Assembly: GCA_958296125.1 (NCBI GenBank)
Contig: OY282444.1
Span: 1,855,940 to 1,919,939, forward strand
Source of the DNA: an uncultured Poribacteria bacterium
GTDB lineage: Bacteria > Poribacteria > WGA-4E > PCPOR2b
DNA length: 64,000 nucleotides
Reading direction: 5' to 3'
In this document: positions 1-64,000 of the stretch, one piece after another
Layout of the letters: each line of letters starts with the position of its first letter
How positions within the stretch are numbered: position 1 is the first letter of the stretch
Notes under the pieces: generated by a model
What the model was told of the DNA's origin: nothing
Databases searched by the model: none
Seen by the model: the letters and a program-made list of their open reading frames with translations, nothing else
Program-made: the position numbers and the translations under genes

Positions 1-1
1 C

Positions 2-727
2 GAAAAAATTGCGGCGTGGCAGGATATCGCACAAAAATTGGCGCATGAAGTTAAGAATCCGTTGACCCCGATTCAGTTGTCGGCACAACGCCTGCAACGC
101 CGTTACCGCAATAATCCTGACGGTTTCTCTGAACTTCTGGAACGCTGCACCCAAACTATTATCACCGAGGTTGAGGGATTGCGTCGCTTACTCGATGAGT
201 TTTCCGTACTCGCCCAGATGCCCGCCCCACAACTCTCCCCCGTCAACCTGCGTGAGACGCTTGATGCGACGTTAGCACTCTTCGACGAATTCCCCGACCC
301 CATCGCTTGTCAAATCGACTGCCCCGCCGATCTCCCTGCCGTTAATGCGGATGCAGACCATCTCAAGCGTGCATTTCTCAACCTTATCAATAACGCCCTT
401 GAAGCGATGTCGGAGGAATCTGACTCCCCTTCTCCCGTTGAGGGAGGAGAGCGGAAAGGGTGTTTGACAATTCGCGCTTTTGTGTCAACCGATCAATCCA
501 AAATCTTCGTGCAATTCACCGATACCGGACGGGGCATCTCCCCCGAAGTCCGACCGAAGTTGTTCACCCCGCATGTGTCCACCAAGAGGGACGGCACGGG
601 GCTTGGGTTGGCGATTGTTAAGAAAGTGATGACCGATCTCGGCGGGGATATACGCCTTGAAGACAATCCACCCGATCAGGTCGGCGTAACTTTCACCTTA
701 TGGCTGAGAGCGACCGCGAAAAGTTGA
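2..727 (+). CDS. ntrY: NtrY-type sensor histidine kinase, 3' part (5' end outside window)
   Basis: The reading frame is open from the window edge, so the sensor and HAMP/PAS part is missing; only about 241 C-terminal residues are visible. The H-box has the phosphoacceptor His in AHEVKNPLTPI, with the run-up AAWQDIAQKL typical of NtrY-like kinases. The N-box (NLINNALEA), G1 (DTGRGIS) and G2 (GTGLGLAIVKK) of the HATPase domain follow in order and look intact. The family autophosphorylates and passes phosphate to a response regulator, usually the sigma-54 activator NtrX. No regulator gene follows here; the next genes lie on the other strand. The TTG at 38 is internal to the gene and is not the start. 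The kinase identity is secure; the NtrY subtype is inferred from the H-box. Confidence 0.88.
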   Translation, partial: EKIAAWQDIAQKLAHEVKNPLTPIQLSAQRLQRRYRNNPDGFSELLERCTQTIITEVEGLRRLLDEFSVLAQMPAPQLSPVNLRETLDATLALFDEFPDPIACQIDCPADLPAVNADADHLKRAFLNLINNALEAMSEESDSPSPVEGGERKGCLTIRAFVSTDQSKIFVQFTDTGRGISPEVRPKLFTPHVSTKRDGTGLGLAIVKKVMTDLGGDIRLEDNPPDQVGVTFTLWLRATAKS

Positions 728-841
728 ATTTATATGATGGAAGAGGGAAAAAATGTCTGATGAAGTTCTGAGGATTGTACAAGACTTACAGTCAAATAAG
801 GAGTTAACCTCACTTAGTGAAGCCCACCGCCTTCCCTCGAC

Positions 842-2560
842 CTATCGAATAATATGCACCCGATTCCCGCCTCGCACTGTCTCATCGGGCATCGTGATCG
901 GTGTTTCGATGAGGGCAATAAACCGCCCGTCCGTGCTGATGTCAATGGTATCGTAGGGGAGTTGTCCCTTCGTGCGATAGGTATAGAGATACTTAGAGAG
1001 ACCGCCTCCCTTGGCGGCGAGATCAAAGACAGAGACACCGTGAAGCTGCTCCTCAGCGTTTCCTCCCTGCTTGGATACACTGACAACGGCATACCGTCCG
1101 GTCCCATCAACTCGCAAGCCTTGGGGCATATTTTCCAACGCCCACTGCCAAACCTTGTCTCCTGACCATGCGTGAGCGAACAGGGTCATTCCATTCGGGT
1201 GAGCTGAGGGCGGCTGTTGCGCGCCTTTCTGCAAATGATACGGGATAAAAGTGTCGCCCGTCACAAAGAACGCGAAGTCATTGGTAGCCCCGATTGTTCC
1301 GTTGGTAGCGATGATTGGGATGCCGCTGACTTCAAAGGGTGTCGTGAGGTTTGCGTTCCACAGCGGCTTGATTTCTCCGAGTTCTGGCATCGCATTGAAA
1401 ATGAACGCTCTCCCATCATCTGTTGCGACATTGATGAACCCTCCATCGGGTGAGACGCTTACCCCGCGCCAGAACGTCACTTCCTCGAAATATGGCTTGA
1501 GTGGATCGAAGGTGTATTTCCACACTGTTTCGCCTGTCTCACCGTCGATGATGTACAACGTGCCGGATTTGAACCCCCTAATCTCCTCACCGCCCCTTCT
1601 GTAAGCGAGGATTGCGACTGTTTTCGCATCACGGCTATAATCAAACCAACTGATAGTCATCGGAAGGGTTTGATCGGAGGGCCACTTCCATTTGAGCGTT
1701 CCCGTTTCTCCATTGAAACGGTAGAGTTGCGCTTTTTTTAACCCAACGCCATCCTTCGCCCACGAGTGATTTCCCACCACAAGTAGGTCGCCCCCATCCG
1801 TTGTCGAGATTCGATAGGGCCCCGGATACTGCACCCATGCGTACACATCGTCAGGATTCTGTGGTATTGAGGTGTCGATATCATCCGCCATGCGGTATCT
1901 CCATAACAGCGTGGGTTTTGTCGTTGACAGATCGTAGGCATAGATGAAGCTATCAGCGGATTGCTCCCCGATATAGAAACGCTCTCCATCCGGACTAAAG
2001 GCTGCATGTTTGGCGTAACCTTCGGAGATACGTATCTTCCAGATCCGATCCCCTGTGAGTGGGTTGATGATTGCCAGATGGCCGGCATCTGTCCCAATCG
2101 CGAGTTGTTCACCATCGGGGGAAAAGGCAATCGTCGTCGGTTGCGCCGGACGTTGCAGGTTCGCCAGCAGCGATAGTAGTTCCTCTAATTCGACGGTGCG
2201 GATGCGATAAGGGAGGGGCTTGAGCGGCGCGGTGGTATTGGTCTCAAATTGATTGCCATCAGTCCATCGGAGCGCGATGGGGTAGCGTGTTTGAGGTTTC
2301 CAATCATAAGTTGCAAGGGCGCGTTGGTCGTCGATCCAAGAAAGTGAGACTTCCTCCGAAGCTCCGGATGCCTCATGTATAACCAAACTTGGTAACGAGT
2401 CCGGTGGATTGGTTGTCTTGAGACGTTCTTCCAGTTCAATGACAATCCCACCCCGCGTGAAAATAACATTACCCTTGAGGGGCCTCGCCACAGCGAGACT
2501 TGGGCCGAAAGCGTAAATCAGTAGAAGAAATAGGCTCAATCGTAGATTTTGAATTTCCAT
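842..2560 (-). CDS. Secreted PQQ/WD-type beta-propeller protein, last gene of the B12-riboswitch operon
   Basis: A 572-residue protein with an N-terminal signal peptide (hydrophobic LSLFLLLIYAFG, then a likely cleavage near residue 25). The body has repeated blade signatures of quinoprotein/WD40-like propellers, for example IAFSPDGEQLAIGTDAGHLA, FSPDGERFYIGE, INGxxG-like turns such as FNGETGTLKWKW and IDGETGETVWKY, and VSPDGGFINVATDDGRAF. No catalytic residues are recognisable, so it is probably a binding or scaffolding propeller in the periplasm or on the surface. A good Shine-Dalgarno (GGAGG) precedes the ATG. It lies 72 bases behind the lipoprotein/membrane gene on the same strand and may be transcribed from the cobalamin-riboswitch promoter at 6.6 kb. 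The role in corrinoid handling is an inference from context only; the propeller fold is well supported. Confidence 0.8.
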   Translation of the reverse strand: MEIQNLRLSLFLLLIYAFGPSLAVARPLKGNVIFTRGGIVIELEERLKTTNPPDSLPSLVIHEASGASEEVSLSWIDDQRALATYDWKPQTRYPIALRWTDGNQFETNTTAPLKPLPYRIRTVELEELLSLLANLQRPAQPTTIAFSPDGEQLAIGTDAGHLAIINPLTGDRIWKIRISEGYAKHAAFSPDGERFYIGEQSADSFIYAYDLSTTKPTLLWRYRMADDIDTSIPQNPDDVYAWVQYPGPYRISTTDGGDLLVVGNHSWAKDGVGLKKAQLYRFNGETGTLKWKWPSDQTLPMTISWFDYSRDAKTVAILAYRRGGEEIRGFKSGTLYIIDGETGETVWKYTFDPLKPYFEEVTFWRGVSVSPDGGFINVATDDGRAFIFNAMPELGEIKPLWNANLTTPFEVSGIPIIATNGTIGATNDFAFFVTGDTFIPYHLQKGAQQPPSAHPNGMTLFAHAWSGDKVWQWALENMPQGLRVDGTGRYAVVSVSKQGGNAEEQLHGVSVFDLAAKGGGLSKYLYTYRTKGQLPYDTIDISTDGRFIALIETPITMPDETVRGGNRVHIIR

Positions 2561-2632
2561 AAAATGCCTCCATAAAAGTGTATCAAGGTTTTCAGGATTC
2601 TCAGGATTGAATAGATTAGGAAAAATTTGCTA

Positions 2633-4642
2633 TCATTCCGCAACCCGCCACAACCCCGAACCTAACCGCTTCCCCAAAAGGACACCGATAAATGTATAAG
2701 CAAACCCATCGACAAAGATTCGTGTCAGGATATACCAATCCGCGTAGAAGAGACGGTAGAGCGTCATGCTCAGTTGGAATTCAACATAGACAGTGAGCGC
2801 GTCGCATAAGCCGAATATGAACGCTAAGATCAGCAGATTCGCGCCTCCAATTGCACCGGAATCCAAAGTAACTTTCCGCGCTATCTGGAAACCTGTTTCG
2901 AGCAGCAGTACAGCGGTGACAATGTGAAGCAGTATAGCGGGCGTGAATAGCCCCAGTGTGACACCTCCCAACAAGAGGCGGACTGCGGAAACGAGGGTAA
3001 TCGCTCCAAATTTGGGGATGAGTATCAGTAGAGATATGAGCAAAGCATAGTATAGCATCTCGTTGATGAGACCCGTGATCAGAAATGCTATTGGACCAAG
3101 TAACGCAGAGATGAGATTGGTCAGCAGCGTTGATGGGACGCTGATGGCGATGAATATCGTTGTGCCAAACAGGGAGATGAGGATTAGCTGTTTAGTCGAA
3201 AAGCGGCGGAATAGTTGTTGGTGAAAACAGAGTAGCAATCCAACCCCCAAACCGGTCCCGACGATTACAATGCCGGTAACAAGCAGCGCGTGGAGATTGG
3301 GTGTCACAATCAACAGGGGTCGTGTGGCGCGTACGACCGTTGCGTCACTTCCCCAAATTTTCACTTCGATTGCGCGCTCATATTGCCCCGCCCCAGTGAA
3401 ATCCCGATGCAATTCGGACAACGGATTGAAATAGATTGGCAGGGGGACTGGGGTGGTGCTTTCTCCCGTCAAACTGACAAACGCAAGGCTGCGATTCGTG
3501 CCGGCGTTGATGGCATCCGGAGGTGACAGGAAAGAGACCGGGGCTCCGTCCTTTGTATCGCGATTCATTGATGTCACAATCGCGTGAACCGTCTCCCGGC
3601 CCTGATTGCGGATGTACACCGTTTGGTATGCGACAGGTTGGAACTCATTCATCGGGCCAGCTTTTTCGCCGAACCATCTGCCGAATCCTCCCAAGAGCGG
3701 ACGTGAATAGGAAATCGCATCCGGTCGTTGGCGGGGATCGGACACGCCGCTTGGGTCTGTCGGCATGGTAACGCCCTCAATGCGGAGTTGACCCGCAATC
3801 TCATCGAGGGAGGCAGAACGTAATGGGGTGGTCACACTCCGCTCCCAGCGATATCCCGACGTATTCTCAAAGAAAACGTGTCCGCGGATCTGTGTGCTAC
3901 TCGAAAGGCGTTCATCCGGAATTTTTAGGGTCAATTGGTTGTACCAAACCTCTGATTCAACCGTAAATTTTTCTGATGAACTGTAGGATAAGATATCCTC
4001 CCCAACTGCACCGGGATTCAACGCTCCTCCCTTCACCTCACTATCCCATACTGGATTGTGCGGTAACACTTGAAATGATGCCGGGATCTGAAGCACGACA
4101 TGAAAGGTGACAGGTACCTCCAATCCATTGCGGATCAGCACAGTTACAGTCATTTCGATACCTTGTAAAACCAGTGATGCGTTCTGCGTGGGTGCTGCCG
4201 ATGCAATGTTTAAGCCGGTGCCAATCTCAGCATCGGCGGTCTGATTCACCTCGATCGTACCGTAAGGAATGGCAATCTCAATCGACCCTCGCGGATCGGT
4301 CTGAGGTGCCTGCACCATTTGAGCGATCGATTCACCGTTCTGGCGCATCACTTCAAACCGATAAGTCCCCCCCTTTTTCCACCGAAAGTAAAGTGACTCG
4401 GTGCCACGCGAATATCCCCCGAGGTCAAGTTGAGCCACTAACCTGCCTTCCGAATCGGATGCGGTGATTTTTTGAACGTCCTCTCGAATCGCAGCGTCAA
4501 ATTGGATTTTTGCACCGAGCGGAAAAAAGGTGGCAGTCCATGAAATCGGGGATTGCTCGCCGTTTTTCGGCGCACAACTGAGGTAAAAGAGGCAGAAAAA
4601 CAGGAACAGAAGACGTGAAGCGTAACAGATATCAGGATTCAA
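2633..4642 (-). CDS. Lipoprotein fused to a multi-pass ECF S-component-like membrane domain
   Basis: A 669-residue protein. The N-terminus is a lipoprotein signal (hydrophobic LLFLFFCLFY then lipobox LSCA with the lipidated Cys near residue 23). Residues about 30-440 form an extracytoplasmic, beta-rich region without recognised domain. Residues about 443-669 hold one hydrophobic anchor followed by about six membrane segments, preceded by RRFSTKQLILISLFG and containing GPIAFLITGLINEML and LIPKFGAITLVSAVRLLLGG. This resembles the substrate-binding (S) subunits of ECF-type vitamin transporters, especially the YkoE/cobalamin-related group; that is a pattern judgement, not a database hit. The ECF A and T subunits are not in the window. 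The start appears to be TTG with no clear ribosome-binding site, so the exact N-terminus is uncertain, though the signal sequence fits well. It sits between two propeller genes downstream of a cobalamin riboswitch, which makes a vitamin-uptake role plausible. Confidence 0.68.
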   Translation of the reverse strand: MNPDICYASRLLFLFFCLFYLSCAPKNGEQSPISWTATFFPLGAKIQFDAAIREDVQKITASDSEGRLVAQLDLGGYSRGTESLYFRWKKGGTYRFEVMRQNGESIAQMVQAPQTDPRGSIEIAIPYGTIEVNQTADAEIGTGLNIASAAPTQNASLVLQGIEMTVTVLIRNGLEVPVTFHVVLQIPASFQVLPHNPVWDSEVKGGALNPGAVGEDILSYSSSEKFTVESEVWYNQLTLKIPDERLSSSTQIRGHVFFENTSGYRWERSVTTPLRSASLDEIAGQLRIEGVTMPTDPSGVSDPRQRPDAISYSRPLLGGFGRWFGEKAGPMNEFQPVAYQTVYIRNQGRETVHAIVTSMNRDTKDGAPVSFLSPPDAINAGTNRSLAFVSLTGESTTPVPLPIYFNPLSELHRDFTGAGQYERAIEVKIWGSDATVVRATRPLLIVTPNLHALLVTGIVIVGTGLGVGLLLCFHQQLFRRFSTKQLILISLFGTTIFIAISVPSTLLTNLISALLGPIAFLITGLINEMLYYALLISLLILIPKFGAITLVSAVRLLLGGVTLGLFTPAILLHIVTAVLLLETGFQIARKVTLDSGAIGGANLLILAFIFGLCDALTVYVEFQLSMTLYRLFYADWYILTRIFVDGFAYTFIGVLLGKRLGSGLWRVAE

Positions 4643-4725
4643 GGATTTTGGGATGATGGCTCGAAGGATAATCGATCCGGATGAAAGGTTAAATAATCAG
4701 GAAAATAAACTGTTTTACGCCTTTA

Positions 4726-6006
4726 TCAATGGACATTTTCCCCGAAATACTTCGCAATACGGACGAGATCGAAGATATCGACAATTCCATCCCGATTGAT
4801 ATCGCCTTGGAGGTCTGTACCTGTTTGTGCAAAATTGTTTGAAACGATAACCAGATCGAGAATATTGACGATCCCATCCTGATTCACATCAGCACCCACA
4901 ATTCCTATCGATTGGACCTGCGCCACGGCAACGATAGACGCTCCCGGGCCGACACGATAGGTGTTAAGCAGCGTCCCATCGGGTGCAACGACATATAACT
5001 CGTCCATCCTGCCACCCGTCCAATCTGCCTTTGTGATATACAGGTTATCGTTCTGGTCAATTGCCCCCACTTCGCCCAAATCTGTAAATGGGTTGTCGGC
5101 ATCGTGTGTCCACGCCTTGCTGACCAGATCGTACACAAGCAATCCACCTGAACTGATAAAGACGCGCTTCATGCTGTCAACGGTAGGAGCCCCTGCCATC
5201 GTTTCGAGTTCGATCGTTTTTTCAATTTCGTCGGTAACTGTGTCAATCAGCACAATCGCACCCGGGATGCCGCCGGGGCTGAACCAGTCGCTAACGCCGG
5301 ACGACACTGCAATCACTTTAGATTCACCATCGTTTGTGATACCGCTTGTGTTCATCGGCATCGGGATGGTTTTTAAGAGCGTGTCGGTCCGTATGTCAAT
5401 CACTGTGACACTGCTTTTATCTTCATAACTGACGTTCCAGGTACCTGGCTCCTTAACATACGCCGAATTGGCGACATACGCTTTTCCATTAAGAATCGTT
5501 ATTCCATCTGGCATTGGGCCGCTGGGAATGCGCTTAACAACGCGGTTCTGGTTCAAATCCACCACTTTGATTTCATCGCTGTATAGACCTGTAACGTAGG
5601 CTTTGGAGGGAGGGATAAGGGCAATCTGCTTTGGAGTGGTATCGGAATCGAGTGGGATGCTTCCGACATTTGAGCGTGTCAACAGATTGATAATTTCGAC
5701 AGACCCACCGCGCGGATCAAGAAATAGGTCTGGGTATTGGTTGAGAACATAAAGGAGATTCCCTTGAACCTTCATATCGCTTGGTATAACAGCTCCAAGT
5801 GGAATGATCTCGTTCTCAACCGCCTTTTTCAGGTTCAGCTCATCAAGGTTGACAATTGAGAGCGATGGGGAAATGTCGGCTTCTGGTTTCCGTAAACCGT
5901 TGGCAACGATTGCTAGATTTTGCACGCCTTCCTGGGCATAAACACTCAGGACGACAAAAACTAAAATTGTGAGTACAGATGTGAATGTGAGCCTGTGTAT
6001 ATACAT
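4726..6006 (-). CDS. Surface YVTN-type beta-propeller with C-terminal dockerin-like Ca-binding repeats
   Basis: A 426-residue secreted protein: signal peptide in residues 1-24 (TSVLTILVFVVLSVYAQ), then a YncE/YVTN-like seven-bladed propeller (repeats such as IPPSKAYVTGLYSDEIKVVD, ILNGKAYVANSAYV and VTVIDIRTDTLLKTIPM), and two calcium-binding F-hand repeats typical of dockerin type I modules at about 367-426 (DVNQDGIVNILDL and DINRDGIVDIFDL). It is the first gene after a cobalamin riboswitch and intrinsic terminator, so its expression is expected to be B12-controlled. A 131-bp MITE ends about 10 bases from the start codon; the leader next to the ATG has only a weak AGG match, so translation may have been altered by the insertion. 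A role as a surface corrinoid-binding or docking protein is an inference. Confidence 0.8.
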   Translation of the reverse strand: MYIHRLTFTSVLTILVFVVLSVYAQEGVQNLAIVANGLRKPEADISPSLSIVNLDELNLKKAVENEIIPLGAVIPSDMKVQGNLLYVLNQYPDLFLDPRGGSVEIINLLTRSNVGSIPLDSDTTPKQIALIPPSKAYVTGLYSDEIKVVDLNQNRVVKRIPSGPMPDGITILNGKAYVANSAYVKEPGTWNVSYEDKSSVTVIDIRTDTLLKTIPMPMNTSGITNDGESKVIAVSSGVSDWFSPGGIPGAIVLIDTVTDEIEKTIELETMAGAPTVDSMKRVFISSGGLLVYDLVSKAWTHDADNPFTDLGEVGAIDQNDNLYITKADWTGGRMDELYVVAPDGTLLNTYRVGPGASIVAVAQVQSIGIVGADVNQDGIVNILDLVIVSNNFAQTGTDLQGDINRDGIVDIFDLVRIAKYFGENVH

Positions 6007-6016
6007 AACTGAGCTA

Positions 6017-6147
6017 GGACCTACGCACTTCGGTTGTGAAAATCGTTACCTCGATTTCCGACTGCCTATGATTTTGACATCCGACCGTGGAAATTCACTC
6101 ACGAGTGGGGTGCCCCCAAGGTGCTGATTGCTCAACTGCGTAAGTCC
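6017..6147. mobile_element. 131-bp MITE-like element with TA target duplication
   Basis: Left end GGACCTACGCACTT (6017-6030) and right end AACTGCGTAAGTCC (6134-6147) are inverted repeats matching at 12 of 14 positions. Both are bordered by the dinucleotide TA (6015-6016 and 6148-6149), the target duplication expected for IS630/Tc1-mariner-type transposition. No open reading frame fits inside. It lies between the riboswitch terminator and the start codon of the propeller gene. Related single ends occur at about 57.4, 57.65 and 58.71 kb. The IS630 assignment is inferred from the TA duplication. Confidence 0.62.
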
Positions 6148-6205
6148 TATGAACCTTCCTTTCATCAACGATATAGCGGTGTCAGCTGTAGGTTTTGCAG
6201 CCTAA

Positions 6206-6243
6206 AAACAAAAAAACCCCAGCTTTCACGCTGAAAGCTGGGG
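6206..6243 (-). terminator. Intrinsic terminator of the cobalamin riboswitch
   Basis: Read on the minus strand, an 11-bp perfect stem (CCCCAGCTTTC / GAAAGCTGGGG) with a 5-base loop is followed directly by seven T residues. It lies about 110 bases after the riboswitch B12 box and before the first gene, as expected for a transcription-terminating cobalamin switch. A possible antiterminator arm exists between 6310 and 6347 (TTTCACA / TGTGAAA). Confidence 0.9.
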
Positions 6244-6349
6244 TACGGTCCGCCATTTACATCTGTAATATGCAAGTATACTCAAGCACGATGAGTCGGC
6301 AAAGAACCCCGTTTCACAGCCTTCCCGCGAAAGCTACCATGTGAAATCA

Positions 6350-6525
6350 GATTCAGGTAGGTCTCCTGACTTACGACAACGCATCGTCCGCCTTCCCATC
6401 CCGATGTGGAACAGTGGCTTTCTGGACACGGTTTAACGTCGTTTACAGTGGCGGGGCCGTGGCGGATTTTCACCGCGCTTCCCTGTTCTTTGGCAATCTT
6501 CATCGATTGCCAGCACCTGAATCAA
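6350..6525 (-). ncRNA. Cobalamin (adenosylcobalamin) riboswitch
   Basis: On the minus strand the canonical elements appear in order: GGTGCTGGCAA at the 5' end, AACAGGGAAGC, GGTGAAAATCCGC, CGGCCCCGCCACTGTAA, GAAAGCCACTG, GATGGGAAGGCG, and the B12 box AAGTCAGGAGACCTACCTG at the 3' end. This is the full conserved core of the B12 riboswitch. It is followed by an intrinsic terminator and preceded by a consensus sigma-70 promoter, so ligand binding should switch off transcription of the three minus-strand genes at 6006-842. The family binds adenosylcobalamin or related corrinoids. Confidence 0.96.
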
Positions 6526-6576
6526 CATATATGCAGTTTTGGGATGCTTCTTTGATTCTGTTTGAATACGCTACTG

Positions 6577-6605
6577 ATTATAACAGATTGTCGAAAAATT
6601 GTCAA
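6577..6605 (-). promoter_or_regulatory. Consensus sigma-70 promoter of the riboswitch operon
   Basis: On the minus strand, TTGACA (6605-6600), a 17-base spacer and TATAAT (6582-6577) match both hexamers perfectly. Initiation near 6570 would start transcription about 45 bases before the riboswitch core. Confidence 0.85.
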
Positions 6606-6710
6606 GGGGATTTATGCAGTGCTAAAAAAGAAGGGGGAACGGTGGCGGGAAGTTGAAAGGTTGTGGAGAGACCGACAAAATACGCTAAAAATGACTCTAA
6701 GAAAAGCCTG

Positions 6711-7898
6711 CTACTCTCTGTTACCAAGTACGACTTCTCGCAAAAGGAACTGCCCATCTCGGTAAATTTTAATGGTAACGCGGGTATCGGGGAGGGAACT
6801 TGCAACCTGTTTTTGGAGGTCAAGGAATGTACGGACCGGCTTCCCCTTAAATTCAACGATAACGTCTTGGTGTTTGATGCCGGACTTGTGAGCGGGGCTA
6901 CCTTTTGAAACTTCTGTGACGCAGACACCAACGGCGGTGGTTCGCTCGCGTTCTTGTTCAAGCCGAACCCCAAGCCAACCGCGAGGGACTTTACCGTATC
7001 GAGTCAGTTGTTCGGTGATATGTTTCACCGTATTAATCGGAATAGCAAAGCCGACTTCGCTTCTCGTCCATGTCCGTCCGAGCGGCGTTCCAGCTTTCAG
7101 CATGGCCGCTTGTCCCTGGGACAATTCTGGAAGCGTTAAATCGAGCAGATGCGATATCTGTTTGAGATACGGATCTTCCAGCTTCGCCGCGATGACACCA
7201 ACGATTTCCCCTGACGTATTAACGACAGCACCTCCACTATTACCCGGATTCACAGAAGCATTAATCTTGATCGCATCATAAAATGGGCGGTTGGGTAAAA
7301 TCTCTAAGCCGCTGACCGTCCCAAAGGAGAGAGTTGGAGAATGTCCATAAGAACTGCCGACCGTGATGACCCACGACCCCGTATCAATCTGATCTGAATC
7401 GCCAAGCCTCGTCTGGGGCAGATTATCGTTCTCAGCAGAGAGGAGGGCGATATCTGTCAGGGCATCAACGCCGAGCAGTGTTCCTGATGCGCGCTCCCCA
7501 TTTGCAAATACGACTTCAATTCTATCCGCATTTTCAACAACCCCCGCGGTCGTTACAATGTGTCCGGCGGAATCGATGATAATGCCGGATCCAATGTTCT
7601 GGTAGTAGAATACAGCCGCCGAATCGTCAGCTAGCAACGTCCCCTGCCTCCCCGAAATTTTTTGGGAGGTGATTGAACATGTCGCCACAACCTCAACGAC
7701 AGACGGTTGCACAGATTTTACTATCGCTTGAAACTCACGTTCCATGGATTGCAGCACACTCTCTTCGGCAACCGTAGAGCAGAGGAAAGTCGAAAACAGT
7801 GTGATAGCGAGGACGACTGACTTATGATACGGGTGAATTGAGAAACGGTTGACAGGCGCGTTGTATCTCCTATTCTGTATCTTAATCGTTTTGTGCAT
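6711..7898 (-). CDS. HtrA/Deg-like trypsin-fold protein with PDZ domain, catalytic His missing
   Basis: The ATG at 7898 follows GGTGGAGG and gives 395 residues. An N-terminal hydrophobic segment (about 27-44) directs export or anchors it. The trypsin-like domain spans roughly 55-265 and one PDZ domain 300-390 (RGWLGVRLEQ). The serine motif NPGNSGGAVVN (Ser221) and the aspartate motif DALTDIALL (Asp149) are intact. The histidine motif, normally TNNHVV, reads TTAGVV with Gly119 in place of His, so hydrolysis by the usual triad is not expected. The family degrades or chaperones misfolded envelope proteins. It is the third gene behind an ECF sigma factor and a ZAS anti-sigma factor, an arrangement like rpoE-rseA-degP, separated from the anti-sigma gene by one base. 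It may act as a chaperone or sensor rather than a protease. Confidence 0.88.
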   Translation of the reverse strand: MHKTIKIQNRRYNAPVNRFSIHPYHKSVVLAITLFSTFLCSTVAEESVLQSMEREFQAIVKSVQPSVVEVVATCSITSQKISGRQGTLLADDSAAVFYYQNIGSGIIIDSAGHIVTTAGVVENADRIEVVFANGERASGTLLGVDALTDIALLSAENDNLPQTRLGDSDQIDTGSWVITVGSSYGHSPTLSFGTVSGLEILPNRPFYDAIKINASVNPGNSGGAVVNTSGEIVGVIAAKLEDPYLKQISHLLDLTLPELSQGQAAMLKAGTPLGRTWTRSEVGFAIPINTVKHITEQLTRYGKVPRGWLGVRLEQERERTTAVGVCVTEVSKGSPAHKSGIKHQDVIVEFKGKPVRTFLDLQKQVASSLPDTRVTIKIYRDGQFLLREVVLGNRE

Positions 7899-7899
7899 T

Positions 7900-8514
7900 C
7901 TACAAGCCTCCACCTGTAGGGGCTTCAGTATAGTTAATGGTCTGCAAAATATAGTTCTGTTCTAGCCGCTGCGGTTGTTGGCTTCTACGCACCGGTTGTA
8001 GGTCAAACGCCGAGGATTCTGGAAAATTAACTAGGGATTGCGGCTCTCGACTGGGTACGGCTAAAGGAAATTGCTGCCGCCGCCATTGAACCCTGCGCCC
8101 CTCAGCAAACGGTACACGCCGCGAAGTCTCTGGTGCTACAGTGATTTCAACCGACTTGGGTTTGACCAACGCTCTTTGATACAGATAAGTGCCTGCGACC
8201 ATCACAAGCAGCACCGCAATTCCACTCAATGCCAAACGCGTTTGACCGTGCAAAGGGCGTAACACACGTTGCCAAAACGGGATTGGTTCAACTTGGGCAT
8301 CTGCAAGACGGACTTGCAAGGCGATATCAAACTCCGTTGATAGCTCAATCTGTGGCAACTGATGCAGCAAATCTAACGATTCGCGAAATAGCGCAAACTC
8401 TCGACGACATGACTCGCAGGGACTCAGATGGGCTTCAAACGCCTTAACCGCCTGATAGTCTAATTCATCTTCCAGATACGCAGAAAACTGTTCTTCAGCT
8501 TTTAAGCAGTTCAT
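7900..8514 (-). CDS. Zinc-finger (ZAS) anti-sigma factor
   Basis: A 204-residue protein with an N-terminal ZAS domain: HLSPCESC gives the H-x3-C-x2-C zinc motif at residues 29-36. One membrane segment follows near 95-115 (SGIAVLLVMVAGTYLYQ), and the C-terminal part is extracytoplasmic and rich in Arg, Gln and Pro. Family role: the cytoplasmic ZAS domain holds the cognate ECF sigma factor until an envelope signal releases it. The start codon overlaps the sigma gene stop by four bases (ATGA), showing translational coupling. Its partner is the sigma factor at 8511-9116. Confidence 0.9.
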   Translation of the reverse strand: MNCLKAEEQFSAYLEDELDYQAVKAFEAHLSPCESCRREFALFRESLDLLHQLPQIELSTEFDIALQVRLADAQVEPIPFWQRVLRPLHGQTRLALSGIAVLLVMVAGTYLYQRALVKPKSVEITVAPETSRRVPFAEGRRVQWRRQQFPLAVPSREPQSLVNFPESSAFDLQPVRRSQQPQRLEQNYILQTINYTEAPTGGGL

Positions 8515-9116
8515 GATGACTCCACAAAACTTCTCAATTTATCTTTTAACATAAGCCGTGCGCGGTTGATGCGCGATTTTGTCGTTCCGAGCGGGAGGAT
8601 TAACGTTTCACTGATTTCCTCATAGCTCAACTCTTGCAGGTCCCGGAGAATCAATGGCAACCGATACCGTTCGGGGAGCTCCGAAATCGCGCTTTGCACA
8701 GCGTGTTCCCGTTCTTTCCGTTCAAGTTGGTTCCCAGGTTGTAGGGAGACATCCGCGGGAGCAGTCGCAATCAAATCCTCTTTGGTTGATTCTGGACCTA
8801 AGGAGGGTTCGGTGATTACATTATCGACAAAAAACCGACCCCGCCGCCCCCGATTTCGTAGCTCATTCTTGCAAAGATTGGAGGCAATGTGATACATCCA
8901 CGTGCTGAACTTTGCCGCTCCGGATTTGTATCGTTTGATTACTTTGAACATACGAACAAATGTCTCCTGTGCCAAGTCCTCAGCGGCATCCGGATTGCCT
9001 AAGAACCGGGCGATAAAATTCACCAAAGGAACCTGATTTCGGCGCACGATCAGGTCAAACGCCTCTATATCCCCTTGTTGACACTGTTTCATCAATTCAT
9101 CGTCCAGATCTGGCAT
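8511..9116 (-). CDS. ECF-family RNA polymerase sigma factor
   Basis: A 201-residue sigma-70 family protein with only regions 2 and 4. Region 2 shows DAAEDLAQETFVRMF and FSTWMYHIASNLCKNELR; region 4 shows ISELPERYRLPLILRDLQ and LSYEEISETLILPLGTTKSR with its helix-turn-helix. A strong Shine-Dalgarno (GGAGGACT) precedes the ATG. It heads a three-gene operon with its anti-sigma factor and an HtrA-like protein, indicating an envelope-stress regulon. The linker between regions 2 and 4 is somewhat long (about 90-130), which is common in these phyla. Confidence 0.93.
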   Translation of the reverse strand: MPDLDDELMKQCQQGDIEAFDLIVRRNQVPLVNFIARFLGNPDAAEDLAQETFVRMFKVIKRYKSGAAKFSTWMYHIASNLCKNELRNRGRRGRFFVDNVITEPSLGPESTKEDLIATAPADVSLQPGNQLERKEREHAVQSAISELPERYRLPLILRDLQELSYEEISETLILPLGTTKSRINRARLMLKDKLRSFVESS

Positions 9117-9355
9117 AATCAGTCCTCCGCGGGTGCTTGATTAAAAACACACCAATAGATCCAGGAAGTTGCAACCTTCGTCTAAACTTTGTCTAAAAAT
9201 TTGACAGATTCACCATCATACTGTTACATTTTATGCACCCCGCAGTCCGATAAGATTCGGAACTTTCAGGATTTGATAGTTGTTGACTGAGAAATTCAAA
9301 TTCCATACGCTTCCGTTGGATTCACGAGTAAGGAATGTCTAAAATGAATTTTTTG

Positions 9356-9384
9356 TTGACGCAACGTCAAAAAAACTGTAAAAT
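9356..9384 (+). promoter_or_regulatory. Probable promoter with a palindrome over the -35 box
   Basis: TTGACG (9356-9361) and TAAAAT (9379-9384) are spaced by 17 bases. The -35 is the left half of a perfect inverted repeat TTGACG-CAA-CGTCAA (9356-9370), with T-runs on the left and A-runs on the right extending the symmetry imperfectly. This looks like an operator overlapping a promoter for the gene at 9492. Confidence 0.5.
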
Positions 9385-9491
9385 GACTTTTGTTGACAGG
9401 TGTTGTAGCAAAATAGGTAAACCGGTGCGAGTTCCCATCTATATCGAAGCTGAATAGATTCGCCTCAAACGATTATAGCAAGGAGAATACA

Positions 9492-10511
9492 ATGCAATCA
9501 ACAAGAATTTTGAGCCTAATGCTGGTTTTAACGATTTCCGGGCTGTTGGTACTCCCCCACGCTTATGGGGAGGGGAAATGGGCAGTTCTACGGAATGACA
9601 ATTATACGCGTGACGATGGTCTGTGGGGACATCTTCAGGATGTGGAGTTTATCGATAAGATGAATGGTTGGGCTGTAGGGTCTGACGGATTGATTCTACG
9701 GACAACCGATGGTGGAAAAACATGTCTGTCGATAGTAGTCGAGTTGGAACGCCAAGTTGATTTCTGGAATGTTTATTTCCGTGACGAAAGTGTCGGTTTT
9801 ATCACGGGGACACGGGGTACTATCCTCAAGACAACTGATGGCGGTCAAACTTGGGAACTTAAAGAGGCAATTAATGAAAGCCGTCTGGATCGGGCGGGCA
9901 ATCCCGCGGTCCTTCGTCGTCGTTTAATAGATACGTGGATGGTGGATGAGCAAACTGGATTTATGGTTGGAGAAAACGACACATTCATTAAAACCACCGA
10001 TGGCGGCGAAAGCTGGACTGGCACAGGCAAGCGTGTGGCTGTTGGGAATACGCGCAATAATTTGGAAAGGCTCCATTTTGCCACGCCCACACTTGGTTGG
10101 ATAGTCGGTTCTTTCGGAACGATTCTGAGGACCACCGATGGTGGTGAAACATGGGAAAACCAGGACGCTGGCGTTGACAATAATCTGAAAGGGGTCGATT
10201 TTGTCGATGAAAACACAGGCTGGATTTCGGGACAGGAAGGTGTGATTCTCCACACCCAAGATGGGGGGGCCACATGGACAAAGCAGGAGACCGAGTCTTA
10301 CGATAGCTTGTATGATATCGCCTTCGTTGATTTACAAACCGGCTGGGCTGTCGGTGATTTTGGGGCCATCTTGCACACTACTGATGGTGGACAAACATGG
10401 ACACGCGAAAAAGCCGGAAACCTCCCAACGCTGTACGCCATCGACGCAATAGATAAAACACATCGATGGGTGGTTGGCGAAGGGGGGATAATCATAGGAG
10501 TTGGACAGTAG
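9492..10511 (+). CDS. Secreted Ycf48-like/BNR-repeat propeller protein
   Basis: 339 residues with a signal peptide (LSLMLVLTISGLLVLPHAYG). The mature part has about six repeats ending in a TTDGGxTW or TQDGGATW motif (for example LRTTDGGKT, LKTTDGGQTWE, IKTTDGGESW, LRTTDGGETWE, LHTQDGGATW, LHTTDGGQTW) paired with GWxVG strands. This is the Ycf48/HCF136-like seven-bladed fold. In phototrophs the family assists photosystem II assembly; in heterotrophs the function is unknown. There is no photosynthetic context here. A good ribosome-binding site (AAGGAG) precedes the ATG. Confidence 0.87.
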   Translation: MQSTRILSLMLVLTISGLLVLPHAYGEGKWAVLRNDNYTRDDGLWGHLQDVEFIDKMNGWAVGSDGLILRTTDGGKTCLSIVVELERQVDFWNVYFRDESVGFITGTRGTILKTTDGGQTWELKEAINESRLDRAGNPAVLRRRLIDTWMVDEQTGFMVGENDTFIKTTDGGESWTGTGKRVAVGNTRNNLERLHFATPTLGWIVGSFGTILRTTDGGETWENQDAGVDNNLKGVDFVDENTGWISGQEGVILHTQDGGATWTKQETESYDSLYDIAFVDLQTGWAVGDFGAILHTTDGGQTWTREKAGNLPTLYAIDAIDKTHRWVVGEGGIIIGVGQ

Positions 10512-10558
10512 CCTTGTTTCTGATAACCAAGATCTCCATTTTCAGGTTGAGGTACTGA

Positions 10559-11965
10559 ATGGTAGACCTCAAGAATATTGACGAACATTTTTTCCAAACC
10601 GTGTGGAACGAGCAGCGGTTCCTCGATTTTGATTTTAAGTCCACAGATGGGCGTTCAATTCAGGTGCTCAAGCCGGGCTTCTGGAATAGCGATGAAGGTC
10701 CGGATTTTGTGCAGGCGGAGCTCTTGATTGATGGGGACCTATATGCCGGCGATGTGGAGATTCATATCAATTCGTCCGGCTGGTATAATCACAAGCATCA
10801 TCTCGATCCAAGGTACAATCGTGTCATCTTGCATGTCGTTTACTTGAACGATGACATCAACCTCCGGACGCGGCTTCAGAACGGGAAGCGGATTCCAACG
10901 CTCGAAATCCTGAACCGACTTGATGCACCGATCGGCGATCTGTTTGACGAAAGAAAGAAAAGTCAGGAGACATCCACTGATGACTGTCGGGTGACGGGCA
11001 AAACACTCAAAATCGAGTGCATTCAATCGATCTTCGACGAACTGGGGCAGGACCGGTTAATGGAAAAAGCCGATGGGATGCGAAACCTGCTGATTCGAGT
11101 TGATTTTGAACAGCTGTTATACGAAAGTATCATGGAGGCGTTGGGCTATACAAAGAACCGCAAGTCCTTCCGGGAATTGGCGCAACGGGTGCCTCTTTCG
11201 GAACTCCTTGGCAAATCCGATGAATCAATTCAGGCAATTCTGTTTGGCGTGTCGGGGTTGCTGCCTTCGCAATCTCAGCAGGTGATCGAATGGGACGAAG
11301 GGGACAGGAGGTTTATCGAACGATTGGAGTCGATTTGGGAATCCGCTGCACACTACAAACACCCTACACATATGACAGCAGAGCAGTGGCGTTTTGCCAA
11401 GATGCGTCCAGCCAATTACCCCTCCCGCCGCATCCCTGCCATCGCCCAAATTATCAGTCGCTGTCAAGATACCCTGATGATGAATTTTCTTCCGTTAATC
11501 GAGGAAGCAGCAACAGCGAATAAGAGAGCTTTGGTACGTATTCGTCGCCGATTGCAAGAGAGGTTGATGCCTGCTCCCTCCGGTTACTGGGAAGACCATT
11601 CCCATTTCGGAAAAGGTATCCCACAACGCGGTGCTGCCCTCATTGGGATGGATCGTGCCTCCGACATTATTGTCAACAGTCTGTTGCCGCTTGCGTTAGT
11701 ATGGGCTGAACATTCCCAGAGTCCAAAGCTAACAGAAGCGGTGCAGCGACTGTACGATAGCTATCCAAAACTGCAAGAGAATCATATCACTCAACAGATC
11801 GAGACGCAAGTCTTCAGCCAAGAACAACCAATTAAACGTATCTCTCCTTCTGCCAAGAAACAGCAGGGAGCAATCTACCTCTACAGAAACTTCTGTAGCA
11901 GCCGACTCTGTGATCTCTGCCCTATCATTGAGGGAGGCGGGGTCGGCGAAGAAGAAGCCGGCTAG
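10559..11965 (+). CDS. DUF2851 family protein
   Basis: A 468-residue cytoplasmic protein matching the DUF2851 pattern: an N-terminal block with FLDFDFKSTDGRSIQVLKPG, then GPDFVQAELLIDG and GDVEIHINSSGWYNH, followed by RYNRVILHVVY. The C-terminus has a cysteine cluster (FCSSRLCDLCPI), possibly a metal site. The DGRSI...GPDF...GDVEIH arrangement recalls a restriction-endonuclease-like fold, but no activity is established. It follows the Ycf48-like gene after 47 bases and could share its transcript. Confidence 0.82.
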   Translation: MVDLKNIDEHFFQTVWNEQRFLDFDFKSTDGRSIQVLKPGFWNSDEGPDFVQAELLIDGDLYAGDVEIHINSSGWYNHKHHLDPRYNRVILHVVYLNDDINLRTRLQNGKRIPTLEILNRLDAPIGDLFDERKKSQETSTDDCRVTGKTLKIECIQSIFDELGQDRLMEKADGMRNLLIRVDFEQLLYESIMEALGYTKNRKSFRELAQRVPLSELLGKSDESIQAILFGVSGLLPSQSQQVIEWDEGDRRFIERLESIWESAAHYKHPTHMTAEQWRFAKMRPANYPSRRIPAIAQIISRCQDTLMMNFLPLIEEAATANKRALVRIRRRLQERLMPAPSGYWEDHSHFGKGIPQRGAALIGMDRASDIIVNSLLPLALVWAEHSQSPKLTEAVQRLYDSYPKLQENHITQQIETQVFSQEQPIKRISPSAKKQQGAIYLYRNFCSSRLCDLCPIIEGGGVGEEEAG

Positions 11966-12064
11966 AATTGCGGTGCGGGACAAAGCCAATTGAGAAGGTA
12001 CGGAGAGATATATGAGGCGGTTTCTGAATGAAAATACGACATGGTGATGGCAGCAAATCCGTTG

Positions 12065-12094
12065 TTGCTTAATCCCGCAACCTGTTGGTATAAT
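12065..12094 (+). promoter_or_regulatory. Extended -10 promoter
   Basis: TTGCTT (12065-12070), an 18-base spacer and TATAAT (12089-12094) preceded by TGG make an extended -10 promoter. It would drive the small helical protein gene at 12143 and the VWA gene behind it. Confidence 0.55.
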
Positions 12095-12142
12095 AGCTTT
12101 TCGGTTCATAGGGCATCGCCGTTATTTAGATGGAGGTTATAT

Positions 12143-12589
12143 ATGAAATTGGGGTTTCTCTCAAAGATTTTTGAAGGCGCACTTAGTATTGAAAGGACCT
12201 ACAACGATTGTGATAAGGCACTAAATAAATTGGGTGCATACAACGAGCGGATTGAGGAAATGCAAAAGAACGGTGAGGATTTAAGTCGTTTTCCCACCGA
12301 GGAGAAAGCAGAACTCGATGAAATCGTGAATCACGCCATTCAGGGAGCAACGCGACTAATCAATCTGGAGGCGACGCGCAACTGGCCGGGTGTTTTCAGG
12401 GAGATGCACAAGAACCTAGCGAATATCTACTACGAACTGCATGACCATGACAAGGTCCACGAGGAATGCGAGAAGTTAAAGGCGGACTACGGCGAAGTCG
12501 GTCGGCAGGACGCGGAAGAAGTCTTGCAGAAACTCGCGGATGAAAAGAACGATGCCGATTCCTCTGAAGAGGCAGCTGCGACAATGTAA
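12143..12589 (+). CDS. Small helical protein of unknown function, coupled to a VWA protein
   Basis: The start chosen is the ATG at 12143 (MKLGFLSKIF), which follows GGAGG at 12132; the longer frame from 12041 would contain the promoter. The product has 148 residues, is almost entirely helical and charged, and has no signal peptide. Segments such as LEATRNWPGVFREMHKNLAN and IYYELHDHDKVHEECEKL look like a short TPR-like helical pair. I do not recognise the family. Its stop is two bases before the start of the BatA/VWA gene, which has no ribosome-binding site of its own, so the two are translationally coupled and likely work together. Confidence 0.75.
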   Translation: MKLGFLSKIFEGALSIERTYNDCDKALNKLGAYNERIEEMQKNGEDLSRFPTEEKAELDEIVNHAIQGATRLINLEATRNWPGVFREMHKNLANIYYELHDHDKVHEECEKLKADYGEVGRQDAEEVLQKLADEKNDADSSEEAAATM

Positions 12590-12591
12590 CG

Positions 12592-14508
12592 ATGCATTTC
12601 CTTAACCCTTCTGCTTTTTATCTCTTAGCATTCATTCCAATCGTGGCACTGCTGCATTTCCTCAAACTGCGTCGCCAACGCCATGTTGTTCCCAGCGTGA
12701 TGCTTTGGCTCGAAGCTATTGAGGACATGAAAGCCAACGTTCCCTTCCAACGCCTGCGTAACTCCCTTTTGCTCCCGCTTCAGATCCTGTTTTTACTAAT
12801 TGTGGTGGGCGGTGTTGCTCGTCCAGCACTGCGTCAACTAGGCGGCTTGAGTGAGCAGTCGATCATCATTATCGATACGTCGGCAAGTATGGGGGCAACC
12901 GATCTGGGAAAAACCCGTCTTGATGTAGCTAAAGTGGAGGCACTCAAACTGATTAATCAGCTTGGGGCAAATGGGCAGATGATGATTATGGATACATCTC
13001 GCCCCCCGCATAATATCCGTCAGACATTTACATCGGAGGTGGAAAAATTGCGTCAGGCTATCGAGAATCTGTCTGTTGGGCATACTCCTCCAATGCTCAA
13101 AGCGGTATTCGATTCTGTAGGTGTTTACGCGAGCGTGCCGGGGGCGCAGGCTGCTTGGAGTCCCAATAAAATCGGGGTTGTCTTTATCAGCGACAATTTT
13201 GGGAGGCTCCCCGATTCTGCAAATCCAGTTCAGTTTCAAAAAATCGGTTTGGGAGACCGGGGCGAAAACGTTGCCATTGTTCAGTTTAGCCTCACCCGTG
13301 CGCTAACTCCACCGAATCGCTACCAAGTGCTCGTTGGCGTACAAAGTTTTGCGGACACCTCTAAAGAATTTCAGGTGCAGTTGGGAATTGAAGGACAGTC
13401 GTTTTTTGAAGACGAAAGGGTGGTCCTACCGCCGAAAGAGACAACATCAATTCTCTTCTCTCTTGACGACGACGCAAGGTTTTATGGACAAGTCGTCACC
13501 GCCCACCTTGATATTGATGATCACCTCTCCGCTGATAACACTGCTGCGGCGATTTTGCACCCACCGCCGAAATGGAAGGTCTTACTCGTCAGCGATCGGA
13601 AGCACTCACCGCTGACTGCAATTCTCAAAACGGATCCACATGTCAGCCTGAATCAGATTCAAACGTCGGATTATCACAGTCTAGGAGACAACGATATCCT
13701 TATCTTTGATCAGTTTGTCCCGGATCTGCTCTCCAAAGGAAATATCGTTTTCCTGAACCCAATCGGCGGCCTCCCTTTTATGCCGACCCAAGAAAACAGG
13801 CAGCCGATTCAAATCATCGATCAGCACCCAACGCACGAGGTGATGCGCGATGTGTCCCTGATTGATTTGGAGGTCAAAGCGTCCCTACAAGTCCAATTGC
13901 CATTGTGGGGCATTCCGCTTGTTGAAACGAATCAGACACCGCTCATCTGGCTCGGAGAGCGGGACGAAGGTAAAATGGTCGTTTTTGCGTTTGATCCGTT
14001 CGATCTGGACGTGTCAAACTTTGCCGTATCTATACCCTCAGCCCCTATTCTGATGTCTCAGTGTTTGGAGTGGCTGGGGGCAGCGACATCCCCGATCCAA
14101 CCCGACCTTGTTAGGACTGGTGAGCCTGTAAAGATCCGCATTGATCATATCAGCGAGGTCAAGCGGGTAACTGTCCAAATGCCTGATAGCAAGGTGCGAG
14201 AACTACAGCCGCGAGATTCCCGAATCGTTTTTACAGATACAACGCAGATTGGCGTTTACACCGTATTCGTTGATGGCGAGCCACTTGGCAGATTTGCAAC
14301 CAACCTACTCAGCCCGCAGGAATCTGACCTTTCGCCTCCCCAATTGGCGGATGACCCCAATACGGATTTGGATACTGGACGAGTGAGATCCGATTTGCCA
14401 GAAGTGAATCGAGAGATATGGGCATACGCGGCCTTCCTCGCGCTATTGCTGCTTATTGCGGAATGGTGGGTCTACCATCAGAATCGCGGTTTTAGACAGC
14501 CAAGGTGA
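12592..14508 (+). CDS. BatA-like membrane protein with von Willebrand A domain
   Basis: 638 residues. The N-terminus is a BatA-type membrane domain (MHFLNPSAFYLLAFIPIVAL, then PLQILFLLIVVGGVARPALR). A VWA domain follows with an intact MIDAS start, DTSASMGATD at 95-104. The long C-terminal region is extracytoplasmic, and a last membrane segment lies at about 613-630 (AAFLALLLLIAEWWVYH). This is the architecture of 'N-terminal double-transmembrane domain plus VWA' proteins found near MoxR ATPases and DUF58 proteins; those partners must lie elsewhere. It is translationally coupled to the small helical protein upstream. Confidence 0.86.
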   Translation: MHFLNPSAFYLLAFIPIVALLHFLKLRRQRHVVPSVMLWLEAIEDMKANVPFQRLRNSLLLPLQILFLLIVVGGVARPALRQLGGLSEQSIIIIDTSASMGATDLGKTRLDVAKVEALKLINQLGANGQMMIMDTSRPPHNIRQTFTSEVEKLRQAIENLSVGHTPPMLKAVFDSVGVYASVPGAQAAWSPNKIGVVFISDNFGRLPDSANPVQFQKIGLGDRGENVAIVQFSLTRALTPPNRYQVLVGVQSFADTSKEFQVQLGIEGQSFFEDERVVLPPKETTSILFSLDDDARFYGQVVTAHLDIDDHLSADNTAAAILHPPPKWKVLLVSDRKHSPLTAILKTDPHVSLNQIQTSDYHSLGDNDILIFDQFVPDLLSKGNIVFLNPIGGLPFMPTQENRQPIQIIDQHPTHEVMRDVSLIDLEVKASLQVQLPLWGIPLVETNQTPLIWLGERDEGKMVVFAFDPFDLDVSNFAVSIPSAPILMSQCLEWLGAATSPIQPDLVRTGEPVKIRIDHISEVKRVTVQMPDSKVRELQPRDSRIVFTDTTQIGVYTVFVDGEPLGRFATNLLSPQESDLSPPQLADDPNTDLDTGRVRSDLPEVNREIWAYAAFLALLLLIAEWWVYHQNRGFRQPR

Positions 14509-14649
14509 GGTGGGGCACGTTTTCGTAGCAACAGCAGTGCCCGCCAACGAACGGTAAGGCAATATCAGGAGAAAGATCTCTCTCACTGTAGGAGAGGCCT
14601 CCTGCATCGACAGTTCAAGGATTCATTTATCTATCAGGTTGTCTACCTC

Positions 14650-15297
14650 ATGAAACCAATAGCTTCTGATCGCGGCATCATCGTCGGTGTCACGGGGGGC
14701 ATCGCCTGTGGCAAATCGACTGTATCTCAGCTGCTCTCAAAAAAAGGCGCGATTCCAATTAACTCGGATGAGATTGGGCATCAGCTGCTCAAACGTGGAA
14801 GCCCCGTCATGGGAGCGTTGCTTGAGGCATTTGGATCTGACATCCTTGATGAATCCGGTGATGTCAGTCGTCAAAAACTCGGTGCAATTATCTTCAACGA
14901 CAAAGCTGCTCGCGAGCGTTTGAACGCGATTATGCACCCCCCGATTGTCGAGAAATCCCGTTCCGAAGCAAACAGGCTCGTCACCGAGGATGCAAATTGC
15001 GTTGTCCTGATTGATGCAGCGTTGCTTATTGAAGTGAACTCACAAGATACAGTAGATATCATTGTTGTGGTCACGACTTCAACGCAAATTCAACTCCAAC
15101 GCCTATTGGAGCGAGGCATCGCGCAAAATCGTCCCCTCAGTCCGGCAGAGGCACAGGCACAGATTGATTCGCAGATGCCGCTATCCGAAAAGGTAAAGTA
15201 TGCAGACTTCGTGCTTGAAAATAATGGGACACTTGAGGAGTTGGAACGAAAGGTGGATGGGCTATGGCATGAGCTTCGTCCCCTGATAGCACACTGA
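14650..15297 (+). CDS. coaE: Dephospho-CoA kinase
   Basis: 215 residues. CoaE phosphorylates the 3'-hydroxyl of dephospho-CoA, the last step of coenzyme A synthesis, in the cytoplasm. The P-loop is GGIACGKST at 15-23. The acceptor-binding region shows INSDEIGHQLL, and HPPIVEKSR plus DAALLIEVN match the CoA-binding and lid regions of the family. Length is normal. Typical E. coli-like CoaE has a DxxLL motif in the same position (here DAALLIE). It is the universal last enzyme and would use dephospho-CoA made from the archaeal-type route encoded at 59.9-61.5 kb. Confidence 0.93.
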   Translation: MKPIASDRGIIVGVTGGIACGKSTVSQLLSKKGAIPINSDEIGHQLLKRGSPVMGALLEAFGSDILDESGDVSRQKLGAIIFNDKAARERLNAIMHPPIVEKSRSEANRLVTEDANCVVLIDAALLIEVNSQDTVDIIVVVTTSTQIQLQRLLERGIAQNRPLSPAEAQAQIDSQMPLSEKVKYADFVLENNGTLEELERKVDGLWHELRPLIAH

Positions 15298-15344
15298 TTT
15301 CACTCACCCTATATCTGCGATCTGCGTAACACAAGGAGATTATA

Positions 15345-16721
15345 ATGTTTAGTGCATTATTAGCGAAACGCGCATCGGAAAATAACCCTATCCGTGTGGG
15401 TATCATCGGAACGGGAAAATTTGGCGCGGGATTGGTGGCGCAACTTTCTCAAATGGAGGGCATCGAAGCCTGTGCCATCGCCGATATTAACTTGGCTCAC
15501 GCGAAGCATGCCTATACAGCGAGTTGCGTACCAGCGGACACGATAAAAGTTGTAAACAAAGTTGAGGAATTGAACGGAGCCATCCACAGCGGCAAACGGG
15601 CGATAACCGAGGACGGTCTGCTCATCCCCCAATCTGACTTGGTAGATGTAGTGGTGGAAGCCACCGGGATTCCAGAAGTCGGTGCCCGCATGGCATATCA
15701 TACTTTGACTCATAATAAACATCTGGTGATGGTCAACGTGGAAGCTGATGTGACCATAGGACCCTATCTAAGCCGTCTGGCGGATACCGCCGGTGTCGTC
15801 TACACCTTGGTGGACGGAGATCAGCCCGGTGTAACCATGAACATCGTGGATTGGGCGAGGACGCTCGGATTTGAAATTGTCGCCGCCGGTCGTGGCACAG
15901 TTCTCTACGGTGATGATAGAGAGGGAACGCCGGATACAGTGCCAGAGCGTTTCGGTTTCAGCCCAGAGATGATTGAGCGACGGACAATTAACTTGAAAAT
16001 GTTCAATTCGTTCCGGGATGGTACCAAGGCACAGGTTGAGATGACCGCGCTGGCGAATATGACTGGGCTACCGCCGGACGTGCGGGGTATGCACGAACCC
16101 TCACTCAATATCTCTGAGATCGCTCAAGCTTTCAGCCTACGAGAAGAGGGAGGGCTTCTGAGTCGGCATGGAGTGGTTGAATTAGCGAATAGTGTGGCGG
16201 AGGATGGAGTGACCCCATTGGATTCACCGCTTCGGATGGGGGTTTTTATAGTCATCCGAACCGACCACCCCTTCATTCAAGAGGATCTGACCGGCTATCA
16301 TCTCCATCCGGGAGGTAATGGCAAAAACTTTCTGCTCTATCGGCCCTATCACCTCGTAGCGGTGGCAGCTCCCATCTCCATTGTGAAAGCAGCACTCTAC
16401 AGGCAGCCCACCGGCACCCCCTTGACCACGCCGACCGCAGAGGTGATTACTGTCGCAAAACGAGATCTGAAGCAAGGAGAGATTTTAGATGGTGGGGGCG
16501 GATATACAGTTAACGGGCTAATTGAGAAGGCAGAGACTGCCCATGTAGACAATCTGCTTCCTCTGGGCTTGGCACCCGGGGCTAAATTGAAGGTAGATTT
16601 AACGAAAGGGGCAGTAATTACCTACGACATGGTAACACTCGATGAAGACTCCTTTATACTCAAGCTCCGCAGGCTGCAAGACGCAACACTGAAAGGTGAA
16701 AAATTCCGCCGATTAGGCTAA
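15345..16721 (+). CDS. Homoserine-dehydrogenase-like Rossmann oxidoreductase with SAF domain
   Basis: 458 residues with AAGGAG before the ATG. An N-terminal NAD(P)-binding Rossmann fold is seen in VGIIGTGKFGAGLVAQL (about 19-35), continuing with VVVEATGIPEVG and NKHLVMVNVEADVTIG. The C-terminal third (about 350-440) is a SAF domain (VITVAKRDLKQGEILDG, LAPGAKLKVDL) as in flagellar P-ring chaperone and antifreeze-like families. This two-part architecture belongs to a widespread family of homoserine-dehydrogenase-related oxidoreductases found in sugar-acid catabolism; the substrate is not evident. It stands alone between CoaE and the Fe-S pair. Confidence 0.8.
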   Translation: MFSALLAKRASENNPIRVGIIGTGKFGAGLVAQLSQMEGIEACAIADINLAHAKHAYTASCVPADTIKVVNKVEELNGAIHSGKRAITEDGLLIPQSDLVDVVVEATGIPEVGARMAYHTLTHNKHLVMVNVEADVTIGPYLSRLADTAGVVYTLVDGDQPGVTMNIVDWARTLGFEIVAAGRGTVLYGDDREGTPDTVPERFGFSPEMIERRTINLKMFNSFRDGTKAQVEMTALANMTGLPPDVRGMHEPSLNISEIAQAFSLREEGGLLSRHGVVELANSVAEDGVTPLDSPLRMGVFIVIRTDHPFIQEDLTGYHLHPGGNGKNFLLYRPYHLVAVAAPISIVKAALYRQPTGTPLTTPTAEVITVAKRDLKQGEILDGGGGYTVNGLIEKAETAHVDNLLPLGLAPGAKLKVDLTKGAVITYDMVTLDEDSFILKLRRLQDATLKGEKFRRLG

Positions 16722-16728
16722 GGTAAAT

Positions 16729-16757
16729 TTGACATTAAGAGGTACAGACAATATAAT
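16729..16757 (+). promoter_or_regulatory. Perfect consensus promoter of the Fe-S pair
   Basis: TTGACA (16729-16734), a 17-base spacer and TATAAT (16752-16757). About 10 bases downstream is a small inverted repeat AGGGT-N8-ACCCT (16765-16782) within the leader, a possible regulator site. Confidence 0.8.
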
Positions 16758-16840
16758 ATAGACAAAGGGTTGTCGTTGACCCTAGTGACATTCGTGAATC
16801 CTATAGCCATTCATATAACAATAGGGACTTGAAGACAGAT

Positions 16841-17227
16841 ATGCACACCCCACAGGTTATTGAGCATTATGAAAATCCGCGGAATGTTGGCACAATCGCA
16901 GATGCGGATGGGGTGGGGGTTGTTGGCACACCTGCCAGCGGCGAAATGATGAAACTCACAATTAAGGTTTCTCAAGAGCGGGTTGTCGATGCAAAGTTTA
17001 AGGCATTTGGGTGTCCAACTGCAATTGCAGCCAGTTCCCTCATCACGGGGCTGATCAAGGAACGCACAATTCAGGAAGCATTGAACATAACAAATCGGCA
17101 AGTTGATGAAGCACTTGGAGGATTACCGCCGGATAAAGCACGTTATGCTCTACTTGCTGAGAAGGTCCTAAAAGCTGCAATCCAGAATTATATTTCACAT
17201 CTGAATGAAAAAGGAGAGTCAAAATGA
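16841..17227 (+). CDS. IscU/NifU-N-like protein with two of three cluster cysteines replaced
   Basis: The start at ATG 16841 gives 128 residues beginning MHTPQVIEHYENPRNVG, the normal IscU opening. IscU-type scaffolds assemble [2Fe-2S] clusters on three cysteines plus an Asp. Here the first motif reads TPASGEMM (Ser33 for Cys, Glu35 for Asp), the second Cys is kept (GCPTAIAASSL, Cys58), and the third position reads DKARYALL (Tyr102 for Cys). Otherwise the fold-defining residues are conserved. It probably cannot hold a cluster in the usual way. The gene overlaps the A-type carrier gene by four bases, behind a consensus promoter. No IscS is visible nearby. Confidence 0.87.
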   Translation: MHTPQVIEHYENPRNVGTIADADGVGVVGTPASGEMMKLTIKVSQERVVDAKFKAFGCPTAIAASSLITGLIKERTIQEALNITNRQVDEALGGLPPDKARYALLAEKVLKAAIQNYISHLNEKGESK

Positions 17228-17565
17228 TTACAGTCACTGAAGCTGCAGCAGAAAAAGCACACCTGTTATTACAGGACGCAACGGGGGAAGAGGGTGCGGA
17301 TGCCAGCGCGGAGCATGGTCTGCGTATGCAGGTTATCGGTGGAGGGTGCTCCGGTTTCCAGTACAATCTTGGGTTCGATGAACAACGGAATGGTGATAAG
17401 GTCTTTGAACACCATGGGTTAAAAGTCTTCATCGATTCGCGCAGTACCCTCTATCTCGCCGGTTCAACGTTGGACTATAAAGATGGTTTGATGGAGTCAG
17501 GCTTCAAGATTACCAACCCCAACGCGAGGTCCGAATGTGGTTGTGGCGAATCGTTCAGCGTATAA
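17224..17565 (+). CDS. A-type iron-sulfur cluster carrier (IscA/ErpA family)
   Basis: 113 residues. The three conserved cysteines are present: GGGCSGFQY (Cys42) and ECGCGESF (Cys105, Cys107). The family accepts Fe-S clusters from a scaffold and delivers them to apoproteins. A small extra insertion (EEGADASAEHG, about 22-32) lies near the N-terminus. The ATG overlaps the upstream stop as ATGA and has its own AAGGAGA. A rho-independent terminator follows at 17591. IscA, ErpA and SufA cannot be told apart from sequence alone. Confidence 0.92.
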   Translation: MITVTEAAAEKAHLLLQDATGEEGADASAEHGLRMQVIGGGCSGFQYNLGFDEQRNGDKVFEHHGLKVFIDSRSTLYLAGSTLDYKDGLMESGFKITNPNARSECGCGESFSV

Positions 17566-17590
17566 ACCGGATTCGCGTTTCATAGACATT

Positions 17591-17626
17591 GGCAGGAGAC
17601 TTGGGTTAAGTGTCCTGCCTTTTTTT
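17591..17626 (+). terminator. Intrinsic terminator after the Fe-S pair
   Basis: GGCAGGA ... TCCTGCC forms a 7-bp stem with a loop of about 15 bases and is followed by a run of seven T residues on the plus strand. Confidence 0.8.
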
Positions 17627-17785
17627 GTGCTCATTACTGTAAGGAATTTTTGCCCCATCCAAGTAATTGATCGAGCCTCTAGGGACAATAAACACGCTAT
17701 CAGGTAGACGATACACTTCGCCCTGTAAAATCAGATCATGTAGCTCTTCGGATCGATGCTTTTCCTCAAACTTGATTACAGGCAT
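17606..17785 (-). CDS. Small 59-residue protein downstream of the TPR gene
   Basis: An open frame too short for routine calling. ATG at 17785-17783 is preceded by a strong AAGGGAGGGAG ribosome-binding site, and the frame runs 59 codons without a stop to TAA at 17606. The product starts MPVIKFEEKHRSEELHD and is charged, with a central IVPRGSINYLDGAKIP stretch. It begins 30 bases after the stop of the TPR gene on the same strand. Its last codons lie inside the opposite-strand terminator. I do not recognise the family; the ribosome-binding site and spacing support expression. Confidence 0.55.
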   Translation of the reverse strand: MPVIKFEEKHRSEELHDLILQGEVYRLPDSVFIVPRGSINYLDGAKIPYSNEHKKRQDT

Positions 17786-17815
17786 TTAACTCCCTCCCTT
17801 CTTTGTTCAGTTTTT

Positions 17816-20152
17816 TTAACGCTTCAATTTCACAAGCGCATCAAGCTGCTGCCGTGCGTAAGCGACAATTACGCTCTCAGGATAATCTTGAATGAGTGCA
17901 GAATAGGTCTCTTGGGCTTTGTCGGGCTCATCGAGCTGCCAATGGTAAATGTCTGCGATTTTCGCTGTTGTCTCCGCTGCGATTGGACTCCCCTCCAAAA
18001 CCGTAACCTGCTGATATGCTCGAATAGCATCGGTGTATCGCGCCTCACGTTGATGGATTCCACCGACCAGCATCCAGAGATCATCAACGATGAGTGCTGT
18101 CGGATATTCCTTTATCGTTTCTTGGCACAGTCTTAACGCCACATCGGTCTCTCCGCTCAAATCGCTTCGCAGCACTTCAAGGTAGCGTTTGAGGGGTTCG
18201 TTGCTGTAGTCCGAGTTGGACTGGATCAGGACGATTCTGTCTAGTGAATCGTTGCTCAACGGATTGGACATCGCAATATCAAGCACCCGCTTGTATGCCG
18301 CAACCGCCGCTTCAATATCTCCCCGAAGCAGATGGGCATCACCAATCAGTTTTTGGGCTTCTGCCTTGAAATTACTATTCCCATCAGCAATCGGCTGAAG
18401 CACAATCTCTGCTTCGTCCGATTGCCCTTGCAAGATGTAACACGTTGCTACGCCGAGTTGAATTTGTATGTTTTGGTCGGTCAACAATGGTTGGTTGGCT
18501 AACGCTTGGTAAACTCGCAGTGCAGCATCCGGATCCCGTATTCCGTGTAACCATACGTGCCCCAAGAGCAGTTGAGCGGCTGGTTGGTTGCTCCGCTGCG
18601 TCATATTTGTTAAAACAGTCAACGCATCATCCCACCGTTCCCACCGCTCATAGAATCGTACCAACTTCATCTGTGCAGTCCAAGCCAGATGCGTATTCGG
18701 AAAGAGGTCAGCAATTGTCTGATAAAAATCTGCCGCTTTGGGATTTTTGTTCCGCTCCAAAATTTGTGCATATTTTTCAAGGATACGCCCCCGGTCGGCG
18801 GGGTAAAGCCGGCGTAGCCGCTTAAAATTTTTGAGTGCTAAATCTAAATTCCCACGATAGAAATAGACCTCTGCCAAAGATAGAACGAGACTCGGATTTC
18901 GTGAATCCGTTCTCAGCGTCGCTTGGAGCCGATCAATTACCTGTTCAAACAGACGTTCCTGTTGAGCTCCCTCATAGATCTCCGCCATGCTTTGGATAAG
19001 CGTATCGCGTCCACTATAGCCAATATCCACAACGCTCAATGCCCGCAGATAGGTATTGACCGCCATATTGACCTGCCCTTGAATTTTGTAAACGTCCGCA
19101 AGTCGGTTGTAGAGTTGAGCATCTTTGGAATTGAGACCGATGGCGATCTCATAGGCTTCGATAGCCTTTTCATACATCTGGTGAGACGTGTATATTGACC
19201 CTAGTTGCTGGTATCGATAGGCTTGATCCGGATCATCTTGGACAATCTTCGCCCATTGCTCCGCTGCAAGGTCTTGCTGCCCGCGCTCCGCGTATAGCTC
19301 CCCAAGCTTTTTCAGAATATCTGTATTTTTCGGGCTCTGATTGAGGGCAGTACGGTAGAGGGATAATGCGTCATCATATTTTCCCTGCGCTTTGTAGAGG
19401 GCCGCCAACTGCTCCGTCAGACTGACATCGTTCGGTTTTTGACGAAGCTCACCCCGGATTAATTGCTCTGCATCAGCATATCTGTGGCGAATCCGGTATA
19501 GCCGAACAAGGCTATTGAGCGCACTGGTACGGTACGGAGAGGTCGGAAAATCGTTTAGGAAACTACGGTAATTTTCAATTGCCTCGTCATATCCACCCCC
19601 TGCGAAAGTATATTGGGCGATCAGATAGCGTGCGATCGCTGCGGTTTGTGTTTTCGGATATTTGTTAGCGAGTTGGCGGCAGCGGGTAATGGCTTCTTTG
19701 TACTGATACCGATCGCGAAAAAGTGCCCCAATTCGGTGCACCGCTTGGCTCGCATACGAACCGTCTGGATCAGCATCGATTACCGCGTGGAACTTTTGGA
19801 GTGCCATGGCATCATCGCCCAGTTTCGCGTAGGACTGCCCTAAATTCATACGGATCGCATCTTTTGAGTGTTGGCGTAGCGGCGTTTGCAATAGAGCCTG
19901 ATATGCTTCAATCGCCTCCGAATATTTCTGGGAATAGTACAAATCGTGGGCGTTTTGAATAGCGATTTGGTCTTCTTTAATGGGCGGAGCTTGAGCGAAA
20001 GTTGTCAGGGAAGTGAGGATATAGGTGGGTATCAAGAAAAGCAGGCATAGAAACGTCCCTAACCCTTTACCAATTCTCGTTGATTGGGGCTGACTTTGCA
20101 GGAGTGACTTTAGATGCTGCCTTCCTATCATAATTCTCCGTCTCCTTTGCAC
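17816..20152 (-). CDS. Exported large TPR-repeat protein
   Basis: 778 residues. After a basic N-terminus (MQRRRRIMIG) and a hydrophobic signal segment at about 30-52 (GTFLCLLFLIPTYILTSL), the remainder is an array of some 15-18 tetratricopeptide repeats with the W/LG/Y/A/F/A/P pattern, for example YSEAIEAYQALLQTPLR, ALQKFHAVIDADPDGSYASQ and YEKAIEAYEIAIGLNSKDAQ. Such repeats form protein-binding solenoids; periplasmic ones act in envelope assembly (compare BamD and YbgF). No specific partner is evident. It precedes the 59-residue ORF and follows the amidohydrolase gene after 150 bases. Confidence 0.88.
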   Translation of the reverse strand: MQRRRRIMIGRQHLKSLLQSQPQSTRIGKGLGTFLCLLFLIPTYILTSLTTFAQAPPIKEDQIAIQNAHDLYYSQKYSEAIEAYQALLQTPLRQHSKDAIRMNLGQSYAKLGDDAMALQKFHAVIDADPDGSYASQAVHRIGALFRDRYQYKEAITRCRQLANKYPKTQTAAIARYLIAQYTFAGGGYDEAIENYRSFLNDFPTSPYRTSALNSLVRLYRIRHRYADAEQLIRGELRQKPNDVSLTEQLAALYKAQGKYDDALSLYRTALNQSPKNTDILKKLGELYAERGQQDLAAEQWAKIVQDDPDQAYRYQQLGSIYTSHQMYEKAIEAYEIAIGLNSKDAQLYNRLADVYKIQGQVNMAVNTYLRALSVVDIGYSGRDTLIQSMAEIYEGAQQERLFEQVIDRLQATLRTDSRNPSLVLSLAEVYFYRGNLDLALKNFKRLRRLYPADRGRILEKYAQILERNKNPKAADFYQTIADLFPNTHLAWTAQMKLVRFYERWERWDDALTVLTNMTQRSNQPAAQLLLGHVWLHGIRDPDAALRVYQALANQPLLTDQNIQIQLGVATCYILQGQSDEAEIVLQPIADGNSNFKAEAQKLIGDAHLLRGDIEAAVAAYKRVLDIAMSNPLSNDSLDRIVLIQSNSDYSNEPLKRYLEVLRSDLSGETDVALRLCQETIKEYPTALIVDDLWMLVGGIHQREARYTDAIRAYQQVTVLEGSPIAAETTAKIADIYHWQLDEPDKAQETYSALIQDYPESVIVAYARQQLDALVKLKR

Positions 20153-20302
20153 TATAGACGAACAGAGTAGAGCAGGGTTGATTTTCTGAGGTAGTAATCC
20201 GTTGTTATCTGATACAGATTCAGATGAAAGCCCACGAATGCCTCAAGTGAGAACCGATTATGTTAGATGCCCCTCCATCGGTCTCTACCAGATTCAACTT
20301 CA

Positions 20303-21151
20303 CTAATCCAATCCAAGCAGGGAAAGCGAGTCACGATGGATGAGATCCTCAATATCTTCCGCTGGGACTTGTGGCATACCGGTGCCCTCAGCGAATCGGT
20401 TGGCAGTGCGGAGTGCGTCAATGGTTTCCTCAATGGTGGCGATTGGGAAATCGCTGCCGAAAAGGAGTTTGTGCATCACACGGTTCTCATGACAGAAAGC
20501 CAGTGCCTGATACCCCCACCATGGTCGCAGGGGAACACCACCGGAGACATCGGCAAACACATTTGGATGCTTGCGTATCATCACCATTGCATCAGTATAC
20601 CAAGGCAGCCCGATATGAGCGAGGATAATCTTCAGGTTTGGGAATTCACGAGCCACGGGGTCGTAGAGCAGCGGATTTGCCCACTCCATCGGTGTATTAG
20701 CGATGATATGGTACGCCGCATGTGTGAGGATGGGGAGTCCCAATTCTTCCGCCCGTCGATGTACCCGTCGCGCCTTATCACCATTCGGATCGTAGTGTTG
20801 GTATACCGGACTCATCTTGATACCTTTTAGGACCAGGTCGTTGACGCATCGATCAAGCTCATCCAATGCAGCCGGATCGTTCGGGTCAATCGACATGAAG
20901 CCGATGATTTTTTCCGGGTGCGCTTTAGCGTACGCGGCAATAGCGTCATTCGGTGTGTGCATACCTAGCGCAATAGAGTTGATGCCGAAGACAATTGCAC
21001 GCGAAACCGCCGCCACCGCCTCCCAATGTATTTCAGGCGTCACTTCCAAATCAATCCCGGTGTAACCGGTATATCCCCGATCGAACGCTTCGACAAAGAC
21101 TTTGCCCCACTGCTCGCGGGTAGAAAGGTGTGTATGTACGTCAATAATCAT
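20303..21151 (-). CDS. Amidohydrolase-2 family metal-dependent hydrolase
   Basis: 282 residues, preceded by GGAGG. The N-terminal metal motif DVHTH (3-7), the later ILTHAAYH and LAHIG histidines, and the C-terminal GSDFP Asp are the metal ligands of the amidohydrolase-2 (ACMSD/gamma-resorcylate decarboxylase-like) TIM barrel. Members hydrolyse or decarboxylate small aromatic or lactone substrates. The substrate is not apparent. A second family member lies at 57798-58700. Confidence 0.85.
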   Translation of the reverse strand: MIIDVHTHLSTREQWGKVFVEAFDRGYTGYTGIDLEVTPEIHWEAVAAVSRAIVFGINSIALGMHTPNDAIAAYAKAHPEKIIGFMSIDPNDPAALDELDRCVNDLVLKGIKMSPVYQHYDPNGDKARRVHRRAEELGLPILTHAAYHIIANTPMEWANPLLYDPVAREFPNLKIILAHIGLPWYTDAMVMIRKHPNVFADVSGGVPLRPWWGYQALAFCHENRVMHKLLFGSDFPIATIEETIDALRTANRFAEGTGMPQVPAEDIEDLIHRDSLSLLGLD

Positions 21152-21622
21152 GCTAAACCTCCGACTCAGGCAACCCCTGCCCCCTTTTCAGGGGGGCGAT
21201 TCATCACCGGTGAACATGCCTCTCAACGCCCAATGAATCGGGCGGCTACAGTTGCGATTTATCGTCTATCGTGACGTGGGTTGAATTGCGTTACTACAAA
21301 CTCAGGTGTGTAACTCCTAATTAATGAATCAATGCACCAACAAAATGAAACCATGAACAAATTGTTTTCACGTTTCACTCTCGGTCTTTGATCGGAGAAT
21401 GTATCAACAGTTGCAAACTAGCACCATTGGTTATTGTGAGAGTTTAGCAAATTGATACCCCACCCGTCAACATAGAAATACCCAAATTAGGGTCATTTAA
21501 TTCTTCGGGGAGGGCAATCTTCCGTCCCTGGGCTCGGCACGGCCTACCCGCCAAGATCGGTCAAAAACGGAAAACTAAATAGCCCTATACCCAAATGGGC
21601 GGCGGTAGCTAACACTTTTCCA
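21152..21622. other. 471-bp intergenic region, no gene seen
   Basis: Separates the minus-strand amidohydrolase from the plus-strand membrane protein gene. A short inverted repeat (CCCCTG / CAGGGG, near 21175-21200) lies just upstream of the amidohydrolase start. No convincing reading frame or RNA fold was recognised. Confidence 0.4.
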
Positions 21623-21650
21623 TTGACACGCAAGGAGGAATAGATATAAT
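21623..21650 (+). promoter_or_regulatory. Perfect consensus promoter (16-bp spacer)
   Basis: TTGACA (21623-21628), 16 bases, TATAAT (21645-21650). It lies 78 bases before the start of the large membrane protein gene at 21728. Confidence 0.8.
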
Positions 21651-21727
21651 AGCGTAGCCGAAGCCAAGCGGATTTTGTAGTTTTGGCTCTCGCTGGATTT
21701 CGTACGGTTCACGGGATTGAGGAAAGC

Positions 21728-23647
21728 ATGGAGCACCCGACGAAAAATGATAGCAAAGGCGATGTTACCTTACGAGCGGTACTCATCGGCTTAGCACTTG
21801 TACCAATCAACGTCTATATCGTCGTGCAGTGGGAGACGGTCTGGAATACACAGTACCCGACCACAATGACGATCTTTTATAACGCGGTTTTCACCTTTCT
21901 ATCCTTGATCTTGTTGAATATGCCGCTGAAACGGTGGCTGCCGCGGGTTGCATTGAGCCAGCAGGAGCTGCTGACAGTTTATACGATGCTTCTCTTGGCG
22001 GTCTGTGTCAGTGGTCATGATTTTAGCCAATCCATATTTTGCACGCTGGGCACCGCCCGCTGGTCTGCGACACCGGAGAACGATTGGAGCAACCTCTTTT
22101 GGAAGTATCTACCGCAACGACTTACCGTAAATGATGATCACGTACTTTACGGATTTTATAAGGGAGAATCGACATTTTATACCGCGGCTCACATCAAAGG
22201 TTGGCTTGAACCGATGGTGTGGTGGACACTTTTTCTCTCAGTGGTTGCGTTTACCATGTTCTGCATGAACACCATCATCAGGAGGCAGTGGATTGAGAAG
22301 GAAAAATTAACCTATCCACTCGTTCACCTGCCTTATGAGATGAGCCGTGAGGGGAACGGGCATCACCCGTTTTTCAGAAACAAACTGCTCTGGCTGGGTT
22401 TTGGGTTAGCCGCTGGCATCAATCTGATTAATGGGACAACCTTCTTGTTCCCGGTGCTTCCCCAGATCCCCCTCGGATACAATCTCAACGTGTACTTTAC
22501 AGAGCGTCCCTTCAATGCGATGGGTAACTTCCCCGTCCAGTTTAACCCTTTCGCTATTGGCCTTGCTTTCGCCATTCCGCTCGACCTCCTCTTTTCGTGC
22601 TGGTTCTTTTTCTTGCTTTGGAAAGCGGAGCGAGTCGTAGGCAGTATGGCAGGGATTAACATGCCCGGATATCCATTTGTTGCACAGCAGGTCCTTGGTG
22701 GGTATCTGGGAATCGCTATCGTCGCCTTCTGGTTGGGACGGAAACCGATTTGGCAGGTCATAAAGCGGGCGGTCGGCGCAAGGTCAGATGCGGATGATTT
22801 CGGGGAACCGATAAAGTACAGAACGGCGGTACTTGGGATAATCGTGGGAATCAGCTTTCTGGTGTTCTTTTCATATCAAGCGGGAACGACGGTTCAGTTT
22901 GGATTGGCGTTCTTTGGCGTTTATTTCGTCATTGCGTTTGCACACACGCGGACACGAGCAGAACTTGGGCCCCCGATACACGGGATTTTCCACTACGGTC
23001 CGCTCCAGCTTTTCATAGCGATGGTGGGCAGTCGCAAACTCGAAAGTCAGACATTGACAGCAGCAGCCCCGTTTTGGACGTTTACGAAACAGTTCAGAAA
23101 CCATCCGATGCCGTATATGCTCGAAAGCTTCAAGCTAGCAGATCGGTCGGGTATGGATATCCGCAAACTCGGGAAGGTCATTATGTTCTCCGTCGTTGTG
23201 GGTATCATCGTAACCTTCTGGACATTTTTGCAATTCAGCTACAAATGGGGTGGCATTAGTGAAGGGCGCGGTATTGGTGCCTATACAGTAATTGAGCGGT
23301 GGCTCGTGCGTCCACTAGAACCGGACGCACGATCGCTTAGTGCTGTCGGCATTGGTGCCTTGGTTGTGTTCATCAACACGGTACTGAGGCTGCGGTTTTT
23401 ATGGTGGCCGCTGCATCCGTTAGCTTATCCGATAACGGGGTATCTGCCCTTTGAGCACTTGTGGTTCCCATTTCTTATCAGTTGGGTAGTAAAGGGGACA
23501 ATCCTCAGACATGGGGGCATACAGACTTATCGTCGGACATTCCCATTCTTTCTAGGATTGGTCTTGGGTGCGTTCACGATAGGCAGCCTCTGGGGAATTG
23601 TTGGGCTAGTGACTGGCATCCCCACCTACGCGTTTAAGCGATGGTGA
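21728..23647 (+). CDS. Large polytopic membrane protein, DUF6785/DUF6784 type
   Basis: The ATG at 21728 follows TTGAGGAAAG and gives 639 residues; an upstream TTG at 21683 lacks a site. About 14 hydrophobic segments are visible, for example LRAVLIGLALVPINVYIVV, VWWTLFLSVVAFTMFCM, LWLGFGLAAGINLI and VIMFSVVVGIIVTFWTFL. A conserved loop has RTRAELGPPIHGI, and the order resembles the oligopeptide-transporter (OPT)-related DUF6785/DUF6784 proteins common in Planctomycetes, Armatimonadota and Poribacteria. The transported substrate is unknown. A Gfo/Idh dehydrogenase and a DUF1349-like protein follow, suggesting carbohydrate or osmolyte use. Confidence 0.72.
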   Translation: MEHPTKNDSKGDVTLRAVLIGLALVPINVYIVVQWETVWNTQYPTTMTIFYNAVFTFLSLILLNMPLKRWLPRVALSQQELLTVYTMLLLAVCVSGHDFSQSIFCTLGTARWSATPENDWSNLFWKYLPQRLTVNDDHVLYGFYKGESTFYTAAHIKGWLEPMVWWTLFLSVVAFTMFCMNTIIRRQWIEKEKLTYPLVHLPYEMSREGNGHHPFFRNKLLWLGFGLAAGINLINGTTFLFPVLPQIPLGYNLNVYFTERPFNAMGNFPVQFNPFAIGLAFAIPLDLLFSCWFFFLLWKAERVVGSMAGINMPGYPFVAQQVLGGYLGIAIVAFWLGRKPIWQVIKRAVGARSDADDFGEPIKYRTAVLGIIVGISFLVFFSYQAGTTVQFGLAFFGVYFVIAFAHTRTRAELGPPIHGIFHYGPLQLFIAMVGSRKLESQTLTAAAPFWTFTKQFRNHPMPYMLESFKLADRSGMDIRKLGKVIMFSVVVGIIVTFWTFLQFSYKWGGISEGRGIGAYTVIERWLVRPLEPDARSLSAVGIGALVVFINTVLRLRFLWWPLHPLAYPITGYLPFEHLWFPFLISWVVKGTILRHGGIQTYRRTFPFFLGLVLGAFTIGSLWGIVGLVTGIPTYAFKRW

Positions 23648-23753
23648 AGATGCAGAATGCGACGGGACGATGGTAAGCTTCGATCACGTCCCTCGCTCAC
23701 CAGTTAGCAGATTAGCAGCGGATGGGTTGATAGCTAGTATAGGAGAAGAAAAA

Positions 23754-25025
23754 ATGTATAAGCGTCATCGGCTTGCCTTGGCGGGATGCGGCGGTATGGG
23801 CCGCCGGCACCTGCGCGGATATCGTGTCCTAGAGAAGTTCGAGCCCGGACGAATTAAGGTTGTCGCTGTAGTTGATCCAGAGTTAGAACGTGCTGAATTT
23901 GTCGCTGGCGAGGCAGAGGAGTTTTTTGGTGATCGACCACAGGTGTACCGCTCACTTGAAGATGCTATCGCAGACTCGAGCGAACTAGAGATACTGGACA
24001 TCGTTGCTGCGGCATCCGCACACCACTTGATTGCCAGAGTTGCAGCAGAAAGCGGCTTGCACGTCCTGTGCGAGAAACCGATGGCACCGACTGTGGCCGC
24101 CTGCCGGATGATGCAAGCCGCCGCCCAGCAATATGGCACTGTGCTCTCCATAGCAGAGAACTACCGGCGCGATCCGATAAGCCGCCTCGCGAAGGCGCTG
24201 CTTGAGACAGGTGCCATCGGTGACATCCGCACGGTCCTAGACTTCTCTGCCGGTGGCGGACGCAGCGCATCCGCTGGCGGATGGCAATATCTCCGCAAAC
24301 AGGGTGGGGCAATTCTGGAATCTGGCGTTCATAACGCCGACATGCAGATATACTTGGCTGGACCTGTCAGGCAGGTGATGGGTCAGGTTCGCCTTCAGGA
24401 GCGTGAACGGATCTTCAAAGGAGCACGCGTAAAAGGGTTTCACGATCACTACGCCCACACCTATCCCGATGTTCAGGCAGCAGATGCCCCTGACCTCATG
24501 ATGGCAACCCTTGAATTTGCAAGCGATGCGTTGGGGCAGTGGCTATATGACCAAGCAGCACATGGCCCCGGATTCCGTCGCTTCACAATCTTTGGCAGCG
24601 ATGGTCAGATAGATTTACCGTCGGTGCGCACCGGTCAACCGTTACGCCTTTATCGGGACGATCACGATGGTGTGCTTGATGACGACGATGTGCTGGCACT
24701 TGTTCCAGACTTCGCGCTTGATGACCGCACGGCTCGGTTTTTCGGTGGTGAACGGCTCGCGCGTTACGGTCAGTCCGGATCGGGCGTAGGCGGTGGAGGC
24801 GACTTAAACATCCTCGCTATGGAGCTCGCGGAACTTTTGGACACCATCGACAATGGAACACCAGTCGAAGTTGGGGCAGAGGAGGGGTTGTTAGCTGTTG
24901 CTCTCGTGATGGCTTGCCATGAATCATCCGAGGCAGGTCGAACTGTCCGCATGGCAGAGGTTGTGGATGGGGGGCTCAATGCCTATCAGAACGTCGCAAA
25001 CCAAGAGTTAGGGATTGAGACCTGA
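23754..25025 (+). CDS. Gfo/Idh/MocA family oxidoreductase
   Basis: The ATG at 23754 is preceded by AGGAGAAG and gives 423 residues starting MYKRHRLALAGCGGMGRRHL, which carries the GxGxxG NAD(P)-binding motif. The second family motif is HVLCEKPMAPT (about 103-113, with the conserved EKP lysine). A GGxxxESGVHNADMQIYL segment corresponds to the catalytic region of the C-terminal alpha/beta domain. Family members oxidise or epimerise sugars and inositols with NAD(P). The C-terminus is longer than average. It lies 106 bases behind the membrane protein gene. Confidence 0.9.
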   Translation: MYKRHRLALAGCGGMGRRHLRGYRVLEKFEPGRIKVVAVVDPELERAEFVAGEAEEFFGDRPQVYRSLEDAIADSSELEILDIVAAASAHHLIARVAAESGLHVLCEKPMAPTVAACRMMQAAAQQYGTVLSIAENYRRDPISRLAKALLETGAIGDIRTVLDFSAGGGRSASAGGWQYLRKQGGAILESGVHNADMQIYLAGPVRQVMGQVRLQERERIFKGARVKGFHDHYAHTYPDVQAADAPDLMMATLEFASDALGQWLYDQAAHGPGFRRFTIFGSDGQIDLPSVRTGQPLRLYRDDHDGVLDDDDVLALVPDFALDDRTARFFGGERLARYGQSGSGVGGGGDLNILAMELAELLDTIDNGTPVEVGAEEGLLAVALVMACHESSEAGRTVRMAEVVDGGLNAYQNVANQELGIET

Positions 25026-25177
25026 TTGAGAACTGAAGAAGTAATTGAATCAGAAAGCTATTGGAGACTTTCGGTAATTCCAGCAGCTGTAGAGAGCGTC
25101 TTACCAAGCGTCTGGCTAAAATCTAACACCTCGCTCTGAGGGAAGCCCGATGCCCACACTCAAATGGAGGTACTAAC

Positions 25178-25786
25178 ATGAATTCATCTAATGAACAAAT
25201 CATCTTTGAAGATAGCTTCGACGGTCAACTCGATGAGGGCTGGTCGTGGCTGCGGGAGGATTCGGACGATTGGCGTCTCCGAGACGGTGGACTGGAGATT
25301 CGCGTCCAACCCGGCGTGGCAGATACAGTCAGGAATGCGGTGTTGAGAACTGCGCCAGACCGCAGTAATGGCACTTACGCCATCGAGGTAACCATCACCA
25401 ACCATACCCGTCCCACCCAGCAGTACGAGCAGGCGGGAATTACGTGGTATAACAATGGCAAACCGGTCTTCAAGGAGGTCAAGGAACTTATTGACGGAGA
25501 CCTCTACATCATCCCCGGCAGAGCAGCGATGTCAGCGAAAAGTGTCCGGCTGCGCCTGCTAGTTACCGCTGATTCGTGGGAAGCGCAATACTGCCCCTCA
25601 GACGATACCGAATTCCAAACGGCGGCGACGGGTGAATTGCCGCCACCGGGCGATGATCAGGTGAGTATCCAGTGCTACAACGGTCCGCCGGATGCAGAAC
25701 ACTGGATTCGCTTCGAGAATTTTTGTATCAAGATTCTAAATTCCGTAGGAGTTACGCAGTTGAACGCTCAAAGCCAACAAACGTGA
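25178..25786 (+). CDS. DUF1349-like beta-sandwich protein
   Basis: 202 residues, GGAGG before the ATG. No signal peptide. The pattern FEDSFDGQLDEGWSWLRED, WRLRDGGLEIRV and QAGITWYNNG matches DUF1349/concanavalin-like jelly-roll domains (compare regulator of Ty1 and YesU). In this lineage such proteins are frequent beside sugar dehydrogenases; a carbohydrate-binding role is inferred. The C-terminal DAEHWIRFENFCI fits the last strand. Confidence 0.75.
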   Translation: MNSSNEQIIFEDSFDGQLDEGWSWLREDSDDWRLRDGGLEIRVQPGVADTVRNAVLRTAPDRSNGTYAIEVTITNHTRPTQQYEQAGITWYNNGKPVFKEVKELIDGDLYIIPGRAAMSAKSVRLRLLVTADSWEAQYCPSDDTEFQTAATGELPPPGDDQVSIQCYNGPPDAEHWIRFENFCIKILNSVGVTQLNAQSQQT

Positions 25787-26233
25787 GGCGTGAACAACTG
25801 AAGCAGCTACTGGCTATGCAAACACAGTAAAATAGGCAGCTCCTATCTCAACCACCACCACCCCGCTCTTCGCTAATGCTGCTGGTATCTTCGGAAAACC
25901 ATTCACCAAGCGAAAGACTAACGAGGGATAAAAAAGGGAGATCTTAGGAATCTCCCAAGACACCCCAGTCTGTTTTTGTCTGCTTGCTAACAGCGTTTAG
26001 GGTTCATCAGGCACATCAGAGAGAACCGGGGCACCACTTGCATTTTCATTACTGCCCCTCTCAGAAACGAAGTCTGTCGCTGAATACTCCCTTTGCAAAG
26101 TTACAAGATGCTGTAACTCAGGAGCTGTTATCTGTTATTAAATCCTTTCCAACTTTAAAAAATTCTAACACCTCTCCAGATTCATGCCAAGTAATTTGTG
26201 TTTTTCTGCGAATTTTTGACCCTCAATCTCCGC
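25787..26233. other. 447-bp intergenic region with an orphan hairpin
   Basis: No convincing gene. It contains one strong hairpin at 25930-25956 (listed separately) whose T-run lies on the minus strand, although no minus-strand gene is known to end there. Confidence 0.4.
25930..25956 (-). terminator. Orphan intrinsic-terminator-like hairpin
   Basis: On the minus strand GGGAGAT-N7-ATCTCCC (25956-25936) is followed by six T residues. A 7-bp GC-containing stem with U-tail is a good terminator, but the upstream minus-strand sequence (to about 26260) has no recognised gene. Confidence 0.5.
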
Positions 26234-26262
26234 TTGACGAGAAAATGGATTCTTGATAATAT
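26234..26262 (+). promoter_or_regulatory. Possible promoter of recJ
   Basis: TTGACG (26234-26239) followed by GATAATATAAC (26255-26265), which offers -10 choices with 15- to 17-base spacing, only about 8-15 bases before the ATG at 26270. The short leader makes it tentative. Confidence 0.35.
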
Positions 26263-26269
26263 AACTACT

Positions 26270-28849
26270 ATGAAAGAACAGCAACAGAAAACCTGGGAGC
26301 CTAAAACGCCTGACATCGAGAAGAGTTCCCGGCTGGCAGTGAGACTTGAGATTTCGCAATTGGTGGCACAGCTGCTCATTAATCGGGGAATTGAAACGGA
26401 AGACGCAGCGCGTGCGTATTTGTACCCAACGCTCGATCAGCTGCACTCCCCATTTCTAATGTACGGGATGGAGAAGGTGGTTGAGCGCATCCGTTTAGCA
26501 ATGAAGCGTGGTGAACAGATCTGGATCTTCGGAGACTATGATGTAGATGGCACAACAGCGGCTTCGTTGCTGATAAATACTTTCCGGCACCTTGATTTTC
26601 CGGTGAAGCCTTATATCCCCAACCGTTTTGAGGAAGGATACGGCCTCAGCAAGGAAGCGATTCAGAAGTTGAAGGAGCAAGGCTGCGATCTGTTGATTAC
26701 CGTTGACTGTGGTATCACGTCGATTGAAGAAGTTGAATTCGCCAACTCGATCGATATAGATGTCATCATCACCGACCACCATCAGCCACGGCCCGATGCG
26801 CTGCCTCCAGCAATTGGAGTGATCACGCCCAAAATGCCGGAGAGCGAATATCCTTTCGACGGACTTGCGGGGGTCGGGTTGGCGTTCAAGTTGGCGCACG
26901 GATTGGTCGGAGGCGGGGATTTGGACCCGTTTCTGCAATCTCAACTGGATCTGGTTGCGCTTGGTACAGTTGTCGATATCGCTCCGCTAACGGGGGAAAA
27001 TCGAGCCCTGACGAGTCTCGGCTTGGCAGAAATTAATAAGCGCGAACGACCGGGGATAAAAGCACTCTGTGATGTGGCAAACCACGGCGATAACAAGCAG
27101 ATTGTTGGGCGTACGTTGTCGTTTGTCCTAGGACCTCGAATTAACGCTGCGGGGCGGATGGAGACAGCGGACAAGGTGGTCAAATTACTGACGGGTGAGT
27201 CCTATGATGAAGCAATACCAATTGCTAGAGAACTTGATGCCTATAACCTAAGGCGGCGGGAAGTGGAGAACCAAATTCGGGAGCAAGCGGCCGCTCAGAT
27301 TGAAAAGAATCGCGACCATATAAAAAAGAAAGGGTTGGTTGTCTACAATGAAGGTTGGCATCAGGGGGTCATTGGGATTGTCGCTACGCGGATCCTTGAG
27401 CGGTACTACCGCCCGGTGTTTGTGCTAGCAATTGAGGGCGACGAGGCACACGGTTCAGGACGCTGCATAGAGGGCATGAATCTCGCTGACGGTTTGAACG
27501 CATGTAGCGACCTATTGGTCAAACATGGTGGGCATCAAGCGGCAGCAGGGCTAACAATCAAAACAGAGAACATCAATGAGTTTGCTGTCCGATTTGACCA
27601 ATATGCGTGTGAGCACCTCTCTGATGAGGATCTGGACCCCAAGTTAAAAGTCGATCTTGAGGTACAGCCTTCTTATTTGACGCTGCAAGCCATAGAGGAG
27701 TTACAGTATCTTGAACCGTTTGGATCGGATAATCCCGCCCCGCTCCTTACAATGTGCAATCTTAGCCTCCAAAGAACACCAATCTTAATGGGGAAGGAGA
27801 AGAATCACCTCAAGCTATTTGTGACGGACGGAGGGCATACGCTCGAAGCGGTTGGGTGGGGCATGTCAGATCGCTTCATCGCGCTGAAAAACAGGAACAT
27901 TCGATTAGATCTGGCTTTTAAGCCGGAGATTAACGAGTGGAACAATACCCGTCACGTCCAACTAAAGATTGATGATCTGCGTCTCTACACACTCGAACGA
28001 CGTGCCGTTGGAGCGGTGTTTCCCACGAGTGAGGAAGAAAGCCCTGCTAAAATGGTTGACCGCAGGAATCTGCAAAGCAAGCAGGATTACCTGTGCAAGC
28101 TCCTTGATCGGGAAGAGCCAACCTTACTATATGTGCGGGACGAAAAAGCGTTAGACCAACTCTCGGAGTTGATTGGTTCAAAAGAAAAGGTTGGGCGGTG
28201 CGAAGCTAATATGACTGAAGCTGACAAAGCGCAAGTCGTAGACAAACTGGCACGTGGTGAATTACTCGCAATTGCTTCAAGTTGTACTTTGACCCACCTG
28301 CCTCATATCGCCCACTTGGTTTTTTGCCACCCAACTCCTCAACATTTGACTTTCTTTAATCGATGTCAACCTGCATTCAAACATCCTGAGACTACATATA
28401 TCCATCTCATTTATCAGCCCCAAGATATAAAATGGATGCGGAAATGTATCTCTGAGCAGTATCCAGATGTGCAAATCTTGCGAAAACTCTATAAGCGATT
28501 ACAAACGCTCAACCAAGACAATGAGCATCGACTCACACTGGAAGAAGTGATGGTGGGTGCTCGGACCGATTCAATTCCGGCACTTGCTGTTGAAAATGGA
28601 CTTTCAATCCTTGAAGAATTGCAGCTTTTGACGCAATACTCAGATTTTCCAAAACACGAAATCCAACTTTTACTACCTCCATCGAAGAAACGTCAACTCC
28701 ATGAATCCGAAACCTATCTGAACGGTGAGCAAATCAAGCAAACAAGCCAGTGGTTTTCGGAATTTCAATTGCGGTGGAACATCAAACAGATTTGGGAGAG
28801 GGTGTCGAATGAGTGTCGAATATCTAATTCGCCAAGTCCAAGCCTATAA
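26270..28849 (+). CDS. recJ: Single-stranded-DNA-specific exonuclease RecJ, long form
   Basis: The ATG at 26270 gives 859 residues; the longer frame from 26198 would include the putative promoter. RecJ degrades single-stranded DNA 5' to 3' in recombination and mismatch repair. DHH phosphoesterase motifs: GDYDVDGTTAA, TVDCGI and ITDHHQP. The DHHA1 motif is HGSGRCIEG followed by KHGGHQAAAGL. An OB-like domain follows (about 460-580). The last 270 residues form an extra C-terminal domain as in Firmicutes-type RecJ (about 780 aa), compared with 577 in E. coli. The 3' end overlaps the Rel gene by 41 bases. Confidence 0.94.
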   Translation: MKEQQQKTWEPKTPDIEKSSRLAVRLEISQLVAQLLINRGIETEDAARAYLYPTLDQLHSPFLMYGMEKVVERIRLAMKRGEQIWIFGDYDVDGTTAASLLINTFRHLDFPVKPYIPNRFEEGYGLSKEAIQKLKEQGCDLLITVDCGITSIEEVEFANSIDIDVIITDHHQPRPDALPPAIGVITPKMPESEYPFDGLAGVGLAFKLAHGLVGGGDLDPFLQSQLDLVALGTVVDIAPLTGENRALTSLGLAEINKRERPGIKALCDVANHGDNKQIVGRTLSFVLGPRINAAGRMETADKVVKLLTGESYDEAIPIARELDAYNLRRREVENQIREQAAAQIEKNRDHIKKKGLVVYNEGWHQGVIGIVATRILERYYRPVFVLAIEGDEAHGSGRCIEGMNLADGLNACSDLLVKHGGHQAAAGLTIKTENINEFAVRFDQYACEHLSDEDLDPKLKVDLEVQPSYLTLQAIEELQYLEPFGSDNPAPLLTMCNLSLQRTPILMGKEKNHLKLFVTDGGHTLEAVGWGMSDRFIALKNRNIRLDLAFKPEINEWNNTRHVQLKIDDLRLYTLERRAVGAVFPTSEEESPAKMVDRRNLQSKQDYLCKLLDREEPTLLYVRDEKALDQLSELIGSKEKVGRCEANMTEADKAQVVDKLARGELLAIASSCTLTHLPHIAHLVFCHPTPQHLTFFNRCQPAFKHPETTYIHLIYQPQDIKWMRKCISEQYPDVQILRKLYKRLQTLNQDNEHRLTLEEVMVGARTDSIPALAVENGLSILEELQLLTQYSDFPKHEIQLLLPPSKKRQLHESETYLNGEQIKQTSQWFSEFQLRWNIKQIWERVSNECRISNSPSPSL

Positions 28850-30971
28850 TTCTGATGCGGATTGCGATCTTTTGCGAAGAAGCTATGAATATAGCCAAGC
28901 CTGTCATCATGGTCAGCAGCGGATCTCCGGGGACCCTTATTTTATCCACTGCTTTGAAACAGCTAAGACATTAGTTGAATTGAAATTGGACACGGATACC
29001 ATCTGCGCTGGGCTGCTGCATGACGTGCTGGAAGATACATCAACCACCCGCGATGAGCTGGTCAACCTGTTTGGAGAAGCACTTACTGAGCTGGTTGAAG
29101 GCGTGACCAATATCAGTAAGTATAAGTTCAAAGGTGGGGTGCAACAAAGACAGGCGGAGAATTACTTGAGGTTGCTGCTGGCAACGGCGAAGGATACCCG
29201 GGTCATCCTGATTAAGTTGGCGGATCGTTTGCATAATATGCAAACGCTGTCCTCTTTACCACCGCACAAACAGGAGCGCATTGCCAAGCAAACCTTTGAG
29301 GTTTACGCACCGCTTGCCCACCGATTGGGTATCGCGCGGATTAAAAGCAGGCTTGAAGATTTGGCGTTCAAATACCTACATGCCAGCGAATATAGAGAGA
29401 TTGCTAATTTACTTGCGGCGAAGTTAGCTGAACGCGAAGCGTATACGAAGTGGATGGTCAATGTTGTACAAAAGGAACTGGATCTGGTGGGAGTTAAGGC
29501 AAGGGTCTATGGCCGCCCAAAGCATATCTATAGCATCTATCAGAAAATTCATCAGAGAGGGGTTCCGTTTGAGCAGATTCAAGATCTATTCGGCCTTCGT
29601 GTGTTGGTCAATAGCGTGGGTGATTGCTATGCGGTGCTTGGAATCCTACACAACAAGTGGAATCATATTCCAGAGCAATTCAAGGATTTTATCGGTCTCC
29701 CGAAAGCGAATGGCTATCGGTCTTTACACACAACAATTTTAGAGCGCGGTCAGCCTATAGAGATTCAGATTCGGAGCCATGAAATGCACCAGATCGCTGA
29801 ATATGGGATTGCTGCCCATTGGCGGTATAAGGAAGGCATGCCATCGAAAGCGGATAATGAAAGGATTTTTGCTTGGTTCAGAGAAATGCTTGCGGAGATT
29901 CAAGAGTTCAAAGATCCTTTTCAGTTTATCCGTTCCATGAAAGGCCAGTTGTTTCCGGACGAGGTTTTCGTCTTTACGCCCAAAGGAGACCTCCACAGTT
30001 TACCAGCGGGTTCGACACCTATCGATTTTGCATACAAGATACACACCGATATTGGACAGACGTGTTGTGGGGCGGAAGTTAATGGCGTGATAGTGCCCTT
30101 TAAGTATCGGCTACAGAATGGGGATCGGATAAAAATCCAGACGCGGGCGAAGGCACATCCAAGCCGTGATTGGCTGCGGTGGGTCAAAACCGCGCGGGCG
30201 CGTAATAAAATTCAGTATTGGCTCAATGAACAAAACCGTGCACAGGCGATTGATCTCGGAAAGCGACTTCTCGAAATTGAGATGCGGCAGCACCAACTGA
30301 ATCTAAAAGACTATCTCAAATCGTCAGAGCTACTTGCTATAACGGAAAAACTCATATCGAAAAAAAAGGTACAACCGCCACTCATTGACGAACTTTTTAG
30401 GCAGATTGGCAATGGTAAGGAATCGGCAACACACATCGTCAACTTATTGCAGTCCGAACCCCCTACCACTGAGAGGAAAGAAAAGACTGCGCGGACACCC
30501 CGCTCTGCACCGGCAATTGAACTTGAAGGTATTGATTTAGATTTGGCGCGTATCATGAAGTGTTGCCATCCCATTCCGGGGGATGAAGTCATCGGGTACG
30601 TCACACGGGGACGCGGCATTTCCGTTCACAGAGCAAATTGCCCTCGAATTATTAATGAACCAGAAAGAATTGTTGATGTTGAATGGAAACCTATTGAGAA
30701 TCTCACTTATCCTGCACCAATTACCGTTGAATGTGATAACCGTCCCGGAGTGTTGGCAGAGATTACAACATTAATTGCCCAATACAAGGTGAATATTGAC
30801 ACAATCGGTTCTCACAGGCTAAATAGGGAAACTGGCTACGATCAATTCACTTTAGAAGTGAATGGAATCGAACAGCTAGAAGCTATCATAGAGTCAATCC
30901 GCCACTTAAAAGGGGTGCGAGGTGTCACTCGGATTACATCTTTGTCCTCTGAAAATCGTGCAAGCGTTTGA
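28809..30971 (+). CDS. relA: Bifunctional (p)ppGpp synthetase/hydrolase (Rel/SpoT)
   Basis: The ATG at 28809 gives 720 residues. Domain order: HD hydrolase (HDVLEDT at 71-77; LADRLHNMQTL), RelA synthetase (ARVYGRPKHIYSIYQKI; FGLRVLV; GLPKANGYRSLHTT), TGS (DEVFVFTPKGDLHSLPAGST), a zinc-finger/helical region (KCCHPIPGDEVIGYVT with RGxxVHRxxC), and a C-terminal ACT domain (VECDNRPGVLAEITTLI). This controls the stringent response. The usual RxKD signature of bifunctional enzymes reads QFKD here (Arg replaced by Gln). Translation starts inside the 3' end of recJ, so the two are co-expressed. Confidence 0.93.
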   Translation: MSVEYLIRQVQAYNSDADCDLLRRSYEYSQACHHGQQRISGDPYFIHCFETAKTLVELKLDTDTICAGLLHDVLEDTSTTRDELVNLFGEALTELVEGVTNISKYKFKGGVQQRQAENYLRLLLATAKDTRVILIKLADRLHNMQTLSSLPPHKQERIAKQTFEVYAPLAHRLGIARIKSRLEDLAFKYLHASEYREIANLLAAKLAEREAYTKWMVNVVQKELDLVGVKARVYGRPKHIYSIYQKIHQRGVPFEQIQDLFGLRVLVNSVGDCYAVLGILHNKWNHIPEQFKDFIGLPKANGYRSLHTTILERGQPIEIQIRSHEMHQIAEYGIAAHWRYKEGMPSKADNERIFAWFREMLAEIQEFKDPFQFIRSMKGQLFPDEVFVFTPKGDLHSLPAGSTPIDFAYKIHTDIGQTCCGAEVNGVIVPFKYRLQNGDRIKIQTRAKAHPSRDWLRWVKTARARNKIQYWLNEQNRAQAIDLGKRLLEIEMRQHQLNLKDYLKSSELLAITEKLISKKKVQPPLIDELFRQIGNGKESATHIVNLLQSEPPTTERKEKTARTPRSAPAIELEGIDLDLARIMKCCHPIPGDEVIGYVTRGRGISVHRANCPRIINEPERIVDVEWKPIENLTYPAPITVECDNRPGVLAEITTLIAQYKVNIDTIGSHRLNRETGYDQFTLEVNGIEQLEAIIESIRHLKGVRGVTRITSLSSENRASV

Positions 30972-31012
30972 AAGCAACCCAAATCTGGCATGACTCATTC
31001 CCGCCTTAATTT

Positions 31013-31246
31013 TCAATTGCCGTAGGCAACTTGCCCGCCACCAGAAATCGCCTTTATGATTTTCCCGGACCGAAGGCATCGCACGCATACACGGACTCGC
31101 TGGCTTCCACTTTCCGTTTGAATGCGGACGCGCTGTAAGTTTGGTAGTTGTCTATGCTTTGAACGCTTACTGATCTGCCCACGGGTTCGGGCGATTTTGT
31201 TACCTGCCATCGGTTTTTTCTCACAAACATGGCAAACTCGAGCCAA
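31013..31246 (-). CDS. rpmB: 50S ribosomal protein bL28, zinc-binding form
   Basis: A TTG at 31246 gives 77 residues beginning M-A-R-V-C, matching the normal L28 start; AAAGGAGG lies 8 bases upstream. Two CxxC pairs (CHVC near residue 5 and CVRC near 55) form the zinc-ribbon version of L28. Conserved KRSKHRQLPNLQRVRI is present. It is encoded convergent to rel and stands apart from other ribosomal genes. Confidence 0.93.
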   Translation of the reverse strand: MARVCHVCEKKPMAGNKIARTRGQISKRSKHRQLPNLQRVRIQTESGSQRVRVCVRCLRSGKIIKAISGGGQVAYGN

Positions 31247-31409
31247 CTGGACCACCTCCTTTCTGCGTAGTATAACCGCTTTAACATATCATATACCCTG
31301 CTGAAATGCAAGTTTTTTGTGTCCTTTGGACAGAGTTTCCTCGACTCAATTACAAATATCGAAGCTATCATTGTATCTCGCGTAATGTAGCCAACAATTC
31401 AGGTTTTCG

Positions 31410-32981
31410 CTACCCTCCCGGTGGTGCGATCCGCTCTAACTCAAGCCCTTCCGGGCGGCTGAAGTCTTTATAGCGTGTCTGTATCTCGATACCGTTGACG
31501 CTACGGGTAAAGCCCGCTGTCTTCATCAAACGCTTTGTTTCGATTTCGATGGTATTCCGCCCTCGTTTGAGGTCATCCAATTCCAGTTTGTACCGGAACC
31601 AATGGGCGGACATACCGAGCGGTGCCTGAATGTGCATCGAACCCGCGAGTTGTACCTGAATGGTCAAGGCACGCTCGTCGGTGATTTCTGCGTCCTCCCA
31701 AGGCAGAACCCGGTCGTTGAAACGAAACTCAATATCGTCTTCAATGCAAAAGAAGGAAAAGCGAAGGGTGAGGATAGGCTTGCGCATCTCTCCATCTTTC
31801 TTGGCACTTTCGATGTCATCGGCAATCCAGATATTGATAGCAGCAGTTTCTCCTTCCTTGAGTTCTAATGGTAGTTGACGCTCCGGCGTAGTTGTCGGTT
31901 TGTCCGGCTCTCCCTCTCGTGGCTGGAGTAGATAACGCTTGTCGCGTCGGGCGTGAACTTCGGGATAAGCGCCCTCTCGCAGCGTCTGGTACTCCCTTTC
32001 ACTGAAGGGCCAGGGTAGGTAGCCGTGATACATGCCAGCCCATCCAGCCCAGCGAAGTGTCTGCCCTAATGCGTTGTACATCTCAATACTCGGCTGACCG
32101 ACCCGCTCATCATAGACTCGTCGGGGCGGACGGTAGTAAGCTGCGGCACCGGCTGCATTGGCCGCATCCGGCATCCAACGAGGTTTTGGCTCCGTGTCGG
32201 TCAGCACATCCGGATCCTGTCCGACGACATAATTGATGCTGCCCTCCTGAAGCCATGTCTCCACATCCAGTCCCATCGCCAGATTTTTTTCTCTGTCGAG
32301 ATCGACGCGCGCCATAATGGGGATTGCTCTTCCCTGTTGACCTCCAATGTCGTTCGCCATCTCCCGAATTTCAGCGATGAAGCGATTCATCAACGGGGTG
32401 TTTTTCTCTATTTCAACCCGCTTGAAATAATACGAATCGAACATAAAATCCAACTCTATCCCGTCGGCGTTGTAATCCTCCAACATCTCCCTGAGCACGG
32501 CGAGTTTGTCCTGCCGCACTAACTCGTGGGCGAAGTCATAACACCATTCCGCTCTGCCTTCCTCTCCGATACATACCTCAGCACCGTGATTCCATTTCAG
32601 CAAGCCGCACCGATCGCTTCCCGGCGGCGAACTTGCCTGTAACTTCAGCGAAGGAAATACGGTCATCCCCATTTCGCGCCCCCGCTTGATAACCTCGTGC
32701 ACTTGATCAGTACCCATCTTCTGGGCTTCTTCCACCATCCGCATAATTCGCCAGTCGATGTAGTTTTCCCAAACCTCTTTCATTTGTCCCACAACACGCC
32801 CGACCTTGCTGTTATGAAAGTAGACATCAGCGTATCCAAGCCCCAACACCAAGAGATCTACACCGGTGCCAAGTACCTCATCAACGGGCCATTGGAGTTG
32901 ATGGATAGAAGCCGGTGGCTCTATCCGCTTTGCGTTGAAATGATGAGCATCGTTGTAGTAAATCAGTCGGGGTTTCTTCAT
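31410..32981 (-). CDS. Glycoside-hydrolase-like TIM-barrel protein
   Basis: 523 residues, with AAAGGAGAAAG before the ATG. No signal peptide is seen. The N-terminal two-thirds resemble hypothetical glycosyl hydrolase TIM barrels: VDLLVLGLGYADVYF, KRGREMGMTVFPSL, NADGIELDFMFDSYYF (a putative acid at the end of a strand), AIPIMARVDLD and LQEGSINYVVGQDPD. The C-terminal ~130 residues form a beta-sandwich (ITLRF-like strands, FRYKLELDDLKRGRNTIEIE). Substrate and activity unknown. It is 89 bases downstream of the NadB-like gene on the same strand. Confidence 0.7.
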   Translation of the reverse strand: MKKPRLIYYNDAHHFNAKRIEPPASIHQLQWPVDEVLGTGVDLLVLGLGYADVYFHNSKVGRVVGQMKEVWENYIDWRIMRMVEEAQKMGTDQVHEVIKRGREMGMTVFPSLKLQASSPPGSDRCGLLKWNHGAEVCIGEEGRAEWCYDFAHELVRQDKLAVLREMLEDYNADGIELDFMFDSYYFKRVEIEKNTPLMNRFIAEIREMANDIGGQQGRAIPIMARVDLDREKNLAMGLDVETWLQEGSINYVVGQDPDVLTDTEPKPRWMPDAANAAGAAAYYRPPRRVYDERVGQPSIEMYNALGQTLRWAGWAGMYHGYLPWPFSEREYQTLREGAYPEVHARRDKRYLLQPREGEPDKPTTTPERQLPLELKEGETAAINIWIADDIESAKKDGEMRKPILTLRFSFFCIEDDIEFRFNDRVLPWEDAEITDERALTIQVQLAGSMHIQAPLGMSAHWFRYKLELDDLKRGRNTIEIETKRLMKTAGFTRSVNGIEIQTRYKDFSRPEGLELERIAPPGG

Positions 32982-33070
32982 CGCTATCTTTCTCCTTTAA
33001 GGTAGATACTTGGGGACCGGCTAACAGTTTCTTGTAGTCTTGGAGGCGAAGCTCAACCCCCTTATGTATA

Positions 33071-34606
33071 TCATGCCACAATCTTCGCTGCTTCGCCTCG
33101 ACGAAGGACAATATGCTTTTTCCATTTAACATCGTCCCGCTCAGGAAAATCCTCACGATAGTGTGTGCCACGACTCTCGGTGCGTAGGATTGCCGCTTCC
33201 GTAATCAACGCCGCGAGATCTCGCATGTTTTGGAATTCAAATGCTTCGGTGCTGTGCCAATAGCAATTTGGATTTAGTGCTCTCAATTCATCGGATATCG
33301 CTTCTAAACCTTCTCCAAGTCTGAAAAGCCCAGCGTGGTGCCACATCATCTCTTGAATGGATTCCTTTGCTGCTTGAATCTCAATGTTCCGAGATACCGT
33401 TTGAGGCGGAGCAGCGTCATCGTCAGAGGAGATTCGGAGGTTCGCATAACTGTCCGCTTGGATTGCTCGTGCATATTCGACAGCGGCACCCCCGGCGCGC
33501 GCACCAAACACAATAGATTCAAGCAAAGGATTATTTGAGATCCAATTTGCGCCGTGAACGCCGGTGCAGGCAACCTCCCCACAAGCGTAAAGCCCCCGGA
33601 GGTTCGTTTCAGCGTTCAGATTCGTGCGGACACCGCCCATCATAAAATGCGCGCCGGATCTGACCGGAATAACATCGGTGGTGATATCAATTCCAAAGCG
33701 ATGACAAAACTGATAGATTTTTGAGAAACGCCTTCGTATGAGATCGGGTGACAGATAGGTCATATCTAAATAAACACACGGGGTTCCGGTTAATTCCATT
33801 TCATTCAGGATCGCGCGACTTATAACATCACACGGGGCAAGTTCCTCCATTTCGTGGTATTTTGCCATAAACCGTTCCCCACGGGAACTGATTAGGATAC
33901 CGCCTTCCCGACGCATCGCTTCAGAAATCAACAAGTGCGGTGCCTCCATCAGGAACAACGTCGTTGGATGAAATTGGACAAACTCTATATCCATCACTTC
34001 ACAACCCGCTCGCCATGCTGCCGCGAAACCATCACCTGTAGCAACAGCCGGGTTGGACGTGCATTGATAGATATGCCCAAGTCCACCTGAAGCGACAATG
34101 GTAGCTTTAGCAAAAATGCAGTGGAGTACGCCATCAATACAGGCAACTACCCCATAGCACCTATTCCCGTGCGTCATAAAGTCAACCGCGAAGGCATACT
34201 CAATAACTCGCACCCGCTCCTGCTGTTTGAGGTGGTTGGCTAATATCGTCTCTCCCTCTTTGTCAAAGTTTGCTTCCCACTGAATCATCTCTGAAACCCG
34301 TTGAGCACCTTCTTCAACCATTACCTCGACAGCGGTTCCATTGCAGAGCCCCTCCCCTGCTTTGAGGGTGTCTTCAACATGGAAAGCGATGGTATCATCT
34401 TCGCTCATGACGACAGCCATTTCACCCTGTGGATAGTAAGTATTACTCCCTCTCATAACGTCCTTAGTAATCAGTAGGACATCACCGTGTTGATTCGCTT
34501 CAATGGCTGCCCTTAGCCCGGCACTTCCGCTCCCGATCACTAGGAAATCGGTGTCGATTCTTGGTAATTTGGCTGAATCAAATTGGACGATATATCGACG
34601 AGTCAT
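33071..34606 (-). CDS. NadB-like flavoprotein with lost substrate residues
   Basis: 511 residues from the ATG at 34606 (an earlier TTG at 34720 is possible). It is clearly a member of the L-aspartate oxidase/succinate dehydrogenase flavoprotein family: FAD motif VIGSGSAGLRAA (23-34), FVQFHPTT, LISEAMRREGG and PVRSGAHFMMGGVRTNL. L-aspartate oxidase makes iminoaspartate for NAD synthesis. Two normally invariant features are absent: the TREGGHSRRR loop is missing by an in-frame gap of about 25 residues after residue 118, and the GANRxxSNSLLE Arg is replaced by Trp (GANWISNNPLLES). QGG also reads QGE at residues 60-62. The FAD fold may be retained but aspartate oxidation is doubtful. It could be a divergent paralog or a decayed gene. 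No NadA or NadC is nearby. Confidence 0.82.
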   Translation of the reverse strand: MTRRYIVQFDSAKLPRIDTDFLVIGSGSAGLRAAIEANQHGDVLLITKDVMRGSNTYYPQGEMAVVMSEDDTIAFHVEDTLKAGEGLCNGTAVEVMVEEGAQRVSEMIQWEANFDKEGETILANHLKQQERVRVIEYAFAVDFMTHGNRCYGVVACIDGVLHCIFAKATIVASGGLGHIYQCTSNPAVATGDGFAAAWRAGCEVMDIEFVQFHPTTLFLMEAPHLLISEAMRREGGILISSRGERFMAKYHEMEELAPCDVISRAILNEMELTGTPCVYLDMTYLSPDLIRRRFSKIYQFCHRFGIDITTDVIPVRSGAHFMMGGVRTNLNAETNLRGLYACGEVACTGVHGANWISNNPLLESIVFGARAGGAAVEYARAIQADSYANLRISSDDDAAPPQTVSRNIEIQAAKESIQEMMWHHAGLFRLGEGLEAISDELRALNPNCYWHSTEAFEFQNMRDLAALITEAAILRTESRGTHYREDFPERDDVKWKKHIVLRRGEAAKIVA

Positions 34607-34743
34607 TGTGAGTTTGATACAGTTACGGGGCTCGCATACGCTCTCTTTCCTTAGAGCCTTACTGCGTTCAAAGAGTGGTGTCGTTTGACTTTGGTAAGTA
34701 GGAATGCCGCCCAAGCCCAATGCGGTAGGACATCGGACTGAAG

Positions 34744-35154
34744 TTAAAAAACACCACCAGCCTTCATCACTTTCCCGCTTCCCTCGGCAATCCGTGTTCC
34801 ATTTTCCGAATCAATGTACGCTTCAACCTCAATGAGGCGTTTGGTCATTTTGAGTCGATTGGCTGTAACGATTAATTTATCACCTGTCATCGCCGGCTTC
34901 TTGAATCGGATTTCAAGTTGTGCTGTCACCGCGGGCCCATCAAAGCTAGCAATACCCACATGGGTAATTGCTTCATCAAGTAATGTACTCAAGATGCCGC
35001 CATGAATCACATTTGCCCAACCTTGAAAATGGCCGGGGGGTGTGCACTCAATCTTGACCTGCGTTCCATCGGGATTAATATCCGGATTAACTTGCAGGCC
35101 AAAAGGGTTTTCCTTGCCACAAGCAAAGCAACGATTATTGTTCTCAACGCGCAT
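34744..35154 (-). CDS. Hotdog-fold thioesterase, PaaI-like
   Basis: 136 residues with AGGGAG before the ATG. The 4HBT hotdog core is visible: GWANVIHGGILSTLLDEAI (about 46-64, with the HGG motif and the catalytic Asp/Glu region), then AVTAQLEIRFKKPA. A short N-terminal CFACGKENPFGLQV motif with two cysteines is typical of a PaaI/YiiD-like subgroup. The family hydrolyses acyl-CoA thioesters. It lies 137 bases upstream of the NadB-like gene on the same strand. Confidence 0.86.
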   Translation of the reverse strand: MRVENNNRCFACGKENPFGLQVNPDINPDGTQVKIECTPPGHFQGWANVIHGGILSTLLDEAITHVGIASFDGPAVTAQLEIRFKKPAMTGDKLIVTANRLKMTKRLIEVEAYIDSENGTRIAEGSGKVMKAGGVF

Positions 35155-35424
35155 CCGCCAACTCCCTACTCAATTTTCAAGCCTAACATGAATTTATATT
35201 GTAGCATACCCTATAATAAAAGGCAAATGAAATCAAGAACCCCTTCTGTTATTATGACTGGGTTCGATCATCAGTTACCGATGCTGAAATTTTTGCTGAT
35301 AATTCTCTTGACAGAAGAACGAATATTTTGTAAACTTAGATTTTACGCAAAAGATACATGCACTGAAAAAGTGTTGTACCTAATACAATCCCTTAAATTT
35401 GAAAGAGGAGAAAAAGAATTAGAT

Positions 35425-36645
35425 ATGAAAAAATTTTCAACCCTACTGATATTTCTCATTTTGGCCGTTGGTGTTGGGTGTAATCAAGAACAACCGGTTA
35501 CACAACTAGAAGTTGGTAGAGAGAAGCTACTCGGTGCCGGCTTGTCAATCGAAGCCATTGAACACCTAAAACGGGCGGAAGCTGAGGAAGCCAAAACCGA
35601 CACCGAAAAAGTGGAGCCGCGAGCACTATTACTGATTGCCTACTCATACGCCCTCTCTACCGGACACGCTAAAACTCAAGAAGCGGAAACTCCGGGACTT
35701 GCAGCTGAGTACAAACAGGCGCGAAGTGAAAGAATTGCAGCATTAACCAGTACTGAAATGAAGAAAATGCTTCAGTTGCTCAAAGAAAAACATCGTACGC
35801 AAGAAGCGACGATACAAATCCTGGTGGATAAAGGGGCTGGGGCCGTCCCCGTATTGCTCGAATATCTCGGTATAAGAAGCTATCTGGTTATTCGGCCCGA
35901 TTTGGTTGAAATGTTGTATCAAATCGGTTCCGAGGGTGTGGACAAGATCGCTGCTGCACTGAGTGATGCCAATACCTCTCTGGAGATGAAAGGGACCCTG
36001 ACGCGGTTAATGGGACGGATAAATGATCCGCGTGCAATCCCCGTTTTAGAGGCAATCCAAGGCGAAAGTGCCCCCGGGCTTAGGATGGAAATCAACATCG
36101 CACTTTATAACCTCGGCAAAGGAGAGTACAGGGCAGAAATTATCGCTGGGTTGAGTGATAACGATGTTGCGGTTCGCCGTGCGGCTGCACAGGCAATGTT
36201 GAAACTCGACAATCCCCCAACGGAGGAGCTTGTCACAGCTCTCAACGACTCCGATGCACAAGTGCGTATGTACGTGGGCCAGACTCTTGAAAAACACCCA
36301 ACTGAAAACGCCATCAGTCGCCTCACCGAAATTCTTACAAATGATACAGATGAAGGTGCCAAAGAAGCAGCGGCAAAGGCTTTAATCGTTCATAGTGAAC
36401 AAGACTTTGGAAAAAGGATAGCGCAGCGGCTCATTAAGGCATTGCCGGAGGTAAGCGACCCCAAGGATCGGATACGGATTGTCCTGGTCCTTAAAAAAGA
36501 TGCACTCGTAGAGCAGATTAAAAATGCCCCGAAAGCGTATGATGATAATATTGAATATGATCTCTTTCTCTATTTTAACAACGAAGAAAAGAACGATATG
36601 GTTAGAGAAGAGCTCAGTATGCTATTGAACAATCTAAGAGGTTAA
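35425..36645 (+). CDS. HEAT-repeat lipoprotein (upstream paralog of the TamB locus)
   Basis: The ATG at 35425 gives 406 residues; the much longer open frame from 35002 runs antisense to the thioesterase gene and is not used. The lipobox AVGVGC sets the lipidated Cys near residue 19. The mature protein begins with a helical domain (VGREKLLGAGLSIEAIEHLK) and continues with HEAT-like repeats such as AIPVLEAIQ, YRAEIIAGLSDNDVAVRRAA and LVTALNDSDAQVRMYV. It is a clear paralog of 44223-45533, sharing VGRxxLL, AxEHLK, EPRALL and LSTGxAK. Flanking TamB and BamA suggests a role as an envelope-assembly accessory protein. Confidence 0.83.
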   Translation: MKKFSTLLIFLILAVGVGCNQEQPVTQLEVGREKLLGAGLSIEAIEHLKRAEAEEAKTDTEKVEPRALLLIAYSYALSTGHAKTQEAETPGLAAEYKQARSERIAALTSTEMKKMLQLLKEKHRTQEATIQILVDKGAGAVPVLLEYLGIRSYLVIRPDLVEMLYQIGSEGVDKIAAALSDANTSLEMKGTLTRLMGRINDPRAIPVLEAIQGESAPGLRMEINIALYNLGKGEYRAEIIAGLSDNDVAVRRAAAQAMLKLDNPPTEELVTALNDSDAQVRMYVGQTLEKHPTENAISRLTEILTNDTDEGAKEAAAKALIVHSEQDFGKRIAQRLIKALPEVSDPKDRIRIVLVLKKDALVEQIKNAPKAYDDNIEYDLFLYFNNEEKNDMVREELSMLLNNLRG

Positions 36646-37395
36646 AAACTTTTTTGAGCGATTAAAATCGCCACAACGTCCCCCGCCATCTGTGTGAATT
36701 GGTGTGAGGTGCTGGAGGCGACAACCAAGGCAGTAGGTTTCTAACTTCGATCATCAATTGGGGTAAAGCTGTTTGCCGCCTAACCGTGCGGGAGGGAGTG
36801 TAGGGGACACTAGTGTAGAAGTTTACAAAGCAAGTTAAGTATTCACCAATGTCGCCTCAAGCGAAAAACTTTGACTCAGCCCGATAGAACTAGTCCTTCG
36901 CCTGAGTCAGGTCACAGAATTTGCCCATCTCCCGATATAAATCGGTACTGGCAAATCCAATCGGCCGGGGCTTGCTGCGCTATAGACTGGTTGCTCCCAA
37001 TCTCAAGGGGGAGAATTGGCGTTACACGGGTTTACAAAATTTGAATCTACCGAAATGTTCTTATGCTTGTATGCTCATTTGCATACTTTAGCAGCTCCAT
37101 AAAAACCTTCAAAGTAAATTCTGCGCTCCAAACGGACTGCACTGCCCTTATATCAATTAAAAATAGCCTGCCTACTCCGCTTCCCTCCCGTCATGTGGTT
37201 CGGTTCTTAGTTTTGGAGCACACGGTGCCAACTGAAACAATCGCTCCATTAAATCCGAATCCTCCTCCATGCTCCCTATATTTTTACTGATGTGCAAATC
37301 TGAATTTGCTATGTATGATATTAATTGGGTTAGATCGCGACGGGTACTTTTGGGACTGAGTGCAGTTGACACTTTCCAAATACAAAAGAATTGAG
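36646..37395. other. 750-bp intergenic region, no gene recognised
   Basis: Between the first HEAT lipoprotein gene and tamB. Only short frames are present, none with coding character. A small palindrome ACACTAGTGT lies near 36808. TTGACA occurs at 37367 but without a matching -10 before the tamB start. Confidence 0.4.
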
Positions 37396-40300
37396 ATGAA
37401 TTCTATGCGTAGACGAAATAAACTCTTAATTCTACTCACGCTTATTGGAGTGGCTCTTGTCATTGGGGGAGGACTGTTTTTAGGCACCCCCTACGTGCTC
37501 AACTGGACCCGCCTGGTGTTAGAATCTGAACTCCAAAAGCGGTTAAAACACCCGGTCACTATCGATCAGATTTCAGGAAATGTGTTGACCGGTTTGAATA
37601 TCAAAGGGGTTCAAATCGCGGATGCGAACCCAGAAAAGCCTCCTTTAATTTCTCTGGATGAAATCCGGATAAAATATAGATTATGGAGTTTGGCACGAAG
37701 GAAATTCCTCATCACTCGGTTGCATTTCAATCATCCCCAAATCAATGCTCGTATGGATGCAGACGGGGGTCTCAATCTAGCCAAGCTAATTCCGAAAGGT
37801 GGATCGGAGGCGGGTGTGAAACTTCCTATTCAACTGCTAATCTCTGATATTAGTATCGGAGATGGTGCTATCAATTTTGAAGATGGAAGAGGTTTTCTCA
37901 GAGTTGGAGTCGGCGGCATTTACAGTCGTAGTCGTGTTGATAGCTTCGTAAAAAACTGGAAGCACATCGGCCATCTGGAAGTGCGAGACGGACATTTTGA
38001 ACTGAATGGTGTTGAAACGCAGATTGATGAATTCAGAACTGAATTTGAGTTACAGCAAAATCGAGGTGTATTGCAATCACTGCGTCTAGCGTTAGGCAAT
38101 TCTCTACTGACCGTTTCCGGCGAGGCAAGTAATCCCAGCAAACAATCCCCACGAGTCGAAACCCAAATTCACGTAACGCTCGATTTCCATGACGTACAAA
38201 AAATCCTATCCTTCCCAGGGGAGATAGAAGGAGTCGCAAAAGTGGACGTAGAAGCCAGCGGGCCAGTGTCGGCACTTATCGGGAGATTTGGACTCAACCT
38301 CCCCTCCGTAAGGCTGAATGCGCTCCAACTTGAGAATCTTACTGTGCAAGCTGAGTTCACGCCAAATAGTTTCCGAATTACCAACATTGATGGGGGGCTT
38401 GCGTCAGGAAAACTGACAGGTGGGGTAGAAATCAACGTCCATCCCAAACAGGAGGATGCACAACGCTTGATGTATAAAGGATGGGTACAACTCAATTCCC
38501 TTCGGACGGAACAGCTGCTACCGATTAAAGATTTCTTGGATGTCAAAGCAGATTTGGGCGGTAAAATCCAATTCAGTGGTAACGGTTCAGACCTTCGCAA
38601 GATTGACCTTGACGGAAGCCTCCAATTAGACAATGCGACCCTAAATGGGGTGCCAATTCGCCTTTCAACAGCGCACTACCAGCTCAATGATGAGCATCTG
38701 TCGGTTACGGCGAACCTCGACGAGGCGCAAATTGAAATCAATGGCAACCCTGGATTAACCGATCCGCACGATATGGATCTGCGTATTACGAAAATCGATA
38801 TAGGTAAACTCGCACGGATTTTGCAAATGCCAGACCTCGCCGGCGAAGGCACACTCGCCGGAAAAAGCAGCACCAGCGTAGGGGATAGTCCTCGTTATTC
38901 CCTACGGGCTCACCTCAGTGTTCCAGAAGCAACGTTATACGATGTGCCAATCGGTGTATTGACAACTGATTTTCATTATACCGAGAATCAGGTTTTCCTG
39001 CACCTGATACGCCTTGTCAAAGGTGAGAGCGAATTGATTGCGGATGGCATCGCCCGGATTGAAGGGGATATTCCGATCGAACTCAAGGTACGTGCACAAC
39101 CACTCCAGATTGCGGACTATGTGCGCTTGACAGGAAGTGATCATCCAATCAAAGGGGTCGCAACAGGTGAATTGGTGCTGGACGGAACGCTATTACAGCT
39201 TGACGGTCGTGGCACGCTTCAGATTTTGAACGGCAAGGCATGGGATCTGGCACTTGATCCGCTAACGCTACCGATAGAGATTGAGAATTATATCGTGAAA
39301 ATTCCAGATTTTGAGTTATTAACCCGCGGCCAAAAGGCTATCCTCAACGCACAGATTGACCCAAATCAAGATTATGTAATTGATTTTCAAAGTGAGTCAA
39401 TGCAGCTGGCAGAGATTGCGCTCGCACGCGGTATGACTGACTTCTTGTTGGATGCTGATCTGGTTGTCACAGCCAAGGGACAAGCGAACGCGGCAGATCC
39501 AACGGCAAATCTTACCTTTGAGTTTGCAAATGTCACTTACGCAGGTCATCCGCTGGAAGACGTTTATATCACTGGTACCTACAGGGACAATGCGCTAAAC
39601 TTTGAGGGCGTTGGCTTTAATGATACCTGTCAAATCCGTGGAGTTTTGGAATCAATTGAGGACAACCCGTATCATATCACTGTTGATGGTGTGGGAGTTG
39701 ATCTCCTGCCGTTCCTGCGAATCTTTAATGCAGCAGACTATCTGACCGGCACAGCAGATGGTAATGTTAAGATTACAGGGATGCTAGAAGAGTTGCCAAA
39801 ATTTACGTTCCAGATGCTCCTGTCCAAGACTGACCTTGATGTTAAAGGATGGCAGTTGATTAATCCTGATCCGATTCGCGTTTCCTTTGCGGACAATCTA
39901 TGGCACGTGCAATCTCTCGTGATCGCTGATAAACGGGATGGCCGTCCATGCCTGAATGCGATGGGCACTTTTCCCATTGTGAGTGAATTGGAAGGCTCTA
40001 CACATGTGGATTCAAGGACTACCAATATCAGTTTTTCTGTAGAAGCCGACGGGTTCCCATTTGAAGGGGTATCATACCTGTTGGGGCTACCACCGCTCCT
40101 CTCAGGGAAAGTCAGCTACAAGCTCACGGGCAGCGGCACTTATACGGCACCACAGTTGGCACTCGATTGGACCATTCCAAATCTGACGGTTCAAACGCCC
40201 ATCGGTCCGATTGCGATTAGTGAAGCTGAAGGAAGTCTAGACTATCAGGATGGAAACCTCACCGTTGATTCTTTCGATCTACTTTTACTCGACAATCCCA

Positions 40301-43300
40301 TCAAAGTGCAGGGGGATGTGCAGATTGATCTCGATCATTTTCAATCTTCACGCTTCAACCTCCACGTTTCATGCCCCAATTTTGAGTTGAATTCTCACGA
40401 TTTTCAGAATTTGCCTGATTATCTGAATAATATGTTAATCCTATTAGATCTAGAAGCACAGATTACCGGCGATCTGGTTCAGCCGGAGTTGACCGCCTCG
40501 ATTGATGCGACGCAAAAAACAATGCAACTCTTGGATTTGCCCCAACCTGTTGAAGATCTGAACGTTGTGCTTCAGGTCTCAGCTGGCCAAAAGGCATCGC
40601 CTGACTTAATCGCGGTGAAGCTGAAATCGGCGGATTGGCAGTTCGGAGGAGGACAGTATCAGGCATCGGGGGCTTGGCGTTTACCCAAAACGGAGCCGGG
40701 ATTATCGCTCACCTCAATTATAGACACCTTGGAACAGAGCAATCCAGTCCTGTTTCAACTTCACGTCAACGGGGTAGATGTGAATTTCATCACCCCCCTG
40801 AACTACATAATGAAACGTGAAATCCTCAATATAGAGAGTCGAGCTAATGTAGTGCTTGAACTACAGGGCCACGGCTATCAGCCCGACCAAATGTCGGCGA
40901 CTCTCAGGTGTAGCGATCTGCGTACTCAGATTAACGACCATGATGTGCGGAATATCAATGAGATTCAGCTCCATTTCACAGATCGGAAACTCACACTCAG
41001 ACCAACCCAAATAGGTGAAGGCGGCTCTGCTTGGCTCAACGCTACAGGTACTATCGATCTTGATGGAAATATGGACCTTCATTTAGAGTTGGATCGACTG
41101 CCTTATGGCGTACTGCTCCCAGCAATAACACTAACGCTTTTTGATCAATCTTTCCTGAAGTTTGAAGGTTTTCTGACGAGTCAAATTCGTGTGCGTGGGG
41201 AACTTACAAATCCAATTATAACTGCAAAGTGGGAGTCGGATGGCCATATCGGAAACGCCAATCTTAAGGACAATGGAAGCGCAAGCTATCAGGAAAAATT
41301 GCTTTCCCTCCAAAACACGCAACAGATTGTCGGGGTGAACAAGCAGCTAGAGGTGTTTGGCACGATTCCGATTGATCTCGCCTTTCAGCCAATAGATCTC
41401 GCAGATCGATTTCTAAATCTACCGATCGATTTGAAATTACGAGGGCAGCAGATTTCTTTGGCCCCCATAGCGTTGCTATTGCCTCCGCTAATTGAACATG
41501 CCGATGGTATTGCTGACATAGACCTCAGAATACAGGGAACAACCGCTTCGCCTTACCCGCAAGGAAAGTTGTCACTTCAAAACGCTACGTTGAAGTTAGC
41601 GAACTTTGACATGCCAATTTCAAACGGGAAAGTTGAGTTGCGGGCGGATAAGGGAGAAATTCGTATCCCTACACTCAGTTTTCGGGTAGGTCAAGGGGAG
41701 TATGCAGCAGAAATCAACTGTAGACTTGCTGGACTTATCGCAACTGATTTTGAAATCTCCCGATTCGGAGTCCATAAAGCAAGAATTGCTGATTTTATCG
41801 GAGATAAATCAAGATTGCTTAATCCTATTGTGTCGCGGTTTTTGAATCCCGAAGCAATTGGGACGGAGGTGATGTCAACCGAAGTGTTGAATGGATATAT
41901 TACGGCGGAAGCCAGTTTGAAAATCCCAGTAAATCAGTTCCTCAGCCCCGGCAAGACTGCATGGATTCCAACATTTATTAAGCCATTCAATCCGCCAAAT
42001 GTGATTAAGTATGTAACAGGTCAGCTAAATATTCAAGATATTCTAATTGAAGGGTTAGGTTATCAGATTCGCAACTCTAGGCCGATTGAGATTCAACTTG
42101 TAAACCAGAAGCTCAGCTTGGAAAACGGATTCAGCTTAGAAGATCAAAAACCGGTGCTAGCCGAGGCAAAATGCCTGCGAGTTACAGGATTCGGAAGTTG
42201 GGAACTTGGCAAAAAATTGCTCTTTCATGTTGAAATGAAGAATCTTGATCTCGGCTTTATTTCAGGATTTCTCCCCGAAGCTTACGCGATTCGTGGTTTT
42301 TTGAACTCCTCTCTTGATATACGTGGAACGGATGCCGAACCGAAGATCTCCTTTATGTGGGAAACCCCGGAACTACGAATAAACCAAGTCGAGGTTGATC
42401 AGTTTACCGGTAGCGTCACGTATGAAGATCGAAAAATCCGAATTAGCGGAAAGCAAAACGACGATGCTCATCTGTCCATTGGGAACAATCACGCCGCTCT
42501 ATCTGCGCTGATTCCCTTTCACCTATCCTTACTGGAATTCAAAGCTGAACTGTTACCAGAGGATATTGAAGGCGGATTAGATATAGCTATCGGAGATTTA
42601 GATTTTTTATCTCTCATTTTTCCTCAATTTGCCTTTACCGAAGGTACAGGTGCCCTTAATGCCACGCTCGGCGGTCGATTTGACTCACCCGTGCTTAAAG
42701 GATCGACAAACTTGAGAGCACTTGCGTTCGAGCTGCCGGATTCACACATCAGGTTAGAAAACGGAACAGTACACCTCGATTTGACCGAGAAAGGGGTCAA
42801 TATTCAACGCATTACGGGAGATATGAACAGTGGCACCTTCGAGATTAACGGGGTAATACAATCCGATTGGTTCGATGTACAGCGTATAGATGTTGTTGCC
42901 GAGTTGGGTGAGGGGACCACGTTTGAGAAACCCGGATTTTACCAACTTAAGTGTCAAAGCGTCAACTTGCAGATGAAAGGTGCTATCACGACAGATGGAA
43001 ATCTCAAACTTCCACCGTTAAGAGGTTCAATCCGTGTCAAAGAAGGTCGATACGAGCAAGACTGGAAGCAGCTAGTTCAGGATTGGGTGGATAAGGCGGC
43101 AGAGGTACAGTTTGAGGTCTGGTTTGATTACCCTATCGTGCGCGATCTTCAATTAGACCTTGATATCATTGTCCCCAATAACTTTTGGGTGGAATCGAAT
43201 TTAGGGGAAATTTTTCCAACTGTCGGAGAAATTGAGATTGAAACATCAATTAACGGTGAGATTGTTGGACCGATCCAAAAACCTATTTTTAGCGGGCGTG

Positions 43301-43959
43301 TGGATCTGTTAGAAGGCAAATTGTCCCTCTCTGGAGGTCATCAATTCGAGATTCAGGAGGGATCATATGTAGAAAACAAAAATGCACTGGAATTTAACCC
43401 GTGGTATGAGATTACTGCCAAGACAGTTGAACCGATTCGGAATGTCCAAGTTCCAACTACAGACGGAGAAATCCGTACGAAAGATCTCAGAGTCGTTATG
43501 CATTTGAATGGTTACCTCAAGGATAAACATAAGTCAGAGTTTCGAGAGGAAGTTCTCAGAAAAGATGCTGGCGAAGAGTACCAATTGACTCAACAACAAA
43601 TCCTTTCTATTTTAACCCTTGGTGGAACAGATCCCCTTGACTCTGAAGCCTCTTCTATTCCAACCCGGGTCGTTCAACAGTATCTGAGTAGCCGGATTGC
43701 GAGTAGTCGTATTGCGAAGGTAGCGGGTTTAAGAGAAACCCGTTTCGATCTGAGTCCTGACAATTTTGAACAGTCGCGGTTCCTTTTGACGAAAGAACTT
43801 TCGCAGCACCTTTCGTTGACTTACTCTTCAACCTTCCAACTTCACACAGAGCCTCGGATTGAGGTAGAATATCAAATTAGTCGATATTTTTATATCAAAG
43901 GAGAACGGAATGAGCGCGGAAAATACGGCGTAGACCTCAAGCTGGAACAACGATTTTAG
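37396..43959 (+). CDS. tamB: TamB-family translocation/assembly protein (DUF490)
   Basis: From ATG 37396, about 2187 residues, longer than E. coli TamB (about 1259). An N-terminal membrane segment at about 11-36 (KLLILLTLIGVALVIGGG) anchors it in the inner membrane. The body is a very long array of beta-strands typical of TamB/AsmA-like lipid-bridge proteins (repeats such as GxANxxG..., ...LKGxVxxxDG). The C-terminus holds the DUF490 domain: LTLGGTDPLDSEA, RVVQQYLSSRIASSRIAKVA and YQISRYFYIKGERNERGKYG. TamB bridges the periplasm and pairs with an Omp85 partner in outer-membrane assembly or phospholipid transport. HEAT lipoproteins flank it and a BamA-type barrel follows, so all four form one assembly locus. 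The start could also be the Met three codons downstream; the Shine-Dalgarno is weak. Confidence 0.9.
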   Translation: MNSMRRRNKLLILLTLIGVALVIGGGLFLGTPYVLNWTRLVLESELQKRLKHPVTIDQISGNVLTGLNIKGVQIADANPEKPPLISLDEIRIKYRLWSLARRKFLITRLHFNHPQINARMDADGGLNLAKLIPKGGSEAGVKLPIQLLISDISIGDGAINFEDGRGFLRVGVGGIYSRSRVDSFVKNWKHIGHLEVRDGHFELNGVETQIDEFRTEFELQQNRGVLQSLRLALGNSLLTVSGEASNPSKQSPRVETQIHVTLDFHDVQKILSFPGEIEGVAKVDVEASGPVSALIGRFGLNLPSVRLNALQLENLTVQAEFTPNSFRITNIDGGLASGKLTGGVEINVHPKQEDAQRLMYKGWVQLNSLRTEQLLPIKDFLDVKADLGGKIQFSGNGSDLRKIDLDGSLQLDNATLNGVPIRLSTAHYQLNDEHLSVTANLDEAQIEINGNPGLTDPHDMDLRITKIDIGKLARILQMPDLAGEGTLAGKSSTSVGDSPRYSLRAHLSVPEATLYDVPIGVLTTDFHYTENQVFLHLIRLVKGESELIADGIARIEGDIPIELKVRAQPLQIADYVRLTGSDHPIKGVATGELVLDGTLLQLDGRGTLQILNGKAWDLALDPLTLPIEIENYIVKIPDFELLTRGQKAILNAQIDPNQDYVIDFQSESMQLAEIALARGMTDFLLDADLVVTAKGQANAADPTANLTFEFANVTYAGHPLEDVYITGTYRDNALNFEGVGFNDTCQIRGVLESIEDNPYHITVDGVGVDLLPFLRIFNAADYLTGTADGNVKITGMLEELPKFTFQMLLSKTDLDVKGWQLINPDPIRVSFADNLWHVQSLVIADKRDGRPCLNAMGTFPIVSELEGSTHVDSRTTNISFSVEADGFPFEGVSYLLGLPPLLSGKVSYKLTGSGTYTAPQLALDWTIPNLTVQTPIGPIAISEAEGSLDYQDGNLTVDSFDLLLLDNPIKVQGDVQIDLDHFQSSRFNLHVSCPNFELNSHDFQNLPDYLNNMLILLDLEAQITGDLVQPELTASIDATQKTMQLLDLPQPVEDLNVVLQVSAGQKASPDLIAVKLKSADWQFGGGQYQASGAWRLPKTEPGLSLTSIIDTLEQSNPVLFQLHVNGVDVNFITPLNYIMKREILNIESRANVVLELQGHGYQPDQMSATLRCSDLRTQINDHDVRNINEIQLHFTDRKLTLRPTQIGEGGSAWLNATGTIDLDGNMDLHLELDRLPYGVLLPAITLTLFDQSFLKFEGFLTSQIRVRGELTNPIITAKWESDGHIGNANLKDNGSASYQEKLLSLQNTQQIVGVNKQLEVFGTIPIDLAFQPIDLADRFLNLPIDLKLRGQQISLAPIALLLPPLIEHADGIADIDLRIQGTTASPYPQGKLSLQNATLKLANFDMPISNGKVELRADKGEIRIPTLSFRVGQGEYAAEINCRLAGLIATDFEISRFGVHKARIADFIGDKSRLLNPIVSRFLNPEAIGTEVMSTEVLNGYITAEASLKIPVNQFLSPGKTAWIPTFIKPFNPPNVIKYVTGQLNIQDILIEGLGYQIRNSRPIEIQLVNQKLSLENGFSLEDQKPVLAEAKCLRVTGFGSWELGKKLLFHVEMKNLDLGFISGFLPEAYAIRGFLNSSLDIRGTDAEPKISFMWETPELRINQVEVDQFTGSVTYEDRKIRISGKQNDDAHLSIGNNHAALSALIPFHLSLLEFKAELLPEDIEGGLDIAIGDLDFLSLIFPQFAFTEGTGALNATLGGRFDSPVLKGSTNLRALAFELPDSHIRLENGTVHLDLTEKGVNIQRITGDMNSGTFEINGVIQSDWFDVQRIDVVAELGEGTTFEKPGFYQLKCQSVNLQMKGAITTDGNLKLPPLRGSIRVKEGRYEQDWKQLVQDWVDKAAEVQFEVWFDYPIVRDLQLDLDIIVPNNFWVESNLGEIFPTVGEIEIETSINGEIVGPIQKPIFSGRVDLLEGKLSLSGGHQFEIQEGSYVENKNALEFNPWYEITAKTVEPIRNVQVPTTDGEIRTKDLRVVMHLNGYLKDKHKSEFREEVLRKDAGEEYQLTQQQILSILTLGGTDPLDSEASSIPTRVVQQYLSSRIASSRIAKVAGLRETRFDLSPDNFEQSRFLLTKELSQHLSLTYSSTFQLHTEPRIEVEYQISRYFYIKGERNERGKYGVDLKLEQRF

Positions 43960-44222
43960 ATAGTAACTCCGAGCTGTCATCGTACTCGCTGCGTCACAGC
44001 ACAAAGCTTTTTTTATCGTTGACGATAACCGTCCATGAGACAAAAACCTAACAAAATTGCCATAATCCTGTAACATCTCCTTGCTACAATAATTTTTCTT
44101 ATACCTTACGTCTACAACAATGACCCGCATCTTTGGGCCAAATCACCTACATGCTAGATGGTGACACCAGTGCGAAACTATCACCACAAAGAACTGTAAA
44201 GAAATCAGGAGAACCAAGTGTT

Positions 44223-45533
44223 ATGAAGAAACGTTTAGTAACCATGCTTGTTAGGCCTCAATTCCCCAAATCACATTGCCATTCTGCCAGCTTGAGCAAA
44301 GATCTTTCGACCACAAGAATTCAGAGCTTCTTCACTTCGTTCAGGACGATACTTTGTGGAGGACTAATATTGTTAATCTTGCTGGCCGGCTGTGAACCGA
44401 AACAGCAAGTCGATCATTTGAAAGTTGGGCGGGGCCAACTGTTAAATTCGGGACTTGCGGTTGACGCAGTTAAGCATCTGAAACAGGCTGAAATAGATGA
44501 AGTAGACAAAACTGAGCCTCGCGCGTTGTTGGTCCTTGCATACTCACATGGCCTCTCAACAGGAGCTGCAAAAGCGCAAGGGTTGGACGCTGAGTTCAAA
44601 AGTGAACGTGCACAGCGGTTAGCTGCGTTAGGAGATGCAGAAATCGAAAACCTCCTTCAAATTTTGGTGAGACGTTCTCGCCTCCAAAAAGATGCAATAC
44701 AAGTGGTCGTTGACAAAGGTGTGGATGCAATCCCTGCCCTGTTTAATGCTTTAGGTAACGTCGAGTTTCAAAACCTGCATGGCGACATTATAGAGATGAT
44801 GTATCAAATTGGAAGCGATGGGCTTGGTCTAATGGTTGATGCCATTCAAAATGCCGATACCTCAACAGCTGTGAAGGTTGCACTCGTACGCCTGATCGGG
44901 AGGATTGGCGAACCACAGAGTCTTGAGGATTTAGAAACAATCCACAGCGATATCGACGATGCCGGACTGAAGATGGAAATCAACGTCACCCTCTACAGGC
45001 TTGGAAAACATGAATACTCAACGGTAATTGTCAAAGGCTTGGAGGACGATGATGTGAATGTACGTCGTGCCGCTGCACGGGCAATGATACATCTTAGTAA
45101 TTATCCGGTGGCCAAGGTCATTAAAGCACTGCAGGACACCGATGATAGCATCGTTACCTATGCGGCGCAGGCATTGCAAAACCAGCCAGATGTACAAGCA
45201 GTCATACCCCTCACCGAAGTCCTCACAGGCAAAGCCGATAACGCTGCAAAACAGGCAGCTTCGGAAACGTTGCGAATTCACGCGGAACAGAAGTTGACCA
45301 GAGGGTTGACTACCCGGCTTATTAAAGCGTTGATTTCTGGCAAAATTGCGGATGCAGAAGATCGACTACGAATCGCTCAACTGCTCCGGAAAGATGCGCT
45401 GATGAAGCAAATTAAAGTGGCTATGTTGGTGAATCCGCAGTTGGCATACGACCTCGATCGATACCTGAAACTAACCGAAACACATCAGATGGTTAAGGGA
45501 GAGTTAAGATGGATACTTTCCGAACTAGAGTGA
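44223..45533 (+). CDS. HEAT-repeat lipoprotein (downstream paralog of the TamB locus)
   Basis: 436 residues from ATG 44223, preceded by AGGAG. A lipobox (LILLAGC) gives an unusually long n-region of about 55 residues before the lipid Cys, so a later start is possible. The mature part parallels 35425-36645: VGRGQLLNSGLAVDAVKHLK, EPRALLVLAYSHGLSTG and then HEAT repeats (YSTVIVKGLEDDDVNVRRAA, VIPLTEVLTGKADNAAKQAA). The two genes flank tamB, and the duplicate is followed by the Omp85 gene, so this pair is likely a dedicated accessory lipoprotein set. Function is inferred from context. Confidence 0.84.
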   Translation: MKKRLVTMLVRPQFPKSHCHSASLSKDLSTTRIQSFFTSFRTILCGGLILLILLAGCEPKQQVDHLKVGRGQLLNSGLAVDAVKHLKQAEIDEVDKTEPRALLVLAYSHGLSTGAAKAQGLDAEFKSERAQRLAALGDAEIENLLQILVRRSRLQKDAIQVVVDKGVDAIPALFNALGNVEFQNLHGDIIEMMYQIGSDGLGLMVDAIQNADTSTAVKVALVRLIGRIGEPQSLEDLETIHSDIDDAGLKMEINVTLYRLGKHEYSTVIVKGLEDDDVNVRRAAARAMIHLSNYPVAKVIKALQDTDDSIVTYAAQALQNQPDVQAVIPLTEVLTGKADNAAKQAASETLRIHAEQKLTRGLTTRLIKALISGKIADAEDRLRIAQLLRKDALMKQIKVAMLVNPQLAYDLDRYLKLTETHQMVKGELRWILSELE

Positions 45534-45800
45534 AAGATAGCGACCAAGTTGCTAAATTCTGTTGCTAGAAGACTAGGCGATGTTATGACGAAGATAATCA
45601 TATCATCGTCCAGACTAATCCATATCAACGCCTTAATCCGCTCAACCTCTTGTGCGATAAACCGCTTTTCCATTCCCAAACCAAATAAATTTTTTAATTG
45701 GGGAAACAACACCCCGAACCCTTGCGTTTGGACGTTAAACAGTGTAACCCCTACCCTTTGAACTGAGCCGACAGGAAAGGAAGGAGGTGAGGATGTACGA

Positions 45801-48620
45801 ATGGGCAAACGGACAAATCAGCGAGTTCATAAACCAACGAATCAAGTCCTCTGCATTTCATCCTTCATGTCCCACCACTCTCCTTTATTGCTTCATGCTA
45901 TACTTATCTTCTCAATCATTTTCCTCAAATCCGCTTGGAGCCAACCTGAAACAATCCCCATCACTAAAATTCAGTACAGGCTGAATGGTCAAATCCTTGA
46001 CTCGGATTCGCTGCTCGCGGACTTGCAGCGCAAGACGCGGATTCAAGTCGGGAATCCAGTTTCACCTTATCAGATTCGCAAGAGCATTGAGGCGATTTAT
46101 GTAATGGGCCTCTTTTCTCAAGTCACAGCAATTGAGAATCTCGGACCAGATGGAGTGCAGTTCACGTTCGATCTCACTTACAAAATACGGGTTGGGAAGA
46201 TCGAGTTTACAGGGAATAGTATAGATGAAAATCTGATCGTTGGTGTGATGGTCTCTCGTTCAAAAAAAGAATATTCTATTGAGCTTGCAGAGGCAGATCG
46301 GCGTAGAATCCTCGATTTATACAAAGATTACGGATACTTTCAGGCGGCAGTTCACCTGACCACCTCTGCGGATCTGAGTGCTTCGCATCAAGTCGATCTG
46401 TTATACAGTATCAACGAGGGGGACCGAGCACTTATTCAGGAAATCCGGTTTGAAGGTGTCAAATCGATTGAACTCGAAAAATTGGAACAGATTATTAAAA
46501 GCGAGAAAGGCAAAGTCTACCAAAAGCAATCGGTTGATGACGATGCCCATCGCATTCGAGAATTATACAGGGAAAATGAGTATCTGACCGTAAAAGTCAG
46601 ATCTCACGGGATTTACAATGATGCAACCGGGACAGTTACCCTTAACTACGAAATTATCGAAGGGAAAAAGATCGAAATCGAATTTGATGGCGATGGTATC
46701 GACACATCGGAACTCGAGCAAACGCTGGCTTTGTTCAAACGAGATAGCTTTTCGGAGACAATCCTAAAAAGCACCGAGGAACACATTCGTCGAATCTATC
46801 AAGAGAAGGGGTATTATGAACCCATAGTGAGCCATGAGGTTAAAAAAGTATCGGGTCAAGCAGAAGTTATCTCTTTTGATATTCAGTTGGGTCAAGTCCC
46901 ACGAATTCAGCATATCACTTTCGAGGGGAACATAGGATTTGCGGATGCTGTCTTGCTGGATCAGATGAAAACCCAACCGCGTAGTCAATTTTCAATCCCC
47001 GGATTCGGATGGCTGCTTTCCACAGGTATTTTTAACCCAGCTACACTTGACATAGACAAGCGAGCGTTGGAACACTTTTATAAAAAAGCGGGTTATCCAG
47101 ATGTTCGGATTACGACCGATAAACCAGAGATTGATAAAGAGAATCGGCTTAGCTTGCATATAAAAATTAACGAAGGGGCACAGAAGCTCATAGATCGCGT
47201 TTCAATCGAAGGGGTCACCATCTTTGAAACAACTCAGCTATATGCAAAACTTGAGGCAAAATCCGGAATGCCTTACAGCACAGATATAGCTAATCGTGAT
47301 GAGCGTTATCTCGAATCCATTTACAATCGAAAGGGGTATATCTATGCGCGTATCAGCCACGACTATAATCCCGAGACGCGTACGCTCATCTATCGCATCT
47401 CTGAGGGGATTCAAGCTAAATTTGGAAAATTCAAATTCGATGGAGATGGGCAAATAAAACTGCATGTTTTGCAGCGAGAGTTTGAAAATCTCGGCTTGGT
47501 TGAAGGAGCGGTGTTTAACGAGGAATTATTGGCGGAATCTCGACGACGTTTATTGACCGCAGATCTTTTTAAAGAGGTTGAAATTAAGGTGCCTGACCGA
47601 TATGTTGAAAGTACGGAGATTATCGATGTTAATGTGGGCGTTGCGGTAAAAAAATCAGGAGCAATCAGCATCAGCGGGGGATATATTTCCTCTGAGGGTA
47701 TTCGTGGCACATTGGGGCTTGCCCATAACAACCTGTTCAAGCGTAACATGAAAATCAGTAGCAAAATCAGTAAGGGGACAAGAGGCAATTTGTATGAAAT
47801 CACACTTATTGAGCCGTGGTTCAAACTCGCCCCCCTCGATAAACTCATCGGACCTACAATAGGAACTTTTCGCCTATTCAACGATAATCTGGAGGAGTAT
47901 GAAGATATACGGGCGCGAGGCGGGACGGTGAACCTTGCCAAACGGCTTGGGCGATTCAGTAATCTTGCGATACAGTATAAATCTCAAGATTTGCGTGACC
48001 GTGACGACCCGCCTAAAATTCAGACAACCGTAAGTAGTCTCGGTGTCGAATACCACCGAGACAGTCGAGACCATTTTCTGAACCCGAAAAATGGTTGGTT
48101 CAATGAAGTTGCAATTGAATATGCGGGTGGATTCCTCAAAGGGAAAACCAGTTTTCTCAAGTTTACAACTGATCATCGCTACTATTGGCAGTTTTGGGGA
48201 GATGCGGTCCTTGCCAGTGCAATTCGCTTCGGGTTTGAAAACGGGCTTAGAGGAAACCGGGACCGGGAGATCATCTCCTTTGAGCGTTTCTATGCCGGTG
48301 GATCAACAACAGTCAGGGGATACCCGGAGCGAGGCCTGGGACCGGAAGATGAATTCGGGAATCATCGTGGGGATGTGTTATTTATTTTTAACACGGAGCT
48401 CCGTTTTCCAATCTATAGGTTCATCGGTGGTGCCCTGTTTTTCGACACAGGCAACGTCTGGAATAAACCTTCTGATATTGACGATGCCCTCCCACGGTCG
48501 GCAATAGGCTTAGGTGTGCGCTTAGATACCCCCCTCGGACCTGCTCGTGTCGACATTGGAGTACCATTAGCAAGGGAATTTAAGCCTTTGTTTTACCTGC
48601 AGCTAGGTCAGGCATTTTAG
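45801..48620 (+). CDS. bamA: BamA/TamA-type outer-membrane barrel (Omp85) with POTRA array
   Basis: 939 residues. AAGGAGGTGA ends 10 bases before ATG 45801; a later Met (position 23) would give a shorter signal sequence. The signal peptide (LLLHAILIFSIIFLKSAWSQ) ends near residue 48. About six POTRA domains follow (repeated motifs: xxVGKIEFTGNSIDENLI, IQEIRFEGVKSIELEKL, QHITFEGNIG, DRVSIEGVTIFETTQL), then the beta-barrel from about residue 625 with typical GGYISSEGIRG and RGYPERGLGPEDEFGN and a terminal phenylalanine. This is the outer-membrane insertase core. Its position behind tamB and two HEAT lipoproteins makes either a BamA or a TamA role possible; the POTRA number (five or more) favours BamA. 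Confidence 0.9.
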   Translation: MGKRTNQRVHKPTNQVLCISSFMSHHSPLLLHAILIFSIIFLKSAWSQPETIPITKIQYRLNGQILDSDSLLADLQRKTRIQVGNPVSPYQIRKSIEAIYVMGLFSQVTAIENLGPDGVQFTFDLTYKIRVGKIEFTGNSIDENLIVGVMVSRSKKEYSIELAEADRRRILDLYKDYGYFQAAVHLTTSADLSASHQVDLLYSINEGDRALIQEIRFEGVKSIELEKLEQIIKSEKGKVYQKQSVDDDAHRIRELYRENEYLTVKVRSHGIYNDATGTVTLNYEIIEGKKIEIEFDGDGIDTSELEQTLALFKRDSFSETILKSTEEHIRRIYQEKGYYEPIVSHEVKKVSGQAEVISFDIQLGQVPRIQHITFEGNIGFADAVLLDQMKTQPRSQFSIPGFGWLLSTGIFNPATLDIDKRALEHFYKKAGYPDVRITTDKPEIDKENRLSLHIKINEGAQKLIDRVSIEGVTIFETTQLYAKLEAKSGMPYSTDIANRDERYLESIYNRKGYIYARISHDYNPETRTLIYRISEGIQAKFGKFKFDGDGQIKLHVLQREFENLGLVEGAVFNEELLAESRRRLLTADLFKEVEIKVPDRYVESTEIIDVNVGVAVKKSGAISISGGYISSEGIRGTLGLAHNNLFKRNMKISSKISKGTRGNLYEITLIEPWFKLAPLDKLIGPTIGTFRLFNDNLEEYEDIRARGGTVNLAKRLGRFSNLAIQYKSQDLRDRDDPPKIQTTVSSLGVEYHRDSRDHFLNPKNGWFNEVAIEYAGGFLKGKTSFLKFTTDHRYYWQFWGDAVLASAIRFGFENGLRGNRDREIISFERFYAGGSTTVRGYPERGLGPEDEFGNHRGDVLFIFNTELRFPIYRFIGGALFFDTGNVWNKPSDIDDALPRSAIGLGVRLDTPLGPARVDIGVPLAREFKPLFYLQLGQAF

Positions 48621-48733
48621 ATGTGAAATCGACAACAGGAAAAGACACCTTGATGCCCGACTGCTTGTGCTTTGATTTGATGCACACCTCTAACCGCTTT
48701 GGTTAATATCAATAAAAGATGAGGAACAATTAG

Positions 48734-49624
48734 ATGCAATTGACAGACGAACAAATTGAAGAATTTAAGACGAATGGCGTGTTAATCGTCAAGGATGTCC
48801 TGAATGAATCCGAGTTGGATCCCGTGATTGACGAGCTTTCGGCTTGGGTGGATAGGCGTGCGTGTGAACTACACACCGCGGGGAAAATTCAGAACCTGCA
48901 TCCCGATGCCCCCTTCGACACACGCTTTGGACTCCTTTTTGAGCAATGCAAAGAGATTGGGGACGGTCTTGACATCAGTGCATCTCGCGGTAAAGCGATG
49001 TTTGAGTTCTTGCATAACAAAAATTTGATCGACACGGTGGAATCGCTCGTTGGCTCAGAAATGACCTGTAATCCTATTCAACATGCACGTACCAAGCCAC
49101 CGACAGCGTACGAGGGGCGGACCGGGCCATCATTCCATGTCGTACCTTGGCACCAAGATGCCGGTGTGATGATGCCGGAAGCGGAGGGGTCGAACATCGT
49201 AACCTGTTGGCTGCCGCTAGGAGATGCGACGGTCGAAATGGGCTGTATGCAAGCACTCCCCGGTGTTTCCACCCTTGGCTATCTGAGCCACTTCAAAGAG
49301 GAAGTGGCGACCGTTACGATTCGGCCTGAAGTGCTGCCATTGATTGAGCCGATGGATCTCGTCTGCTATAAAGGAGACGTAGTTCTGTTAAATAAATTCA
49401 CCCCGCATCGTTCGGTTCCCAATGTCTCAGATAAATGCCGTTGGTCTCTGGATCTGCGTTACCAGACCACCGGGCATCACACGGGCAGAACAGCGTATCC
49501 AGCGTTCATCTTGCGCTCTCCGAGCAACCCCGAGAGCATTTTGCGTGATTATGATGAATGGTGTCGGCTTTGGATTGATGCCCTTGAGAATCCCAAAGGA
49601 GTATCAATGCACAGGACGGACTGA
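48734..49624 (+). CDS. Phytanoyl-CoA dioxygenase (PhyH) family protein, first copy
   Basis: 296 residues, GAGGAA before the ATG. An Fe(II)/2-oxoglutarate dioxygenase jelly roll: the metal HxD is in VPWHQDAGV (His140, Asp142), the distal His is in FTPHRSVPN (His225), and the 2OG-binding Arg follows in CRWSLDLRYQ. Members hydroxylate lipids, amino acids or natural products; this lineage has many copies whose substrates are unknown. It heads the segment with the aldolase and the second PhyH. Confidence 0.87.
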   Translation: MQLTDEQIEEFKTNGVLIVKDVLNESELDPVIDELSAWVDRRACELHTAGKIQNLHPDAPFDTRFGLLFEQCKEIGDGLDISASRGKAMFEFLHNKNLIDTVESLVGSEMTCNPIQHARTKPPTAYEGRTGPSFHVVPWHQDAGVMMPEAEGSNIVTCWLPLGDATVEMGCMQALPGVSTLGYLSHFKEEVATVTIRPEVLPLIEPMDLVCYKGDVVLLNKFTPHRSVPNVSDKCRWSLDLRYQTTGHHTGRTAYPAFILRSPSNPESILRDYDEWCRLWIDALENPKGVSMHRTD

Positions 49625-49687
49625 TTGGGGTGGGGGGTGCATGGGGAAATTTCTAATTTACGTCATATTCAAAAACGGAGGGAATTT

Positions 49688-50575
49688 ATGTTCAGTTTTA
49701 GTGGCGCATGGCCCGCTTTGGTCACACCCTTCACAGCCGAAGATACAGTAAATGTAACACTGTTAAGAGAGCTCGTGGAGTATTTGATCGATAAGCAGGT
49801 CGGGGGATTTTACGTCTGTGGTGGCACTGGAGAGGGGCTTTTTATGTTGCCAGAGGAGCGCAAGCTGGTCACTGAAACCGTGGTTGCCCAAGCGAATGGA
49901 CGCGTACCTGTCATTGCACACGTCGGTAGCATGGTTGTAAGTGATGCGGTCCAGTTGGCAGAACATGCACAGGAGGTAGGGGCTGCAGGGATAAGCAGTG
50001 TGATCCCACCGATGTTTCAGGACGGCGAGAGTTTATATGCTTACTTTGCGCGAGTGAGTGCCGCTGCCCCTGACCTACCACTGCTGACTTACATATTTGG
50101 TGGTTCCATGGATGCCATTGTGCTGATGCGACGGTTGATGGAAATCCCTACCGTCGCCGGTGCAAAGTACACGGGCCCCAATATGTATGAGTTTAGAGAG
50201 ATTGTGGAGTTGCGGAGGGATAGCTGGAGCATTTTTTCGGGTATGGATGAGCAGTGTATTTACGCCGCGATGCAGGGCGCGTGCGGCAACATCGGTTCAA
50301 CGCTCAATTATATCCCCGGAATCTATCGTGAGATACACAACAGTTACAAGATGGGGGACATCGCTCAAGGACAAGAGTTACAAGTTCGTGCGAATCAAGT
50401 GACCCGTGTGCTATTTTCCTTCGGTTTCTTTGGTGCCCTCAAAGCGGTGATGCAAATGTTGGGCTTCGACTGCGGAAAACCGCGTCTGCCCCACCTTCCC
50501 TTCGCCGAGGAAAAACGGGACGATTTACAAGCGCAGTTGGAAGCCCTTGATTTCTTCACGGTGGCAGAAATGTAA
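49688..50575 (+). CDS. DapA/NanA-family aldolase (N-acetylneuraminate-lyase-like)
   Basis: The ATG at 49688 follows ACGGAGGGA and gives 295 residues. The (beta/alpha)8 class I aldolase shows GGTGEG (45-50) for the carboxylate site, Tyr135 in PLLTYIFGG, and the Schiff-base Lys160 in AGAKYTGPNMYEF. The YTGPN segment is closer to sialic-acid lyases than to dihydrodipicolinate synthases. The substrate is probably a 2-keto sugar acid, consistent with the PhyH, Gfo/Idh and mannonate dehydratase genes around it. Confidence 0.86.
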   Translation: MFSFSGAWPALVTPFTAEDTVNVTLLRELVEYLIDKQVGGFYVCGGTGEGLFMLPEERKLVTETVVAQANGRVPVIAHVGSMVVSDAVQLAEHAQEVGAAGISSVIPPMFQDGESLYAYFARVSAAAPDLPLLTYIFGGSMDAIVLMRRLMEIPTVAGAKYTGPNMYEFREIVELRRDSWSIFSGMDEQCIYAAMQGACGNIGSTLNYIPGIYREIHNSYKMGDIAQGQELQVRANQVTRVLFSFGFFGALKAVMQMLGFDCGKPRLPHLPFAEEKRDDLQAQLEALDFFTVAEM

Positions 50576-50593
50576 CTACCCTTGCCGACGAAA

Positions 50594-51421
50594 TCAGCGA
50601 ATCCAACACTCCGGCGTGTAGGCCTCGCGCAAGAACATCTTTTTCCGGGCGGGCCCTGCGCGTTCAATCCATTCCGGTGGAATTTCCTGTGTATAACGAT
50701 GTGGTGGGCCCGCCTCCTTGAAAATATCAATCAAAAAAAGTCGAAACGCCTGCGGGGAATCCAAAGGCTTCGGTTCAACACCGTGAAACATCCGGGCGTT
50801 AAGATAGACCATGCTTCCCGGTGGCAGTTCGAGATGTCTCACCGCGAGTGCACGACCGGCAGCCTCGTCAAATTCGCCCGAAAGCAGTCGTTCCGGTGTC
50901 ACACCCTCCGTTGGCGGAACCCAATGGCTGCCCGGAATGACTGAGAGGCTCCTGTCTCCGCATGTGAACCCGTTGGGATAGTAGAGTATCTGGATGTACC
51001 ACTTGTCCCTCTCAGCGAGGTTGATAGGGTTAGCATGACGCCAATGGTGGTGATCCTGATGAAAACCGACCCGCCTTGCACCACGAGGAGCAATATTTAG
51101 TGCAGAATGACAGAAGTGGTAATCGGGACCGATCGTGGCTTGGAGCAGTGCTGTGACGAGCGGCGCGTCGATTAGTTGGTCAGCCCACGGCCCCCTGTTG
51201 TTCCACGGTCTCACAAAGTATACGCTCGGTTTGCTCGGCTCACCTTGCTCGTCGTCTAAAGCGCGGAGAAATTCATGGGCACCATCCATGTTCAGGACCT
51301 CATCGGTCAATCCCGAAAGGCCCTCCTCTGTAAAGACATCGGGTATGGCGACATAGCCGTCCCTGTGAAAGGTTTCAAGGGCTTCCGGCGAAGGCGCGTC
51401 AATGCGAAATATCGGACTCAT
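50594..51421 (-). CDS. Phytanoyl-CoA dioxygenase (PhyH) family protein, second copy
   Basis: The ATG at 51421 (after ATGGAGAAG) gives 275 residues. HxD in GFHQDHHHW (His121, Asp123) and distal His in ARMFHGVEPK (His213) are present, so iron binding should be intact. It differs strongly from the first copy, so the substrates are likely different. It lies convergent to the aldolase gene with an 18-base gap and is transcribed towards it. The longer frame to 51475 lacks a suitable start. Confidence 0.86.
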   Translation of the reverse strand: MSPIFRIDAPSPEALETFHRDGYVAIPDVFTEEGLSGLTDEVLNMDGAHEFLRALDDEQGEPSKPSVYFVRPWNNRGPWADQLIDAPLVTALLQATIGPDYHFCHSALNIAPRGARRVGFHQDHHHWRHANPINLAERDKWYIQILYYPNGFTCGDRSLSVIPGSHWVPPTEGVTPERLLSGEFDEAAGRALAVRHLELPPGSMVYLNARMFHGVEPKPLDSPQAFRLFLIDIFKEAGPPHRYTQEIPPEWIERAGPARKKMFLREAYTPECWIR

Positions 51422-51611
51422 AGTTGCTTCTCCATGATTTCTTAGTCGGGCATTCCCTTCAAGACAGGTTGCCATTGGGTTCAGATGTGGCTCATGTTAA
51501 GAAATCGTGCAACAGATATGAACCCCGTAGGTCGAGCCCCAATGAACAAACGGCTTTCACGTTCCACGCTCTTCACATTTTGCACTTTCTTTTGACATAA
51601 GCCTCAACCGT

Positions 51612-52646
51612 TTACGTCTCACCAAAAGGCAGGGCAACCGGTGTGTGTGTCTGTGCGGACTGGCGACAGGCTAGACATAGCTCAATCACGCGCTGGGCAT
51701 CCTCGATTGTCAAATCTGGATCTGTTTGGGTCTGACAACACGCCACCCAATGGCTCATTTCGTCGAGCAAGTTGCTATTTTGGAGGCGATAGAAATTGCT
51801 GACCCCGTCCTTAGTGAAAACCGTCCCTTCGTAAACGCTTTGCTGCGTCCGAATCGCCCCCGCTGTGCCGATCAGCTCAACCTCATAAGCGGGAAACCGA
51901 AAATCTTCGACGGAAAAATAGATGTCGATTGACCCCATGACCCGATTCTCAAATCGCAGGATGATTTTACCGTTGTCCATAAAGAGGGAACGGTCTGAAA
52001 GGTAATTGTCATATTCGGCGTAAACCCTTGTCACTTCCGAACCGGCAAACCATCTAACCACGTCAGCGGCATACCAAATTAAAGACAGTTCTGGTCCCCC
52101 TTGCGCTTCCTCCCAATACCAATCATCTTTTGGAAAACTGTTAATGTTCCCGTGTTGGTGTAACGCTCGAATCGAAATCAGTGATCCAATCGCCCCACTT
52201 TTGAACTGCTGATATGCCTCGCGGATACCCCCATCGAAACGTTCCGTTGTGCCGGAGGTCGCAATCACCCCGTGCGTCCGCACCGCTTTTACGATGCGTT
52301 CCGCTGCTTCAACGGTTGTCGCCATCGGCTTAGCTATGTAGATAGCGACACCCAAAGGGGCAACCTGCTCGACAAGGCGGACCGCTTGGGTGTTCTTCGC
52401 ACAGATGCAAACGGCATCCAAACTCTCCTTTTGAATCATCTCTACCGGGTCATGATACAATCGGAGGTTGTACGCTGCGGCATATTCTGTTGGTGTTTGG
52501 CCGAGGGAGATAGATATTAGATTCGGGTCGTAGCCTAGATCGGCGCACCCCACAAGCTCAGCGTGGGACATAGCACTCAAGCAGTTTGCAAAGGCGTTGG
52601 GCCAGTAAACGCTCTGAAGGCCGACAATGCCAGTTCTCACACCCAT
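51612..52646 (-). CDS. Gfo/Idh/MocA family oxidoreductase, second copy
   Basis: 344 residues, AGGAGAAA before the ATG. N-terminal Rossmann fold (VGLQSVYWPNAFANCLSA is atypical: the GxGxxG is modified), with the family lysine motif VAIYIAKPMATT (Lys in AKP replacing the more usual EKP). A DWYWEEAQGGPELSLIWYAA segment carries the C-terminal active-site region. The substrate is a sugar or inositol derivative; the altered GxGxxG makes NAD binding uncertain. It is separated by 190 bases from the PhyH gene. Confidence 0.82.
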   Translation of the reverse strand: MGVRTGIVGLQSVYWPNAFANCLSAMSHAELVGCADLGYDPNLISISLGQTPTEYAAAYNLRLYHDPVEMIQKESLDAVCICAKNTQAVRLVEQVAPLGVAIYIAKPMATTVEAAERIVKAVRTHGVIATSGTTERFDGGIREAYQQFKSGAIGSLISIRALHQHGNINSFPKDDWYWEEAQGGPELSLIWYAADVVRWFAGSEVTRVYAEYDNYLSDRSLFMDNGKIILRFENRVMGSIDIYFSVEDFRFPAYEVELIGTAGAIRTQQSVYEGTVFTKDGVSNFYRLQNSNLLDEMSHWVACCQTQTDPDLTIEDAQRVIELCLACRQSAQTHTPVALPFGET

Positions 52647-52729
52647 TGATTTCTCCTATGAGGCTGCATACCGTCTGTCGGGACATGTTTTGCGGATTAG
52701 GGAGAGCGACTCAAGCTAGGTATAAAGCA

Positions 52730-53383
52730 CTAGAACAGGGTGCCAAGCCAGTTGTTTAAGAGAAAATCAACGCGTTGAATCAAAAGGGCAACACGTCCCA
52801 TCACAGTGTTGCCGAATGCAGAGCCGAACCCGATCATGAGGAAAGCAATCCCAATTTTTGAAATCCCAGCAATAGCTCCTTGGTGTTCCACCGAGAAGAA
52901 AAAATAGGTGAGTGTGCAAATAACCCCAATCACCATGAGGATTGCGCCAAAAATCTCAAACGCACTTAGCCTCCCTATTTGTGAAAATGGTGTAAGGGTT
53001 CCATGCGTTTGCGCGAAAATGTCCGCCTGCAACACATTCGGAATGGCGATTCCGGAGCCAACACCGATAAGAATAGCAAGGGGATACCGAATCAGCCACG
53101 AATGCCGCCGCGACAATCGGGCGAAGAACAACAGGCCGATACAAATCGGAATCAAATTTAGTAAGCCCCAGCGCGATGCTTCTCCTTCTCCTGTTATCGC
53201 TTGCCAAAGTGGATTCCATGCCAACGGGATTAAGCCTTGATGGATAGTGATAACAATGCCATATCCAACCGCTAAACCTATAAAGAGGTGTTCTGCAAAC
53301 CGATAAAACGGGTTATCTCGATAAAGAAAACTATAGATACAGAACGTCAAAAATGCTGCGACCCAAATGCCAAAAACTTCCAT
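52730..53383 (-). CDS. Membrane protein of the four-gene cassette (gene 4)
   Basis: 217 residues, GAGGAG before the ATG. About six membrane segments: FGIWVAAFLTFCIYSFL, FIGLAVGYGIVITIHQGLI, LNLIPICIGLLFFARLS, PLAILIGVGSGIAIPNV, FGAILMVIGVICTLTYFFF and IGIAFLMIGFGSAFGN. The last helix carries a re-entrant-like GFGSAFGN motif. No known family recognised. It is the last of four tightly packed minus-strand genes. Confidence 0.66.
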   Translation of the reverse strand: MEVFGIWVAAFLTFCIYSFLYRDNPFYRFAEHLFIGLAVGYGIVITIHQGLIPLAWNPLWQAITGEGEASRWGLLNLIPICIGLLFFARLSRRHSWLIRYPLAILIGVGSGIAIPNVLQADIFAQTHGTLTPFSQIGRLSAFEIFGAILMVIGVICTLTYFFFSVEHQGAIAGISKIGIAFLMIGFGSAFGNTVMGRVALLIQRVDFLLNNWLGTLF

Positions 53384-53388
53384 AGAAT

Positions 53389-54234
53389 CTACTCCTCTCG
53401 TTGTGACCGGGATGACGCTCCTACAGATTGCCGTTGATGAACAAAGAAAGCAATATTGCTCATAATCACCAACCCCACAATCAACAGGTGGGCAAAAGAT
53501 TCGGTGTTTATTCCTTCCGTACCCTTTGCAGGTGCGTTTATCAATTTCTCATACTCAGCGGCACCCAAGAATCCGGGCATCAAACCGACCAACTGCCCCG
53601 TCTGTAAGTAGGGATACATTTGGGAGACAATGACACCGGTGACCCCGGCGGCAATCTGCAGACCGTACTTCACGTTCGCGTAAGTAATCCAGATTTCTAC
53701 CGTACTTCCAGCGGAGAGGTCTAAGAGCAAATCAATTTGGTCATAGTTGGTGATATTTGCCATCATCGGGATTTCGGATAGGGGTTTTCCTGTATAATCG
53801 CTTTCAAAGACACCAGCGATTTCGGTTCCCATGCCAAGAATGACTTGGGTGACCCCTGGTCGGAATCCAAGTAGGACATAATCTTTACCATACACGGCCC
53901 CTTTTTCTTCCGAGACTTTCTGCATGAGTTTATCGGCAAGTGTAACAGCATCAACTATCAATGTGACTCCGATGATCCGCACCCCTTTATCAAAGCAGTG
54001 TTTCATCACCGCTTCTGCCATTGGAGCGGGTTCCGCTAGGGAGGATGGGCCGTAGTCAAAAGCAAGCATGATAGTCGATCCGGGGGGAAGCGCGTCAATG
54101 TAGTCGTAGAGTTTCTGCGTTGGCTCAGAGCCGGTGATTGGCAAGTTGACCGGTAGCAATGTTGGAATGATCACTGACAGCGCAATGGCGATAAAGATAA
54201 TGCGGCGGTCTATATTCATGAGTTTCTCAAGCAT
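53389..54234 (-). CDS. Unknown secreted/membrane protein of the cassette (gene 3)
   Basis: 281 residues, AGGAGGAGAT before the ATG. N-terminal signal/anchor (about 10-32, IIFIAIALSVIIPTLLPV), an extracytoplasmic alpha/beta domain (for example MLAFDYGPSSLAEPAPMAEA, RIIGVTLIVDAVTLADK, YVLLGFRPGVTQVILGMGT), and a C-terminal membrane helix (AHLLIVGLVIMSNIAFFV). The order of strands and helices suggests a Rossmann-like or VWA-like fold. No family recognised. Start and stop are packed against neighbours: 3 bases to the next gene upstream and 5 bases to the gene downstream. Confidence 0.6.
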   Translation of the reverse strand: MLEKLMNIDRRIIFIAIALSVIIPTLLPVNLPITGSEPTQKLYDYIDALPPGSTIMLAFDYGPSSLAEPAPMAEAVMKHCFDKGVRIIGVTLIVDAVTLADKLMQKVSEEKGAVYGKDYVLLGFRPGVTQVILGMGTEIAGVFESDYTGKPLSEIPMMANITNYDQIDLLLDLSAGSTVEIWITYANVKYGLQIAAGVTGVIVSQMYPYLQTGQLVGLMPGFLGAAEYEKLINAPAKGTEGINTESFAHLLIVGLVIMSNIAFFVHQRQSVGASSRSQREE

Positions 54235-54237
54235 CGA

Positions 54238-54930
54238 CTAATCTCCTCCTAGGTACGAGCGTTCAATTCCCAAGATAATCCGGATGGATTGTGAAATCAC
54301 GCCTAGACTGACCCCGAGGATAATCCCACGTCGTGCTGAAAGGTTGGGGTTATCTAAAATCCACTGGCGAGCGGTTGAGGTGACATCGTCCCAAGGAGTC
54401 CAAGCCATCACCGTATTCCAAATCAGATCTCCGATGGGCACATTTCCCATCATCACAATTAGGGCAGTGATAAGGAGTAGGGTAGCCTCAAACGTTCGGG
54501 CACGAAAGGCACGGTATGCCGCGGACGCAATAAAGAAAGCGAGCAGTGAAAACATTGTTGCGTCCATCGGTACCTGGACGTTGTTGAATAACCACTCAAA
54601 TATAGGACTCTTAGGACCAAACGATAGGCCTATCTTGGAAAGGAAGGAAACGTTATTAAGAAAGGTGGGGACACCTATCAGCACCATGATAATGATGCCA
54701 ATGAACACAACATAACTGTATTGCCAATGTTCTGTGTGGCGGCTGATGCGCGTCCAGTGGGTTTGGATAAGCGTTGCCACTGCTAACACCAATGCGAAAG
54801 GCGAAATGATGAGTGACCAGTTGACAATTCCTTGGTAAAGCCCTTGAGAGCGTGAATGTGGAACGAACTCAGTGAGAATCATCACAATGCCGAAAAGAAA
54901 GCAGAGCACTAAGGGTACTTGTCGCGTCAT
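54238..54930 (-). CDS. Membrane protein of the cassette (gene 2)
   Basis: The ATG at 54930 (after TAGGAGG) gives 230 residues; the extra residues in the longer frame overlap the upstream gene. Multi-pass: PLVLCFLFGIVMILTEFV, SLIISPFALVLAVATLI, YSYVVFIGIIIMVLIGV, TMFSLLAFFIASAAYRAF, ATLLLITALIVMMGN and GIILGVSLGVISQSIRI. Arg- and Lys-rich loops (RAFRARTFE, TRISRHTEHW) suggest a cytoplasmic interaction face. No recognised family. Confidence 0.6.
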   Translation of the reverse strand: MTRQVPLVLCFLFGIVMILTEFVPHSRSQGLYQGIVNWSLIISPFALVLAVATLIQTHWTRISRHTEHWQYSYVVFIGIIIMVLIGVPTFLNNVSFLSKIGLSFGPKSPIFEWLFNNVQVPMDATMFSLLAFFIASAAYRAFRARTFEATLLLITALIVMMGNVPIGDLIWNTVMAWTPWDDVTSTARQWILDNPNLSARRGIILGVSLGVISQSIRIILGIERSYLGGD

Positions 54931-54938
54931 AAAGCCTC

Positions 54939-56120
54939 CTAACTGACTCTTTGTAAGAAAGTTGTTATCCAATTGACACCGAGTAATTCAAGAATCACGC
55001 CGAGGACGATAGCCGCAAAAATGAATAGCTTGCCCCAATCTTGCCCTCTAAGACTTCCGAGCAGCATCGGTTCTTTAGACAGATAAGCACTAGCGGCATA
55101 GAGTTCTTCGCCTATTAGGGTGTAATCACATGCTGCGATGAAGAAAGGGAGCTGATGTTCAGAAGCGGTTCCGGCGATTTGAATGGCACCAATAGAATTT
55201 CCGGTTTCAGCGAGAATCAGCGATTCAGCATAGAACGTACCTTGCAGGAAAACAGCCGCCGGTTTCTCGCGAACCATGATGCCATCAACCCCGGCGGCAT
55301 AAGCAAACTGGCTTTCGGTAAGAAAGAAAATGTTTTCCTCGTTGTAGGCATCGGGACGGCCTTCATTGAGATAGGAACTTCTCACTATCTCGCGCACCAC
55401 GTTCAGCACAACCGGGTCATTGCACGGTACACGCAAAGGCGTTTCATAGTCCGCTGTCCTTCGAGCTACCTGCCCCAGAATCGTCATGCTGGCAATGGTC
55501 GCGACATCACTTACTCCGCCTAACCCTAAGACATATAGAATTGAGCGTCCCATCTCTGTTGCCCTACCGATGGCTTCATCCACTGCCTCTAAGCCGGGGA
55601 TACGGCGGACAAATATTTCTTTTCCACTCTGGGCATGATAGATATTCCAAACAATCGCTATGGAAAAAAGAAGCATTGCGAGAAACAGCGGAATTTTTTT
55701 GGTATGAAACCACTCCCCTGTCCCTTTAACAAAGTCAGTTTCCCCGGAATCGAATGTCGTCCCATCTTCGGTAACAGCGCGCACGATATAGGCGTAGGGA
55801 GTGCCCTCTTCGATTGTTGAATCTTTGTATTCGGTTGTTTCTGGGGGTAGTAACGGCCCGACTTCCTCAAACTCGCCCGTTTCAATGCGCCGTAGAATTT
55901 GGTATCCCCTGACACGGTTCGCCACGGATATTCCATCTACCGCCTTCTCCCACGTAATTGTTATACTTTTGCCAGCATCATTGGGTGTATCCTTGGCATC
56001 AACGTTCATCGGCGGCGTGACTCCTTGTGCAAAGGTGTTGAGGCCAAACCCAAGCACAAAAACCAATATAACCAACCCTTGAACCACCGGGGACGGACAA
56101 AGGATTTTTTGCCCCTTCAT
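54939..56120 (-). CDS. FN3-domain plus DUF6754-like membrane protein (gene 1 of cassette)
   Basis: The ATG at 56120 (after GGAGGTTAC) gives 393 residues. Signal peptide at about 11-30 (VVQGLVILVFVLGFGLNTFA), one fibronectin type III domain (about 32-130, with VANRVRGYQILRR and TPYAYIVRAVTEDGTTF), a membrane helix (IPLFLAMLLFSIAIVW), a conserved cytoplasmic-type DUF6754 domain (VDEAIGRATEMGRSILYVLG, AGVDGIMVREKPAAVFLQG) and a final helix (LFIFAAIVLGVILELLGV). DUF6754 is uncharacterised; the identification is by resemblance. It heads the cassette behind a consensus-like promoter at 56189-56217. Confidence 0.68.
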   Translation of the reverse strand: MKGQKILCPSPVVQGLVILVFVLGFGLNTFAQGVTPPMNVDAKDTPNDAGKSITITWEKAVDGISVANRVRGYQILRRIETGEFEEVGPLLPPETTEYKDSTIEEGTPYAYIVRAVTEDGTTFDSGETDFVKGTGEWFHTKKIPLFLAMLLFSIAIVWNIYHAQSGKEIFVRRIPGLEAVDEAIGRATEMGRSILYVLGLGGVSDVATIASMTILGQVARRTADYETPLRVPCNDPVVLNVVREIVRSSYLNEGRPDAYNEENIFFLTESQFAYAAGVDGIMVREKPAAVFLQGTFYAESLILAETGNSIGAIQIAGTASEHQLPFFIAACDYTLIGEELYAASAYLSKEPMLLGSLRGQDWGKLFIFAAIVLGVILELLGVNWITTFLQRVS

Positions 56121-56188
56121 TTTGTAACCTCCAGTCTTTTGGTGCGGTGCGTCTATTTCTGTGGTTGAGAATATCATTACTAGCTGTG

Positions 56189-56217
56189 AGTATAGCCCCG
56201 TATTGCAAGTCTGTCAA
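56189..56217 (-). promoter_or_regulatory. Promoter of the four-gene membrane cassette
   Basis: On the minus strand TTGACA (56217-56212), 17 bases, TATACT (56194-56189). It lies about 70 bases upstream of the first cassette gene. Confidence 0.72.
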
Positions 56218-56291
56218 AAGGGAACAGGCTGCAGCAGCTTTTCTGAACGGATATTGATTCACCCGTAAACTTCTGTTAAAATAAGCAACGA

Positions 56292-57242
56292 TCAGAACCC
56301 GCGCTTCTTACCGACAACGTTTCGCAGTTGTTCCCCTTTCAGGTAACGTTCCAAGTTCTCGGAGAAAAACTCAAAAGTCTTGCGCGGCCGATGTTGGGAA
56401 GCGCCGGCGCGGTGCGGAGTGATAATTAGGTTAGGGGCATCCCAGAGTGGGCTGTCCGGCGGGGGCGGTTCAATTTCGGTCACATCCAAGCCGGCTCCGG
56501 CAATTTCGCCGTTTTTCAACGCGTCAACGAGGGCATCTTCATCAATAATGCCGCCGCGAGTGACGTTGACCAAGTAGGCACTCTGCTTCATTACAGCGAG
56601 CTCTTCGCTCCCAATCAAGTGATAGGTCTCCGGGGTTTTGGGACAGGCAAGCATGACCGCATCAGAACGCCTGAGTAGGTCATGCAGGTTTTCCCGTGTT
56701 GCGGGTTTTAGTTCAGCAATCTCGTCCGGCTTGTCTTGGCGCACCGGATCGATAGCCAATATGGTCATATCGTAACCGCGAGCCCGCAGCACCATCTCCA
56801 TGCCGAAGCCCCCCAAACCGATGATTCCGATAGTGCAGCCGGTGAGTTCAATCGCTGGCATCTGCCATGCCCTGCGTCCCTCGCTTCCTATGACGTGCGG
56901 GATACCTCGCGCTAGAGACAAAAGCAACGCCCATGCGTGTTCACCACCTTGGCTTGCGTAGAGCCCCGCCATGTTGGTGACTATCACATCCCTCTCAACA
57001 ATCTCTGGAAATAGAAAGTTATCCATGCCTGCGCTGTTGGATTGAATCCAGCGCAGTTTCGGGGCAGCCGCACAAACCGAGGGCAGAAAAAGCCCCAATA
57101 TGACCTCTGTCTCCGATGCAAACTGGAGAGCTTCCTCCTCGCTGGTAGCGTGGCAAACTTCGTGGTCGCCGTATTTGTGTGCAATCTGTTGAAAGGTTTC
57201 AATCTGCGCTTCGTCAAAGGAAAAATGGATCAGTATTCTCAT
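56292..57242 (-). CDS. D-2-hydroxyacid dehydrogenase (NAD-dependent)
   Basis: The ATG at 57242 (after CAGGAAAC) gives 316 residues beginning MRILIHFSFDEAQ. Rossmann motif TIGIIGLGGFGMEMV (about 141-155), catalytic Arg in NVTRGGIIDEDAL, Glu in AGLDVTEIEPPPPDSPLW, and His in ITPHRAGAS. All three catalytic residues of the family are present. The reaction is reversible oxidation of a 2-hydroxy acid (glyoxylate, hydroxypyruvate or related). A hairpin lies in its 5' leader (57260-57285). It is separate from the cassette behind it. Confidence 0.9.
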   Translation of the reverse strand: MRILIHFSFDEAQIETFQQIAHKYGDHEVCHATSEEEALQFASETEVILGLFLPSVCAAAPKLRWIQSNSAGMDNFLFPEIVERDVIVTNMAGLYASQGGEHAWALLLSLARGIPHVIGSEGRRAWQMPAIELTGCTIGIIGLGGFGMEMVLRARGYDMTILAIDPVRQDKPDEIAELKPATRENLHDLLRRSDAVMLACPKTPETYHLIGSEELAVMKQSAYLVNVTRGGIIDEDALVDALKNGEIAGAGLDVTEIEPPPPDSPLWDAPNLIITPHRAGASQHRPRKTFEFFSENLERYLKGEQLRNVVGKKRGF

Positions 57243-57259
57243 GATTGTTTCCTGATAGA

Positions 57260-57285
57260 CCAATCTCTAGGAAAATAGAGATTGG
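57260..57285 (-). promoter_or_regulatory. 10-bp stem hairpin in the 5' leader of the dehydrogenase gene
   Basis: CCAATCTCTA and TAGAGATTGG pair perfectly across a six-base loop. The hairpin ends 17 bases before the start codon and precedes the Shine-Dalgarno. There is no U-run, so it is not a terminator; a role in mRNA stability or translation is possible. Confidence 0.55.
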
Positions 57286-57797
57286 CGGAAGAAAATTAGT
57301 TAGGATTTACTCAAACTCCATTTGGATAGCGGGCGATTTCAATTGGTATCGTAAGTATTCAGCGGATAAGCTGTCCTAACTTACGCACTACTAGGATAAA
57401 AGGGGAATCAACAGAGCTATTTGTATTTAAGGAACGACGTATTTATTTGGGCTTCGTCAATACTCGATTCACCAACGGCAGCATGCGCTTTCCCTATCCC
57501 TGTTATCAAAACCGCGTCTGTCCCTTTACGCTAACGTAGGTTGGATTTCTCTTCGTGCAACCCAACTTTCACTTTAGTATACTTTACAACTTTACGGTTT
57601 CCCCCAGGCTTCCCACCGCGCAGCAAGGGGAAGAAATCTTGCATAAGTCCTATTAGTAATAGTTTGCTCTAACTACAATGTCATCTTATCATAGGTTGAT
57701 TTTTAGAACAACAAAAAAGTGATGCAATGTAGCTGTTTTATTCCATTCCAACCTTGAAAGGTTCAAATCTTAACAACCACGATAGACGGAGGGGAAC
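57286..57797. other. 512-bp intergenic region with a degraded TIR element
   Basis: No gene seen. TA-ACTTACGCAC at 57377-57388 and TGCATAAGTCC-TA at 57640-57652 resemble, in inverted orientation, the ends of the MITE at 6017-6147 (two G residues missing at the left end). This may mark a decayed element of about 275 bp. A Shine-Dalgarno GGAGGGG precedes the next gene. Confidence 0.4.
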
Positions 57798-58700
57798 ATG
57801 ATTATCGACTCACACCAACACGCATACTATCACGGTGTCAATCCCGCCGGTGTCATCGCCGAGATGGATGACTTCGGGATTGACGTAACTTGGCTGCTGA
57901 CTTGGTATCTGCCGCCGGCGGAGAATGCGCCGGGAAGTTGTCGCGCCTTTAATCCCTGCAATATCCGACCAGACGGAACACATGCGGGGGCGACTTTGGA
58001 TGAACTACTGGGCGCGCGAGATCGATATCCAGATCGCTTTATTGCTGGATATTGTCCGTGTCCGTCTGAGGAGGAGGCTCCAGCACTTTTTGAAGCTGCC
58101 TATCACATGCACGGAGTGCGGGTCTGTGGAGAGTGGAGCTACCGCATGCTGTTGGACGACCCACGCGCATTGGAACTGTTTCACAAAGCTGGCGACCTCA
58201 AATGTCCGGTAGTATTACACTTGGATGTGCCTTATCTGTCAGACGAAAATGGCAAACAAGTTTACCAAACTTACTGGTATGGCGGCGGCACAGGTCCCTT
58301 GGAGCGTGCTTTGCAAGCCTGCCCCGAAACGATTTTTATCGGCCATGCCCCCGGCTTCTGGCGGTATATCAGCGGTGATGCAGACACTGACCCGGCGACA
58401 TACCCGTGGGGACCGATTAAGCCCGATGGTCAGGTGCAACGACTTCTCGACACCTATCCCCATCTCTACGCAGATTTATCCGCCGGATCCGGGCTGGGCG
58501 CATTGCAGCGAGATATAGAACACGCACAGGAATTTCTCACCCATTATGCAGACCGTCTCCTCTTTGGTCGCGATCAACACGGTCAAGCCTTGCAACTATT
58601 TCTGCAAGGACTTGCGCTTCCTGATGAGGTAGCAAACAAGATTTTTTATCAAAATGCGCTACGGTTGGTGCCCCTCCCGGAATTCGGAAACAGGATATGA
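57798..58700 (+). CDS. Amidohydrolase-2 family protein, second copy
   Basis: 300 residues, CGGAGGGG before the ATG. The N-terminal metal motif is DSHQHAYYHG (4-13), with further metal histidines in VVLHLDVPY and FIGHAPGFWRY, and the terminal metal Asp in LLFGRDQHGQ (Asp in a position where the family usually has GSDxP). The substitution of GRDQHG for the usual GSDF(P) and the presence of several conserved cysteines (CPCPSEEE) set it apart from the 20.3 kb copy. The substrate is unknown; it could act on a lactone of the sugar-acid pathway. Confidence 0.8.
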   Translation: MIIDSHQHAYYHGVNPAGVIAEMDDFGIDVTWLLTWYLPPAENAPGSCRAFNPCNIRPDGTHAGATLDELLGARDRYPDRFIAGYCPCPSEEEAPALFEAAYHMHGVRVCGEWSYRMLLDDPRALELFHKAGDLKCPVVLHLDVPYLSDENGKQVYQTYWYGGGTGPLERALQACPETIFIGHAPGFWRYISGDADTDPATYPWGPIKPDGQVQRLLDTYPHLYADLSAGSGLGALQRDIEHAQEFLTHYADRLLFGRDQHGQALQLFLQGLALPDEVANKIFYQNALRLVPLPEFGNRI

Positions 58701-58759
58701 TTTTCGCAATTGAAGTGCGTAAGTCCTACACACTATTCACATGCGATTGCCCTGGTGAA

Positions 58760-58802
58760 AATATCAATTGATATTGACATCATCCCTGCTTTCTGCTAAA
58801 AT
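58760..58802 (+). promoter_or_regulatory. Promoter with a 16-bp palindromic operator
   Basis: TTGACA (58774-58779), 17-base spacer, TAAAAT (58797-58802). A perfect 16-bp palindrome AATATCAATTGATATT (58760-58775) overlaps the -35, an arrangement typical of a repressor or activator operator for a catabolic gene. The target is the mannonate dehydratase gene at 58910. Confidence 0.7.
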
Positions 58803-58909
58803 CTAAAATAGCGCACCGCCTGAGATCCCTGAACGAAGCACCTAAGAGATAGCTTTTAGTCGCTGAAATAAAATTATCTATCACGTTTCAAATCTAGGAG
58901 AATGCAATC

Positions 58910-59926
58910 ATGGCAAAACATCCAATGGACAACATCGAACCGGGTATCAAAGTCACAGCACAGATGTCCCCTAAACCGAGCGAGGAGGATTTACAATTCA
59001 CCAAGCAGATGGGGGTTGAATATGTGGTGCTCTGGACGGATGGCGAACACGCCAATTATGACTATTTTATGAGTCAGCGAGAGATTTTCGAGAATGCCGG
59101 ATTAAAAATCTACGGCTTCGGCAACAGCGATGTCCACAATCAGGACGCGATTGTGTTGAACTTGCCCAACCGCGATGAGAAAATCGAGCAGTATAAACGA
59201 TATATCCGAGATCTTGGCCGCGCCGGAATTCCATACACCACCTACGCCCACATGGGCAATGGTATCTGGAGTACAGAACGTGAAACGACCCGTGGTGGAG
59301 CGAGCGCGAGGGGATTTGACCTAGACAAAGCGAAAGAGGGGCATTGGCGAGAAAAAACTTATCAGATGCCGCTCTCACATGGGCGGGAATATTCGGAACA
59401 GGAAATCTGGGACAACTACACCTATTTCATCAAGGAAGCTGCCCCGGTGGCGGAGGAAGCCGGGGTAATGATTGGCATCCACCCCGATGACCCACCCGTG
59501 CCAAGGCTAGCGGGCATCCCGCGCTGCATCTTCAGCAGCTTTGAGGGCTACAAACGGGCGTTTGAAATCGCCGACAGCCCCAATGTCGGGATGTGTCTCT
59601 GTGTCGGCTGTTGGTTAGAGGGGGGCGAGTTGATGGGCAAGGATGTCCTAGAATCCATGCGCTTCTTCGGTGAATGGGGCAAGGTCTTCAAGGTGCACTT
59701 CCGCAATGTAGACCAGCCACTGCCACACTTTGTCGAGACCTTTGTGGACAACGGGTATCAAGACATGTATCAGGTGATGAAGGTGATGCGCGAGGTGAAC
59801 TTCAAAGGCGTTGCGATCCCAGACCACATCCCGTCTATGGTAGGCGATCGAAGCGGGACAGCTTACACCATCGCCTACATGAACGCACTCGTCAAGCGAG
59901 CAAATGAGGAAGTTGGTGGGGTGTAG
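58910..59926 (+). CDS. uxuA: Mannonate dehydratase (UxuA family)
   Basis: 338 residues, TAGGAGAA before the ATG. The family converts D-mannonate to 2-keto-3-deoxygluconate with Mn. Seen: WTDGEHANYDYF early, the metal-binding IGIHPDDPPVPRL (about 190-202), a Cys-rich strand MCLCVGCWLEGG, and HFRNVDQPLPHF with conserved His, followed by AIPDHIPSM. Length is slightly shorter than E. coli UxuA (394). The palindrome at 58760 probably controls it. The aldolase at 49688 and the dehydrogenase at 56292 could work in the same sugar-acid route. Confidence 0.82.
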   Translation: MAKHPMDNIEPGIKVTAQMSPKPSEEDLQFTKQMGVEYVVLWTDGEHANYDYFMSQREIFENAGLKIYGFGNSDVHNQDAIVLNLPNRDEKIEQYKRYIRDLGRAGIPYTTYAHMGNGIWSTERETTRGGASARGFDLDKAKEGHWREKTYQMPLSHGREYSEQEIWDNYTYFIKEAAPVAEEAGVMIGIHPDDPPVPRLAGIPRCIFSSFEGYKRAFEIADSPNVGMCLCVGCWLEGGELMGKDVLESMRFFGEWGKVFKVHFRNVDQPLPHFVETFVDNGYQDMYQVMKVMREVNFKGVAIPDHIPSMVGDRSGTAYTIAYMNALVKRANEEVGGV

Positions 59927-59929
59927 GGG

Positions 59930-60667
59930 TCATCGCTCTCGGCAAATCCATTGGACTGCCGCTTGCAGAATCTTGTCGTTGCTGTATTGGGAGCCTATTT
60001 CCCTTAGCACAATCGGAGACGCTTTTTGCAACCGCTGCATCTCCTGAATCAGCAGCGGCAACGCCCGCACCACATTATCCACAATAGTCACACCCGCCTG
60101 CTTAGCGGTTCGTGACATCGGGTTAAGGTCAACGGTTACCACTGTTTTGCCCATTTTCTGCAACGCTTCACAACGATCGCCATCCTCAAGAGGAACGAAT
60201 ACCACATCGGCGTGAAAGATTCCCTCTGGATGGACGAACTTCCGGTTTGAGTCAATAAAGGACAGTTGCGCCTCCGTTGTGGGCATTAACACGTGAACCG
60301 CCCCATGTTTCTTGAGATGCTCTTGTATCGCCTGCTCCCGCGCTTTTGAGGCGTGGAAGATGTTCACCTCTAACGGGGCTTTGAGGACGTTTGAAAACGC
60401 GACCAGTTCGCCGGGTGTCAGGGCTGCGACATTTCCATTAACGGAGATTACGGGGTGTTCGGCGAGTAGAAGGGTGGCTGCCCCGGCACGAATCGCGTCC
60501 ATAGCGAAAGGTTGTGTTTGTTCGCCGATAAGATAATCGAAGGCTTCGCCGCGGCCATGCGCCATCAAGCCGTGGATAGAAGTCACTCCACTCTCCACAC
60601 CGGCGACAATTGTATCTCGCAGCTTCAACGACACATATCGAGGATGACTCTCAGGAACATCGTTCAT
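59930..60667 (-). CDS. 4-phosphopantoate--beta-alanine ligase (archaeal phosphopantothenate synthetase, PPS)
   Basis: 245 residues. In Archaea this enzyme joins 4-phosphopantoate and beta-alanine with ATP to give 4'-phosphopantothenate, replacing bacterial PanC plus CoaA. Family motifs are all present: ESHPRYVSLKLR (6-17), AHGRGEAFDYLIGE (36-49), PVISVNGNVAAL (72-83), VPLEDGDRCEAL (158-169), VDLNPMSRTA (179-188) and TIVDNVVRALPLL. Length matches the archaeal family (about 250-260). It overlaps the pantoate kinase gene by four bases (ATGA) on the same strand, as in archaeal operons. Convergent to uxuA with a 3-base gap. Confidence 0.9.
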   Translation of the reverse strand: MNDVPESHPRYVSLKLRDTIVAGVESGVTSIHGLMAHGRGEAFDYLIGEQTQPFAMDAIRAGAATLLLAEHPVISVNGNVAALTPGELVAFSNVLKAPLEVNIFHASKAREQAIQEHLKKHGAVHVLMPTTEAQLSFIDSNRKFVHPEGIFHADVVFVPLEDGDRCEALQKMGKTVVTVDLNPMSRTAKQAGVTIVDNVVRALPLLIQEMQRLQKASPIVLREIGSQYSNDKILQAAVQWICRER

Positions 60668-61509
60668 AACAATCTCCCCTTTTCACCTTTAGAGAGTTTG
60701 GTTTCGGTCGCCCCTTCAAAGGATTGGGCACTGAATACAGCGTTTCCCAACATAATCATGGACGCAACCCCTCCCGCCGCCTCGATCTCACGGATGACCT
60801 CCTGCACCTGTCCGTCCTCTAACAATCCACTATTGATGGAGAACTGTTTGGACAACTGAATACAAGCGTTAAAATCAACTGCGTCCGATTTCGTCAGTTT
60901 TTCTAAAGCCTGCAACGCCTCATCAGCTGCTCTGTTAATCCGCTCTCTCCGTTCAGCATTTTCGAGGATGGTTTTCGTTTGGATAGAGCTAAAATATCGG
61001 TAGTAAATGGGGTGTTCTGAAATCGGCAGCCGTTCCGCAGCGAGGGGATAACCTATCTTCAATTTGACAAGACAACCACCGTGGTATTGGGCGCAGACAT
61101 CTCCCAATCCCGTCCGATTCTCCACTTCAGCGACATGAGCGATCATCGCCAGTTCTTCCTCATATTTGCCGAGTCCTAGCAAGGCATTGAGCGCATACGC
61201 CGCGGCGAGCGAAGCCGCTCCACTCAACCCGAACCCGCAGCCGAGCGGTAGGGGAGAATCAATGTCGATCTCTACTGGCTGAGGTGTCAATTTTTGGACA
61301 ACTGATACAACCGTGGGAAAATGAATCTCGCTGCCGTTAAATCGGACAACGGTCTGGCTATTATTATTATGCTGTGAAACTGTTACGACAACGCCCTCTG
61401 TAATGGTAAATCCCATACCGAGCGAGTGCATCTTGGTTGCTTCTGGATGAGGGATAATCTTGAACACGCAAGAGAGGTTACCGGGTGCGAATGCTTTCGC
61501 CTTTTCCAT
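60664..61509 (-). CDS. Archaeal-type pantoate kinase (GHMP family)
   Basis: 281 residues. Pantoate kinase makes 4-phosphopantoate from pantoate and ATP, the step before PPS. The GHMP ATP-binding motif is PLGCGFGLSGAAS (88-100). The N-terminus AKAFAPGNLSCVFKI and the mid region VENRTGLGDVCAQYHGG fit archaeal PoK proteins, which are distinct from homoserine or mevalonate kinases by this GLGD-containing stretch. Coupled by a 4-base overlap to the PPS gene, which strongly supports the assignment. Transcribed from the consensus promoter at 61571-61598. Confidence 0.87.
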   Translation of the reverse strand: MEKAKAFAPGNLSCVFKIIPHPEATKMHSLGMGFTITEGVVVTVSQHNNNSQTVVRFNGSEIHFPTVVSVVQKLTPQPVEIDIDSPLPLGCGFGLSGAASLAAAYALNALLGLGKYEEELAMIAHVAEVENRTGLGDVCAQYHGGCLVKLKIGYPLAAERLPISEHPIYYRYFSSIQTKTILENAERRERINRAADEALQALEKLTKSDAVDFNACIQLSKQFSINSGLLEDGQVQEVIREIEAAGGVASMIMLGNAVFSAQSFEGATETKLSKGEKGRLL

Positions 61510-61529
61510 GTTTTCGTTGTTTTGACCTT

Positions 61530-61605
61530 ATTTCCGTTGGGATGGATTCAGTGGCTTTATATCGCTGAATATTATACAGATTGGGAACGTAGTGTCAACG
61601 GAAAT
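61530..61605 (-). promoter_or_regulatory. Promoter of the pantoate-kinase operon inside a long inverted repeat
   Basis: Minus strand: TTGACA (61598-61593), 16-base spacer, TATAAT (61576-61571). The region is bracketed by a perfect 10-bp inverted repeat, ATTTCCGTTG (61530-61539) and CAACGGAAAT (61596-61605), centres about 66 bp apart; the upstream arm overlaps the -35. This spacing suits a DNA-looping repressor or co-regulator. Confidence 0.68.
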
Positions 61606-61862
61606 TAACGAGTCCAGAAGTACCTGAATGGGCAAATCAACTTTACCTCTCTTCCGCACAAGGCTTTGTCGCTTTAGCGCAAAGATGTAGGGAGGCTAAG
61701 TACGTACGACCTTTTAAAAGGTCGTTTGGCATTTTCCTTGATATTATTGTGAAAATAGGTTACCCTCCTTTTGTCTTTCGTGGGAGCATCTGATCCCTAT
61801 CGCACAATTCCACGCTTTCTGGACGGGGATAAGAATCCCAATCCTTTAGGTTTGGGAGTATG
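61606..61862. other. 257-bp intergenic region with an 18-bp palindrome
   Basis: Between the ABC exporter stop and the PoK promoter. CGACCTTTTAAAAGGTCG (61707-61724) is a perfect palindrome; read on the plus strand it is followed by TTTGG and a later TTTT, so it could also be a weak terminator. No gene seen. Confidence 0.4.
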
Positions 61863-63998
61863 TCAATCCCTGACTGCAATAATCTCTGAGGTCTGGTGTT
61901 GCAGCTGCACAAGTTCGTAGAAAATTCCCTTCTTCTTTATCAATTCGCTATGTGTTCCCATCTCAACGATGCGGCCGCCTTCAAGTATGGCCAGCCGGTC
62001 TGCATTGCGTAGAGTTGACAAGCGATGGGCAATTGCGAAGGTGGTGCGACCCTGAGTCAGCCGGGCGATAGCCTCCTGGATCTGCTTTTCCGTCTCCACA
62101 TCCACCGACGAGGTCGCTTCATCAAGGATGAGGATTTTGGGGTCGTGGAGGATGGCGCGTGCGATGGCGACGCGCTGTTTTTCACCTCCCGATAGTGCCC
62201 CTCCTCGCTCTCCGACCTGAGTATCATAGCCATCGGGGTTAGCAACGATAAAGTTGTGAGCATTCGCTGCGATCGCCGCCTCCATAATCTCCTCAAAACT
62301 TGCCCCGGGTTTGCCGTAGCTAATGTTTTCCGCAACAGTGCCACTGAACAGAAATGGCTCCTGGGGCACGATGCCGATTTGACGACGCAAATCCTCAAGA
62401 CGAATTTGCTGAATAGGTACGCCATCGACCTCAATTATGCCTTGATCTACATTGTAGAACCGACAGATCAGATTCACGGTAGTCGTCTTGCCAACCCCCG
62501 ATCTACCCACAAGTCCTATCATCTCACCGGGCGCGACATCAAGGTTAATCTCGTGGAGGACCGGCTTGCTCTTATCGTAACCAAACGTAACCTCTTTGAA
62601 CGTGACATGGCCCTTGATGCTGGATATTGAGCGTGCATTGGGGTCTTTGTACGCTTCGGCTGGTGTGTCAATGACCTCGAAAATACGCTCCGCACCGGCA
62701 AACGCCCTTGTCATCCAACTGTTGACCTCTCCAAACCACTCTATGGGATCATAGAGCATCCACATGTAAGCGTAGAACGCCAGCAGCGTCCCTAACGTCA
62801 GTGCATCTCTGATTACCTCCCGTCCACCGAAAAACCACACGATTAGCATCCCAAAACTGGTCAGGAGGGTTGTTGTGGCGAAGAAAATCTCCCAGTTAAT
62901 CTCTGTCCGAATGGCAAGTTGCCGGATGTTCTTATTCTGCACCTGAAATGCAGCGATTTCCCTCACCTCTTGGGCAAAGGCTTTGACCACACGGATACCG
63001 GACAATGCTTCGTTTACCCTCGCCATGATATCTGACCAAGCCTGATCCCATTTGTTGAAGTAAAGCCGCATCCGCTTCCAAAAGATAACTCCCCACCCCA
63101 TCATAAACGGAACCGGTACGAGGATGAGCAGTGCCAACAGCCAATGCATCCAAAACAGAATGCCTAAAATGCCGATAATCATTAATGCGTTGATGATTAA
63201 GTAGGGTAATCCTTCCACCAAAAACTCTTGTAGCCTGCCGGCATCTCTGGTCACACGGGACATCACCGCACCGACCTGCCGCCGATCGTAGAATTGCAGC
63301 GAAAGTAACTCAAGCTGCTGATAAAGCCGGTTTCGGATATCGGCGGTGATACGCGCTCCCAACCAACTCACCGTCCAACCGCGTGCCCATTCCATTCCCC
63401 AGTCCAATACACGTATGCCGACCATACCCAGCACCAGCAAACCGAGCAGCGTCAACCGTTCAGACATACTATCAGTGTTTCCCTCCTTCGGTACTAGGAC
63501 ACCATCCACTATTTGTCGGATCAGCATTGGAGGAATTACTCCTGTACCTGTTCCTATGAGGGAAACGACCGCTAAGAGGATGGCGTGTCCTTTGTAAGGC
63601 TTTAAGTAGCTAGCGATCCGCTGCAACGTTGCAAGTCGCCGGATACAGGCAGGACAGATACCGTTTTTTTCGGGGAGCAGCTTACCACATTTTTCGCATC
63701 TCGTGCGGTCAAGTTGCGTGTTGATTAGGAAAAGTTCTCCCTTACGGAGCTGCTCAATCCCCCGCGTGACCTCCGAAAACTTTTCTGCAAGCGAACTGGA
63801 GTACGGGACCGTAACGGTTGCTTTGTTCTTGCGCTCAATAGTCAGGTGTCCTCCACCAACGAGGGCTTCGGTCTGCACAACGGTCAATTCCTCAATGGGT
63901 ATCTCAACAACGCTATCAAGGGCTGTCGTTGGGACAATCAGGAGCCGCCTATCCGTAACAACCAGCCAATCAGTCCCAAACCCACCTTCCTGATTCAG
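61863..63998 (-). CDS. ABC exporter with N-terminal PH-like segment and zinc ribbon (5' end outside window)
   Basis: The frame is open to the window edge, so the start is unseen; the TTG at 63887 is internal. First about 85 visible residues read like a bacterial PH domain (DWLVVTDRRLLIVP, PIEELTVVQTEALVGG, HLTIERKNKATVTVP). A zinc ribbon follows (CEKCGKLLPEKNGICPAC). Then an ABC exporter core with six membrane helices (LAVVSLIGTGTGVIPPM, LTLLGLLVLGMVGIRVLDW, LIINALMIIGILGILFWM, ITDLLTSFGMLIVWFF-like) and a complete ATPase: Walker A GLVGRSGVGKTTTVN, signature LSGGEKQRVAIARA, Walker B KILILDEATS and H-loop AIAHRLSTL. ATP-driven export of lipid or drug; the fused cytoplasmic PH and zinc parts are unusual. 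Confidence 0.87.
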   Translation of the reverse strand: MNQEGGFGTDWLVVTDRRLLIVPTTALDSVVEIPIEELTVVQTEALVGGGHLTIERKNKATVTVPYSSSLAEKFSEVTRGIEQLRKGELFLINTQLDRTRCEKCGKLLPEKNGICPACIRRLATLQRIASYLKPYKGHAILLAVVSLIGTGTGVIPPMLIRQIVDGVLVPKEGNTDSMSERLTLLGLLVLGMVGIRVLDWGMEWARGWTVSWLGARITADIRNRLYQQLELLSLQFYDRRQVGAVMSRVTRDAGRLQEFLVEGLPYLIINALMIIGILGILFWMHWLLALLILVPVPFMMGWGVIFWKRMRLYFNKWDQAWSDIMARVNEALSGIRVVKAFAQEVREIAAFQVQNKNIRQLAIRTEINWEIFFATTTLLTSFGMLIVWFFGGREVIRDALTLGTLLAFYAYMWMLYDPIEWFGEVNSWMTRAFAGAERIFEVIDTPAEAYKDPNARSISSIKGHVTFKEVTFGYDKSKPVLHEINLDVAPGEMIGLVGRSGVGKTTTVNLICRFYNVDQGIIEVDGVPIQQIRLEDLRRQIGIVPQEPFLFSGTVAENISYGKPGASFEEIMEAAIAANAHNFIVANPDGYDTQVGERGGALSGGEKQRVAIARAILHDPKILILDEATSSVDVETEKQIQEAIARLTQGRTTFAIAHRLSTLRNADRLAILEGGRIVEMGTHSELIKKKGIFYELVQLQHQTSEIIAVRD

Positions 63999-64000
63999 GT

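Follow-up and report, generated by a model that had tools for sequence, protein, structure and literature searches.

Four tightly packed genes of an uncultured Poribacteria bacterium, here designated A, B, C and D, form a membrane-protein cassette that is kept contiguous in genomes of other phyla and recurs there beside genes for an ASKHA-fold protein (M), a soluble barrel-sandwich protein (X) and two small proteins (E and P). From their sequences we tentatively suggest that these genes could encode an undescribed cell-envelope machine of many phyla, powered by an ASKHA ATPase that would work through a barrel-sandwich adaptor; its membrane core would have four proteins, and its outer modules would be exchangeable.

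Organization of the four-gene cassette

The cassette lies on the minus strand of the window, i.e., the whole 64,000-nucleotide stretch that was analysed, which is part of a 5.16 Mb genome in a single contig. All four genes are present and run from position 56120 down to 52730. The features are as follows:

56189..56217, minus strand: promoter-like site TTGACA-17-TATACT just upstream of A, 11 of 12 consensus positions, identified by consensus match alone
54939..56120, minus strand: gene A, 393 aa; signal/anchor helix, FN3 ectodomain, transmembrane (TM) helix, predicted cytoplasmic DUF6754 alpha/beta domain, TM helix
55707..56030, minus strand: FN3 domain of A, residues about 31-138; fold match to titin FN3 and weak Pfam fn3 match
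54957..55718, minus strand: DUF6754 region of A (PF20539); TM helix, predicted cytoplasmic alpha/beta domain, TM helix
54238..54930, minus strand: gene B, 230 aa; membrane protein of about six helices, by hydropathy and family alignment
53389..54234, minus strand: gene C, 281 aa; membrane helix, predicted extracytoplasmic Rossmann-like domain, membrane helix, by AF2, fold and topology
52730..53383, minus strand: gene D, 217 aa; membrane protein of about six helices, by hydropathy and family alignment

Gene A starts at ATG 56120, with an upstream GGAGG that we read as its ribosome-binding site; a longer open reading frame reaching 56177 is unlikely to mark the true start. The start of B is ATG 54930, where AGGAGG overlaps the stop codon of A, and the starts of C (ATG 54234) and D (ATG 53383) were also judged by ribosome-binding sites. 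The initial annotation had described four genes spaced by 3-8 bases behind one promoter. The spacing is borne out by intergenic gaps of 8, 3 and 5 bases. The single promoter ahead of A is plausible: TTGACA-17-TATACT ranks first among the five sites found in a promoter scan, but 5.2 sites are expected by chance at the lower threshold of that scan. Elsewhere in the window, positions 37360-43959 hold a plus-strand open reading frame of 2199 aa.

Protein A and its variable ectodomain

Protein A is a full-length, high-scoring member of DUF6754 (PF20539; 9e-123, 408.9 bits against a cut-off of 27, model positions 3-256 of 257), a Pfam entry that is a domain of unknown function and outside which B, C, D, X, M, E and P all fall. 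The Pfam fn3 score of A is 22, just below the cut-off of 25, and the FN3 fold is clear in the predicted structure (AF2, pLDDT 91.6), which superposes on a titin FN3 domain with a VIA-align Z of 13.6 and 2.1 Å over 99 residues. Matches in the fold search with A were mostly to FN3, and the DUF6754 part was thus hardly covered. Nearly all of the 33 columns that are invariant across 56 A sequences fall within the DUF6754 region. In 85 proteins the mean net charge flanking the second helix of A is -0.2 before and +1.95 after, and this bias predicts that the FN3 domain faces outward and that the conserved alpha/beta domain of DUF6754 is cytoplasmic. The description of A as an exported FN3/DUF6754 protein therefore holds for its two domains, but the charge topology indicates a membrane protein rather than one that is simply exported.

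The stretch of A ahead of DUF6754 spans 44 to 787 residues, and we therefore regard FN3 as accessory. Between paralogous A proteins within one locus, identity averages 38% in the ectodomain versus 64% in DUF6754 (21 non-independent pairs). An export or adhesion machine in which FN3, or the ectodomain of A more broadly, is the adhesive or secreted part would agree with an FN3 domain on the outside and with the membrane cassette, but we consider it rather improbable on several grounds: (i) Short A proteins (266-292 aa) have no FN3 domain, yet the rest is retained. (ii) A is membrane-anchored. (iii) No exported-substrate gene recurs nearby. Because FN3 is variable and sometimes missing, the cassette is unlikely to serve mainly for adhesion through this domain.

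Proteins B, C and D

As the initial annotation had stated, two of the remaining proteins are multi-pass membrane proteins, B and D having about six helices each, and one is an alpha/beta protein with a membrane anchor. The latter is C, in which two membrane helices flank a Rossmann-like domain (AF2 model, pLDDT 95.7); by the charge rule this domain is predicted to be extracytoplasmic. The best fold match of C is 1kjn (Z 9.9, 3.7 Å over 139 residues), followed by many unrelated families. Since the Rossmann-like arrangement is common, we assign no function from the fold.

None of B, C and D in the window matches a Pfam family above cut-off, and a Pfam scan of every member of their alignments returned scattered weak matches with no consistent family. 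No common origin was detectable for B and D, or for A and C. The earlier statement that these proteins lack known homologs is correct in that no relative has a named function, but relatives in sequence are widespread. One locus outside the usual pattern (L082, 2263-9208, in G204) carries four C paralogs with a single A, B and D, in the order A-B-C-D-C-C-C in the reading direction; the extra copies hint at a hetero-oligomer of C.

Conservation of the cassette across genomes

Within the Poribacteria phylum, PF20539 is present in all but three of the 85 genomes (82), and in 55 of 56 when only those of good quality are counted. Outside the phylum, in a set of 302 genomes that is a sample rather than a full census, A is present in 81 genomes spread over 59 families; it is absent from all 14 well-known control genomes. 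A profile of C applied to 289 genomes found C in 51 from outside the phylum, and all but one of these (50) are A-positive as well. Plasmid records contained neither A nor X.

Loci were retrieved from 66 genomes outside the phylum, and A was seen in 54 of these. In 50 of the 54, A-B-C-D is contiguous with order and strand kept. This contiguity across phyla is far beyond chance, and the gene-neighbourhood check that had been proposed for the cassette finds it staying together. The whole A-B-C-D unit is moreover repeated head to tail two or three times in several genomes. At four loci (L072, L087, L113, L115) the cassette is extended past D by another A gene (A-B-C-D-A'), an arrangement that hints at paired A proteins. 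Gene order, strand, spacing and duplication as a unit strongly support the view that A-B-C-D is a functional unit, probably a complex. The stable complex suggested initially is backed to that extent, but the four genes would constitute only its membrane half.

A larger unit with M, X, E and P

In other phyla, the genes that recur beside the cassette are X (about 375 aa), M (about 610 aa) and the small E and P, and when loci around M and X are added the order of the full unit is P-E-M-X-A-B-C-D. Outside the phylum, M-X-A-B-C-D occurs in 20 genomes, and E-M-X-A-B-C-D is contiguous in 18. Within the 302-genome set, M accompanies A in 76 of the 81 A-bearing genomes (five are without a strong M), X likewise accompanies A in 76 of 81 (five without a detected X), and there is no case of X without A. 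Fisher values are 1.7e-54 for A-M and 4.9e-66 for A-X; they ignore relatedness and serve as a rough guide only. Seven of the nine genomes with M only carry a short, GlmL-sized form; of the remaining pair, G357 has a contig that breaks off just past M. No Pfam family scored above cut-off in the single X, E and P proteins scanned.

The unit is split in the window's own genome, where E-M (L130, 5623-7735) and X (L131, 7185-8306) lie away from A-B-C-D and no P was seen beside E. The separation of P, E, M and X from the cassette in this genome is a point against a single machine. In deep-branching Poribacteria (L095, L091) the unit is still joined. In most genomes that hold three to six copies of A, M and X are each single, by the counts of a first screen.

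Several loci differ in their arrangement or surroundings. The unit is scattered in G219 (L117, L144, L170), with X-A near 294 kb, M near 793 kb and C near 3,526 kb. A genome of about 0.9 Mb (G280, L151) keeps M, X, E and A-B-C-D together, and its A protein, at 292 aa, is too short for FN3. Beside the P-E-M-X part stand proteins like the glycine cleavage P subunit, as judged by eye, at six loci (L121, L135, L139, L143, L146, L155) and gapA-pgk-tpiA-like genes at four (L078, L091, L095, L118).

M is distinct from GlmL

The M protein of the window's genome matches Pfam MutL (PF13941), an ASKHA-fold family, with 416 bits, above the cut-off. M is very highly conserved, and both phosphate-binding motifs, DCGSTTTK and GVDIGGATTD, are kept in 47 sequences. 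M thereby shares the fold family and both motifs with MutL/GlmL, but it is longer (about 610 aa versus 440-510 aa), forms a separate clade and occurs in genomes that nearly always lack GlmE. In a tree with ten short forms, a branch supported at 100/100 sets M apart as a separate clade; this branch is very long, and the placement of M relative to the short MutL forms is therefore tentative.

If M were GlmL, its linkage to the cassette would reflect amino-acid fermentation. Matches to the GlmL/MutL models are what this reading has in its favour, and we give it hardly any credence. GlmE (PF06368) is absent from the window's genome and is not above cut-off in 65 of 66 A-positive genomes, in a search whose control, short-MutL genomes, was positive in 3 of 7. 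In the sole A-positive carrier of GlmE (G202), GlmE adjoins a separate short MutL on one contig (C25) and the long M adjoins X on another (C19). The GlmL equivalog score of M is 225 bits against a cut-off of 475. The lack of GlmE in nearly all carriers, the separate clade and the sub-cut-off equivalog score speak strongly against M as the glutamate mutase accessory protein GlmL, and annotation of long MutL proteins as such should be avoided. At one locus (L142, G212), near 11.8-13.2 kb, M is in pieces of 131 and 474 aa with an in-frame TGA between them, which could be a sequencing error, a pseudogene or recoding.

X contains an RnfC/NqrA-like domain

X is soluble, and its N-terminal part is a barrel-sandwich domain of the kind shared by RnfC and NqrA. 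RnfC_N is matched in 11 of 15 X proteins (best 9.4e-6) and NQRA_N in 4, the matches being weak in single sequences. These matches, together with the invariant polar residues that family alignments reveal in the membrane proteins of the cassette, would suit a redox or ion-translocating complex akin to Rnf/Nqr in which X would substitute for RnfC/NqrA. We nonetheless consider such a complex very unlikely. Among the 15 X proteins there is no invariant or nearly invariant cysteine, and X is therefore without the RnfC iron-sulfur motif. Furthermore, no Rnf/Nqr partners were recognised, no Rnf/Nqr membrane family is prominent among members of B or D, and barrel-sandwich folds are found in many unrelated proteins.

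Proposed working of the system

We propose an ATP-dependent machine of the inner membrane in which A-B-C-D is the membrane-embedded half, M, E and X make up the cytoplasmic half and the outer module is exchangeable, a model to which we attach somewhat less than even confidence. It draws on properties that are observed or computed, i.e., gene linkage, co-occurrence, domain make-up, predicted topology, the intact motifs of M and ectodomain variability, and from these we infer a physical complex, ATP use, a direction of coupling and a role in the envelope. A, B, C and D would be embedded in the inner membrane. The cytoplasmic half, consisting of the ATP-binding M, its small partner E and soluble X, would dock on the cytoplasmic DUF6754 domain of A. 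M may then drive the membrane part through X, by ATP binding or hydrolysis, and ATP use would alter the state of the B and D helices and of the outward parts, namely the Rossmann-like domain of C and the A ectodomain. A single M-X set would suffice for several ABCD copies, among which the A ectodomain varies most. The ectodomain, a variable FN3 or something longer, is therefore probably an exchangeable module that contacts a substrate or a partner in the envelope. Such a machine would likely function in building the cell envelope or in moving material across it.

The main rival to the machine is a signalling receptor. As a membrane-spanning sensor, A would read an outside cue with its ectodomain, and DUF6754 would pass it to X and M, which would act as a signalling switch and not as a motor. 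A sensor would account for an ectodomain that varies much more than the cytoplasmic domain, and also for one soluble set shared by several membrane copies. However, two six-helix proteins and a second outer domain, that of C, are always kept, which is more than a receptor needs, and no regulator or output domain recurs among the neighbours. We therefore regard a receptor as unlikely, though a serious alternative. The recurrent neighbour clusters also contain no gene for a transported, assembled or exported substrate.

Comparison with known systems

In the PilM/PilN platform of type IV pili and the GspL platform of type II secretion, an ASKHA-fold protein works with inner-membrane proteins. The likeness of these platforms to M and the membrane cassette is an analogy of principle only; no pilin, secretin or traffic ATPase recurs in the neighbour clusters listed. 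At an E threshold of 0.01, none of A, B, C, D, M, X and E matched a PADLOC model of anti-phage defence. A link of A to the outer membrane was considered and set aside: Omp85 occurs in 79 of 81 A-positive genomes, but this co-occurrence is uninformative because nearly all sampled A-negative genomes carry Omp85 too. Neither DUF6754 nor PF20539 appears in the open literature searched. Since no known kind fits, we take the set, as far as sequence comparison and that literature reach, to be a system of a new kind.

The conserved togetherness of the unit points to an important function in the cell envelope. Given its presence in 59 families outside the phylum and in 55 of 56 good Poribacteria genomes, and its retention in a genome of 0.9 Mb, the gene set likely does something basic in the cell, although most of the proteins it encodes lack a named family. 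The link between DUF6754, a GlmL-like ASKHA protein and X makes this function testable in any cultured carrier.
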